Positions 1-39,101 of a DNA stretch of 39,101 nucleotides are shown here, one piece after another; the stretch's first letter is position 1; every line of letters begins with the position of its first letter. Source of the stretch: Synergistaceae bacterium (GTDB lineage Bacteria > Synergistota > Synergistia > Synergistales > Aminobacteriaceae); contig JAFSXS010000106.1 in NCBI GenBank assembly GCA_017443945.1, positions 1 to 39,101 of the forward strand, written 5' to 3'. A model generated the notes under the pieces. The model had not been told where the DNA came from. It ran no database searches and saw only the letters and a program-made list of their open reading frames with translations. Made by a program: the position numbers and the translations under genes.

Positions 1-27
1 GGGGTGAGGCGGCGGCAGACGAAAAAT

Positions 28-882
28 TTATTCGCGCGTCAATTCTTCCAAAAACGGAGGCAATATAAACGAGGCTTTATGAATCTCATTCGTATAATAT
101 CGCGTATTACTCACATTTCTTAATGGCTTGGCCGGATCATTAGTCATTGAAGCGACTCCATATGTCCACATACCTGACGGATAAGTCGGCACTACTCCCC
201 AATAAAGTTTTACGATCTGGAAAATTTTTCTCATTTCGTTTAGTGCCTGCTGCATTAAATCTTTATCAGTGAAGGGCGACTCGGTCAATTCGCTCATGAG
301 TGCGTCAGGATTCATTACTCGTTTGACATCATCATAAAATCCCGCCTGAAACAATCCCGCAGCAAAATCTACAGGATCAGTGCTGTCAATTATTACTACA
401 TCAAAGCGTTCTGAAGTCTCGTGAATAAATTTCATTGCGTCCATGCACTTAAAATCGGCTCTAGGATCCTCGAACGAACACCCCGCGAACGGCAGAAACT
501 TTTTCGAGCATTCTACGACTCTTGCGTCAATATCTATTAACGTGCATTGCTTTACACATTCATGTTTAAGAACTTCACGCATGATAGCACCGTCTCCCCC
601 GCCGATAATCAAAACTTTTTCGGGATTCTTGTGCGCGCATAAAGGAACGTGCGACATCATTTCAGAATAGCAGAACTCATCACGCTCGGTTAACTGGAAT
701 GCACCGTCTAACATCATAGTCCGGCCGTATTCGTAGGTGTCAGCGATTAATAATTCCTGATATTGCGTTTTTTCTGAGTGCAAATACTCTTTTATCTTGA
801 GTGAGAGAATCAAATTATCAGTGCTGTACTCAGTCAGCCACAAATCATTAAATCTTCTCGGTCTAGTTACATATTCGCTCAT
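28..882 (-). CDS. speE: Spermidine synthase (polyamine aminopropyltransferase)
   Basis: Transfers the aminopropyl group of decarboxylated S-adenosylmethionine to putrescine in the cytosol. The 284-residue length fits the family. A short N-terminal beta-strand domain is followed by a Rossmann methyltransferase-like fold. The nucleotide-binding glycine motif GGGDGA is at residues 94-99, the acidic TLIDID stretch at 114-119 and the DSTDP active-site loop at 166-170. A TESPF segment near residue 200 is also typical. The start ATG overlaps the stop of the flavodiiron gene by 4 nt (ATGA) and is preceded by TTTAGGAGAAG, so the two are translationally coupled. No speD or arginine/ornithine decarboxylase lies in the window, so the source of decarboxylated SAM is unseen. 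It is the last gene of the minus-strand run; its terminator would lie outside the window. Confidence 0.93.
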   Translation of the reverse strand: MSEYVTRPRRFNDLWLTEYSTDNLILSLKIKEYLHSEKTQYQELLIADTYEYGRTMMLDGAFQLTERDEFCYSEMMSHVPLCAHKNPEKVLIIGGGDGAIMREVLKHECVKQCTLIDIDARVVECSKKFLPFAGCSFEDPRADFKCMDAMKFIHETSERFDVVIIDSTDPVDFAAGLFQAGFYDDVKRVMNPDALMSELTESPFTDKDLMQQALNEMRKIFQIVKLYWGVVPTYPSGMWTYGVASMTNDPAKPLRNVSNTRYYTNEIHKASFILPPFLEELTRE

Positions 883-2069
883 GAAATTGCTTCTCCTAAA
901 TTGACTCCAAGCTCAAAACATTTTTGTAAATCTTCATGAGTCGGCGATGTAAATACTTCAACTTCAGGGCCTATTTTGTCGAGTTTAATTTTTTCTGCGA
1001 ACACCTGTAAGGCCGTTAAAGCTCCTTTGCTCCAGCTGTAAGAACCTGCAATACCTAAAAATTTATTCTTGGGCGCACGGTTTAATAATTTCGAGCATAG
1101 AGCATCCATCGGCGGAAATAGTAACGTATTATAAGTGCATGCAAGCAGCGCAAGAGCCTTATAACGCCAAATATCGCGCAGAACACATGAAATATCAGCC
1201 CTCGACACGTCATATAATCTGACATCTTTAATTTTTGCACCGCCCAAACCCGCGCAGACAGCTTCGGCCATTCTTCGTGTATTTCCGTACATTGAACCGT
1301 ATACAACAACTGCGCCCTGCTCGCCTTCCTGCCTGCTCCATTTGTCATAGAGATTTATAACCTGCTTTATATCTTCCCTGAATAATGTTCCGTGAGAGGG
1401 AAAAATATTTTTGATCTCAAGTGTGCCGAGCTTCCTTAATGCGCCCTGTACCATGTTTGAATATTTCGCGACAATAGCAGCATAATAACGCAGCATTTCA
1501 TCTTCCCAGCGTGATTTAATTTTTTCGTCGTCAAAGATTCCGCCCTCGTGAGCACCAAACCCGCCGAATGAATCATTTGAGAATAACACTCCCGTTGACG
1601 CGTCAAAAGTTACCATACTTTCGGGCCAATGCAGCATAGGAACTGTAGCAAATTTCAAAATATGTCCGCCCAAGTCAAGTGTGTCGCCGTCTTTGACAGT
1701 GATAATATTTTCTTCTATGCCGTGATAGCCTTTAAGTAATGGCATTGTCTTAGCGTTACCGATAAATTTCAAGCCCGGCCATTTTGTTCGCAGCTGGGAA
1801 ATTAAACCGGCGTGATCTGGTTCCATGTGATTAATCACTAAATAATTTAATGCCCGTCCGTTGAGTGCTTGAGTCAATTTATAAATATATTCATCGAGCC
1901 AAGGCCCTTTTACGGTGTCAATAGCTGCCGTTGCATTAGTCCCCGTTACTAAATATGCGTTGTAGGCGACTCCCTGCGGAAGAGGCCATAAAGACTCGAA
2001 TAAATCAGTCTCATAATCATTTACTCCTACCCACCAAGTATCTTTATTTGCTTGTATAGCTTCGTACAT
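879..2069 (-). CDS. fprA: A-type flavodiiron protein (oxygen/NO reductase)
   Basis: Reduces O2 to water, or NO to N2O, at a non-haem di-iron site, a common defence in strict anaerobes. The N-terminal metallo-beta-lactamase-like domain carries the full ligand set: H81-x-E83-x-D85-H86, H147 (HWPES), D166 (FSNDSFG) and H226 (FPSHG). A flavodoxin domain starts near residue 254 with the FMN loop GSMYGNTRRM. At 396 residues it ends after the flavodoxin domain, so there is no fused rubredoxin; an external electron donor is needed. An AAAGGAG site lies upstream of the ATG, with a rather long spacer of about 13 nt. It follows nth by 57 nt on the minus strand and overlaps speE by 4 nt. Confidence 0.95.
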   Translation of the reverse strand: MYEAIQANKDTWWVGVNDYETDLFESLWPLPQGVAYNAYLVTGTNATAAIDTVKGPWLDEYIYKLTQALNGRALNYLVINHMEPDHAGLISQLRTKWPGLKFIGNAKTMPLLKGYHGIEENIITVKDGDTLDLGGHILKFATVPMLHWPESMVTFDASTGVLFSNDSFGGFGAHEGGIFDDEKIKSRWEDEMLRYYAAIVAKYSNMVQGALRKLGTLEIKNIFPSHGTLFREDIKQVINLYDKWSRQEGEQGAVVVYGSMYGNTRRMAEAVCAGLGGAKIKDVRLYDVSRADISCVLRDIWRYKALALLACTYNTLLFPPMDALCSKLLNRAPKNKFLGIAGSYSWSKGALTALQVFAEKIKLDKIGPEVEVFTSPTHEDLQKCFELGVNLGEAIS

Positions 2070-2126
2070 GATAAATAATTTTCTCCTTTCGTATGAATCT
2101 ATAAATTTTTTCTTTACTCGACAATT

Positions 2127-2789
2127 TTAATATAAACACGGGCAAATTTCAGCGAGAACACATTTTTTGCAGTCAGCTTTACGTGAATGACAAATTTTTC
2201 TGCCGTGCTCGATTATATTAACGTGGCCGCCTAAACATCTTTCAGCCGGTACGATTGACTCAAGAAATAACGAAATTTCTTCCGGTGTAGACTTTTCCGG
2301 CATGATCCCAAGACGCTTTATAACGCGCGTTACATGAGTATCAACAGGAAAAGCAGCCATCTTGAAATCAAACAGCATGACACAAGCTGCAGTTTTCGCA
2401 CCGACTCCAGGTAAAGCACGCAAATATTTTCGCATTTCATCAGGGGTAAAATTTGCAAGTTTCTTGATTGAATATCCGCCAAAATCTGCGTGAATCTGAT
2501 TCAAGATTTCTATAATTCTTGCTGCTTTAGTGTTTGCGAGTCCTGCTGTCCTGATTGCCTGTTCGAGATTCTTTGCTCCTGCTTTCACGACTTCAGGCCA
2601 AGACGGATATAATTTTTTCAGATTCGTAAATGCTGAGTCCCGATTCTTGTCGTTAGTGTTCTGCGATAAAACAGTGAGAATCAGCCCGTCCAATGGCTCA
2701 TCATGTCCGAGTTCAGGGGAGCGGGCTTCGTTGTGATATTCCGACTCTAATTTATCGAGAACGTAAAAAATTTTTCTGTTATCGTCCAT
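2127..2789 (-). CDS. nth: Endonuclease III (HhH-GPD DNA glycosylase/AP lyase)
   Basis: Base-excision repair enzyme that removes oxidised pyrimidines and cleaves the abasic site. The helix-hairpin-helix LPGVGAKTA runs from about residue 126, with the catalytic lysine at K132 and the catalytic aspartate at D150 (FPVDTH). A [4Fe-4S] cluster loop near the C-terminus has the canonical spacing C200-x6-C207-x2-C210-x5-C216. At 220 residues it has normal length. The start lies only 9 nt after the LonB-like gene stop and I see no clear ribosome binding site, so it may depend on translational coupling with that gene. Confidence 0.93.
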   Translation of the reverse strand: MDDNRKIFYVLDKLESEYHNEARSPELGHDEPLDGLILTVLSQNTNDKNRDSAFTNLKKLYPSWPEVVKAGAKNLEQAIRTAGLANTKAARIIEILNQIHADFGGYSIKKLANFTPDEMRKYLRALPGVGAKTAACVMLFDFKMAAFPVDTHVTRVIKRLGIMPEKSTPEEISLFLESIVPAERCLGGHVNIIEHGRKICHSRKADCKKCVLAEICPCLY

Positions 2790-2798
2790 AAATAATTA

Positions 2799-5315
2799 TT
2801 ATTCTTGTGATTGATTCTGACTCGACTCATCAGGTTTTGCGGCCTTCTTGCGAGTTTTTCTTGTGTCGCGGCCAAATTTCTTTTCGAGTCTTATACTGTC
2901 AGTCAACATTTTCTTGAGTCTCGCCTTGACAAGCCCGTGAACAGTATCATCACTGTATGAACCGTTTTTTTTCTGACGGCCTGCACGTACTCCCGTTAAA
3001 AGCTCGATTCCCTCATCGATAGTTTTTACTGCCCAGATAGAAAATTTATTATCTCTGACAGCGTTAATAATTTCAGGATTCAACATTAAATGACGAATAT
3101 TTGACTCAGGAATCATAACGCCTTGACTGCCGGTTAAGCCCGTGAGCTTGCAAAACTCGTAGAAACCTTCAATTTTTTCGTTGACTCCTCCTATTGGCTG
3201 AACGTTCCCGAATTGATCTACAGAACCAGTTACGGCGATTCCCTGTTTTAACGGCAGACCCGACAAAGCAGAGAGCAAACAATATAATTCAGTCGATGAA
3301 GCGCTGTCTCCCTCAATGCCCGAATAATTTTGCTCAAATGTTATGTGCGCTGACAAACTCAACGGCATATCTTGAGCGTATTTGCGGCCGAGATAGCTCG
3401 AAAGAATCATCAAGCCTTTATTGTGTATAGGCCCGGTCATTTTTACTTCACGTTCGATATTTACGACTCCTTCTTGACCCATGAAGACATTTGCTGTGAT
3501 TCTTGAAGGATGGCCGAATCTCGAATCATTTAAATCAATGACTGACAAGCCGTTAATTTGCCCGACTGACTCGCCGTCTGTGTCGATTCTGAAAATTTTA
3601 TCTCCGAATGCACGCAGTAATTTATCATGATAGAGTCCTGCCCGGTATTGCTTGTGCTCGATTGCTTTAATGACGTGATCGCGCGTTACAATTTCTGAAG
3701 GTTTGTTAATATCTGCCCACGCGTTAGACTCTGTCAATAATTCACGTAAACGGCCTACATCGACGGACAACAAATTTTGATCTTCTGCTTCACGGCTTGA
3801 CCACTCGATAATCTCAGACAATGCAGACGAGTCGAAAGGCTTTAATTTTTCGCGCTTTATTACTTCAGCGACATATTTTGCCATACGTTTTTCACTTGCT
3901 GTATTACGGGGCATGTCAATATCAAAGCTGGCCTTAATCTTGAAAATTTTGCTAAATTCCGCGTCATAATATTGCAGTAACTCATAAATATAAGGCGTTC
4001 CTGTCATGATAATTTTCAGATCCATTTTTATGGGTGCAGGTCTCAACGATGCGACGGGTAAAGCTCCGTACTGTTCGCCGAGATTCTCAATAGCTGCCTC
4101 ACCTGTGCGCAAGATTCTTTTTATTGACTCCCACGCCATGAAGTTCATTAAAACTTTTTCAGCGTCAAGAACGAGAAATCCCCCATTAGCCTTGTGAAAT
4201 GCCCCCGCTAATATACGCCTGAAATCTGTATACAAATAGCCTTGATGACTCTCATATTCGACTCGTCCGGATAAATTATAATATGTAGGATTCGTCTCCC
4301 ATATGACCGGCGCACCCTTTGAAGGATCGTTGCTGACGAATAAATTTGCTTGATAGCGCGTAAAATCGACTTCTGCGTTTTCCTCACGTGCAGCAGTAAC
4401 GAAGGCACCGAAATTTTCTATGACATCATCTGACATTTTCGCGAACCAGTTTAATAATGCTTCATTGCCGGAATATTTTTCGCTGATTTCATTTAATAAC
4501 GGCGTTATTGCAGCACGACAGATTTCGGCCTCTAACCTGCTTAATTTATCCTTTAGGGCTTTCTCCATGTCTCTAATTTCGCGCATTCCCAGTAAAGTCC
4601 GCTGAGAAATTTTTTCGCTGGCATCCTGAAATTTTTTCTGCTGGTCTGAGTCAAGTGATTCGTACTCTTCGGGCTTCATTTCGCGGATAATTTTTTTGCC
4701 GTTCTCGTCCTTGTCAGCTATCAACGGAATATTAATAAAGCCTTGAGGGGTTCTCTTGAGTGAAAATTTTTCCTTCGCAGCCTTAGACTTTAATTTGTCC
4801 ATGATTGCGCCGGCCTTTTCCTGAAATTTTTTGACGTGCTGTGCTTTTGCGTCCTCATATTGACTCTGCTCAAATGCTTTACTGATTGCGACTTTCAAAT
4901 CTTTTAGTAATTCTTCGAGGTCATCAGATAATTTTTTGCCTTTGCCAGCTGACACAGAAACGGCGAGAGGTTCTCCGGGTTTATCGAAATTGTACAAATA
5001 AAGCCAGTCATCAGGAGCGGGGAGAGTCTGAGCTTTACTCTGCAATCTTTCGAGGGCGTAACTAGTTCTTCCGCTGCCGGGCTGACCGACGAGAAAAATA
5101 TTATATCCCCTGCCGTTTACAGCGAGTCCGAACTCTATAGCTTCTACTGCTCTTTGTTGTCCTGGCAAACCTTCAGGCTGACGGGGCTTAGTTATGTGAA
5201 TATCGTTTGTAGTGGAAATTTTCCAGCTCTCGACGGGTTTAATTTTGCGCAAAGAGTCCGGCTGCAACTTCCATTTTGATGATATATTCTGCTGTGATTT
5301 AATTTTCCTGTTCAC
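2799..5315 (-). CDS. LonB-type ATP-dependent protease (AAA_32 / S16 family)
   Basis: A cytosolic Lon-like protease of the class that has its own N-terminal region rather than the classical LonA substrate domain. The P-loop GQPGSGRTS (about residues 77-85) has arginine where most AAA proteins have lysine, which I believe recurs in this subfamily (recalled, not checked). Long charged coiled-coil insertions follow. The C-terminal S16 protease domain has the Ser-Lys dyad: S671 in EGDSAS and K714 in NEKIEG, 43 residues apart as in E. coli Lon (S679/K722). The tail is basic. The start is GTG, with AAGGAG about 13 nt upstream. It lies 17 nt after the GT10 gene, so it is probably co-transcribed. The substrate is unknown. 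Confidence 0.9.
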   Translation of the reverse strand: MNRKIKSQQNISSKWKLQPDSLRKIKPVESWKISTTNDIHITKPRQPEGLPGQQRAVEAIEFGLAVNGRGYNIFLVGQPGSGRTSYALERLQSKAQTLPAPDDWLYLYNFDKPGEPLAVSVSAGKGKKLSDDLEELLKDLKVAISKAFEQSQYEDAKAQHVKKFQEKAGAIMDKLKSKAAKEKFSLKRTPQGFINIPLIADKDENGKKIIREMKPEEYESLDSDQQKKFQDASEKISQRTLLGMREIRDMEKALKDKLSRLEAEICRAAITPLLNEISEKYSGNEALLNWFAKMSDDVIENFGAFVTAAREENAEVDFTRYQANLFVSNDPSKGAPVIWETNPTYYNLSGRVEYESHQGYLYTDFRRILAGAFHKANGGFLVLDAEKVLMNFMAWESIKRILRTGEAAIENLGEQYGALPVASLRPAPIKMDLKIIMTGTPYIYELLQYYDAEFSKIFKIKASFDIDMPRNTASEKRMAKYVAEVIKREKLKPFDSSALSEIIEWSSREAEDQNLLSVDVGRLRELLTESNAWADINKPSEIVTRDHVIKAIEHKQYRAGLYHDKLLRAFGDKIFRIDTDGESVGQINGLSVIDLNDSRFGHPSRITANVFMGQEGVVNIEREVKMTGPIHNKGLMILSSYLGRKYAQDMPLSLSAHITFEQNYSGIEGDSASSTELYCLLSALSGLPLKQGIAVTGSVDQFGNVQPIGGVNEKIEGFYEFCKLTGLTGSQGVMIPESNIRHLMLNPEIINAVRDNKFSIWAVKTIDEGIELLTGVRAGRQKKNGSYSDDTVHGLVKARLKKMLTDSIRLEKKFGRDTRKTRKKAAKPDESSQNQSQE

Positions 5316-5332
5316 TATAAAATTTTGTCTCC

Positions 5333-6445
5333 TTAGTCATTAAAGAATTCTTCAAACGGTGTGCGTTTCATTGTTTTATCGCGTAACTTTGTCATTAATC
5401 TTGCAGGCTCGTGAAAAACTCTGTGAAGTCTGCTGAAAAAATCTTTATCGCCAATCATTTCCCGGTCAAAGAAACAATCTTTATATGTTTTATTCCATGA
5501 TCCTTGAGGGAGTCTCCTTGCTTGTGATATAGGAGCTGTAAATATTCTCGTTAAAAAATTTTTATATTGCTCATATTCATTTATTGATATTTTTTTCTGG
5601 GACTCGGTCTGCCACGGCTGACTCACTATATGCGCCCATAATTCGCTATTCTCGTCAATTTCCTTAACGCGCTTTATAACGTCGTCGAGATTATCATAAT
5701 CATTGCAGTTAATAAACGCTTCCGGGTTATATTCTTGTGCAACGTCTTTATCGCCCCAGTAAATCGGCACTGCATGAGCTTGAAAACTTGTTAATAATTT
5801 CTCGGTGATATAGCCCTCAAAGCAGGCATTTTCGCACGCAATAGAAAATTTATATTTACTCTTGATCTTGACGCTTAACTCCTGCCAGCCTTCCGAGTAA
5901 CGCCCGCCGCCTATGAGAGTCCCGACGTTATTCAAGTGCGGCCCCAAAGAATCAACGTGCTTATAATTTGACAACGCATAAAATAATTTATCTCTAATGG
6001 GGTGTGCGTGGTTGTTGGAATAAATAAAGCTGCAAAATCTCCGGTTTTCGTGCAATAAATTTCTTGCCTGCTCTAACGTAAGATTATTTTCTTTCGCGCT
6101 ATTATCTGTCTCATAAAATATATTTGTCGGCAGTCGTGTTATCCTGTCTGAAAGTATAAAATTTCTGCTCATTGCAATTGCGTAATCAAACAGGTTAAAA
6201 TCAGGGTATAAGGCTTCTCCCGCAAAAAAAATAGTTATGGGATTCTTCGCGTATAAATATTTAAATTTCTTCATGCACGCTGTCTTTGTGTAAATTGCTT
6301 CAGTAACGATTAAATATTCGGGATTCTCTTCGTCCCACACGAAATTTTTTGCAATGTCAAGCCCCTCAATGTGAAGATATTTCAATAAAGACGGCACATC
6401 ATGCACATCATTATAAGTAATGCAGAAAATTTTTATTTCTCTCAT
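5333..6445 (-). CDS. GT10-family glycosyltransferase (alpha-1,3/4-fucosyltransferase-like)
   Basis: The C-terminal half holds the GDP-fucose binding core of family GT10: KFSIACEN at 199-206, GYITEK at 211-216 and AVPIYWG at 225-231, followed by the usual FINCNDYDNLDD segment. The N-terminal half resembles the GT10 acceptor domain, with no signal peptide or membrane helix, so the enzyme should work on the inner face of the membrane or in the cytosol. The likely role is adding fucose to a surface glycan. The acceptor and sugar cannot be read from sequence, and no GDP-fucose synthesis genes are in the window. A good AGGAG site precedes the ATG. It is embedded between a helical-repeat protein gene and lon, with no other glycan genes nearby. 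Confidence 0.8.
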   Translation of the reverse strand: MREIKIFCITYNDVHDVPSLLKYLHIEGLDIAKNFVWDEENPEYLIVTEAIYTKTACMKKFKYLYAKNPITIFFAGEALYPDFNLFDYAIAMSRNFILSDRITRLPTNIFYETDNSAKENNLTLEQARNLLHENRRFCSFIYSNNHAHPIRDKLFYALSNYKHVDSLGPHLNNVGTLIGGGRYSEGWQELSVKIKSKYKFSIACENACFEGYITEKLLTSFQAHAVPIYWGDKDVAQEYNPEAFINCNDYDNLDDVIKRVKEIDENSELWAHIVSQPWQTESQKKISINEYEQYKNFLTRIFTAPISQARRLPQGSWNKTYKDCFFDREMIGDKDFFSRLHRVFHEPARLMTKLRDKTMKRTPFEEFFND

Positions 6446-6464
6446 GTAAGATTTACTCCTGATT

Positions 6465-7364
6465 TTATCGTGTCAAACATTTATGAGCCGCTAAAGCCTC
6501 AATTACTGCCGTGTCATCGCGTTCCATTATTATATTATTCATGTGCTCGTATTCCTCGTAGCCGCCAAGAGAATCAATTACATCAATCATGTAATCACGT
6601 TCTTTAGCGTCAAATCTATTTGTCAGCAGCCCGAACAAAATTACTCCCCGCGAAAACCAGTGAAAGAAATCATCTGACACCGAAAGCACATCATAATACA
6701 TCAGCGCAAAATTAAAATCGTCAAAATCTTTCGAGCTTGCATTATCATCGGGTTCAGGAGCATAACCAAGCATATAAAACGGGATTTGAGGCGAAATAAT
6801 TAATGCGTCCCAGAACATTTTTGCGCAAAGACTCTTTTTATTTTTTCCGGGAGCAAGCATATACGCAGCTATTAATCTCGAATAAGCCCATCCCGCCGAG
6901 TGTTCAGAGTCCTGCATTGTCTCAGCTAAAATTTTCTGCCATTCTTTACGGGCAATCATTATACGATAATATAAATCTTTCGTAACATTATAGCCGTCAA
7001 AATCTTCGCTTAAAGAGTCATCTGCCTCAAGAATCGAGAAAACTTTTTCACATGCCGTAAAAGCTCCGTCAAAATTATTCAGCGCAAACAAAGTAAATGC
7101 GAGTCTTTGATTCACTATCAGTCTGAATAAATCATTATCGCTGTCATTTACACACCCGTGCGCGTCAATAGCTTCAAGTGCCTTAGTGAGTACTTCTGAG
7201 CGTTCTTTATCGTTTTCTGTGCAATCGGCTTTGATTAACAGTGCTTCCGGAATTTGTGAATCAATTTCTAGAATCTGATTCGCAATAGCATGAGAACGTG
7301 CAGAGCTTTTTGTCTTGAATGCCATTCCTAAAAGCTGTCTGATTCTTTCTTCTTTCGTCTTCAT
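6465..7364 (-). CDS. Helical-repeat (TPR-like) protein, function unknown
   Basis: I do not recognise a named family. The 299-residue product is almost entirely helical and rich in Asp/Glu, with repeated helix pairs of TPR character (for example NQRLAFTLFALNNFDGAFTACE), and has no signal peptide or membrane segment. I choose the ATG at 7364 (protein starts MKTKEERI), 2 nt after the stop of the upstream gene. An in-frame ATG at 7382 would overlap that gene. The ribosome site is weak, so coupling to the upstream gene is likely. It sits 19 nt before the GT10 gene, so a scaffold or accessory role in glycan synthesis is possible, but that is only inference from position. Confidence 0.6.
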   Translation of the reverse strand: MKTKEERIRQLLGMAFKTKSSARSHAIANQILEIDSQIPEALLIKADCTENDKERSEVLTKALEAIDAHGCVNDSDNDLFRLIVNQRLAFTLFALNNFDGAFTACEKVFSILEADDSLSEDFDGYNVTKDLYYRIMIARKEWQKILAETMQDSEHSAGWAYSRLIAAYMLAPGKNKKSLCAKMFWDALIISPQIPFYMLGYAPEPDDNASSKDFDDFNFALMYYDVLSVSDDFFHWFSRGVILFGLLTNRFDAKERDYMIDVIDSLGGYEEYEHMNNIIMERDDTAVIEALAAHKCLTR

Positions 7365-7366
7365 GA

Positions 7367-8200
7367 TTAATCCACGTCCCATTGTCCGCCGGTATTATTA
7401 TTTTCTTGAGGAGCACTCCCGCCGCCTGTACTAGTATTCATTGATGTAGTTGATGAATCTTTTCCGCCAGTGCCGTTATAAGCACGCAGAGAGTCAAGAA
7501 CGACACGCCCTCCCCAAATATAACCCCATTGACGCGCAATATCTGCAACTTCTATAGGCTCTGACCCGTAATAATAAGCGTTATTCTTGCGCAACTCTTC
7601 AGAAATTAATATTTCCCAGCGTTTTAACATCTGCCAAGTATATTCGCCGGGGTCAGGGATAAAATTACGCCATTTATTACCCATCCAGATCCATACGCCT
7701 ATTCTTGACGTGTTCCAAGCAATTAAAGTGTTGACAGTTCCATAATTAAGCCAGCCCATTCGATTGCAATTTTTTTCGCGAATCTTCAGAAATTCCGAGT
7801 GATTAATCGGCAGACCATACGACCAGACTGCAGCAATTCTTAATAATTCAGGCTCATTCATGGGAATAACTGAACCCACTAAAATATTTGTCGGCCTTAT
7901 TGCACCGTCAAAACCTAATTTGCCGTAAACCCAGCGATTTTCAGAAATTTGCGCAACAGGATAGCCGTCAAAAGTTGCATACCACCCAGCCGGTAAATTA
8001 TCAGGTTTCCATATATCGAAATTCATAGCATAAGCCTTCTGATATGCTGACATAACGACTCGCGAATAAGAACGGGCACCACGCAAAATTACTCCATCCG
8101 GCGAATAAATCAAACGCTCGGCAGAATTTGCACAGGATAAAGGCATTATCAGACTCAATGCTGCTGCTAAAATAAATTTTTTGCCTGAACGTAGGGACAA
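7367..8200 (-). CDS. Exported protein of unknown function with low-complexity tail
   Basis: A 277-residue product with a clear Sec signal peptide: basic MSLRSGKK, a hydrophobic core and likely cleavage after CANSA (about residue 27). The mature part is rich in Trp and Tyr (GWYATFDGYP, WIWMGNKW) and ends in a Ser/Thr/Gly/Asn-rich tail of about 35 residues. I recognise no domain. The start is TTG at 8200, with GCAGGTG 8 nt upstream. It follows the M48 protease gene by 54 nt and is followed after 2 nt by the helical-repeat gene, so the three are probably one transcript. A surface or periplasmic role is likely; the substrate or partner is unknown. Confidence 0.65.
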   Translation of the reverse strand: MSLRSGKKFILAAALSLIMPLSCANSAERLIYSPDGVILRGARSYSRVVMSAYQKAYAMNFDIWKPDNLPAGWYATFDGYPVAQISENRWVYGKLGFDGAIRPTNILVGSVIPMNEPELLRIAAVWSYGLPINHSEFLKIREKNCNRMGWLNYGTVNTLIAWNTSRIGVWIWMGNKWRNFIPDPGEYTWQMLKRWEILISEELRKNNAYYYGSEPIEVADIARQWGYIWGGRVVLDSLRAYNGTGGKDSSTTSMNTSTGGGSAPQENNNTGGQWDVD

Positions 8201-8254
8201 AATTTTTTCACCTGCTTTATTATGAATATATAAATTTTTCTCAATTATAGCGTA

Positions 8255-8875
8255 TTATTGTGTGCTGTCTAATTCTTTAGCTTTGTCTTGTAAGTGCTTG
8301 AGCCTTCTATTAGTCGGAGGATGTGAATTAAAACCGTTTTCGCTCGTGAAATTATGTTCTGCTAAAATTTTCATAGCGTCATATAAAGCATATGGATTAT
8401 AACCGGCTTTGATTAATAAATTTACTGCGTAGTCGTCTGCTTCTACTTCTTGGCCTCGGCTGAATCCTTTTTCGGCGAGAGTCATTCCTAAATCTCCTAT
8501 TGCTCGTGCGGGAAATTTTGCGCGGCTTAATAATATTCCCAAAGCTGTCCAACCTAAATTGCGTTCTACATTTTTATTGTAATGACCCAGCATTATATGA
8601 CCGATTTCATGTCCGAAGACTCCTGCGGCCTGTGCTTCGTTGTCTAAGATTCGCATTAAGCCTTTTGTTATGTGAACTGTATAATCAGATTTGGACTTAA
8701 ATTTTACGTATGAATTAATATTTTTGCTGTCATCAATTATGATTGGGATATTCTTTAAGCCTGCTGACTCTGACATTGCCGACCATGCTTTATTGACAGT
8801 CCTGACAGTTATTAATGCCTGAGCTGACGAACAAAGACTCATAATTAACGCGAGACAAAGCAAAAATTTTTTCAT
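8255..8875 (-). CDS. Exported M48-family zinc metalloprotease
   Basis: A short (206-residue) exported metallopeptidase of the M48/BepA-LoiP type. It has a signal peptide (MKKFLLCLALIMSLCSSAQA), the zinc-binding helix H89-E90-x2-H93 (GHEIGH) and the third-ligand helix EVEAD at 143-147. It ends shortly after the family's NSHPPTNRRLKHL segment. No transmembrane helix follows the signal, so it is periplasmic or, if lipidated, membrane-anchored; I see no clear lipobox. The probable role is quality control of envelope proteins. Its ATG is preceded by AGGAGGG, one of the best ribosome sites in the window. It is the first gene of the minus-strand run. Confidence 0.88.
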   Translation of the reverse strand: MKKFLLCLALIMSLCSSAQALITVRTVNKAWSAMSESAGLKNIPIIIDDSKNINSYVKFKSKSDYTVHITKGLMRILDNEAQAAGVFGHEIGHIMLGHYNKNVERNLGWTALGILLSRAKFPARAIGDLGMTLAEKGFSRGQEVEADDYAVNLLIKAGYNPYALYDAMKILAEHNFTSENGFNSHPPTNRRLKHLQDKAKELDSTQ

Positions 8876-9090
8876 GATTACAGCCCTCCTAAATATTTAT
8901 AAATCATATCACATATTGCGCGACTCATGGGCGGGGCAAAGGCTTTGGGGGTTTCTCCTCACATGTGAACTATAAAATTTGTAACAGCCATAAATTTATA
9001 AATATAGTCAACGCACTTAAAATGCAAATAATTTATCGCGCTTATATAATTCGTTCTTCCCGCCCGGATTAAAGGGGTATGCAAAAGTTT

Positions 9091-9117
9091 TTGATGAAAT
9101 TATTATTTTGCTATAAT
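9091..9117 (+). promoter_or_regulatory. Candidate extended -10 promoter
   Basis: TGCTATAAT at 9109-9117 is a perfect extended -10 element; TTGATG at 9091-9096 is a poor -35 with 15 bp spacing. It points into the gene-free interval, about 420 nt before the Mrr-like gene. It would make a long leader or a small RNA. Confidence 0.35.
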
Positions 9118-9491
9118 ACACGCATAAAAATTTTCCGCATAAAAATTTATAATCTCCCAAAAAGTTTTTACAACTACAATTACAACTACAAAAATCTTTA
9201 TTCATTCACGCAATAACAAAGACTCACACAGCAAAAAAATTTTTTATCGCAATAATTTCTTCACGCAAAAAATTTTATCGCACACAAAAAACGCCGCCAC
9301 TTTTTACAGCAAAATTTATAATTTATTCATTCACACAAAAAAATATTTGATGAAGTTATTTTTTCTATTACGAAACCGCTATTAATTACAGAGTTGACGA
9401 ATTTAATTATTATTGCAGCCATCATAAATTTCATAAATCACAAAGCAAATACTGATAAAATTTTGATTCTGCGATTATCACAAATTTGAAG

Positions 9492-9497
9492 TATAAT
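9492..9497 (+). promoter_or_regulatory. -10 element upstream of the mrr-like/rimO operon
   Basis: TATAAT 35 nt before the inferred ATT start of the Mrr-like gene gives a short leader. No convincing -35 hexamer sits 16-18 bp upstream. It would serve the whole mrr-rimO-pgpA transcript. Confidence 0.4.
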
Positions 9498-9520
9498 TTT
9501 TCGCGACTAATATAATTACG

Positions 9521-9535
9521 AGGTGAATATTTATT
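9521..9535 (+). promoter_or_regulatory. Ribosome binding site selecting an ATT start
   Basis: AGGTGA at 9521-9526 lies 6-7 nt before ATT at 9533. An in-frame TGA at 9524-9526 excludes any start further upstream. The first ATG/GTG/TTG is TTG at 9569, 43 nt beyond the site, and would remove conserved Mrr N-terminal residues. Confidence 0.55.
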
Positions 9536-10522
9536 CCAATTCCAGCAGCTCAGGAATTAAGAAAACCTTTGCTCGAAGCATTAAAAGACGGACACCCGCA
9601 TAATTACGTTATAAATGACCTGTTCGGAATAATAGCAGCTTATATCGGCGATGATCCAAACGAAATGTCTTCAGGCGATAAAAATATTCTCAAGGAAAGA
9701 GTCAAGACTGCTAGAGACGATTTAAAGCAGAACGGCCTAATCTCAAGCCCGTCAAAGAATACTTATTTAATCACTAATGCAGGACTAGAAATATTAAATG
9801 ACAATCCCGCAGTAATCGATGACGAATATTTAACGCGCTTTAGAACGCGAGGCAACACAATTAACGAGCCTGAACCCGAACAAGAACCGGAACCGATAAA
9901 TTTTTTAGTGCCTGACTCAGAATCAGAATCAGACCCCGAACAAATACCGGAAATTTCCCCAGAGTCCGACTCTCAAGAAATCCCGGAAAAATCAGACTCG
10001 CCAGCAAAAGCTCTTGAAGATGTGCTAGAAAAATTTAATGCTGACTTGGCCGGAGAAATTTTGAACAAAGTCGCTGCGTTACCTTCTGACAAATTCGAGA
10101 AATTAGTTATTGATTTACTCTCTAAAATGGGTTATCGCGCCTTCCAGAATGCAAGATACACTACAGAAGCATTTGACGCACCCGGCGAAGACTGCATTCA
10201 CGGCGTTATCCTCGAAAGTGAACCAGGATTGACACCGATTTATATTCAAGCACGAAAATTATCGCCCTCTAAGACCATCAGCAAAAATGATATTCAAGAT
10301 TTCATCAGCGCACTTAATGACAAGGGCGGGAAAGGACTTTTTGCGACGACAGCAAGTTTTTCCGAGCAGGCCGCAGAATTTGCAAAGAGTGAAGGAATAT
10401 TATTAATCGACGGAAATAGACTCGCTAACTTGATGATTACCAGCAATTTTTGTGTGAGCCTAGAAAGAACGTTCACGATTAAATCATTTGACTCAGAGAG
10501 TTTCAGCGAGTACGAAGAGTAA
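9533..10522 (+). CDS. Mrr-like protein with degenerate nuclease site
   Basis: Architecture matches Mrr restriction proteins: an N-terminal winged-helix domain (about 1-95, starting PIPAAQELRKPLLEALKDG), an acidic Pro/Glu/Ser linker (about 100-165) and a C-terminal PD-(D/E)xK-like domain (about 170-300). The usual catalytic pattern GIDG...QAK is altered: the Asp is H223 (CIHG) and the Lys is R241 (QARK), so cleavage of modified DNA is doubtful. The start is inferred as ATT at 9533 from the ribosome site and from Mrr N-terminal similarity; the alternative TTG at 9569 gives 317 residues. It ends 6 nt before rimO, so the two are co-transcribed. No methyltransferase is present, which fits a type IV enzyme or a repurposed DNA-binding protein. 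Confidence 0.75.
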   Translation: MPIPAAQELRKPLLEALKDGHPHNYVINDLFGIIAAYIGDDPNEMSSGDKNILKERVKTARDDLKQNGLISSPSKNTYLITNAGLEILNDNPAVIDDEYLTRFRTRGNTINEPEPEQEPEPINFLVPDSESESDPEQIPEISPESDSQEIPEKSDSPAKALEDVLEKFNADLAGEILNKVAALPSDKFEKLVIDLLSKMGYRAFQNARYTTEAFDAPGEDCIHGVILESEPGLTPIYIQARKLSPSKTISKNDIQDFISALNDKGGKGLFATTASFSEQAAEFAKSEGILLIDGNRLANLMITSNFCVSLERTFTIKSFDSESFSEYEE

Positions 10523-10528
10523 TAAAAC

Positions 10529-11818
10529 ATGAAAATTTTTTTTGTGAGTATGGGCTGTGCTAAGAATACTGCTGATAGCGAGCATTTAATTAGCCGGCTC
10601 ATTGCTTGCGGACATGAAATTATTGACGAGTCCTCAACTGCCGACGCTGCAATAATAAACACTTGCGGATTCATTCAGGACGCAGTAAAAGAAAATATCA
10701 GCGCAATTCTTGATCTCGAAGAATTAAAGACTCTCGGACAAATTAAGACTCTCATTATTGCGGGCTGTCTCGTTAACCGCTATGAGTCAGAGTTACGGCA
10801 GGAATTTCCGAGCGTTGATTTATTTGCGCGTTCTGAGGAGTGGGACAAGGTTATAAATTTTCTCGGAGGTCATGAGAATAACAACTGCAAAATTGTTAGT
10901 CCTGCACTGAATAAAAATTTTTGGACTCGCTATCTCAAGATAACAGAAGGCTGTAACACTTTATGTTCATATTGCGCGATTCCGTTAATCAGGGGCAAAT
11001 TAAGGAGTGTTCCATTAGAGACTCTTATAAATGAAGCTCATATGCTTGCAATTTCGGGAGCGCGTGAAATTTGCTTAGTCGGTCAGGATTTGACAGTTTA
11101 CGGCCAAGATTTTAATAACGGTACGAGTCTAAAAACTTTGATTCACGAGTTAAATAACGAACTCCCCGCCGGCACTTGGATAAGATTATTATATCTGCAC
11201 CCTAATAGAGTCAATGAAGACTTGATAAATTTTTTGCTCGAACATGAAAAAGTTTTGCACTATTTAGATATTCCCATTCAGCACGCAGACCCGGAAATTT
11301 TATCGCGCATGAACAGACCCGTAAAATCAGGACACTTAGAGAAAATTTTTAGTTACATCAGGAGTCTTGATAATTTATTCACGTTACGAACTACGATAAT
11401 GACAGGTTTTCCCGGTGAGAGCAATAAAAATTTTGAACGGGTAATAGATTTTATCAGCGAAATAGAATTTGATAGACTCGGCTGCTTTGTGTATTCGCCT
11501 GAAGAAGGAACTAAGGCCGCAAAATTTCCCGATCAAGTACCGCACAAAATTTCTGAGTCACGGTGTAATAAGTTAATGCAGATTCAATCGCAAATTTCAC
11601 AGGAACGCAGCGAATTATTTATTAACAGAGAGCTTGATATATTAGTTGAAGAGCTTGACCCGGAAAATAAACAAGTCTGGGGGAGAAGTTATCGCGATGC
11701 GCCGGAAGTTGACGGGTTAATCTGTGTATCAGGCTGCAAGAACGTCAAGCCGGGAGATTTAATACGCGCAAAAATTTATGATTGCGAAGAAAATGATTTA
11801 TTCGGAGAAGTGATATAA
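10529..11818 (+). CDS. rimO: Ribosomal protein S12 methylthiotransferase RimO
   Basis: A radical-SAM methylthiotransferase that adds a methylthio group to an aspartate of ribosomal protein S12. The N-terminal MTTase domain has its cluster cysteines at C10 (SMGCAKN), C46 and C80. The radical-SAM cluster motif C142-x3-C146-x2-C149 lies in EGCNTLCSYC, and a TRAM-like domain occupies the last 60 or so residues (ELDILVEELDPENK onward). RimO is favoured over MiaB by the SMGCAKN opening and the 429-residue length. It follows the Mrr-like gene by 6 nt and is followed by pgpA after 3 nt, so the three form one transcript. Confidence 0.93.
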   Translation: MKIFFVSMGCAKNTADSEHLISRLIACGHEIIDESSTADAAIINTCGFIQDAVKENISAILDLEELKTLGQIKTLIIAGCLVNRYESELRQEFPSVDLFARSEEWDKVINFLGGHENNNCKIVSPALNKNFWTRYLKITEGCNTLCSYCAIPLIRGKLRSVPLETLINEAHMLAISGAREICLVGQDLTVYGQDFNNGTSLKTLIHELNNELPAGTWIRLLYLHPNRVNEDLINFLLEHEKVLHYLDIPIQHADPEILSRMNRPVKSGHLEKIFSYIRSLDNLFTLRTTIMTGFPGESNKNFERVIDFISEIEFDRLGCFVYSPEEGTKAAKFPDQVPHKISESRCNKLMQIQSQISQERSELFINRELDILVEELDPENKQVWGRSYRDAPEVDGLICVSGCKNVKPGDLIRAKIYDCEENDLFGEVI

Positions 11819-11821
11819 ATT

Positions 11822-12307
11822 ATGAAAAATATGAAGAATTACCCTTTTTATGTATGGATTGCAAGTTTATTCGGACTGGGCTTTATTCCGTCGGGAATGC
11901 CGGGGACTGTGAGTTCATTTGCTGCGTGCGTTGTGAGTGCCTTTGTTGATGTTCCGTTATGGGCAATTATAGCAATAAGCATTATAGGAGTATGGGCGAC
12001 TGATAAATCAGAAAAATTTTTCAACCGCAAAGATCCGAGCTTCCTAAATATTGACGAAGTGCCGGGAATGTGGATAACTATTTATTTGCTGCCGAAAAGT
12101 TTTATAATTCCTGGATTCTTTCTGTTCAGGTTGATTGATATTCTAAAGCCTTGGCCGGTCTCAGCGATGGAAAAATTACCCGGAGGCTGGGGAATAATGG
12201 CCGATGATATTTTAGGGGGAGTCATGGGAAATATAATATTGCAGGTCATTAACGCATATTTATACAATAGCGGCTGGGTTTATGGATTGATTCAAGCGAT
12301 GAAATAA
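11822..12307 (+). CDS. pgpA: Phosphatidylglycerophosphatase A
   Basis: Removes the phosphate from phosphatidylglycerol phosphate in the inner membrane, the last step of phosphatidylglycerol synthesis. The 161-residue product has family hallmarks: GFIPSGMPGTVSS near the N-terminus, FRLIDILKPWP in the middle and the acidic ADDILGGVMGN motif before the last helix. It has about four hydrophobic segments. The end of the gene, including its stop codon, is partly duplicated 22 nt downstream (12296-12308 and 12318-12330). The hairpin at 12340-12376 follows, probably ending or attenuating the transcript. Confidence 0.92.
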   Translation: MKNMKNYPFYVWIASLFGLGFIPSGMPGTVSSFAACVVSAFVDVPLWAIIAISIIGVWATDKSEKFFNRKDPSFLNIDEVPGMWITIYLLPKSFIIPGFFLFRLIDILKPWPVSAMEKLPGGWGIMADDILGGVMGNIILQVINAYLYNSGWVYGLIQAMK

Positions 12308-12330
12308 TATTTTACTGGCGATGAAATAAT
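12296..12330. repeat. Short direct repeat over the pgpA stop codon
   Basis: The 13-mer GCGATGAAATAAT occurs at 12296-12308 and 12318-12330, period 22, with the following bases also similar (ATTTT / GTTTT). The first copy contains the last codons and TAA of pgpA. It looks like a replication-slippage duplication. Confidence 0.8.
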
Positions 12331-12339
12331 GTTTTGCTT

Positions 12340-12379
12340 GCCGCCGCCTCCCCACCCACCCACCCTCGGCGGCGGCTTT
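12340..12379 (+). terminator. GC-rich hairpin with C-tract loop between pgpA and cinA
   Basis: A perfect 9-bp stem GCCGCCGCC (12340-12348) / GGCGGCGGC (12368-12376) with a 19-nt loop is followed by only three T. The loop contains four C-runs separated by single A residues (12350-12365), so the opposite strand carries GGGTGGGTGGGTGGGG, a textbook parallel G-quadruplex sequence. The short T-tract makes it a weak intrinsic terminator; it may instead be a processing or pausing element. Confidence 0.6.
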
Positions 12380-12408
12380 CCGTTGAATAAAATGTGAGGT
12401 GAATCATA

Positions 12409-13638
12409 ATGAATAATGCTGTACTCGCTGCAATAGGCGACGAACTATTAAGCGGCGTGAGACTCGAAAAAAATTGCAACTTCATGGCTTGGCACTTACA
12501 TAATAACGGCGTTGAAGTCCGAAAAATTGAAGTTATCCCCGACACCGAGTCAGAAATTACGAATCTTTTATCACGCTGGGCAGGGAAAACAGATCTATTA
12601 ATAATTTCCGGCGGATTAGGGCCGACTCATGACGATAAAACACGTTACGCAATCACAAAATTTTTAGGCTGCGAATTAGAATCAAGTCCCCTCTACGATA
12701 AAATTTTAGAACGCGTCAAACACGATAAATTACGATATGAACGACTCGCAAAAACCCGCGACCCTCAAGCGTTAATCCCGGCAAAAGCTCAAGCAATTTA
12801 CAACCCGACCGGCTCTGCTCTGGGAATAAAATTTATCGTCAACAACACAAAAATTTTCGCTCTTCCCGGCGTTCCTATGGAATATGAGTCAATGATACGT
12901 CAGGAATTACCCGAAATTTTTTCGCGCGATAATAAAAATTGCTGGACCTCTGTTATAATTCTCGGCCTGCCTGAACTCGAAATCGCTCATAGAATCCCCG
13001 AAATAATAAATAATCAAGCTCTTCACGTTTCAATATTGCCCGCGTCGCCTCAAGTCGAATTAATCATCAGGGGAAATCCTGAACTCGTCGAGAATGCAGA
13101 AAATTTGACTCGATCGCGCTTTGATAATGTTTTGCCGAAAAATTGCATGTCCCTAGCTGAAGCAGTCTTACACGAGGCCAAGACTCATAACGTAAAAATT
13201 TCTTGCGCTGAGTCATGTACAGGCGGATTAATCGGTGCAGCTTTAACAGATATTGCGGGAAGCTCTGAATCTTTTAACGGTTCGGCGGTAACTTACAGCA
13301 ACGAGGCCAAGCAAAAAATTTTAGGCGTAAAGAGTGAGACTCTAAAAAATTTCGGTGCAGTCAGTCAAGAATGTGCGCTTGAAATGGCAGAAGGCGCGAT
13401 AAAAATTTATGACTCAGATTTTGCAGTGTCAGTAACAGGCATAGCAGGCCCTGACGGAGGAAGCGAATCAAAACCTGTCGGACTTGTTTATTTCGGTCTT
13501 GCGTCGCGTGAAAAGTCTGCTGCGTTCAAGAAAGTTTTTCCCGGCAATAGAAACGAGATTCGCACAAGGACTGTAAGATTTGCACTTGCTGAACTCTGGC
13601 GGACGATTCGAGATAATAACCCCTCGCCTGTATTATAA
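12409..13638 (+). CDS. cinA: CinA: competence/damage-inducible protein, NMN amidohydrolase
   Basis: A two-domain protein of 409 residues. The N-terminal MoCF/molybdopterin-binding-like domain (about 1-170; IGDELLSG, ISGGLGPTHDD) corresponds to the ADP-ribose pyrophosphatase part. The C-terminal PncC nicotinamide-mononucleotide deamidase domain (about 250-405) contains SCAESCTGGLIG, VTYSNEAK and SVTGIAGPDGG. The likely role is recycling pyridine nucleotides released during DNA ligation. The ATG has GAGGTGA 8 nt upstream. The close placement just before recA is a widespread arrangement. Confidence 0.94.
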   Translation: MNNAVLAAIGDELLSGVRLEKNCNFMAWHLHNNGVEVRKIEVIPDTESEITNLLSRWAGKTDLLIISGGLGPTHDDKTRYAITKFLGCELESSPLYDKILERVKHDKLRYERLAKTRDPQALIPAKAQAIYNPTGSALGIKFIVNNTKIFALPGVPMEYESMIRQELPEIFSRDNKNCWTSVIILGLPELEIAHRIPEIINNQALHVSILPASPQVELIIRGNPELVENAENLTRSRFDNVLPKNCMSLAEAVLHEAKTHNVKISCAESCTGGLIGAALTDIAGSSESFNGSAVTYSNEAKQKILGVKSETLKNFGAVSQECALEMAEGAIKIYDSDFAVSVTGIAGPDGGSESKPVGLVYFGLASREKSAAFKKVFPGNRNEIRTRTVRFALAELWRTIRDNNPSPVL

Positions 13639-13670
13639 TTATCGGGCAAAAAAATTATTTATGAAAAATG

Positions 13671-13686
13671 GGAAGTGATTAAACTG
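13671..13686 (+). promoter_or_regulatory. Ribosome binding site pointing to a CTG start of recA
   Basis: GGAAGTGA at 13671-13678 lies 5-6 nt before CTG at 13684. The in-frame GTG at 13675 is itself inside this site and has no proper site of its own. Starting at CTG gives MAKAVKKAAQ, the usual RecA N-terminus. Confidence 0.55.
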
Positions 13687-14832
13687 GCTAAAGCTGTAAA
13701 GAAAGCTGCACAAACAAAGGAACAAATTTTAGAGGAAGCAATCGGCGATATTCGCTCAAAATTTGGGGACGGCGCAATAATGAGACTCGGTGATACAGCA
13801 AATAAAAATATTGACGTGGTCTCTAGCGGGATTCTTCCTCTTGATGTTGCACTAGGAATCGGCGGTTATCCAAAGGGTAGAATCGTAGAAATTTTCGGGC
13901 CTGAAGGTTCAGGAAAAACGACAATTGCATTATGTGCGATCGCAGAAGTTCAGAAGGCCGGCGGTATTGCAGCATTTATTGACGCAGAACACGCACTTGA
14001 CCCGCGACTCGCTTCGACTCTGGGCGTAAAAATTGAAGATTTGTATCTCGCACAACCTGACAGCGGCGAACAGGCTTTATACGTGTTAGATCAGCTTGTG
14101 AGAACCGGCGCAGTTGATATTGTAGTTGTTGATTCTGTTGCAGCTTTGACTCCTCAGGCAGAAATTGACGGACGAATCGGCGAGAGTCAAATGGGACTTC
14201 AGGCGCGTTTAATGTCGTATTCATTGAGAAGACTCGCTTCAATAATTGCGAAAACAAATTGCATCGTAGTATTTATTAATCAGTTAAGAGCGTTAATCTC
14301 AACAGGTTATGCACCCGGACCAAGTGAGACAACAACAGGCGGACGGGCGTTAAAATTTTATGCGTCAGTTAGACTCGAGGTCAGGCGCGGAAAGAAAATC
14401 GACAAAAGCGACGTTACAATCGGGCACGAGCTTTATTTAAAAGTTGTGAAAAATAAATTAGCTCCACCCTTCAGGACTGCACATGCAAGTTTAATTTACG
14501 GAAAAGGAATCCCCGTCGGCGTTGCAGTTGTTGATATGGCGATAGATTATAACGTGATCAACAAAAAAGGCGCGTGGCTTGCGTACAAAGGCGAGACTCT
14601 CGGACAAGGCAAAGAAGCTGTTGCAAAATTTTTGTCAGAGAATCCCGCGTTACAGGACGAAATTATGAAAGCTATCATGTCAGAAGTAAATAAAGGTATA
14701 GGCTACATGCCCGACGCAGCAGAATTAGCAGAATCAGAGTCCGACGACATACCGCCCGAAGAAGTTAATCCCGAAAATTTAGACTCTGAGTCAGATGATG
14801 AAATTCTTGATATTTCTGATGACGAGAAATAA
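13684..14832 (+). CDS. recA: Recombinase RecA
   Basis: Homologous-recombination ATPase forming filaments on single-stranded DNA. With the CTG start it is 382 residues, close to the usual 340-380. It has Walker A GPEGSGKT at 72-79, MGLQARLMS ahead of loop L1 and the L2 region ending ETTTGGRALKFYASVR. L2 reads RALISTGYAPGPSETTTGG, two residues longer than in E. coli (RMKIGVMFGNPETTTGG). The C-terminal tail is very acidic (ESESDD...), as in other RecA proteins. The start at CTG 13684 rests on the ribosome site; GTG 13675 adds three residues. No LexA-type operator is visible upstream; expression may come through cinA. A terminator follows at 14842. Confidence 0.96.
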   Translation: MAKAVKKAAQTKEQILEEAIGDIRSKFGDGAIMRLGDTANKNIDVVSSGILPLDVALGIGGYPKGRIVEIFGPEGSGKTTIALCAIAEVQKAGGIAAFIDAEHALDPRLASTLGVKIEDLYLAQPDSGEQALYVLDQLVRTGAVDIVVVDSVAALTPQAEIDGRIGESQMGLQARLMSYSLRRLASIIAKTNCIVVFINQLRALISTGYAPGPSETTTGGRALKFYASVRLEVRRGKKIDKSDVTIGHELYLKVVKNKLAPPFRTAHASLIYGKGIPVGVAVVDMAIDYNVINKKGAWLAYKGETLGQGKEAVAKFLSENPALQDEIMKAIMSEVNKGIGYMPDAAELAESESDDIPPEEVNPENLDSESDDEILDISDDEK

Positions 14833-14841
14833 TTTATTAGC

Positions 14842-14874
14842 TCCCGGCTTATAATGAGTCGGGAAAAATTTTTT
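14842..14874 (+). terminator. Intrinsic terminator after recA
   Basis: Stem TCCCGGCT (14842-14849) / AGTCGGGA (14857-14864) with one G-U pair, 7-nt loop, then AAAAA and T6 (14869-14874). Confidence 0.75.
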
Positions 14875-14892
14875 ATGGGAGAGTGTGTGAAC

Positions 14893-15345
14893 TTGATAAA
14901 AATTTTGTTCGTCTGTCATGGTAATATTTGCCGTTCACCGATGGCCGAATTTATCATGAAATATTTAGTGAAAGAGTCGGGCAACGAGGAGAAATTTTTT
15001 ATAGAGTCAGCAGCTACAACAAATGACGAAATCGGCAATGACATTTACCCGAACGCAAAATCAGAGCTGAAGAAAAATTCTATACCGTTTGAACGCCGTC
15101 AAGCAAGAAAAATTAAGCGCAGTGATTATTCAAAGTGGGATTATATAATTTGTATGGACAATGAGAATTTAGACGATATTTTATACATAATGGGCGGCGA
15201 TGAAGACAATAAAGTTAAATTGCTGCTCGATTTTACCGGAGAACATAAAGAAGTCTCAGACCCATGGTACACGAGAAATTTTGCGCTCGCTTATAGTGAA
15301 ATTTATCGCGGGTGTAAGGCGTTATTGAAGCATTTAGAATCATGA
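14893..15345 (+). CDS. Low-molecular-weight protein-tyrosine phosphatase
   Basis: A small cytosolic phosphatase of the LMW-PTP/Wzb family, 150 residues. The P-loop C8-HGNIC-R14-S is at the very N-terminus, as in the family, and the general-acid aspartate is in SDPWYT near residue 122. I choose TTG at 14893, which gives MIKILFVCHGN and has GGGAGAG 9 nt upstream. ATG 14854 would place the start inside the recA terminator and add 13 non-conserved residues. Possible substrates are tyrosine-phosphorylated proteins of surface-polysaccharide export, or arginine-phosphorylated proteins (the McsB/YwlE branch); the sequence does not decide. No clear terminator follows. Confidence 0.88.
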   Translation: MIKILFVCHGNICRSPMAEFIMKYLVKESGNEEKFFIESAATTNDEIGNDIYPNAKSELKKNSIPFERRQARKIKRSDYSKWDYIICMDNENLDDILYIMGGDEDNKVKLLLDFTGEHKEVSDPWYTRNFALAYSEIYRGCKALLKHLES

Positions 15346-15423
15346 ATATTTATCGCAAATAAATAATTTCCGGCTGTAAAAAGATCTTCGCTTTCGAGTT
15401 CTAAATCATATCACATCATAATA

Positions 15424-15451
15424 TTGACATCATGTCAGAATCAGATAAAAT
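15424..15451 (+). promoter_or_regulatory. Promoter of the tetR operon
   Basis: -35 TTGACA (15424-15429), 16-bp spacer, -10 TAAAAT (15446-15451). The -35 lies inside operator 1, and the expected transcription start, near 15458, lies inside operator 2. Confidence 0.7.
15425..15437. promoter_or_regulatory. Palindromic operator 1 (TGACA-N3-TGTCA)
   Basis: TGACATCATGTCA is a perfect 5-3-5 inverted repeat overlapping the -35 hexamer. Flanks match operator 2 (T before, GAA after). Confidence 0.75.
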
Positions 15452-15454
15452 AAT

Positions 15455-15467
15455 TGACACAGTGTCA
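15455..15467. promoter_or_regulatory. Palindromic operator 2 (TGACA-N3-TGTCA)
   Basis: TGACACAGTGTCA is a perfect inverted repeat, with its centre exactly 30 bp from that of operator 1. That is about three helical turns, so both face the same side of the DNA. It covers the predicted transcription start. The expected ligand is the TetR-family protein encoded just downstream. Confidence 0.75.
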
Positions 15468-15499
15468 GAATAAATCATAAAGCAAACGAGGTGAACGAA

Positions 15500-16138
15500 T
15501 TGCAAAAAAATCGGCGTGATGAAATTATTAATGCCTGCGCAAAATTATACGAGTCTAAATCGTTCAGAGATATTACTATTAAAGACATTGCAGAGCTTTT
15601 AACGTTCGGGAGGTCTTCAATTTATAATTATTTCCAGACGAAAGAAGAAATTTTCTTAGCGTTATTGGCCCGCGAATATGATTTATGGACTCAAGAATTA
15701 AATTATGTAATTGACTCGCATGAAAAAATGACTCTTGATGAGATTGCGGAGACTCTAGCGCGTTCACTTGAGAATCGTGAGAGGCTGCTAAAACTTTTGT
15801 CAATGAATCATTTCGACATGGAAGCAAACAGCAGGCAGGACAGACTCACAGACTTTAAAGCGTCTTACGGAAATTCAATTAATGCTATATCACGGTGTCT
15901 GAAAAAATTTTGTCCGTCCTTGAGCGATAAGGGAGTGCAGGATTTTATTTATTCGTTCTTACCGTTTGTGTATGGGATTTATCCTTATGCTGTAGTTACG
16001 GAAAAACAGCGCGAGGCCATGAAAGCAGCTAATATAAATTATCGTTACATGACAATTTACGAGCTTGCATACAATTGCACGAAAAAATTATTATTCAATC
16101 AGGAGGAAAATTTACAATGTCAGCAAAAATCGCTTTAG
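15500..16138 (+). CDS. TetR/AcrR-family transcriptional repressor
   Basis: A 212-residue one-component regulator. The N-terminal helix-turn-helix (about residues 18-52) reads FRDITIKDIAELLTFGRSSIYNYF followed by QTKEEIF, the standard TetR_N pattern. The C-terminal ligand domain is helical and not assignable to a subclass. The start is probably TTG at 15500, with GAGGTG 6 nt upstream; GTG 15491 would overlap that ribosome site. Two matching palindromes in the promoter point to autorepression and to control of the five genes that follow. The 3' end overlaps the next gene by 22 nt. The inducer is unknown. Confidence 0.9.
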   Translation: MQKNRRDEIINACAKLYESKSFRDITIKDIAELLTFGRSSIYNYFQTKEEIFLALLAREYDLWTQELNYVIDSHEKMTLDEIAETLARSLENRERLLKLLSMNHFDMEANSRQDRLTDFKASYGNSINAISRCLKKFCPSLSDKGVQDFIYSFLPFVYGIYPYAVVTEKQREAMKAANINYRYMTIYELAYNCTKKLLFNQEENLQCQQKSL

Positions 16139-17043
16139 GTGCATGGGCTTGGGGCAATGACGGAACTTTTGGCAATAATTTCACTGAGTCAGACCTTCGC
16201 CCCATCTTTGACGCAGCTATGAAAGCAGGTTTTAATTTATGGGACACTGCATTTGTTTACGGTATGGGAAAATCTGAGGAAGTTCTCGGGAAATTTTTAC
16301 GCACAGTCAAGCGCGAAAGTTATTTAATCTCTACAAAATTTACGCCTCAATGTGCAAATTTAGAGTCAGCTAATCCCGTTATTGACATGTACGAGCAAAG
16401 CGCAAAGAGACTCGGCACAGAATTTATTGACTATTTCTGGATTCATAATCCCGTCGGCGCACCTGAATGGACAAAAAAATTAATTCCCCTCGCTAAGTCA
16501 GGCAAAATCGGCAAAATCGGTCTCTCAAATCACAATCTCGCAGAAATAAATCAAGCTCAAGAAATTTTACACGCAGAGGGACTCAAGATTTCAGCGATCC
16601 AGAATCATTATAGTTTATTAAACCGTTCGTCGGAAAATTCCGGGATTCTTGACTGGTGCAGGGAAAATAATTCTGAATTTTTCTCGTACATGGTCTTAGA
16701 GCAGGGAGCTTTATCCGGCAAATATGACACTTCGCACCCGTTCCCAAAAGACAGCGCGCGCGGACAAGTTTATAATCCCGTTTTAGGCGAGCTGGAGAAA
16801 TTGAATCGCGCAATAAAAGAAATCGCAGACTCTCATAATGTCAACGTCGCACAAATCCCAGTAGCATGGGCAATCGCAAAAGGTACGCTCCCGATTCTTG
16901 GTGTAACGAAAACAAGCCATATCGATGACGCAGTAAAGGCCGTAAATCTGAAACTTGACTCAAGCGAAATTAAAGCACTCGAATCACTCGCAGATAAAGC
17001 AGAAATTAACACGATTCGAGTCTGGGAAAAGGAGATGAAATAA
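16117..17043 (+). CDS. Aldo/keto reductase
   Basis: A NAD(P)H-dependent reductase with a TIM-barrel fold, 308 residues, cytosolic (no signal peptide). The catalytic tetrad is visible as D43, Y48 (DTAFVYG), K74 (STKF) and H110 (WIHNP). The C-terminal cofactor-binding segment has the family form (PILGVTKTSHIDDAVKA). The start ATG at 16117 has a perfect AGGAGG site at 16101-16106 and lies inside the end of tetR, so translation is coupled. The substrate, presumably a carbonyl or quinone-type compound sensed by the repressor, is not deducible. Confidence 0.9.
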   Translation: MSAKIALGAWAWGNDGTFGNNFTESDLRPIFDAAMKAGFNLWDTAFVYGMGKSEEVLGKFLRTVKRESYLISTKFTPQCANLESANPVIDMYEQSAKRLGTEFIDYFWIHNPVGAPEWTKKLIPLAKSGKIGKIGLSNHNLAEINQAQEILHAEGLKISAIQNHYSLLNRSSENSGILDWCRENNSEFFSYMVLEQGALSGKYDTSHPFPKDSARGQVYNPVLGELEKLNRAIKEIADSHNVNVAQIPVAWAIAKGTLPILGVTKTSHIDDAVKAVNLKLDSSEIKALESLADKAEINTIRVWEKEMK

Positions 17044-17047
17044 TTTC

Positions 17048-18181
17048 ATGAAAGTTTTTGCGCTGATTCTATTGTGTGTTGCATTTATCACAAATTCTGC
17101 GTTTGCTCACGAAATTTTTTCGCCCGATAATAAAACTTTGAAGGTTCATGTTGCGTTACTTCAGGCCAAGCCCGGAAAATTACCGGAAATGGCCGCGATT
17201 AGTGCACGAACTGTAGCGAAATTTACGCCCTATGAGTCGGGATCTTATGCGCTTTACGGTGCAATAGACAAGAACAACCCCGATTTAATGCGAATACTGG
17301 AAATCTACGAGGACGAAGCAGCCTATCAGATTCACAGGTCAAGTGAAGGCTTTAAAAGTTTTATCGATGAACGCAAAAATATTCTTGAGAGCTTAAATTT
17401 TTTAGAGCTTGACCCTATAATCTTGCAGCAAAAATCTAGCGGTGTAGGCCATGAATTTATCATGAATATATTTGATGTAGCATCAGATAAGTTAGACGAG
17501 TTCAAATCGTTAATGACTCAAGAATTTTCGCGCGCAATAGCTCAGGAGCCGGGAGTCTTGGCTTTATTTGCAGGCACGGAAAAAGGCGGCAAGTCATACA
17601 GGATTTACACGTTCGAGATTTACGAGAATAATGAGTCAAAGCAGAAATATTTTGACTCAGAAAAATATAAAATTTACAGAAAGAAGGTCGACTCATTCAT
17701 GACAGATCGCAAAGAAATTCAGAATCAACCGGCAAACGTCAATTTAAGCGCAAAGGGACTCCACCTCGACCCATCACAGGCAAATTTAAGCGCATTCCCG
17801 CTCGGAGAACCTAATAACGCCTATGCACAATATTTTGACGGACAAAGCTATTTATCAATTATTTCACGCGAGCAGGTTTTTATCGCAAACGTAACATTTG
17901 AGCCGGGCTGCCGTAATCATTGGCACATTCATCACGCAAAAAGCGGAGGCGGTCAAATTTTAGTAGTTGTTTCCGGACGAGGTTATTATCAGGAATGGGG
18001 CAAACCCGCGCAGGAATTAAAACCGGGAGATGTCGTGAATATTCCCGCAAATGTCAAACACTGGCACGGAGCAGCAAAAGACTCATGGTTCCAGCATTTA
18101 GCAGTAGAAGTAGCCGGCGAAGAGACTTCAAATGAGTGGTGCGAGCCTGTGTCGCCTGAAGAGTATTCAAGACTCAAATAA
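17048..18181 (+). CDS. Exported fusion: two ABM-type domains plus cupin
   Basis: A 377-residue protein with a Sec signal peptide (cleavage after AFA, residue 20). Two dimeric alpha/beta-barrel (antibiotic-biosynthesis-monooxygenase-like) domains follow, about 32-120 and 133-220. Each shows the HVALLQAKPGK...ARTVAKF or EFIMNIFDVASDKLDEFKSLM type of strand-helix pattern and a Y-x-IYEI(Y/F)E-like segment. A C-terminal cupin (about 265-365) has metal-binding motif 1 H291-W-H293-I-H295-H and motif 2 GDVVNIPANVKHWHG, typical of the cupins associated with carboxymuconolactone decarboxylases. It may be a periplasmic oxygenase/isomerase acting on aromatic or quinone compounds; this is inference. GGAG precedes the ATG and the gap to the previous gene is 4 nt. 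Confidence 0.75.
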   Translation: MKVFALILLCVAFITNSAFAHEIFSPDNKTLKVHVALLQAKPGKLPEMAAISARTVAKFTPYESGSYALYGAIDKNNPDLMRILEIYEDEAAYQIHRSSEGFKSFIDERKNILESLNFLELDPIILQQKSSGVGHEFIMNIFDVASDKLDEFKSLMTQEFSRAIAQEPGVLALFAGTEKGGKSYRIYTFEIYENNESKQKYFDSEKYKIYRKKVDSFMTDRKEIQNQPANVNLSAKGLHLDPSQANLSAFPLGEPNNAYAQYFDGQSYLSIISREQVFIANVTFEPGCRNHWHIHHAKSGGGQILVVVSGRGYYQEWGKPAQELKPGDVVNIPANVKHWHGAAKDSWFQHLAVEVAGEETSNEWCEPVSPEEYSRLK

Positions 18182-18789
18182 TGAGCGGTAAATTAATTTT
18201 GTACGTTCACGGGCTTGGCGGTAATTTTTCAGAAGCTGAACACTACAAGAAAATTTGCCCCGGTTTTGACATTATCGGCGTTGATTATGATAATTATTTG
18301 CCGTGGGAAGTTCAGGAGACAATAAAAAATTGCTACGACGAAGCCCGGAAAAATTATAAATTTATTTACGTCCTCGCAAACAGTATCGGCGCATATTTTG
18401 CCATGCACGCGCTGAAAAACTGCGAAATCGTGAAAGCATTATTTATATCGCCCGTTCTTGATATGGAAAATGTTATATTAAATATGATGACTCGTGCGGG
18501 AATATCAGAAAGTTTTTTGCGCGAAAAAGGAGAATTTATCACGGACTCCGGCGAGGTTTTGTCATGGAAATATTTGACTTTTGTGCGCGAGAATCCTATT
18601 AAATGGCAGGTACCGACAGAAATTTTATATGCCTCAAACGATAATATAACTTCGCGCAAAATAGTAGATAAATTTATAAGCTCTCATAATGCAAGACTTA
18701 CTGTGATGGAAAACGGCGAGCATTATTTTCACACGGAAGAGCAGATTAATTTTTTGAATCAATGGCTTAGAAAGGTTGTGCAGTCATGA
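18181..18789 (+). CDS. Small alpha/beta hydrolase
   Basis: A 202-residue cytosolic alpha/beta-hydrolase fold protein. It has the oxyanion segment YVHGLGG at 8-14, a nucleophile elbow ANSIG with S68 (alanine instead of the usual first glycine), D154 (ASNDN) and a histidine at 181 or 184 (GEHYFH). It is similar in size to YqiA/RBBP9-like esterases. The ATG overlaps the previous stop by 1 nt (TAATG) and the gene ends with an ATGA overlap with the next, so it belongs to the operon. It lacks the signal peptides of its neighbours. A plausible role is hydrolysis of an ester or lactone intermediate, by context only. Confidence 0.75.
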   Translation: MSGKLILYVHGLGGNFSEAEHYKKICPGFDIIGVDYDNYLPWEVQETIKNCYDEARKNYKFIYVLANSIGAYFAMHALKNCEIVKALFISPVLDMENVILNMMTRAGISESFLREKGEFITDSGEVLSWKYLTFVRENPIKWQVPTEILYASNDNITSRKIVDKFISSHNARLTVMENGEHYFHTEEQINFLNQWLRKVVQS

Positions 18790-19547
18790 AAAAATTTTTG
18801 TTAGGAGTGTTAATCATCATGTCAATAACTTCAAGTGCATTTGCGAATCTCGATGAATTTCGCGCGACGGATCCCGAATTTGCGGAGTTCTTCACAAATT
18901 TTGCTGGTGTCGAAGTCGTCAATCAAAGCAAGTTAGACCCTCGTACGCGTTATATGGCAATTGTCGCGACTCTTTTAGGCTGTCAGGGCGTTGACGAGTT
19001 CAAAGCGATTTTGCCCGAAGCAGTGAAGGCCGGTTTAACTCCGTCAGAATGCAAAGAAATAATTTATCAAGGTACAGCATATTTAGGAATCGGCAGGACA
19101 AGACCGTTTTTGAAGGCTGCTAATGAAATTTTTGAATCACTCGGCGTAAAATTACCGTTAGAAGGCGCGTCAACTACAACACCGGACACACGAGTCCAAG
19201 CTGGCAACGACGCACAAGTAAAAATTTTCGGCGACGGCATGAAAGGTTTTCAAGACTCCGGCCCTGAAGACACACGGCACATAAATAAATGGCTTGCGGG
19301 AAATTGTTTCGGTGATTATTACACGAGAAAAAATTTAGACCTTAGACAGCGCGAATTAATCACGTTCTGCTATATTGCTGCTCAGGGAGGCTGCGAGGCT
19401 CAATTAACTGCTCATGCACGCGGTAATATGAACATGGGAAATGATAAAGATTTCTTAATTGACGTAATTTCTCAATGTCTGCCGTATATAGGCTATCCCA
19501 GAAGTCTAAATGCTATTTCGTGCGTTCGTAAAGCTGCAGGAGAATAA
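18786..19547 (+). CDS. Exported carboxymuconolactone-decarboxylase-like protein (two CMD domains)
   Basis: A 253-residue protein with a signal peptide (MKKFLLGVLIIMSITSSAFA). Two CMD/AhpD-like helical units follow: about 45-130 (DPRTRYMAIVATLLGCQG...YQGTAYLGIGRTRPFLKAA) and about 155-250 (DLRQRELITFCYIAAQGGCEAQLTAHARGN...YIGYPRSLNAI). Each has a single cysteine at the equivalent place, not the CxxC of AhpD, which argues against peroxidase activity and for a decarboxylase-like or unknown reaction. It overlaps the hydrolase gene by 4 nt. Export of a CMD protein is uncommon and matches the exported cupin and flavodoxin of the same operon. Confidence 0.82.
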   Translation: MKKFLLGVLIIMSITSSAFANLDEFRATDPEFAEFFTNFAGVEVVNQSKLDPRTRYMAIVATLLGCQGVDEFKAILPEAVKAGLTPSECKEIIYQGTAYLGIGRTRPFLKAANEIFESLGVKLPLEGASTTTPDTRVQAGNDAQVKIFGDGMKGFQDSGPEDTRHINKWLAGNCFGDYYTRKNLDLRQRELITFCYIAAQGGCEAQLTAHARGNMNMGNDKDFLIDVISQCLPYIGYPRSLNAISCVRKAAGE

Positions 19548-19550
19548 ATC

Positions 19551-20903
19551 ATGAGAGAAATATTTATTTGCGCGTTCATATTAATTTTTGCGTCGGGTGC
19601 ATTTGCGGGTGATGATTTTGTTCACGTCAAGGGCGGAAGTTTCTTAATGGGCAGTCCCGAGTCTGAAAATTGGCGCAGTGATGACGAGTTACAGCACAAA
19701 GTTAATTTAACAGATTTCTATATTGCTCCCCGTGAAGTTACCCAGTCAGAGTATAAAAAGTTAATGGGTGAGAATCCTTCAAGTTTTACCGGAGATAATA
19801 AACCCGTTGAAAATGTTTCGTGGCTCGACGCTGTGAAATTCTGCAACGCTAAGAGTAAATCAGAAAATTTAACGCCCGTTTATGAGATTGACGGAAATAA
19901 AGTAACTTGGAATCTTTCAGCAGACGGCTACAGACTCCCGACTGAAGCAGAATGGGAATTTGCATGCAGGGCCGGAACTGTAACACCCTTCAATCTTGAA
20001 CACTCAATCGACGCTGACGAAGCAAATTTTTACGGCCATTACCCGTATGAAATCGAGGAAAATTATTTCTCGCAAAGCAAATTAACGGCCAAGCCCGGAA
20101 TTTATCGCGGTGAAACTGTCAATGTTGCGAGCTTTACTCCGAATAAATTAGGACTCTATGACATGCACGGAAATGTTGCAGAATGGTGCTGGGACGTTTA
20201 CGGCTCTTACTCACCAAACGAACAGAATAACCCGACAGGCCCGGAGTCAGGAACAAGGCGGGTCAACCGCGGCGGAGGATGGAACGATTTTGCGAAAAAT
20301 ATGCGTTCTGCGTATAGAGCTGCAGCACCTCAAGAGAGAAAATTATATAATGTAGGCTTCAGACTCGCACGAGGAGCAATAGGCACGGGATTAATTACGA
20401 GTCAGGCAATGCAGGAAAGCTCGCGGACAGGCAAGAAAATTTTAATTGCTTACTTCACATGGAGCGGCAACACTCAAGGAATCGCCTATGAATTACAGAA
20501 ACAAACCGGAGCAGACATTTTCGAGATTTCGCCCGTAAATGAATACTCAGAAAGTTATAATACTGTTTTACGTCAGGCACAGCAGGATCAGCGCAGACAA
20601 GCAAGACCCAAATTAAGGAATCACGTCAAAAATTTTGATGATTACGATATTATAATGCTTGGTTATCCTAACTGGTGGGCTTCGATTCCTATGCCGATAG
20701 CTTCATTTTTGCAGGAATATAATTTTGCGGGAAAAACTATAATGCCGTTCTGTTCACATGGCGGCGGAAGATTCGGACAGAGTCTAACTGCGATTGCAAA
20801 ACTTGCTCCAAATTCTGTAATAACTGAAGGCTTGTCTGTTCATTATTCCGGAGGCAGCAGCTTAAAATCTGATATTGCAAAGTGGTTAGCTGATAATAAA
20901 TAG
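19551..20903 (+). CDS. Exported SUMF1-like domain fused to flavodoxin
   Basis: A 450-residue protein with a signal peptide (cleavage after AFA, about residue 19). A SUMF1/formylglycine-generating-enzyme-like domain (about 22-275) has the hallmarks GGSFLMGSP, PVENVSWLDA, YRLPTEAEWEFACRAG, GNVAEWCWD and NVGFRLAR. A flavodoxin domain (about 294-450) has the FMN phosphate loop TWSGNTQ, the YPNWWASIP loop and the CSHGGGRFG loop. At the place of the two FGE catalytic cysteines (RGG-x3-C-x4-C) there are D246 and M251, so sulfatase activation is unlikely and the domain may be a binding module. The gap from the CMD gene is 3 nt, and a terminator follows. The flavodoxin would have to acquire FMN outside the cytoplasm or be exported by another route. 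Confidence 0.82.
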   Translation: MREIFICAFILIFASGAFAGDDFVHVKGGSFLMGSPESENWRSDDELQHKVNLTDFYIAPREVTQSEYKKLMGENPSSFTGDNKPVENVSWLDAVKFCNAKSKSENLTPVYEIDGNKVTWNLSADGYRLPTEAEWEFACRAGTVTPFNLEHSIDADEANFYGHYPYEIEENYFSQSKLTAKPGIYRGETVNVASFTPNKLGLYDMHGNVAEWCWDVYGSYSPNEQNNPTGPESGTRRVNRGGGWNDFAKNMRSAYRAAAPQERKLYNVGFRLARGAIGTGLITSQAMQESSRTGKKILIAYFTWSGNTQGIAYELQKQTGADIFEISPVNEYSESYNTVLRQAQQDQRRQARPKLRNHVKNFDDYDIIMLGYPNWWASIPMPIASFLQEYNFAGKTIMPFCSHGGGRFGQSLTAIAKLAPNSVITEGLSVHYSGGSSLKSDIAKWLADNK

Positions 20904-20914
20904 TAATCATTAAC

Positions 20915-20955
20915 GCAGGCCGGTGAAATAATTTTCTCTGACCTGCAAAATTTTT
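20915..20955. terminator. Terminator between convergent genes
   Basis: Stem GCAGG-C-CGG (20915-20923) / CTG-A-CCTGC (about 20938-20946), one mismatch and one G-U pair. AAAA then T5 (20951-20955) follows on the plus strand. It ends the tetR operon and may also serve the minus-strand TAXI gene read-through. Confidence 0.6.
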
Positions 20956-20957
20956 AT

Positions 20958-21947
20958 TTACTTGCCTGACTTGATCTCGTTCCAAAATTTTATGCTTCCG
21001 TTATGTGTAGGAATTTTTTCGGGAAGTGCTGTATCAGGTGTTAATTCGCTCATGTCCTCAACTTTTGCGGTTAAAGACTCTTTATTGTCCCATATTGCTT
21101 TATTCAGCGCATAAACAAGTGAGTCCGGCAAATCTTTACGAATCACTATGCATGTGAAATCACCGATTGTTTTTACGGGTTCAAGCACTGATTTATAGAT
21201 TCCCGGTTCGATCTCAAGTGTTACAGTTCCATATGCGTCAGAAAGTTTATTCAACGCTTCTTGACTCACCGGCAGCAAAATTATATCAGTGCGGGACTCT
21301 ATGCTTGTTACTATCGGCGCAATTTTCCCGACCGAGAACGCAAAGCAGTCAAGGTGATTATCAACGAGTAAATCTGCTCCGGCTTCGTAGGAAAAATATT
21401 CGACACTTCCTCCGATTGACGCAAAAAATTTCTTGTAATCGACTCCGAATGCTTTATCGAATAAGGCCTTAATCACAAATTCTGAACTTGTGCCGGGCTT
21501 GAGAGTCGCGAATCTCACTGCGATTTTGTTATTAATTATGTCATCGAGGGACTTAATTTTATTTTTCGCGGCAAAATCTTTTCTCACGATAAAATATGTG
21601 TACTGAGTATATAAATTTGTCATGATTACTGCGTTGTTTACTGCACGGCCTCTGAAATCTGACTCGCCCTTGAGTGCTGCTCCCAATAATGATGTTACAG
21701 AGAAGCCGAAATCTGACCTTCTTGCGTGAGTGTTCAAAATGTTAGATACTCCTGCACCTGACGCGCTTATTGTCTCAGGAAGTCCGGAGCTTGTGAAAAT
21801 TTCTGATAGTGCCGCGCCGAGAGTCTCCCAATTTCCGCCCTTAGGCCCTGACATAAATCTTAAATGCGACGGCCAGTCAGATTCGCTGCTATATGATGAT
21901 GACGCAATTAATAATACTAGAGTCAGCGCGATAAATAATCGTTTCAT
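20958..21947 (-). CDS. TAXI-family TRAP transporter solute-binding protein
   Basis: A periplasmic binding protein of the TAXI branch of TRAP transporters, 329 residues. A signal peptide runs from MKRLFIAL to about residue 20. The family pattern follows: FMSGPKGGNWETLGAALSEIF, SGAGVSNI, DFGFS, and the acidic-residue-containing C-terminal part. Such proteins usually bind dicarboxylates or glutamate-like solutes. The usual fused 4TM-12TM permease gene is absent on both sides, so this copy is an orphan here and must pair with a permease elsewhere or act as a sensor. GGGAGGAAA precedes the ATG. Its promoter lies in the 159-nt divergent region shared with rpmB. Confidence 0.88.
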   Translation of the reverse strand: MKRLFIALTLVLLIASSSYSSESDWPSHLRFMSGPKGGNWETLGAALSEIFTSSGLPETISASGAGVSNILNTHARRSDFGFSVTSLLGAALKGESDFRGRAVNNAVIMTNLYTQYTYFIVRKDFAAKNKIKSLDDIINNKIAVRFATLKPGTSSEFVIKALFDKAFGVDYKKFFASIGGSVEYFSYEAGADLLVDNHLDCFAFSVGKIAPIVTSIESRTDIILLPVSQEALNKLSDAYGTVTLEIEPGIYKSVLEPVKTIGDFTCIVIRKDLPDSLVYALNKAIWDNKESLTAKVEDMSELTPDTALPEKIPTHNGSIKFWNEIKSGK

Positions 21948-22049
21948 GCTAAAAATTTCCTCCCGTCATAAAATATGTGATATAAAATTTTACAGGATAT
22001 AATATAAATCGTGAATAAAAATTTTTCATGAGCTTTTGCAATGACTCAA

Positions 22050-22058
22050 TGCTATAAT
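22050..22058 (+). promoter_or_regulatory. Extended -10 promoter of rpmB-pepA
   Basis: TGCTATAAT at 22050-22058, about 49 nt before the rpmB ATG; no good -35 hexamer, as expected for an extended -10 promoter. Confidence 0.55.
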
Positions 22059-22106
22059 ACTTATTTGTGAAAATATAAATTGTAAATATTGGAGGAATAT
22101 TTTATC

Positions 22107-22310
22107 ATGGCTAAATTTTGTGAATGCTGCGGAAGAGGTCCGGTCTCCGGAAACGCTGTAAGCCATTCTAATAGACACACAAGAAGACGCTGGATGATTA
22201 ATCTTCAGACAGTAAAAGTTGATGCGGGCGACGGTTCATACTTTAAGGCCAGAGTCTGCACAAAGTGTCTCAAGTCCGGCTACGTCAAGAGGGCTGTTAA
22301 TGCAAATTAA
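22107..22310 (+). CDS. rpmB: 50S ribosomal protein L28 (zinc-binding form)
   Basis: A 67-residue ribosomal protein. It begins MAKFCECCGRGP and holds the family's SHSNRHTRRRW and VCTKCLKSG segments. Two cysteine pairs (in FCECCG and CTKC) make it the zinc-ribbon version. The ATG at 22107 follows GGAGG (22091-22095) by 11 nt. A longer reading from upstream is not supported. It overlaps the next gene by 11 nt, which is unusual for a highly expressed ribosomal protein gene. The stand-alone location away from rpmG is common. Confidence 0.96.
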   Translation: MAKFCECCGRGPVSGNAVSHSNRHTRRRWMINLQTVKVDAGDGSYFKARVCTKCLKSGYVKRAVNAN

Positions 22311-23736
22311 GCGCGTTGAAAATATTTGTTCGCCTGACTCGTTGTTATTATTATTGCATGAGGGCGAAAAAATTTCAGGTCTTAATCACGAAATCTGCGA
22401 AATAGTAGAGACTCTCACCGCCAGAAAAGATTTTACCGGCAAAAAAGGGAGTCTCTTGCGTGTTCCGTTAGTTGAGGGAAATTTATATTTGGTAGGACTT
22501 GGAAAGCGCGAAGACTGCAATTTAAATATTATCCGCAATTCTCTTGCGTCGGGATTCCGTAAAATTGGCAACGATCACAATAAAAGCGTATTTGTGCACC
22601 TCTCGAACCTGAAAGATTTTGACTCGTTGAGCCTTGCATTGGGTGAAGCTGCCGGTTTATGTGCGTACAAGTTCGATAAATACAAGTCTAAGGCTGATGA
22701 TTACGAACCTTTTGCGCTAGAAGAGATTTATACGGACATTTACGAGCCGGAAAAGTTTTCTAGCGGGTTAATATTTGCCGAGTCACAGATTTATTCGCGT
22801 GAACTTGCAAACGAGCCGGGCTGCGTCATAACTCCTGAAGTACTTGCGGATAAAGCTCAAGAACTCGCGAAAAATTTAAATCTCACCTGCGAAATTTGGG
22901 ACGAGAAAAAATTAGAATCCGAGAAAATGGGCGCGTTACTTGCAGTCGGCAAAGGTTCAAAGAATCCCCCTCGATTAATTCATTTGACGTACAAACCTGC
23001 AAATCCCGCAAAAAAAATAGTCTTCGTCGGTAAAGGTATAACATTTGACAGTGGCGGATTAAATATCAAGCCCGATCAATTTATGCTAACAATGAAAGGC
23101 GACAAAACCGGAGCTTGCAACGTTCTGGGAATCTTGAAGGGTGCTGCTGAATTAAATTTAAATCTTGAAGTTCATGGAATTTTAGCGGCTGCCGAGAATA
23201 TGCCCTCAGGAAATGCATACAAGCCCGATGATATTATTTGCGCGAGAAACGGGAAAACTATAGAAATTAACAACACTGACGCAGAGGGGAGACTCGTTCT
23301 TGCTGATGCTTTGTGCGTTGCCAGCGAGTTAAAACCTGATGCAATTATCGACATGGCAACATTGACGGGAGCTTGTGCCGTTGCTCTAGGAAAAAATCGG
23401 GCAGGTTTATTTGCGAATGATGAAGAGCTTGCAAAAAATTTGCTTGATTCGTCGATTAAGAGCGGCGAGTCTTACTGGAGAATGCCGTTAGAAGATGACA
23501 TTATTTCAGAGTCGTTAAAGTCTCCGTTTGCTGATTTAGTGAATTGCGGCGAGAGATATGGCGGTGCGATATTTGCTGCTTTGTTCCTGAAAGAGTTTAT
23601 CAGCGAAAATATTGCATGGGCACACATGGATATAGCCGGCGTTGATTTTATTGACAAGGAGCGCGGAATTTATTGCAGGGGTGCAAGCGCATTCGGAGTT
23701 AGAACTTGTTTAAATTATCTTTGCGGGAGTAATTAA
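22300..23736 (+). CDS. pepA: Cytosol (leucyl) aminopeptidase, M17 family
   Basis: A 478-residue two-metal aminopeptidase that trims peptides in the cytosol, consistent with amino-acid use. The catalytic C-terminal domain carries VGKGITFDSGG, MKGDKTGA (first metal aspartate), and the M17 signature NTDAEGRL near residue 325, with DMATLTGA following. The start ATG at 22300 lies inside the last codons of rpmB; earlier in-frame starts would run deeper through rpmB and are not needed. The ribosome site would be within rpmB coding sequence. The residue after the metal aspartate differs from the usual DM(C/S)GAA (here DKTGA), which is minor. Confidence 0.93.
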   Translation: MQIKRVENICSPDSLLLLLHEGEKISGLNHEICEIVETLTARKDFTGKKGSLLRVPLVEGNLYLVGLGKREDCNLNIIRNSLASGFRKIGNDHNKSVFVHLSNLKDFDSLSLALGEAAGLCAYKFDKYKSKADDYEPFALEEIYTDIYEPEKFSSGLIFAESQIYSRELANEPGCVITPEVLADKAQELAKNLNLTCEIWDEKKLESEKMGALLAVGKGSKNPPRLIHLTYKPANPAKKIVFVGKGITFDSGGLNIKPDQFMLTMKGDKTGACNVLGILKGAAELNLNLEVHGILAAAENMPSGNAYKPDDIICARNGKTIEINNTDAEGRLVLADALCVASELKPDAIIDMATLTGACAVALGKNRAGLFANDEELAKNLLDSSIKSGESYWRMPLEDDIISESLKSPFADLVNCGERYGGAIFAALFLKEFISENIAWAHMDIAGVDFIDKERGIYCRGASAFGVRTCLNYLCGSN

Positions 23737-23738
23737 TT

Positions 23739-23774
23739 ATGTCTTATATAAGTAGAAATACCCCCCCCGATTAG
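23739..23774 (+). CDS. Possible 11-codon leader peptide containing a C8 tract
   Basis: An ATG 2 nt after the pepA stop opens a short frame, MSYISRNTPPD, ending at TAG. Its threonine-proline codons are formed by eight consecutive C residues (23761-23768). GGGAG lies about 9 nt upstream inside pepA. A terminator follows 30 nt later, before licD, giving the layout of an attenuator. With one extra C the frame stays open through the terminator to a TAA 3 nt before the licD ATG. Purely sequence-based; it may be chance. Confidence 0.25.
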   Translation: MSYISRNTPPD

Positions 23775-23803
23775 GTAATTTACGCAAAAATTTAAGAGTT
23801 TAT

Positions 23804-23856
23804 AACCGTGAAAGTTTTGCAGTCATAAAAGGCTGTGAGGCTCTCACGGTTTTTTT
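23804..23856 (+). terminator. Intrinsic terminator between pepA and licD
   Basis: Outer stem AACCGTGA (23804-23811) / TCACGGTT (23844-23851) with a smaller GCAG/CTGT pairing inside, running into T7 (23850-23856). Confidence 0.75.
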
Positions 23857-23883
23857 GTGCGCGTTCATACAGGAGTGTTAATT

Positions 23884-24837
23884 ATGAACATAAAATTAGA
23901 TATTCCGGAAAATTTTTATTACGGCGAAGAAAGGTGCGGCTATTATGTCAGTCCGGAAATGAAAAGAGTCTGGGCGGTTGAGCTTGATTTAATTGCGGAA
24001 TTTGCGCGGGTCTGCGAGAAGTATAATATTAAGTGGTACGCGGACTCAGGGACGTTATTAGGTGCAGCGCGTCATAAAGGTTTTATTCCGTGGGATGATG
24101 ACGTTGACTTGGCTGTAATGCGCGAGGATTATAATAAATTGCTTGATGTTGCGGATAAAGAATTTAAGCAGCCTTATGCATTGATAACAGCAAAGACTCA
24201 CGAAAGAGGAAGATTATTATCATTTGCCAAACTCTGTAATGAAGAAACTACAATAATCGAAGGCCGTACGCGTTTATTAATGGATTCGGGAATAAAAAAT
24301 TTAAATTTTTCGCAGGGAATATTTATAGATATTTTTCCGCTGGATAACATACCTGATGACAGGGAAGCAGCATTAAAATTTATTAATAAGTCGGACAAAT
24401 TTTCGCTGAAGACAGAAAAAATACTAAAGTTGACAGATTTATATATTCCATCGCCTAATTTGTTGAAGAGACCCATGAAATATATAATTTCCCGCCTCTT
24501 ATCAAAATATGATTACGGCCATAAAACTCTAGCAAAATTTATTGATATAATTACGTCATACAAAGATTTTAACAGCGAATATGTTGCAAAACTGGTGTGT
24601 TTGTGGGAAGCTGATTTTCTTTCGCGCATGGTTTTGGAGCGTTCAGAATTTGATAACCCTGTTTATTTATCGTTTGAGACTCTAAATATTCCAGCCCCAT
24701 CCGGTTGGGAAAAAATATTAAATAAATATTACGGCGACTGGCACAAATATTATATAAGGGAAAGACACGGCAATTTTTATGACACAGAACACTCATATAA
24801 ATATTACACAGAAGAAGGCCACCCGATCGATAAATAA
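23884..24837 (+). CDS. LicD-family nucleotidyl/phosphocholine transferase
   Basis: A 317-residue protein of the LicD family, which attaches phosphocholine or similar phospho-sugars to surface glycans and teichoic acids. The diagnostic nucleotidyltransferase segment is at residues 51-79: WYADSGTLLGAARHKG then FIPWDDDVDLAV, with the metal-binding Asp residues in DDDVD. GIFIDIFPLD follows further on. The start ATG 23884 has AGGAG 9 nt upstream; the GTG at 23857 sits in the terminator T-tract and is rejected. No choline uptake or kinase genes (licA-C) are nearby, so the transferred group is unknown. Confidence 0.85.
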   Translation: MNIKLDIPENFYYGEERCGYYVSPEMKRVWAVELDLIAEFARVCEKYNIKWYADSGTLLGAARHKGFIPWDDDVDLAVMREDYNKLLDVADKEFKQPYALITAKTHERGRLLSFAKLCNEETTIIEGRTRLLMDSGIKNLNFSQGIFIDIFPLDNIPDDREAALKFINKSDKFSLKTEKILKLTDLYIPSPNLLKRPMKYIISRLLSKYDYGHKTLAKFIDIITSYKDFNSEYVAKLVCLWEADFLSRMVLERSEFDNPVYLSFETLNIPAPSGWEKILNKYYGDWHKYYIRERHGNFYDTEHSYKYYTEEGHPIDK

Positions 24838-24965
24838 AAATGGAGTTATATTAAATCCCAAGCCCGGAGAGGGAGAAAAGATGAAAATATTGCAAAATCT
24901 GCCGTGAAAATTTAAAATTGTCTAGAAATATTGTGATACATAACGAAAGGATCTGAAATTTTACC

Positions 24966-26144
24966 ATGCCGAAATTAAGTGATAGAGTCGGCACATTCAC
25001 AGACTCAGTTATCCGCCGAATGACAAGAATCAGCAACAAATACGGCGCAATTAATTTATCGCAGGGTTTCCCCGACTGGGATCCGCCCAAAGAAATGCTT
25101 GACTCACTCGCAAAGGCAGCTTATACAGGCCCTCATCAGTATGCTATAACTTTCGGAGCTAAAAATTTCCGTGATGCAGTATGCGAGAAACAAAGCAAAG
25201 CTATAGGCCATGAAATTGACCCCGAAACAGAAATAGTTATCACATGCGGAAGTACTGAAGCTATGATGTCAGCAATGATGACAATCTGCAACCCCGGCGA
25301 TAAAGTTATGGTCTTCTCGCCATTTTACGAAAACTACGGAGCAGACGCAATTTTATCAGGAGCAACACCGATTTATATTCCGTTAGTGCCGCCGACATAC
25401 GATTTTGACATAAAATTAATTGAACAGGGATTCAAAGACGGCGCAAAAGCTATAGTTATCTGCAACCCCTCGAATCCTTGCGGAAAAGTTTTCACCGAGC
25501 ATGAATTAATCGCAATAGGCGAGCTTGCTGTAAAATATGACGCTTTTATCATAACTGACGAAGTTTACGAGCATATAGTATTTGATCCTTATAAACACGT
25601 TTACGCGTCAGGACTTCCGGGATTATTTGATCATGTCATTACTTGCAATTCACTCTCGAAAACTTATTCAATTACCGGCTGGAGACTCGGATATTTAATC
25701 GGCCCTGCTGATGTTGTCGACGGTGCGCGCAAAGTTCATGATTTCCTAACAGTAGGAGCAGCTGCCCCCCTCATGGAAGCCGCCGTTAATGCGTTCAAGC
25801 TCCCGCCCGAATATTATGACGAACTCAAAGCAAAATATACAGAAAAACGTAATAGATTTTTGCTCGGACTCGATGAAGCAGGACTCAAGCATAATGTGCC
25901 GCAAGGGTCTTATTTCGTCATGGTCGATATTAGCAATTTCTTAGAGCTCCCCCAGTTTGAAGGCTGGACAGATTTAGCGTTCTGTGAGTGGGTAATAAAG
26001 AATATCGGAGTAGCAGCAGTCCCGGGGTCGAGTTTCTTCCGTGAGCCTATAAATAATTTGATTCGATTCCATTTTGCGCGCTCAAGTGAAGTGTTAGACG
26101 AGGCCATCAGAAGACTTCAGAAAATGAGCGAGTTATTAAAATAG
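24966..26144 (+). CDS. PLP-dependent class I/II aminotransferase
   Basis: A fold-type I aminotransferase of 392 residues. Markers are INLSQGFPDWDPP near the N-terminus, CGSTEAMMSAM, CNPSNPCGKVF, DEVYEHIVFD and the PLP lysine K232 in NSLSKTYSITGWRLGY; a C-terminal arginine in IRFHFARSS binds the substrate carboxylate. It resembles the methionine/kynurenine/glutamine-type aminotransferases (YbdL, KAT) more than AspC by its opening and spacing, but substrate is a guess. It is preceded by a 128-nt gap with no clear promoter and followed after 3 nt by mnmA, so the two are co-transcribed. Confidence 0.88.
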   Translation: MPKLSDRVGTFTDSVIRRMTRISNKYGAINLSQGFPDWDPPKEMLDSLAKAAYTGPHQYAITFGAKNFRDAVCEKQSKAIGHEIDPETEIVITCGSTEAMMSAMMTICNPGDKVMVFSPFYENYGADAILSGATPIYIPLVPPTYDFDIKLIEQGFKDGAKAIVICNPSNPCGKVFTEHELIAIGELAVKYDAFIITDEVYEHIVFDPYKHVYASGLPGLFDHVITCNSLSKTYSITGWRLGYLIGPADVVDGARKVHDFLTVGAAAPLMEAAVNAFKLPPEYYDELKAKYTEKRNRFLLGLDEAGLKHNVPQGSYFVMVDISNFLELPQFEGWTDLAFCEWVIKNIGVAAVPGSSFFREPINNLIRFHFARSSEVLDEAIRRLQKMSELLK

Positions 26145-26147
26145 TTC

Positions 26148-27182
26148 ATGAGCGTTTTAATTGCCATGAGCGGAGGTGTTGACAGCAGCGTCTCCGCTTA
26201 TTTAATGCGTGAGAAGTATAAAATATGCGTGGGAGCTACAATGATTTTGCACGGAAATTCACCCGATGATGCGCAAAAAATTTGTGAATCTCTTAATATT
26301 CCGCACGAAATAATTAACTGCTCGAAAGAATTTGACTCGCTCGTGATTCAAAATTTCGTGAAGGTCTACGAGTCAGGCGGCACCCCGAATCCCTGCATAA
26401 CATGTAATAAATTCTTGAAGTTCGGATTATTATTCGATCACGCAAAAAATTTGAACCTCGACAGAATTTCTACCGGCCATTATGCAAGAATCGAGCGCGA
26501 TACTTCAGGACGTTATTTATTGTGCAAGGCCAAAGATTCAGCACGGGATCAAAGCTACGTTCTTTACATGCTGACTCAGGAAAAACTCGCAAAAATTGAT
26601 TTCCCGTTAGGAGACATGACAAAACCTGAAGTCAGAGAGCTTGCAGAGTCTTTAAATTTCATCAATGCGCGAAAAAATGACTCTCAAGATATTTGCTTTG
26701 TACCTGATAATAATTATGCGGGCTTTATCGAGTCTTACACGGGGAAAATTTATGAACCCGGAAATTTCATAAATGAGTCAGGCCAAATAATAGGCACTCA
26801 CAAGGGAATCATAAATTATACAGCCGGACAAAGACGGGGGCTCGGTGTTGCTGCAAAATCACGGCTTTATGTCGCAGAAATTAATACGAGCTCGAACACT
26901 ATAACGCTTGCTGAAGACGGCGCGAAAATCCTACAGGCCCGCGGAGTAATTGCCGATAACGCGAATTTAATAGCTCTTGACACAATAAATAATCTTCATG
27001 CACGAGTCAAATTGCGTTACAGACAAAAAGAGATTCCGGCAATAATCAATCAAATTAATTCTGACACGCTGATAATAGAATTTGCAGAACCTCAGAAAGT
27101 CCCGGCAATCGGCCAGGCAGCTGTAATTTATGACGGAGATACAGTGATCGGCGGCGGGACAATATCGCGAGTGATTCATTGA
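26148..27182 (+). CDS. mnmA: tRNA-specific 2-thiouridylase MnmA
   Basis: Thiolates U34 of Lys, Glu and Gln tRNAs. At 344 residues it has the PP-loop SGGVDSS at 8-14, the first catalytic cysteine C86 in NPCITCN, the RDQSYVLY motif and the second cysteine C183 in SQDICFV. A C-terminal beta-barrel region with NYTAGQRRGLG follows. Its ATG is 3 nt after the aminotransferase stop. The sulfur donor (IscS/Tus type) is not in the window. Confidence 0.95.
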   Translation: MSVLIAMSGGVDSSVSAYLMREKYKICVGATMILHGNSPDDAQKICESLNIPHEIINCSKEFDSLVIQNFVKVYESGGTPNPCITCNKFLKFGLLFDHAKNLNLDRISTGHYARIERDTSGRYLLCKAKDSARDQSYVLYMLTQEKLAKIDFPLGDMTKPEVRELAESLNFINARKNDSQDICFVPDNNYAGFIESYTGKIYEPGNFINESGQIIGTHKGIINYTAGQRRGLGVAAKSRLYVAEINTSSNTITLAEDGAKILQARGVIADNANLIALDTINNLHARVKLRYRQKEIPAIINQINSDTLIIEFAEPQKVPAIGQAAVIYDGDTVIGGGTISRVIH

Positions 27183-27234
27183 TGAAAAACTCAGGATTTA
27201 TATTGCAATTATTACACGGCAAATTATTAATTAA

Positions 27235-27243
27235 TGCTATAAT
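27235..27243 (+). promoter_or_regulatory. Extended -10 promoter of pckA
   Basis: TGCTATAAT at 27235-27243, 50 nt before the pckA ATG; TTACAC upstream is a weak -35 at a non-optimal 20-bp spacing. Confidence 0.55.
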
Positions 27244-27292
27244 TACCGCGAAAACCTGAAATTTTTTATTCAGAAAGGGGAAAATTTTTTAT

Positions 27293-28951
27293 ATGTCAAC
27301 AATCGGATATTATGATCCCGAAAATTTTAAGAAAGTCTATCACGCACAACCGCGTACAACAATCGAAACACTTTTTTACGGAAATAACGTTCATCACGTT
27401 TTAGACCTGAAAGAGGCCTACAATCTCGCGAAAAATTCACCCGGCACAATCGAATTAACCGGAATGCCCGTCTACAAGCCCACCGAGCAAGAATTACCAA
27501 TGGACGCAAATGTATTACTCTTCAACGACGGCGCAATTTTCGGACGTACAGCAGCAGCACGCAGAATCGTCGGCTATCCTGATGTAGACGTTGCTAAATA
27601 CTGCAAAATTATTCGTGAAGCGGTCTATCAAATGCGCTACAAAAAATTATATCAGGCAGACGCTTATGTAGGACTCGACGAAGATTTTATGACAAGCGCA
27701 CATATTATTTTACCTGAAGGCTACGAGAACAATTTATACAACTGGATGATTAATTTCCAGTACGCAAATGAAGCCTACAAGCCTAGATACGAGAAATCAC
27801 GCAGAATTTCAGATCATGACGGAGATATTTTCTTTGTAGCAGATCCCGACTGGTCGCACCCTGATTTTCCGCTCGGACTCGCTTTCTTCTCACCTGAAGA
27901 GAACTGCGCAATAGTTTTAGGCTTAAGATATTTCGGAGAACTCAAAAAAGGAACTCTCACACTTGCATGGGGAATCGCAGCTAGAAACGGTTACGCGTCA
28001 TGCCACGGTGGTTTAAAGCGTTATACCCTCAAGGACGGCAGCAACAAAAAATATGTCTTGGCCGCATTTGGTCTGTCAGGGTCAGGAAAATCAACAATCA
28101 CCCACGCAAAGCACGACGGAAAATATGACGTTATGGTCTTGCACGATGATGCATTTGTCGTAAACGTGAAGGATAAATACGCAATCGCATTAGAGCCGAC
28201 ATATTTTGACAAGGTTGCAGATTATCCGATCGGCTGCCCTGATAATAAATTCCTTCTTACATTACAGAATTGCGGATGTGTGAAAGACGCTGACGGAAAA
28301 TTAATCGCAGTTACTGAAGACGTGAGAAACGGCAACGGACGCGCAATTAAATCACGTTTATGGTCGCCGAACAGAGTCGACAGAATCGACGAGCCGTTAA
28401 ATGCTATTTTCTGGCTGATGAGAGATCCGACTCTGCCTCCTGTATTAAAACTTGAGGGACCTTCGCTCGCTTCAGTATTAGGCGCAACACTTGCAACAAA
28501 ACGCACAAGCGCAGAAAATCTCGCCCCCGGTGTAGACCCAGACGCACTTGTTTGCGAGCCTTATGCTAACCCGTTCAGAACGTACCCGCTTGGAATGGAC
28601 TACGAGAGATTCAAACAGTTAATTTCTGACGGTGTAGACTGCTACATTTTGAACACGGGCAATTTCATGGGCAAACCGGTCGGCAAAGAAAATACTTTGA
28701 TGATCATTGAGCGCATTGTTGAGGGTAAAGCAAACTGGGTACCGTTCGGAAAATTGAGCGGCATTAAGACAATGGAAATTCCCGGCTTTGACGCAGATTT
28801 AAGCAACGAGGAATATCGCACGCAGTTGAAGAAACGTTTTCAGGATAGACTGAACTTCATTAAATCAAGAGAGACTGAGCGTGGCGGAATTGACAAACTT
28901 CCGGCAGATGCTGTAGAAGCAGTAGAAAAATTAATTGCTGAAATAGGCTAA
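27293..28951 (+). CDS. pckA: Phosphoenolpyruvate carboxykinase (ATP-type, divergent)
   Basis: Interconverts oxaloacetate plus ATP and PEP plus CO2, linking amino-acid catabolism to gluconeogenesis or anaplerosis. The nucleotide loop GLSGSGKST begins at residue 260. Canonical PckA has SGTGKTT, and the expected kinase-2 IGDDEHxW is replaced by VLHDDAF, so this is a divergent branch. Supporting segments are LAWGIAARNGYASCHGG, ENL-x-PGVDPDAL and NTGNFMGKPVGKENT. The length is 552 residues. An AGAAAGGGGA site precedes the ATG, and a strong terminator follows. Misassignment to another PEPCK-like kinase is possible but less likely. Confidence 0.78.
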   Translation: MSTIGYYDPENFKKVYHAQPRTTIETLFYGNNVHHVLDLKEAYNLAKNSPGTIELTGMPVYKPTEQELPMDANVLLFNDGAIFGRTAAARRIVGYPDVDVAKYCKIIREAVYQMRYKKLYQADAYVGLDEDFMTSAHIILPEGYENNLYNWMINFQYANEAYKPRYEKSRRISDHDGDIFFVADPDWSHPDFPLGLAFFSPEENCAIVLGLRYFGELKKGTLTLAWGIAARNGYASCHGGLKRYTLKDGSNKKYVLAAFGLSGSGKSTITHAKHDGKYDVMVLHDDAFVVNVKDKYAIALEPTYFDKVADYPIGCPDNKFLLTLQNCGCVKDADGKLIAVTEDVRNGNGRAIKSRLWSPNRVDRIDEPLNAIFWLMRDPTLPPVLKLEGPSLASVLGATLATKRTSAENLAPGVDPDALVCEPYANPFRTYPLGMDYERFKQLISDGVDCYILNTGNFMGKPVGKENTLMIIERIVEGKANWVPFGKLSGIKTMEIPGFDADLSNEEYRTQLKKRFQDRLNFIKSRETERGGIDKLPADAVEAVEKLIAEIG

Positions 28952-28967
28952 TATAAGATTTTAACGG

Positions 28968-29002
28968 CTGCGTTCTGGAAATTTCCGGGGCGCAGTTTTT
29001 TT
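28968..29002 (+). terminator. Intrinsic terminator after pckA
   Basis: Stem CTGCG (28968-28972) / CGCAG (28991-28995) capped by an internal GGAAATTTCC palindrome, followed by T7. Confidence 0.8.
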
Positions 29003-29009
29003 GCTCATA

Positions 29010-29047
29010 AAATAAAACCTCCATACAATTTTTAAATCATACGGAGG
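29010..29047 (-). terminator. Intrinsic terminator of the prfB-ricT operon
   Basis: Read on the minus strand, CCTCCGTATGAT pairs with ATTGTATGGAGG over 12 bp (three G-U pairs) around a 6-nt loop. TTTTATTTTA follows. It ends 18 nt downstream of the ricT stop. Confidence 0.8.
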
Positions 29048-29064
29048 CAATGCATCATAAAAAT

Positions 29065-30180
29065 TTATTTGCTCGATTCTTTATTCATTTTGCGTGGTCT
29101 CTTGCGGCGTTGAGATTTATTATTTTTGCTCTGATTATTTGCAGGTTTGGGCTTGCGTTGGTCTTGAGGCTCTACTGGCTTTGATGGGCGTAAAGTTCCT
29201 GCATTGACTTTGACTCGCGGACGTTCGAGTTTTGCGCGTTCGATTCGTGCGATTCGTTCTTGAGCAGCCTTCTTCTTTTCGAGCAATTCTTTATCTTCGC
29301 CCCATTCTTCACCCTTCAAGACAGCCTCTTTAAAATCTGGAAACTCGCTAATTAACACAGGAACGAGTCTCCCCGTCGGAAATCTTACATTTACGTGTTC
29401 ATTGCCTAAATCGAGACTTTCAAGCGTATAGAATCCCTGTTCAGTCTTTATTTTCGCGCCAGGCCCCGGCAATTTCGACCATAATTCCGAGTATAAATCT
29501 TTCTCGTACGACATGCAGCACATTAACCGCCCGCACAAACCAGAAATTTTTGTAGGATTTAACGCCGTTCTTTGTTCCTTCACGATTTTAATGCTTATAG
29601 GAGAGAACCCCCTCAGCCAATAACCGCAGCAGCACGGCCTACCACAAGAGGCAATACCCCGAACGATTCTAGCTTCGTCGCGAATACCAATTTGACGCAT
29701 TTCGATTCGTGTCTTAAATTCGTGCGCTAAATCCCGAACATATGCGCGAAAATCGATTCTTTGATCTGCCGTGAAGTAAAAGAATAATTTTTTGCGGTCT
29801 AACATGTATTCAACGTCGACGAGCTTTAATTTCAGGTTATGAGACACAAGAATATCACGCGCCCGTAATAGTGCATTCTGTTCATCATGACGGCAGGTGT
29901 AATAAATTTCTAGGTCTTCAGGGTCAGCTTCCTTCACAAATTCTACATTCTGCAAAATTGACTCTGTCGAATCCTCAAAAGTTGATGAGTCAGCCTGATA
30001 TTTTTCTTCCTGTTCGGGTGAAAGTCTGCCGCCGGGTAGTCCCATTTCTATGCCTCTAGGAGTCTTTAATACTACCCATTGTGATTTATTTGCTTCTAAA
30101 TCCTGTAAAATTTTTTCGTTGTTTATCTTTGCCAACCCCAAATAACGCGGCTTACCAAAGATCGTTAAATATACGTTCAC
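29065..30180 (-). CDS. ricT: PSP1-domain protein RicT (YaaT family)
   Basis: A 371-residue protein with the PSP1 domain (about 60-150) and the cysteine-rich segment around residues 185-230 (CGRPCCCG and CGRLMCC) that binds Fe-S clusters in B. subtilis RicT. In that species it works with RicA/RicF in mRNA processing by RNase Y and in development. The C-terminal 80 residues are a Lys/Arg/Pro-rich low-complexity tail, an extension that suggests RNA or ribosome contact (inference). It starts with GTG at 30180 and overlaps holB by 29 nt. The order tmk-yaaR-holB-ricT is the same as in Bacillus. Confidence 0.9.
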   Translation of the reverse strand: MNVYLTIFGKPRYLGLAKINNEKILQDLEANKSQWVVLKTPRGIEMGLPGGRLSPEQEEKYQADSSTFEDSTESILQNVEFVKEADPEDLEIYYTCRHDEQNALLRARDILVSHNLKLKLVDVEYMLDRKKLFFYFTADQRIDFRAYVRDLAHEFKTRIEMRQIGIRDEARIVRGIASCGRPCCCGYWLRGFSPISIKIVKEQRTALNPTKISGLCGRLMCCMSYEKDLYSELWSKLPGPGAKIKTEQGFYTLESLDLGNEHVNVRFPTGRLVPVLISEFPDFKEAVLKGEEWGEDKELLEKKKAAQERIARIERAKLERPRVKVNAGTLRPSKPVEPQDQRKPKPANNQSKNNKSQRRKRPRKMNKESSK

Positions 30181-30868
30181 AGTAATTATTTTCTTCCTCT
30201 CTAAGTGTCAATATTATAATGTCGGATAATTGCGGAACTGATAAATTTTTCTTGTCAGCTATAATCTTCAAGAACGCTAATTTTTCAGCAATAGACTCAT
30301 TTTCGCCGAACGCCGCCCAGTTAAGCCAGCTCTCTAAATCGTTTATAATTTCGTCTGCATTTGCTGAAGGACTGCGAGTTTTAGCAAGCCATTCGACCCA
30401 TTCAGAATCATTTTGCGGGATCGGGAGTGATTTAATTTCGTCGTGAGCTGTCAACGTGTTAAAACGTGATCTGCTTCTCAAAGTCGGCAGAAAGAATCGC
30501 GAGTCCTCCATCAAGAATAACAAATAAGCGTGTTCGGGCGGTTCCTCAGCGAGTTTCAATAAGCTATTTCCCGCATTAAGATTTAATTTATCAGCGCACA
30601 TTATCACGCCAAGACGTTTTTGTGATTCGAGCGGCCTTAATGCAATATCATTTATTAAATCCCGGCATAAATCTATATTCGGGGCTTTGTCGATTTCACC
30701 GCAAATTAATAAATCAGGGTGAGAAGGTCTATAGCTGCCTAAAATTTTTTTCGCGAGTGACTCAATTATTTCATTGTGCCACTTGGCCGGTGCTGCGATT
30801 GCCCGACAGTGTGTATCAGCCTCATTTAAAATATTCTGCCACGTTACATTAACAGCGAGATCAGACAA
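30152..30868 (-). CDS. holB: DNA polymerase III delta-prime-like subunit
   Basis: A short (238-residue) clamp-loader subunit of the HolB/delta-prime type. The AAA-like core has no intact Walker A (the N-terminus reads CRAIAAPAKWHNEIIESLAKK). Sensor/SRC-like features follow: MCADKLNLNAGNSLLKLAEEPPEHAYLLF and LRSRSRF. Zinc-module cysteines are absent, and the C-terminal collar domain is small. It is assigned mainly on the LNAGNSLLKLAEEPP signature and its place between yaaR and ricT. It overlaps both neighbours (25 and 29 nt), so it is tightly coupled. Confidence 0.85.
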   Translation of the reverse strand: MSDLAVNVTWQNILNEADTHCRAIAAPAKWHNEIIESLAKKILGSYRPSHPDLLICGEIDKAPNIDLCRDLINDIALRPLESQKRLGVIMCADKLNLNAGNSLLKLAEEPPEHAYLLFLMEDSRFFLPTLRSRSRFNTLTAHDEIKSLPIPQNDSEWVEWLAKTRSPSANADEIINDLESWLNWAAFGENESIAEKLAFLKIIADKKNLSVPQLSDIIILTLREEENNYCERIFNDLW

Positions 30869-31305
30869 CCTTTTATCTCCTCCATTAAGGCCAGTGCTTT
30901 TGTGCGGTTACCTTCATACATAAAAGCCTCTTCAAGCTCGTCCATAGCTTTTTCTGCGCGTTCGATAGTTACGTACATTTTTCTATCTGTTTTGCGCCAC
31001 CTCATATCGCGTTTGATTCGCATACCCTTTGCAGCGCGCTTTAATAATTCATGCAGGACGGATCTATATTCAGCGATTAACTTTCCGCCCGGAAAAACTG
31101 ATAACTTGTCTGAAAGCTCGTATAACTGGTCTAATAAATCTTCAAGTTCGGCGGACTCCATTGCTGACTCAAACGAGAATCCCGACGCTGAAATCGGCGA
31201 TGCTGGTTCGGCGTGCTGTCCTGTGCTTGAGCTTCCATATTCGACTCTGGGCTGTGATGATGCTGCAGGTTCTCCCCCGCTACGTTTTATTTGAATGGGA
31301 CTCAC
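30844..31305 (-). CDS. YaaR/DUF327-family protein
   Basis: A 153-residue cytosolic protein of unknown biochemical function. A disordered Ser/Gly/Pro-rich N-terminus of about 45 residues leads into a helical domain with the family pattern LDQLYELSDKLSVFPGG, YRSVLHELLKRAAKGM and RKTDRKMYVTIERAEKAMDEL. The ATG overlaps tmk by 4 nt. Membership is supported by its place between tmk and holB, where B. subtilis has yaaR. Confidence 0.85.
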   Translation of the reverse strand: MSPIQIKRSGGEPAASSQPRVEYGSSSTGQHAEPASPISASGFSFESAMESAELEDLLDQLYELSDKLSVFPGGKLIAEYRSVLHELLKRAAKGMRIKRDMRWRKTDRKMYVTIERAEKAMDELEEAFMYEGNRTKALALMEEIKGCLISLLM

Positions 31306-31907
31306 GATAACAAAGCCTCCAATTTTGAAATTATCGCGCTGAAAGTTTCTTCTATTGATAAATTATCGCACTTAATCACGATAAAATCACTGCATGACCG
31401 ATAAAAATCTGCGACTCGTTTCATCAAGTCAAAGCCTTCTGACTCGAATTTGTCATGTAAATTTTTTCGCGCCTGGACTCGTTTAAAAGCTGTTTCCGGG
31501 TCAATATCGAGAAAAATTTTTATGTCAGGTTCGGGGAAATTGCAAGCCTTTATAAGCTCTCTTGCGCGAGAAATATTTTGATTATGTCCTCCCGATTGAT
31601 AGGCAAGAGTCGAGTCATTATAACGCTCGCAAATAACGTTATGGCCTGCTTTGAGTTCCGGCAAAATTAATTTTTCGACGTGTTCGGCTCTGTCAGCGAG
31701 AAATAATAAAAGCTCCGACAACGAGTTATAATTATCGCTCGACAAAATAAATTCGCGCAGTTTTTTGCAGGTCTCACAGCCCCCCGGTTCGAATGTCGAA
31801 ATAGTTTCTCGCCCCGTAAAAGTTTTCAGCCAGTGTGCAATTTTTCCGGCCTGAGTGCTTTTTCCGGTTCCGTCAATGCCTTCTATTGTGATAAATTTTG
31901 CGTTCAT
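31302..31907 (-). CDS. tmk: Thymidylate kinase
   Basis: Phosphorylates dTMP to dTDP. The 201-residue P-loop kinase has Walker A GIDGTGKST at 10-18, the DR(Y)-like ICERYNDSTLAYQ motif around residue 95 and a LID region with DIDPETAFKRVQAR. Length and motif order are normal. It follows the S55-like gene by 9 nt and overlaps yaaR by 4 nt. Confidence 0.95.
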   Translation of the reverse strand: MNAKFITIEGIDGTGKSTQAGKIAHWLKTFTGRETISTFEPGGCETCKKLREFILSSDNYNSLSELLLFLADRAEHVEKLILPELKAGHNVICERYNDSTLAYQSGGHNQNISRARELIKACNFPEPDIKIFLDIDPETAFKRVQARKNLHDKFESEGFDLMKRVADFYRSCSDFIVIKCDNLSIEETFSAIISKLEALLS

Positions 31908-31916
31908 TGCTTCACT

Positions 31917-33584
31917 TCACTTTTCTATGTGTATAATGCGCTTCATCATGCCGTCAATAAAGTATTCAGAAGTAAAAATTTTGAGCGTTCCTTCTTTGAT
32001 TCGGCGTGATTTGGTCTCGCTTAAATATTCCTGTTCTTCCGGCAGAAAATCTGCGTTGTTATGGCCGCTAAGAGCATTTCTCAACGATTCGCCTAGTTTG
32101 TCAGTGTTCAGCTCGATAAAGAGTTCATTATTTGCGTCAATAGCTTTTAGTTCGTTCAACATTCTAGCGAGCCCGTTAATAGATTTATAGCCGGATTCTA
32201 TTGCGATTTGATTCATTGGGTTATTGCTGCCGCCTCTGACTACGACCTCACAGACTCCGGACGCTGACTCAGGGATTCGCAGGACAAATTTTCGCGTAAA
32301 AATTTCTTTCCTCCATTCACGCAATTTTACGATTATTATTACTTCATCGCCGGGACTTGCGCTTTTGGGTGCCTGAACGTCCTCGATAAATAAAGCTCTG
32401 GGTAAATTGCTTGCGTCTACAGTGATTCTAAATCCGGCCGGCATAATATCGGAGAAGGGCTGAGTCATGAAAGCGTCGATAATTTTCACTGACTGCTCGA
32501 AAGCCTTTGCTAAAACATTTTCACCGGAGAAAAATATATCTTTGCGGGTCCAACCGTTTGGGACATTTTTAGAGTCTATTCGCAGATTTACTGACATTGT
32601 GCCCTGACCTTTGCGCCCCCATGCCTCTTCAGCGAGTCCGGTATATAATCCGTTAAGTAACGAAGGAGTCAAGAACTCATCAGCTATCACACGAAATTTA
32701 TATTTGCTTGACTCTCTTGTGTCCAAATTATTAAATACAAGCTCACACGCTATGGAATTTGCGAAATAATTAAATTTTCCTGCAATGCCTGACTCTTTGT
32801 CGTGCGTTACTGTGCCGTTAATTGTAAGTGGAGTCGCTAACTTGAACGGGAAAGCAGTGCTGTTTACTGTCTCATGAATGAAAGTTTTTGCTGCCGGATA
32901 ATTTGCCCCGCCCCGCTTTAAAAATGGGTGTCCAAACGCGATAAATTTTCCGTCCTTAGATGTTGCCGTAATTGTTCCTGCCGCCGATAAATCAACGTCT
33001 CCCCATGCAAGCAGAACAGAAAGCGCCTCGCCAGGTTTGAGTCGTGAATTATCTATATTCAATGCGCCGGAAGTTCGCGAGATTCCCTGCGTTAAAGTAA
33101 GTCCGAGAGAGTCCGCAAATTTTTCGAGAGATTGAGTCTTTGTCATGCCCGATAAAATCAAATCGCCCGCTAAAAAATTTTTTCCAGGCAATTTTTCATC
33201 AAACAATAAGCACATTGACTCAATAGGTGTAACAGCCGCTAGAGTCTGATCCGAATTTTCCCAGCCGCTACGGACTGCACCGGCCAATTTATTATTTATG
33301 AAAACTGGAGAGCCGCTCATACCTTTTGCAAGTTTGTAGCCGCCTAAAAATTTTATGAGAATCTCATTATTTACGTGTCTGCCCGGTTTCTGCGGGATAA
33401 TGCTTACAATTTTTACGGGAATTTTCTGCGGTTCTGTGCCTCGTAAGACTGTTAGCGCGTAACCTTTTTGACCCGGCTTTAATTGAGTGAGGCTTATAAT
33501 TTTTTGTTCGGGGATAAATTTTTCTGCGCAAGATATTTCACACGAAAAAATAACTATCATCAACGCAATAAAAATTTTACGCAT
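31917..33584 (-). CDS. Exported S55/SpoIVB-peptidase-like protein
   Basis: A 555-residue exported protein. The signal peptide spans about residues 1-20. The N-terminal region matches the S55 (SpoIVB peptidase) domain pattern: LKPGQKGYALTVLRGTEP, then an EILIKFLGG strand, the active-site-like GMSGSPVFINNKLAGAV (S90/S92) and TPIESM. FGHP occurs near residue 218 and could supply a histidine. The C-terminal half is beta-rich without a family I can name. In Bacillus, S55 is a sporulation signalling protease; no sporulation genes are here, so an envelope housekeeping role is more likely. It overlaps prfB by 8 nt and precedes tmk by 9 nt. Confidence 0.72.
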   Translation of the reverse strand: MRKIFIALMIVIFSCEISCAEKFIPEQKIISLTQLKPGQKGYALTVLRGTEPQKIPVKIVSIIPQKPGRHVNNEILIKFLGGYKLAKGMSGSPVFINNKLAGAVRSGWENSDQTLAAVTPIESMCLLFDEKLPGKNFLAGDLILSGMTKTQSLEKFADSLGLTLTQGISRTSGALNIDNSRLKPGEALSVLLAWGDVDLSAAGTITATSKDGKFIAFGHPFLKRGGANYPAAKTFIHETVNSTAFPFKLATPLTINGTVTHDKESGIAGKFNYFANSIACELVFNNLDTRESSKYKFRVIADEFLTPSLLNGLYTGLAEEAWGRKGQGTMSVNLRIDSKNVPNGWTRKDIFFSGENVLAKAFEQSVKIIDAFMTQPFSDIMPAGFRITVDASNLPRALFIEDVQAPKSASPGDEVIIIVKLREWRKEIFTRKFVLRIPESASGVCEVVVRGGSNNPMNQIAIESGYKSINGLARMLNELKAIDANNELFIELNTDKLGESLRNALSGHNNADFLPEEQEYLSETKSRRIKEGTLKIFTSEYFIDGMMKRIIHIEK

Positions 33585-34690
33585 TTGACTTAACCTCTTT
33601 TGAATGCTGCTTCAGGTATTCCATTATGAAATTATTTATGTCGCCGTCTAATACTGATTGAATATTGCCGGTCTCGTAATTTGTCCTGTGATCCTTCACG
33701 AGCGTATAAGGGTGCAGGACGTATGAGCGAATTTGACTCCCCCAAGCTGCTTCTTTCTTATCGCCGATAACTGAGTCTAATTCCTCTTGACGTTCTTGAT
33801 TCGCGATTTCAAATAATCTTGAGCGTAAAACGTGCATAGCTACTTGTCTATTCATGTGCTGTGATCGTTCATTCTGGCAGGTTACGACTATACCCGACGG
33901 CAAATGCGTTATTCTGACGGCTGAGTCAGTTCTGTTGACGTATTGACCTCCTGCGCCGCTTGCTCTGAATGTGTCAATCTTTAAATCTTCCGGCTTAATT
34001 TCAATATCGACATCATCAGGAAATTCAGGCGACACGAGAACAGCCGCAAAACTTGTGTGTCTTCTATGAGCAGAGTCAAACGGTGAAATCCTTACGAGTC
34101 TATGCACTCCCTTTTCAGCTTTGAGAAATCCGTACGAGTAAGCACCTTCTATCATGACAGCAGCGCTCTTTATGCCCTCGCCTTCGTCTGTTGCTGCTTC
34201 TATAATGTTAGTCTTGAATCCCTCACGCTCACAGTAACGCAGATACATTCTTAACAGCATTCCGGCCCAGTCCTGCGAGTCAAGCCCTCCCGAACCTGCA
34301 TGAATCATTAATATTGCATTCGACGAGTCATAAGGCTCATTCAGCAGTAATAATAAACTTGTGCGTTCAAGCTCGTTTTTGAGGGCTGAATATCTTTGCG
34401 TGAACTCTGACTCAAGCTCGTTGTCTTGAGTGTCCGATAAAATTTCCTCGATAGCGATTAAATCATCATATTCTGAGTTTATGTGAGTCCAGTTATCGAG
34501 ACGTGAATTTATTTGCGCAAGTTCCTTAAGAGTGTTGCTGCTGTCTTCCTGAGTCCAAAAATTTGGGTCTGAAGTTATCTTTGTGAGTTCCTGCGAGCGT
34601 TTTTCAAGTGCGGGAAGGTCAAAGGCTGTCCTGCATTGCAGAAATTAGCGCGTGCAGTTCTTCCAGTTCTGATTTAATATTTTGATTCAT
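33577..34690 (-). CDS. prfB: Peptide chain release factor 2, with programmed +1 frameshift
   Basis: Reads UGA and UAA stop codons. The mature protein is 370 residues and needs a +1 shift: the ATG at 34690 opens 23 codons ending CTT TGA C, and skipping the T at 34621 continues in frame to 33577 (segments 34690-34622 and 34620-33577). An AGGA sequence 4 nt before CTT gives the usual internal Shine-Dalgarno-like stimulator. The anticodon-mimic SPF is at about 202-204 and the catalytic GGQ at 247-249, matching E. coli positions closely. AAAGGTG precedes the ATG. The slip site makes the gene autoregulated by its own product. It is the first gene of a six-gene minus operon. Confidence 0.96.
34618..34634 (-). 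promoter_or_regulatory. prfB: Programmed +1 frameshift site of prfB
   Basis: On the minus strand AGGACAGCCTTTGAC: SD-like AGGA, 4-nt spacer, slippery CTT, in-frame TGA (34621-34619), then C, the poor-termination context known from E. coli prfB. Confidence 0.93.
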
Positions 34691-34710
34691 GGCGTACACC
34701 TTTCATTAAT

Positions 34711-34970
34711 ATATGGGAAATAATATCATACTTTGCAAATAAAAAATTGTCCCATCCATAAAGACGGGAGAAAATAAAAAATTTCGATATGTCTTGTAAC
34801 GTTAATTACCTTAAAGTCTTTCGGAAACGTGCATTTATAATTATGAGCGGGAAAAAAGGCCTAGCAAAAACGCGAGAAAAAACGGGTCGCACACATACAA
34901 CAAAATTTAATATATAAATATAAATTACAAGGTCATACACTAGTTAAGATGCTATAAGTAGACAAAACAT
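34711..34970. other. Divergent intergenic region, mostly featureless
   Basis: About 260 nt between prfB (minus) and a small plus-strand ORF. Apart from a possible extended -10 at 34950-34958 I see no hairpin, repeat or ORF of note. A minus-strand promoter for prfB must lie near its left end but is not obvious. Confidence 0.5.
34950..34958 (+). promoter_or_regulatory. Candidate extended -10 promoter
   Basis: TGCTATAAG (34950-34958), same form as those before rpmB and pckA, about 20 nt before a strong GGAGGAAGGGG ribosome site. Confidence 0.45.
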
Positions 34971-34994
34971 TTGAAGGAGGAAGGGGACAAAAAT

Positions 34995-35270
34995 CTGACT
35001 CTCCCAAATAATATTTTTACCGCCCTATTCACCATAGCTAAATCCAATAGAATATTTTTTGCATTGGCTGAAGAAAAAATCACTGATTTACTTCCATATA
35101 ATTTATTGCAGATACTTCAACAAAAAATTTTACACTTTATAAATGAGTCAGATTTTGTTGAGGCTAAAAAGGTCTGAAAAATTGTCTCGCTAAATTGTGG
35201 GAGAAGCCTGAATTTAACGCAATTAAGGCACCTTGAAGCACTCAACGACAGAGCAGCAGAAATTAAATGA
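34995..35270 (+). pseudogene. Small ORF interrupted by an in-frame TGA
   Basis: A very purine-rich ribosome site (34977-34987) is followed 7 nt later by an in-frame CTG (34995). From there 60 codons run to TGA at 35175-35177 (a helical peptide with LLPYNLLQILQQKILHF). The same frame then continues open for a further 30 codons, ending in a convincing helix (LRHLEALNDRAAEIK) before the final TGA at 35268-35270. It may be a decayed small gene, a 60-residue gene with chance open frame behind it, or a readthrough product. No family recognised. TTG at 34971 is an alternative start but would put the ribosome site inside the gene. Confidence 0.35.
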
Positions 35271-35476
35271 AATCACCGGACGACGCACAAATCAATCATT
35301 TATATACAAATAATTCATTCTTGAACGCTAATATTTTTCTGTTATTATCGCATAAATCCCGTAATTATCAGACTTTACAACAAATTTTAACATTATAAAA
35401 ATTTTGCTTGACAGATCTCAAATATGACTTATAATATCTCATGTAATACAAATTTGATTGAAAGGAAGTGAACAAG
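35271..35476. other. Intergenic region with the promoter for the small-gene pair
   Basis: Nothing coding is seen; the strong promoter at 35408-35435 lies at its right side. Confidence 0.5.
35408..35435 (+). promoter_or_regulatory. Consensus sigma-70-type promoter
   Basis: Perfect TTGACA (35408-35413) and perfect TATAAT (35430-35435) with a 16-bp spacer, the best promoter in the window, about 40 nt before the first small gene. Confidence 0.8.
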
Positions 35477-35704
35477 ATGGCAGTTACTATAACAGCCAAA
35501 CGCTTAGCAGTAAGTCTCAAGCTCAATAACGGAGTAAGCGACAAAGGCACAACAAAAACTTTATCTGTTAGTCTCGGAAGCATGAGCAAGACAGCTTTTG
35601 ACGCGGACAAAGTAATGAATATCGTAGCAGTATTGAGTCCGTGTTTTAGCAAAGAGCTTTTGAGAGTCGAGAAAACCGCAGTAGACATTCTTGAAGCGGC
35701 TTAG
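35477..35704 (+). CDS. Small DUF1659-like protein
   Basis: A 75-residue protein of unknown function. It is an all-beta-looking N-terminal half (AVTITAKRLAVSLKLNNG, KTLSVSLGSM) followed by a short helix region with VMNIVAVLSP, the layout of DUF1659 proteins, which are usually found beside DUF2922 proteins in Firmicutes and relatives. The ATG at 35477 is preceded by AAGGAAGTG. No signal peptide. The 40-nt gap to the next small gene and the shared strong promoter indicate a two-gene operon. Family assignment is from memory of sequence pattern and pairing. Confidence 0.6.
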   Translation: MAVTITAKRLAVSLKLNNGVSDKGTTKTLSVSLGSMSKTAFDADKVMNIVAVLSPCFSKELLRVEKTAVDILEAA

Positions 35705-35744
35705 GAGCAGTAATAGGTCATTTATGATAGGAGGTGAACAAATA

Positions 35745-35963
35745 ATGGCTACTAGTGTAAAAGTTGTAATGGCGTTTACATGCGATGACGGGAAAAATCA
35801 TAACTTCAGCTACAAGTATGCAGATCCCGAACTCCGCACAGCAGACGTAAGAACGTTAGTACAAGCAATAATAACAAACGGGAGCGTTTTCGATCCTGTT
35901 CCCGTAAGTTTGGAAGGCGCAAAACTTGTTACTACCACTGAGAACGAATTTGATTTATCTTAG
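35745..35963 (+). CDS. Small DUF2922-like protein
   Basis: A 72-residue protein, pattern VVMAFTCDDGKNHNFSYKYADP, then TADVRTLVQAIITNGSVFDP and EGAKLVTTTE. This matches the strand - strand - helix - strand layout of DUF2922, including the DP turn and the conserved A(I)xxNxxF region. AGGAGGTGA, a perfect anti-16S match, lies 7 nt before the ATG at 35745. It is followed by a strong bidirectional terminator. Function unknown; high expression is suggested by promoter and ribosome sites. Confidence 0.62.
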   Translation: MATSVKVVMAFTCDDGKNHNFSYKYADPELRTADVRTLVQAIITNGSVFDPVPVSLEGAKLVTTTENEFDLS

Positions 35964-35969
35964 TGCAAA

Positions 35970-36006
35970 AAAATATCTCCCCAGTTCACGAGGCTGGGGA
36001 GCTTTT
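35970..36006. terminator. Bidirectional intrinsic terminator
   Basis: Perfect 8-bp stem CTCCCCAG (35977-35984) / CTGGGGAG (35994-36001), 9-nt loop. CTTTTATTA follows on the plus strand and ATATTTTTTT on the minus strand, so it serves both the small-gene pair and the converging permease gene. Confidence 0.88.
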
Positions 36007-36016
36007 ATTATATCAC

Positions 36017-37327
36017 TTATGCAAGTAATTCTTTAGCGATAAACAGTACACTCAAAGCTACCATCAAGAAAGAAATATCCTTAAATTTGCCCGTCAAAAT
36101 CTTCATTGCAACGTAAAGAACTATAGCAAATTCAATTCCTACTGCGATAGAATAAGCAAACGGCATCATGAAGAAGCCAATCAATGACGGTATTAATTCT
36201 GTCCAATCATCGTAATTAATATCACGCAATGACATCATCATATATATTCCGACAAGAATCAAAGCCGGTGCAGTCGCATAACCCGGGACAATCGTAACTA
36301 ACGGCGTAAAGAATATAGCAGCGACAAATAATAATGCAGTAGTAATCGCCGTTAAACCCGTTCTGCCGCCCTGAGCTACACCCGACGAGCTTTCTACATA
36401 GCTTGTAACTGTTGAAGTTCCCATTACTGCACCTGCCATTGTTGCAACAGCGTCGGCCATTAATGCACCCTTTGCGCGCGGTAAATTCCCGTTTTCGTCA
36501 AGAAGTCCCGAACGCGAACACACACCTACAAGAGTCCCAAGCGTGTCAAAGAAATCAACGAAGAAAAATGTAAATACTACGATCCAGAATTCCGGAGCCT
36601 TTATCATCGAGAAATCTAATTTGCCGATTAATGGCGTAACTGAACTCATTTCGGGCATAGCAAATAATTTTTCAGGCATAGGAGATAACCCCATCGCTAT
36701 AGATATTGCAGTAATTACTACGATTCCGATTAAGAGTGCTGCTCTAACTTTTAAGGCCGTCAATACCGACATGATAAATAGTCCCAGCATAGCTAACATC
36801 ATGGGAATATTATTCTTGAAGTGTCCGAGTTCTACAAGTGTTGAATCATTGTTTACTACTATTCCGGCTGACTGAAGGCCGATAAACGCAATAAATAAGC
36901 CTATTCCCGCAGAAATTCCGATTTTGAGTGATTTGGGAATTGAATTCATTATTGCTTCACGAATATTTGTGAGGGTCAATGCTGCGAAAATAGCTCCCTC
37001 AATGAATACTGCTGCAAGTGCCATCTGCCATGTTACCGGCTGGCCGTTTATCTTCATGTTTAGGACGACTCCGAACGCAAAAAACGCATTTAACCCCATT
37101 CCGGGAGCAAGTGCAATCGGATAATTTGCAAGCACAGCCATTAAAAACGTACCTAAGGCAGACGCAAGACACGTGATTATTACAAGTGCGTTTTTGTCCA
37201 TACCTGTCGCGCTTAAAATATCAGGGTTGACGATTATAATATATGACATCGTCAAAAATGTTGTGAGGCCTGCAAGAACTTCTGTTGTAAACGTTGAACC
37301 GTTCTCACGGATTCGGAATAATGACAT
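36017..37327 (-). CDS. NCS2-family purine permease (AzgA/PbuG type)
   Basis: A 436-residue inner-membrane transporter with about 12-14 hydrophobic segments. The AzgA-subfamily markers are TTFLTMSYIIIVNPDIL near the N-terminus, ALAPGMGLNAFFAFGVVL and the later FFFVDFFDTLGTLVGV and GTSTVTSYVESSSGVAQGGRTGL. It imports adenine, guanine or hypoxanthine with protons. AGGAGCG precedes the ATG. It follows the adenine deaminase gene by 36 nt in the same orientation, so the two form a purine-salvage unit with adenine as the likely shared substrate. Confidence 0.93.
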   Translation of the reverse strand: MSLFRIRENGSTFTTEVLAGLTTFLTMSYIIIVNPDILSATGMDKNALVIITCLASALGTFLMAVLANYPIALAPGMGLNAFFAFGVVLNMKINGQPVTWQMALAAVFIEGAIFAALTLTNIREAIMNSIPKSLKIGISAGIGLFIAFIGLQSAGIVVNNDSTLVELGHFKNNIPMMLAMLGLFIMSVLTALKVRAALLIGIVVITAISIAMGLSPMPEKLFAMPEMSSVTPLIGKLDFSMIKAPEFWIVVFTFFFVDFFDTLGTLVGVCSRSGLLDENGNLPRAKGALMADAVATMAGAVMGTSTVTSYVESSSGVAQGGRTGLTAITTALLFVAAIFFTPLVTIVPGYATAPALILVGIYMMMSLRDINYDDWTELIPSLIGFFMMPFAYSIAVGIEFAIVLYVAMKILTGKFKDISFLMVALSVLFIAKELLA

Positions 37328-37363
37328 TCAAATCACGCTCCTAAATTTTAAGAATGCTTGTTA

Positions 37364-39058
37364 TTATCTCACAAAAATATCCTGCTTTCCCCCTTTGGTA
37401 ATATCAATATAGCCCTGATCTGTGATTCTCAATTCAGGAATTACGCTCAAGCACAAGAATGACAAGACCATAAACGGATGATTTATTTCGATTCCTAGAG
37501 TCTTTGCTGAGTCTTCCATGTCTGCGAGTTTGTTTGCTACTTCTTCAGCTGATAAATAGCTCATTAGTCCGCCGATCGGAAGTGCAAAGGAGTTAATAAT
37601 TTTATCGCCCTGAGTCAAAACGAGTCCCCCGCCCAAATCCGCAAGAGCCTTCAACGCCGTAATAATGCTTGTATCGTCAGCACCTGCAACCACGAAATTA
37701 TGCGCGTCATGAGCAACACTTGAACCTACAGCACCCGATTTTATGCCGAGTCCCTTAATGAAGCCTACACCAAATCGGCCAGTGTCGTTATGTCGTTCGA
37801 GGACTACAATTTTTGCAATGTCATTTTCTTTTGCCGGGTCAAGTTCGAGAGTTTTTGTTATTATGCTTCCTGGTGTAATGCCTATGACTTTAATTAATTT
37901 TCCGGCTGTATCGATTTTTATCTGTGATTCTGTCGGGATTCTTGTAACATGAGTCTTGATTGCCGGTGCTAAATGTTCAGATTCGTTAATGCTGAAAACG
38001 TCTTTATCGCGCATTATTTGACGGCCATTTTTCCACACTGAATTAACCGCAAAATTTTCGTCGATTTTGTCCGACTCTAATAATGAGAAATCCGCAATTT
38101 TCCCCGGCGCTATAATTCCTCTGTCATATAATCTGAAATATTCTGCAGGAGTCAGCGTTACCATCCTTAGAGCTGTAAACGGGTTAAGACCTTCACGGCA
38201 CATTATGCGCATTTTCTCGTCCATGTGTCCGCGTTCGAGCAAATATCTAGCTGTTATGTCATCGCTGACTATCATACATCTTGCAGCATTCAAAGGATTT
38301 TCACGGATTAGGGGGAGTAAAGTTTTTAAGTCAGGGAACGCAGCACCTTCACGAATCATCAGCCACATTCCGCGAGATAATTTTTCCCGTGCCTCATCAA
38401 GTGTTGTGCATTCGTGATCAGAGTCAATTCCTGCGCACATATAAGCGTTTAAATCTTTTCCCGACACTCCCGGAGCATGACCGGTTATGGGCCTGTTGCC
38501 TGCTGATAAAATTTTTCCCCATACGTCAGAGTCACCGGAAATTACTGCGGGATAATTCATCATTTCGCCTAAATGTTGTGTGAGTCCTGAGTCGAACATT
38601 GATTTAATTGCGTTCATGTCGAGTTCTTGATAAGGAGTCTCGAAATCGCTTGCAGGAACACACGAGGGCGCACCGAAAAATATATCAATCGGCAACGAAC
38701 GCGAGGCCGAGAACATGTATTCAAGTCCTGCGATTCCCAGTGCGTTAGAAATTTCGTGAGGGTCTGCCATAACTGCGCTAGTTCCGTGAAGTGCTGCAAG
38801 ATTCGCGAAATTTGCCGGAGTCATCATTGTGTCTTCAATGTGTATATGACCGTCTATCATGCCGGGAATTAAAACGCGTCCTTCTGCGTCAAAGTGTACG
38901 CGTGCATTCTTATACTCGCCTATGCCTGCAATTTTGCCGGAATAAACAGCAACGTCAGCTAGTTCGTACGAGTTCATGAAAATATTTGCGATCCTTGCAT
39001 TGTGAATGATAATATCTGCTTCTAAATCGCCTCTTGCTACAGCTGGAAATTTTATCAT
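37364..39058 (-). CDS. ade: Adenine deaminase
   Basis: Converts adenine to hypoxanthine and ammonia. The 564-residue amidohydrolase-superfamily enzyme has the metal motif GHIHIEDTMM near residue 70, ADPHEI near 100, GHAPG around 195, the DHECTT segment and VSDD around 265. The family's C-terminal domain contains HDAHNFVVAG, GGLVL and FALPIGGLMS. Length is typical. AAAGGAGG lies 6 nt before the ATG, just inside the window edge. The upstream control region is cut off after 43 nt, so a purine riboswitch cannot be judged. Confidence 0.95.
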   Translation of the reverse strand: MIKFPAVARGDLEADIIIHNARIANIFMNSYELADVAVYSGKIAGIGEYKNARVHFDAEGRVLIPGMIDGHIHIEDTMMTPANFANLAALHGTSAVMADPHEISNALGIAGLEYMFSASRSLPIDIFFGAPSCVPASDFETPYQELDMNAIKSMFDSGLTQHLGEMMNYPAVISGDSDVWGKILSAGNRPITGHAPGVSGKDLNAYMCAGIDSDHECTTLDEAREKLSRGMWLMIREGAAFPDLKTLLPLIRENPLNAARCMIVSDDITARYLLERGHMDEKMRIMCREGLNPFTALRMVTLTPAEYFRLYDRGIIAPGKIADFSLLESDKIDENFAVNSVWKNGRQIMRDKDVFSINESEHLAPAIKTHVTRIPTESQIKIDTAGKLIKVIGITPGSIITKTLELDPAKENDIAKIVVLERHNDTGRFGVGFIKGLGIKSGAVGSSVAHDAHNFVVAGADDTSIITALKALADLGGGLVLTQGDKIINSFALPIGGLMSYLSAEEVANKLADMEDSAKTLGIEINHPFMVLSFLCLSVIPELRITDQGYIDITKGGKQDIFVR

Positions 39059-39101
39059 TATTGAGCCTCCTTTATAAATTGCTCGCGTGGATTCACTCTA
39101 A

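What the first reader, a model, noticed from the sequence alone, without database searches (positions are those of the whole stretch)
12340..12379. G-quadruplex motif inside the loop of a perfect GC hairpin
The minus strand of 12350-12365 reads GGGTGGGTGGGTGGGG, the most stable class of quadruplex, framed by a perfect 9-bp GCC/GGC stem in an AT-rich chromosome. The C-rich strand is in the transcript direction, so the DNA could fold as quadruplex on one strand and i-motif on the other, between pgpA and cinA-recA. It may control transcription or replication through cinA-recA.
Basis: partly seen in the sequence, partly recalled or inferred. Interest (0 to 1): 0.55.

Follow-up and report, generated by a model that had tools for sequence, protein, structure and literature searches.

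The report
Dispersed hairpins with quadruplex loops
The motif is one copy of a family of small DNA hairpins scattered through this bacterium and some of its relatives, in which the stem varies from copy to copy while the four-stranded-DNA motif in the loop stays the same; here it was gained between pgpA and cinA and is not a conserved switch of cinA-recA.

Summary
In detail: a perfect 9-bp GCC/GGC stem (12340-12348 / 12368-12376) closes a loop whose minus strand is GGGTGGGTGGGTGGGG. It is the only quadruplex motif in the window.

It is not a conserved feature of this operon: 25 of 26 relatives with pgpA and cinA on one held stretch have -4 to +17 nt between the genes; the window has 101. The own genome carries 25 such GCCGCC hairpins, 23 with four G-runs, and 56 exact cores. 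Nine of 43 genus genomes carry the core, 145 copies in all.

In 87 copies (class A) the core is mostly the loop of a hairpin whose stem varies but stays self-complementary, usually 3-18 nt past a stop codon, C-strand in the mRNA; at five of six sites relatives hold an ordinary terminator-like hairpin there. Copies also sit in frame inside der and dnaX. Five unrelated GTDB contigs show the same architecture.

Best reading: a REP-like, non-autonomous copied hairpin whose conserved part is a quadruplex loop. Rival: a 3'-end signal. It lacks the GTAG tag, and the two species with the GCCGCC form showed no Y1 transposase. Folding, mover and effect are untested.

The parts
12340..12376 (+). quadruplex-loop hairpin (class A copy), whole element
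   Evidence: one of 25 GCCGCC..GGCGGC hairpins of the own genome
12340..12348 (+). left arm GCCGCCGCC
12368..12376 (+). right arm GGCGGCGGC
12350..12365 (-). conserved core, GGGTGGGTGGGTGGGG on this strand (quadruplex motif); C-run on the + strand, which is the sense strand of pgpA and cinA
   Evidence: the 15-nt core CCCACCCRCCCACCC occurs 56 times in the own genome and 145 times in 9 of 43 genus genomes
12296..12339 (+). imperfect tandem duplication of 22 nt covering the end of pgpA and abutting the hairpin
12308..12408 (+). 101-nt pgpA-cinA spacer, gained relative to 25 of 26 relatives (-4 to +17 nt)
11822..12307 (+). pgpA (PF04608)
12409..13638 (+). cinA (PF02464, PF00994)
13675..14832 (+). 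recA (PF00154)

Best explanation
It is one member of a dispersed, REP-like family of short DNA elements that are copied around the chromosome. Each class A unit is a hairpin whose arms may have almost any sequence but pair with each other, and whose loop is a conserved parallel-quadruplex motif, GGGTGGGYGGGTGGG (usually G before, A after). SHOWN: many copies at unrelated sites; self-complementary arms that differ between copies and species; retained G-runs in the loop; gain relative to relatives (pgpA-cinA spacer, Der linker); placement just past stop codons with the C-strand as mRNA, and in frame inside a few genes. INFERRED: the G-strand, exposed as single strand in replication or transcription, folds as a duplex capped by a quadruplex; an unidentified enzyme or repair process acting on that shape copies it, so loop and palindromy are kept while arms drift or are exchanged; positions right behind stop codons are the least harmful landing sites. 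In the window it separated pgpA from cinA, which overlap or nearly touch in relatives, by about 100 nt.
For: Copy number: 25 GCCGCC hairpins, 56 cores, 145 cores in 9 of 43 genomes, patchy from 56 down to 1. Arms: 56 of 79 class A copies with enough flank reach 8 bp-equivalent with their own partner, against 358 of 4834 pairings with arms from other genomes; 44 distinct inner arms. Control for the core alone: 0 of 123 cores in viral contigs have an 8-bp stem (control motif: 0 of 119), against 47 of 78 class A copies by the same measure. Loop: four G-runs kept in 23 of 25 and 16 of 17 stem-selected hairpins. Gain: 25 of 26 relatives have -4 to +17 nt where the window has 101; G016, which has no core at all, has other sequence at the sites compared. 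Copies inside coding sequence: the linker of the GTPase Der in G023 is longer by a segment holding the hairpin, absent in 28 of 28 other Der linkers visible; in G094 the same peptide SAAPSHPPTPVAA, encoded at hairpins with the same arms, lies in DnaX and in a second protein. Outside the phylum: five GTDB contigs (Chthonomonas UBA2362 x2, Marimonas lutisalis x2, Phycisphaerales) have stems of 16 and 10, 21 and 14, and 10 bp round the same core although the search asked for 6.
Against: No mover found: Y1 transposase (PF01797) is absent from G000 and G093, the two genomes with the GCCGCC form; it is in 15 of 43 genus genomes, of which only 3 (G032, G008, G025) carry the core. No target-site duplication was established; the duplication beside the window copy lies on one side only. 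No GTAG tag in 75 hairpins. The orientation bias (19 C-sense to 3 G-sense in tandem gene pairs) and the terminator slot at five of six sites fit a 3'-end function as well or better. Some genomes (G014, G023, G027) have few copies with nearly all-different stems, which simple copying does not predict. 11 of 79 class A copies have under 6 bp-equivalent. Quadruplex folding was not measured.
Confidence: 0.5

Rival explanations
1. A 3'-end signal: the hairpin with a C-rich RNA loop, or with a quadruplex in the template strand, ends transcription or protects mRNA 3' ends, and the loop is kept because RNA polymerase, Rho or another RNA-binding protein needs it. Copies arise by duplication and by convergence.
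For: Class A copies lie mostly 3-18 nt past a stop codon; 31 lie between convergent and 2 between divergent genes; tandem pairs 19 C-sense to 3 G-sense, p 0.0009. At five of six own-genome sites relatives hold a terminator-like hairpin in the same slot. Both G025 copies and some others are followed by T-runs. In the unrelated contigs two copies follow a called stop codon in C-sense (L155, L156) and two more by eye (L157, L159).
Against: Only 17 of 71 class A copies with a stem have 5 or more T in the 9 bases after it, 3 of 21 in the own genome, where A-runs are commoner (13 of 21). Several copies stand in front of a separate ordinary terminator-like hairpin (L111, L112, L132, L221, L223, by eye). 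Copies lie inside coding sequence of der and dnaX. The window copy lies inside what is a tightly coupled gene pair in relatives. Class C has the opposite orientation (11 G-sense to 2).
Confidence: 0.32
2. A recombination or replication-pause site like the Neisseria pilE quadruplex: the folded G-strand starts gene conversion or stalls the fork, and this also explains why the motif is copied into other hairpins.
For: The motif is of the same class as the pilE G4, required for pilin variation (abstract of PMC3547852). Copies lie near contig ends far beyond chance: 33 of 145 within 150 nt, 16 of 33 in G093, about 2.6 expected in all, which fits a polymerase-blocking structure but also a plain repeat. 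At the L109/L242 site the element is in opposite orientation with another stem in two species.
Against: Upstream genes are of many unrelated families; silent cassettes were not seen but also not searched for. No recombination data.
Confidence: 0.1
3. A local regulatory quadruplex conserved for control of cinA-recA.
For: Position between pgpA and cinA-recA, C-strand in the transcript.
Against: Not at the junction in any of 26 relatives; the same element lies at many unrelated genes.
Confidence: 0.04

Closest known systems
REP sequences (GTAG- and CGTC-tagged palindromes) with RAYT/TnpA-REP transposases
   Same: Short palindromes, tens of copies, species-specific families, some copies inside genes (PMC3733652, passages read); placement behind genes is recalled for REPs and shown here
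   Different: No GTAG tag in 75 hairpins, CGTC beside the stem in only 3 (left) and 1 (right); no Y1 transposase in G000 or G093. Here the loop is conserved and the arms vary; GTAG loops measure 2-3 bp in many families. The word quadruplex does not occur in that paper
Rickettsia palindromic elements inserted in frame in genes (recalled; a cited title on palindromic repeats in protein evolution was seen, not read)
   Same: Palindromic elements also found in frame in protein-coding genes
   Different: No quadruplex loop known to me; not compared by sequence here
Neisseria pilE G4 (PMC3547852, abstract read)
   Same: Four-run G motif of the parallel class; its letters are recalled, not taken from a call
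   Different: One locus with an sRNA that starts within the G4 sequence; no hairpin stem round it as far as I recall. Here many copies beside diverse genes
Intrinsic (Rho-independent) terminators
   Same: GC-rich hairpin past the stop codon, same slot as terminator-like hairpins of relatives
   Different: T-rich tail mostly absent (17 of 71 have it); loop conserved and arms variable, the reverse of a large survey in which spacers vary more than arms near terminators (PMC13155455, passages read)
TM_ECO intrastrand triplex repeats (PMC4666352, abstract and passages read) and Xanthomonas/Nostoc quadruplex repeats (PMC4692102, search listing with start of abstract only)
   Same: Repeated structure-forming G/C-rich DNA in bacteria
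   Different: TM_ECO follows CCCTCNCCC..GGGNGAGGG..GGGNGAGGG on one strand, unlike the window element; the other paper concerns simple sequence repeats

Membership tests
REP (GTAG/CGTC) repeats | short palindrome, many dispersed copies | tested here: met
   25 hairpins in the own genome, 17 in G093 (counted)
REP (GTAG/CGTC) repeats | GTAG or CGTC tetranucleotide at one end | tested here: not met
   GTAG 0 of 75; CGTC 3 (left side) and 1 (right side) of 75
REP (GTAG/CGTC) repeats | RAYT (Y1_Tnp) gene in the genome (GTAG class) | tested here: not met
   PF01797 not found in G000 or G093; both assemblies about 96% complete
Intrinsic terminator | GC-rich hairpin shortly after a stop codon | tested here: met
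   at the window copy 32 nt lie between stop and stem
Intrinsic terminator | U-tract right after the stem | tested here: not met
   17 of 71 class A copies; window copy has TTT, then CCG; the terminator scan did not list it, its loop limit being 8
G-quadruplex | four runs of three or more G with short loops | tested here: met
G-quadruplex | folds as such in K+ or in the cell | not testable with these tools
   only an energy prediction
Described RNA family (Rfam 15) | match to a covariance model | tested here: not met
   no match up to E 1 in window 11800-12800
pilE-type programmed recombination G4 | G4 next to a variable gene with silent donor copies | tested here: inconclusive
   upstream genes of 72 class A and C copies are diverse families, none of the 25 shown in more than two members; donor copies were not searched for

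The most novel reading that the evidence does not exclude
A new class of structure-defined DNA element: the conserved unit is a parallel quadruplex used as the loop of an otherwise free palindrome. It is copied by a process that reads the folded shape and not the arm sequence, settles behind stop codons (replacing or pre-empting terminators) and occasionally in frame inside essential genes, and occurs in at least four bacterial phyla. The same core is embedded in two further repeat architectures in this genus (class B between direct repeats, class C beside an inner hairpin), so the quadruplex itself is the recognised part.
Probability: 0.33. Interest if true: 0.85.

Novelty: new variant of a known kind. 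Interest (0 to 1): 0.62.

Why it matters
Bacterial palindromic repeats are known by arm sequence and tag, and loops of hairpins at gene ends normally vary more than arms. Here it is the reverse, with a very stable quadruplex class as the invariant loop. If a process copies DNA by reading a quadruplex-capped hairpin, it is a new way for mobile DNA to be recognised; if instead the loop serves gene ends, it would be the first case I know of a quadruplex as a recurrent 3'-end part. Natural replicates (145 copies, many stems, core-free sister species such as G016) make both readings testable.

Tried and rejected
Chance motif: rejected. Conserved operon switch: rejected. Plain terminator: the scan did not list it and most copies lack a T-run. 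Known RNA family: none. RAYT-driven REP: no Y1 transposase in G000 or G093, no GTAG tag. Plasmids: no match for the Marimonas copy. Shared neighbour function: 72 upstream proteins hit 94 Pfam families, none of the 25 shown in more than two members (the alignment of unrelated proteins served only as a container). Triplex and Xanthomonas repeats: different motifs.

Limits. Classes were separated by simple regular expressions; a few G093 copies without a clear stem (for example L207, L226) fell into class A and dilute its counts; searches dropped copies with too little flank at contig ends. The ORF caller is my own greedy script; in GC-rich contigs it picked antisense ORFs for L157 and L159, so their stop codons are read by eye; L158 is unclear. 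Organism names were not available for the genus; only the record titles are names. Paper searches done; none of the listed titles and abstracts is about a bacterial repeat family with a quadruplex as hairpin loop, but most subscription papers are not held.

Full report
Observation. The hairpin is as described: arms 12340-12348 and 12368-12376, fully complementary, loop 12349-12367 with CCCCACCCACCCACCC on the plus strand. Nothing like it is expected by chance and no other four-run motif is in the window. The plus strand is the sense strand of pgpA, cinA and recA (Pfam identities).

The site is not conserved. pgpA and cinA were found together on one held stretch in 27 genomes: the own one with 101 nt between them, 25 relatives with -4 to +17 nt, and G005 with 479 nt. 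In about ten of these the downstream match is only the C-terminal CinA domain. The hairpin was therefore gained in a tightly coupled pair. A 22-nt imperfect tandem duplication of the end of pgpA stands directly in front of it.

It is one of a family. A search of the own genome for GCCGCC..GGCGGC found 25 distinct places (32 counts, overlaps included; none for the reversed control pattern). Their loops all carry the C-rich core; 23 of 25 keep four runs. The exact core CCCACCCNCCCACCC occurs 56 times, with only A or G at N. 23 of these are hairpins (class A); the other 33 (class B) lie between arms that look like direct repeats of several subtypes and not in hairpins. The direct-repeat signal of class B is weak by my count: mean 7.9 of 11 with the own partner against 7.4 with others, although subtypes of left and right arms match in all 18 copies where both could be typed, of 31 examined.

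Distribution. The full GCCGCC form with the core is in 2 of 185 genomes of the phylum, G000 and G093. The core is in 9 of 43 genomes of the genus: G000 56, G093 33, G094 28, G032 8, G014 7, G023 7, G027 3, G025 2, G008 1. All 145 places were read. In G014, G023, G025, G027 and most of G094 the core is again the loop of a hairpin, but the stems are different, for example CGCCGACCTATGC/GCATAGGTCGGCG, ACCGCGACTTTTC/GAAAAGTCGCGGT, ACTCGCGCCCTC/GAGGGCGCGAGT. In G032 and part of G093 (class C) an AT-rich outer stem encloses the core and a second small hairpin.

Controls. Own arms pair far better than exchanged arms: 56 of 79 against 358 of 4834 between genomes and 437 of 1328 within genomes. The core as such does not imply a stem: 0 of 123 viral places and 0 of 119 places of a control motif reach 8, against 47 of 78 class A copies. 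By that close-loop measure classes B (31) and C (20) also score 0; the class C stem only shows when the inner hairpin is allowed.

Where copies lie. Class A, 87 copies by the labels: 31 between convergent genes, 19 in C-sense and 3 in G-sense tandem pairs, 2 between divergent genes, the rest at contig ends, without a near gene on one side, or over called ORFs. Class C is turned the other way (11 G-sense, 2 C-sense). Class B shows no preference (7 and 9). At six own-genome sites compared with G016, G093, G032 and G017, five have a terminator-like hairpin of other sequence in the slot of at least one relative (L145, L119, L111, L110, L093; judged by eye), one has none (L095). At L119 the tail of the old terminator seems still recognisable beside the element, as if the element landed in it and the old hairpin decayed (inference).

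Copies in genes. G023 has a longer linker in Der (EngA) that holds the hairpin; 28 other linkers visible lack it (identity by Pfam). In G094 a hairpin with the same arms gives the peptide SAAPSHPPTPVAA in DnaX and in a second conserved protein without Pfam match; G014 has a copy with another stem in the linker of that second protein. Some other 'inside' labels are short ORFs and probably not genes.

Some sites are shared between species: four G000-G093 pairs in the same orientation (L103-L246, L139-L241, L120-L252, L143-L231; in the last the distance differs by 264 nt) and one in the opposite orientation with another stem (L109-L242). So part is inherited, part moved or replaced.

Outside the phylum. 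The one GTDB-wide scan, restricted to GCCGCC arms, gave five contigs: Chthonomonas UBA2362 (two), Marimonas lutisalis (two), a Phycisphaerales genome. Stems extend to 16 and 10, 21 and 14, and 10 pairs; 10 could be chance in GC-rich DNA, 14-21 hardly. L155 and L156 follow a called stop codon in C-sense; L157 and L159 do so by eye; L158 is unclear.

Interpretation. Copying is the safest inference: near-identical units at unrelated places, including reading frames, with empty relatives. The constant part is the loop, the arms only need to pair; this points to a process that reads a shape, most simply the G-strand folded as a duplex capped by a quadruplex. Which enzyme does it is unknown; the obvious candidate for REPs was looked for and not found in G000 or G093. 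The orientation bias and terminator slots keep a 3'-end function in play, as a cause or as a consequence of where copies are tolerated. Contig ends are strongly enriched at copies (33 of 145, about 2.6 expected), which fits blocked polymerases or simple repeat collapse.

Membership. REP-like in anatomy and placement, but two defining features of GTAG REPs were tested and not met, so it is not filed as a REP. Not an intrinsic terminator by the U-tract test for most copies, window copy included.

Noticed in passing
G000 loci L094-L147, e.g. L100, L127, L105, L131: Class B: 33 copies of a roughly 110-bp intergenic repeat with the same C-run core between arms such as TTATCGCGCGAAT/GGTAGCGCGAAT, GGAGTCGCGTTTA twice, GTATTCCACGCG twice; arm subtypes match left to right. 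Found on both sides of genes without orientation preference.
   Followed up: partly
G032 and G093, e.g. L198, L247: Class C: TATTTACC or TATTCTACT outer stem enclosing the core and a second small hairpin, G-strand in the mRNA.
   Followed up: partly
window 12296-12339: 22-nt imperfect tandem duplication of the end of pgpA directly before the hairpin.
   Followed up: partly
G000 contigs C56 and C58: Two Der (EngA) genes with open frames of 441 and 442 aa, each 88-89% identical to the G023 query over the second GTPase domain, in one assembly; a duplicate or contamination.
   Followed up: no
L157 and L159 (Marimonas lutisalis): Both hairpins are followed some 50 nt on by a shared stretch like GAGTATTT..GCCAAGAAAGAGC.
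   Followed up: no
G005 locus L039, pgpA-cinA region: Tandem repeats carrying copies of the start of cinA between pgpA and cinA; the gap is 479 nt.
   Followed up: no
G093 contig ends: 16 of 33 cores lie within 150 nt of a contig end, 0.6 expected.
   Followed up: partly
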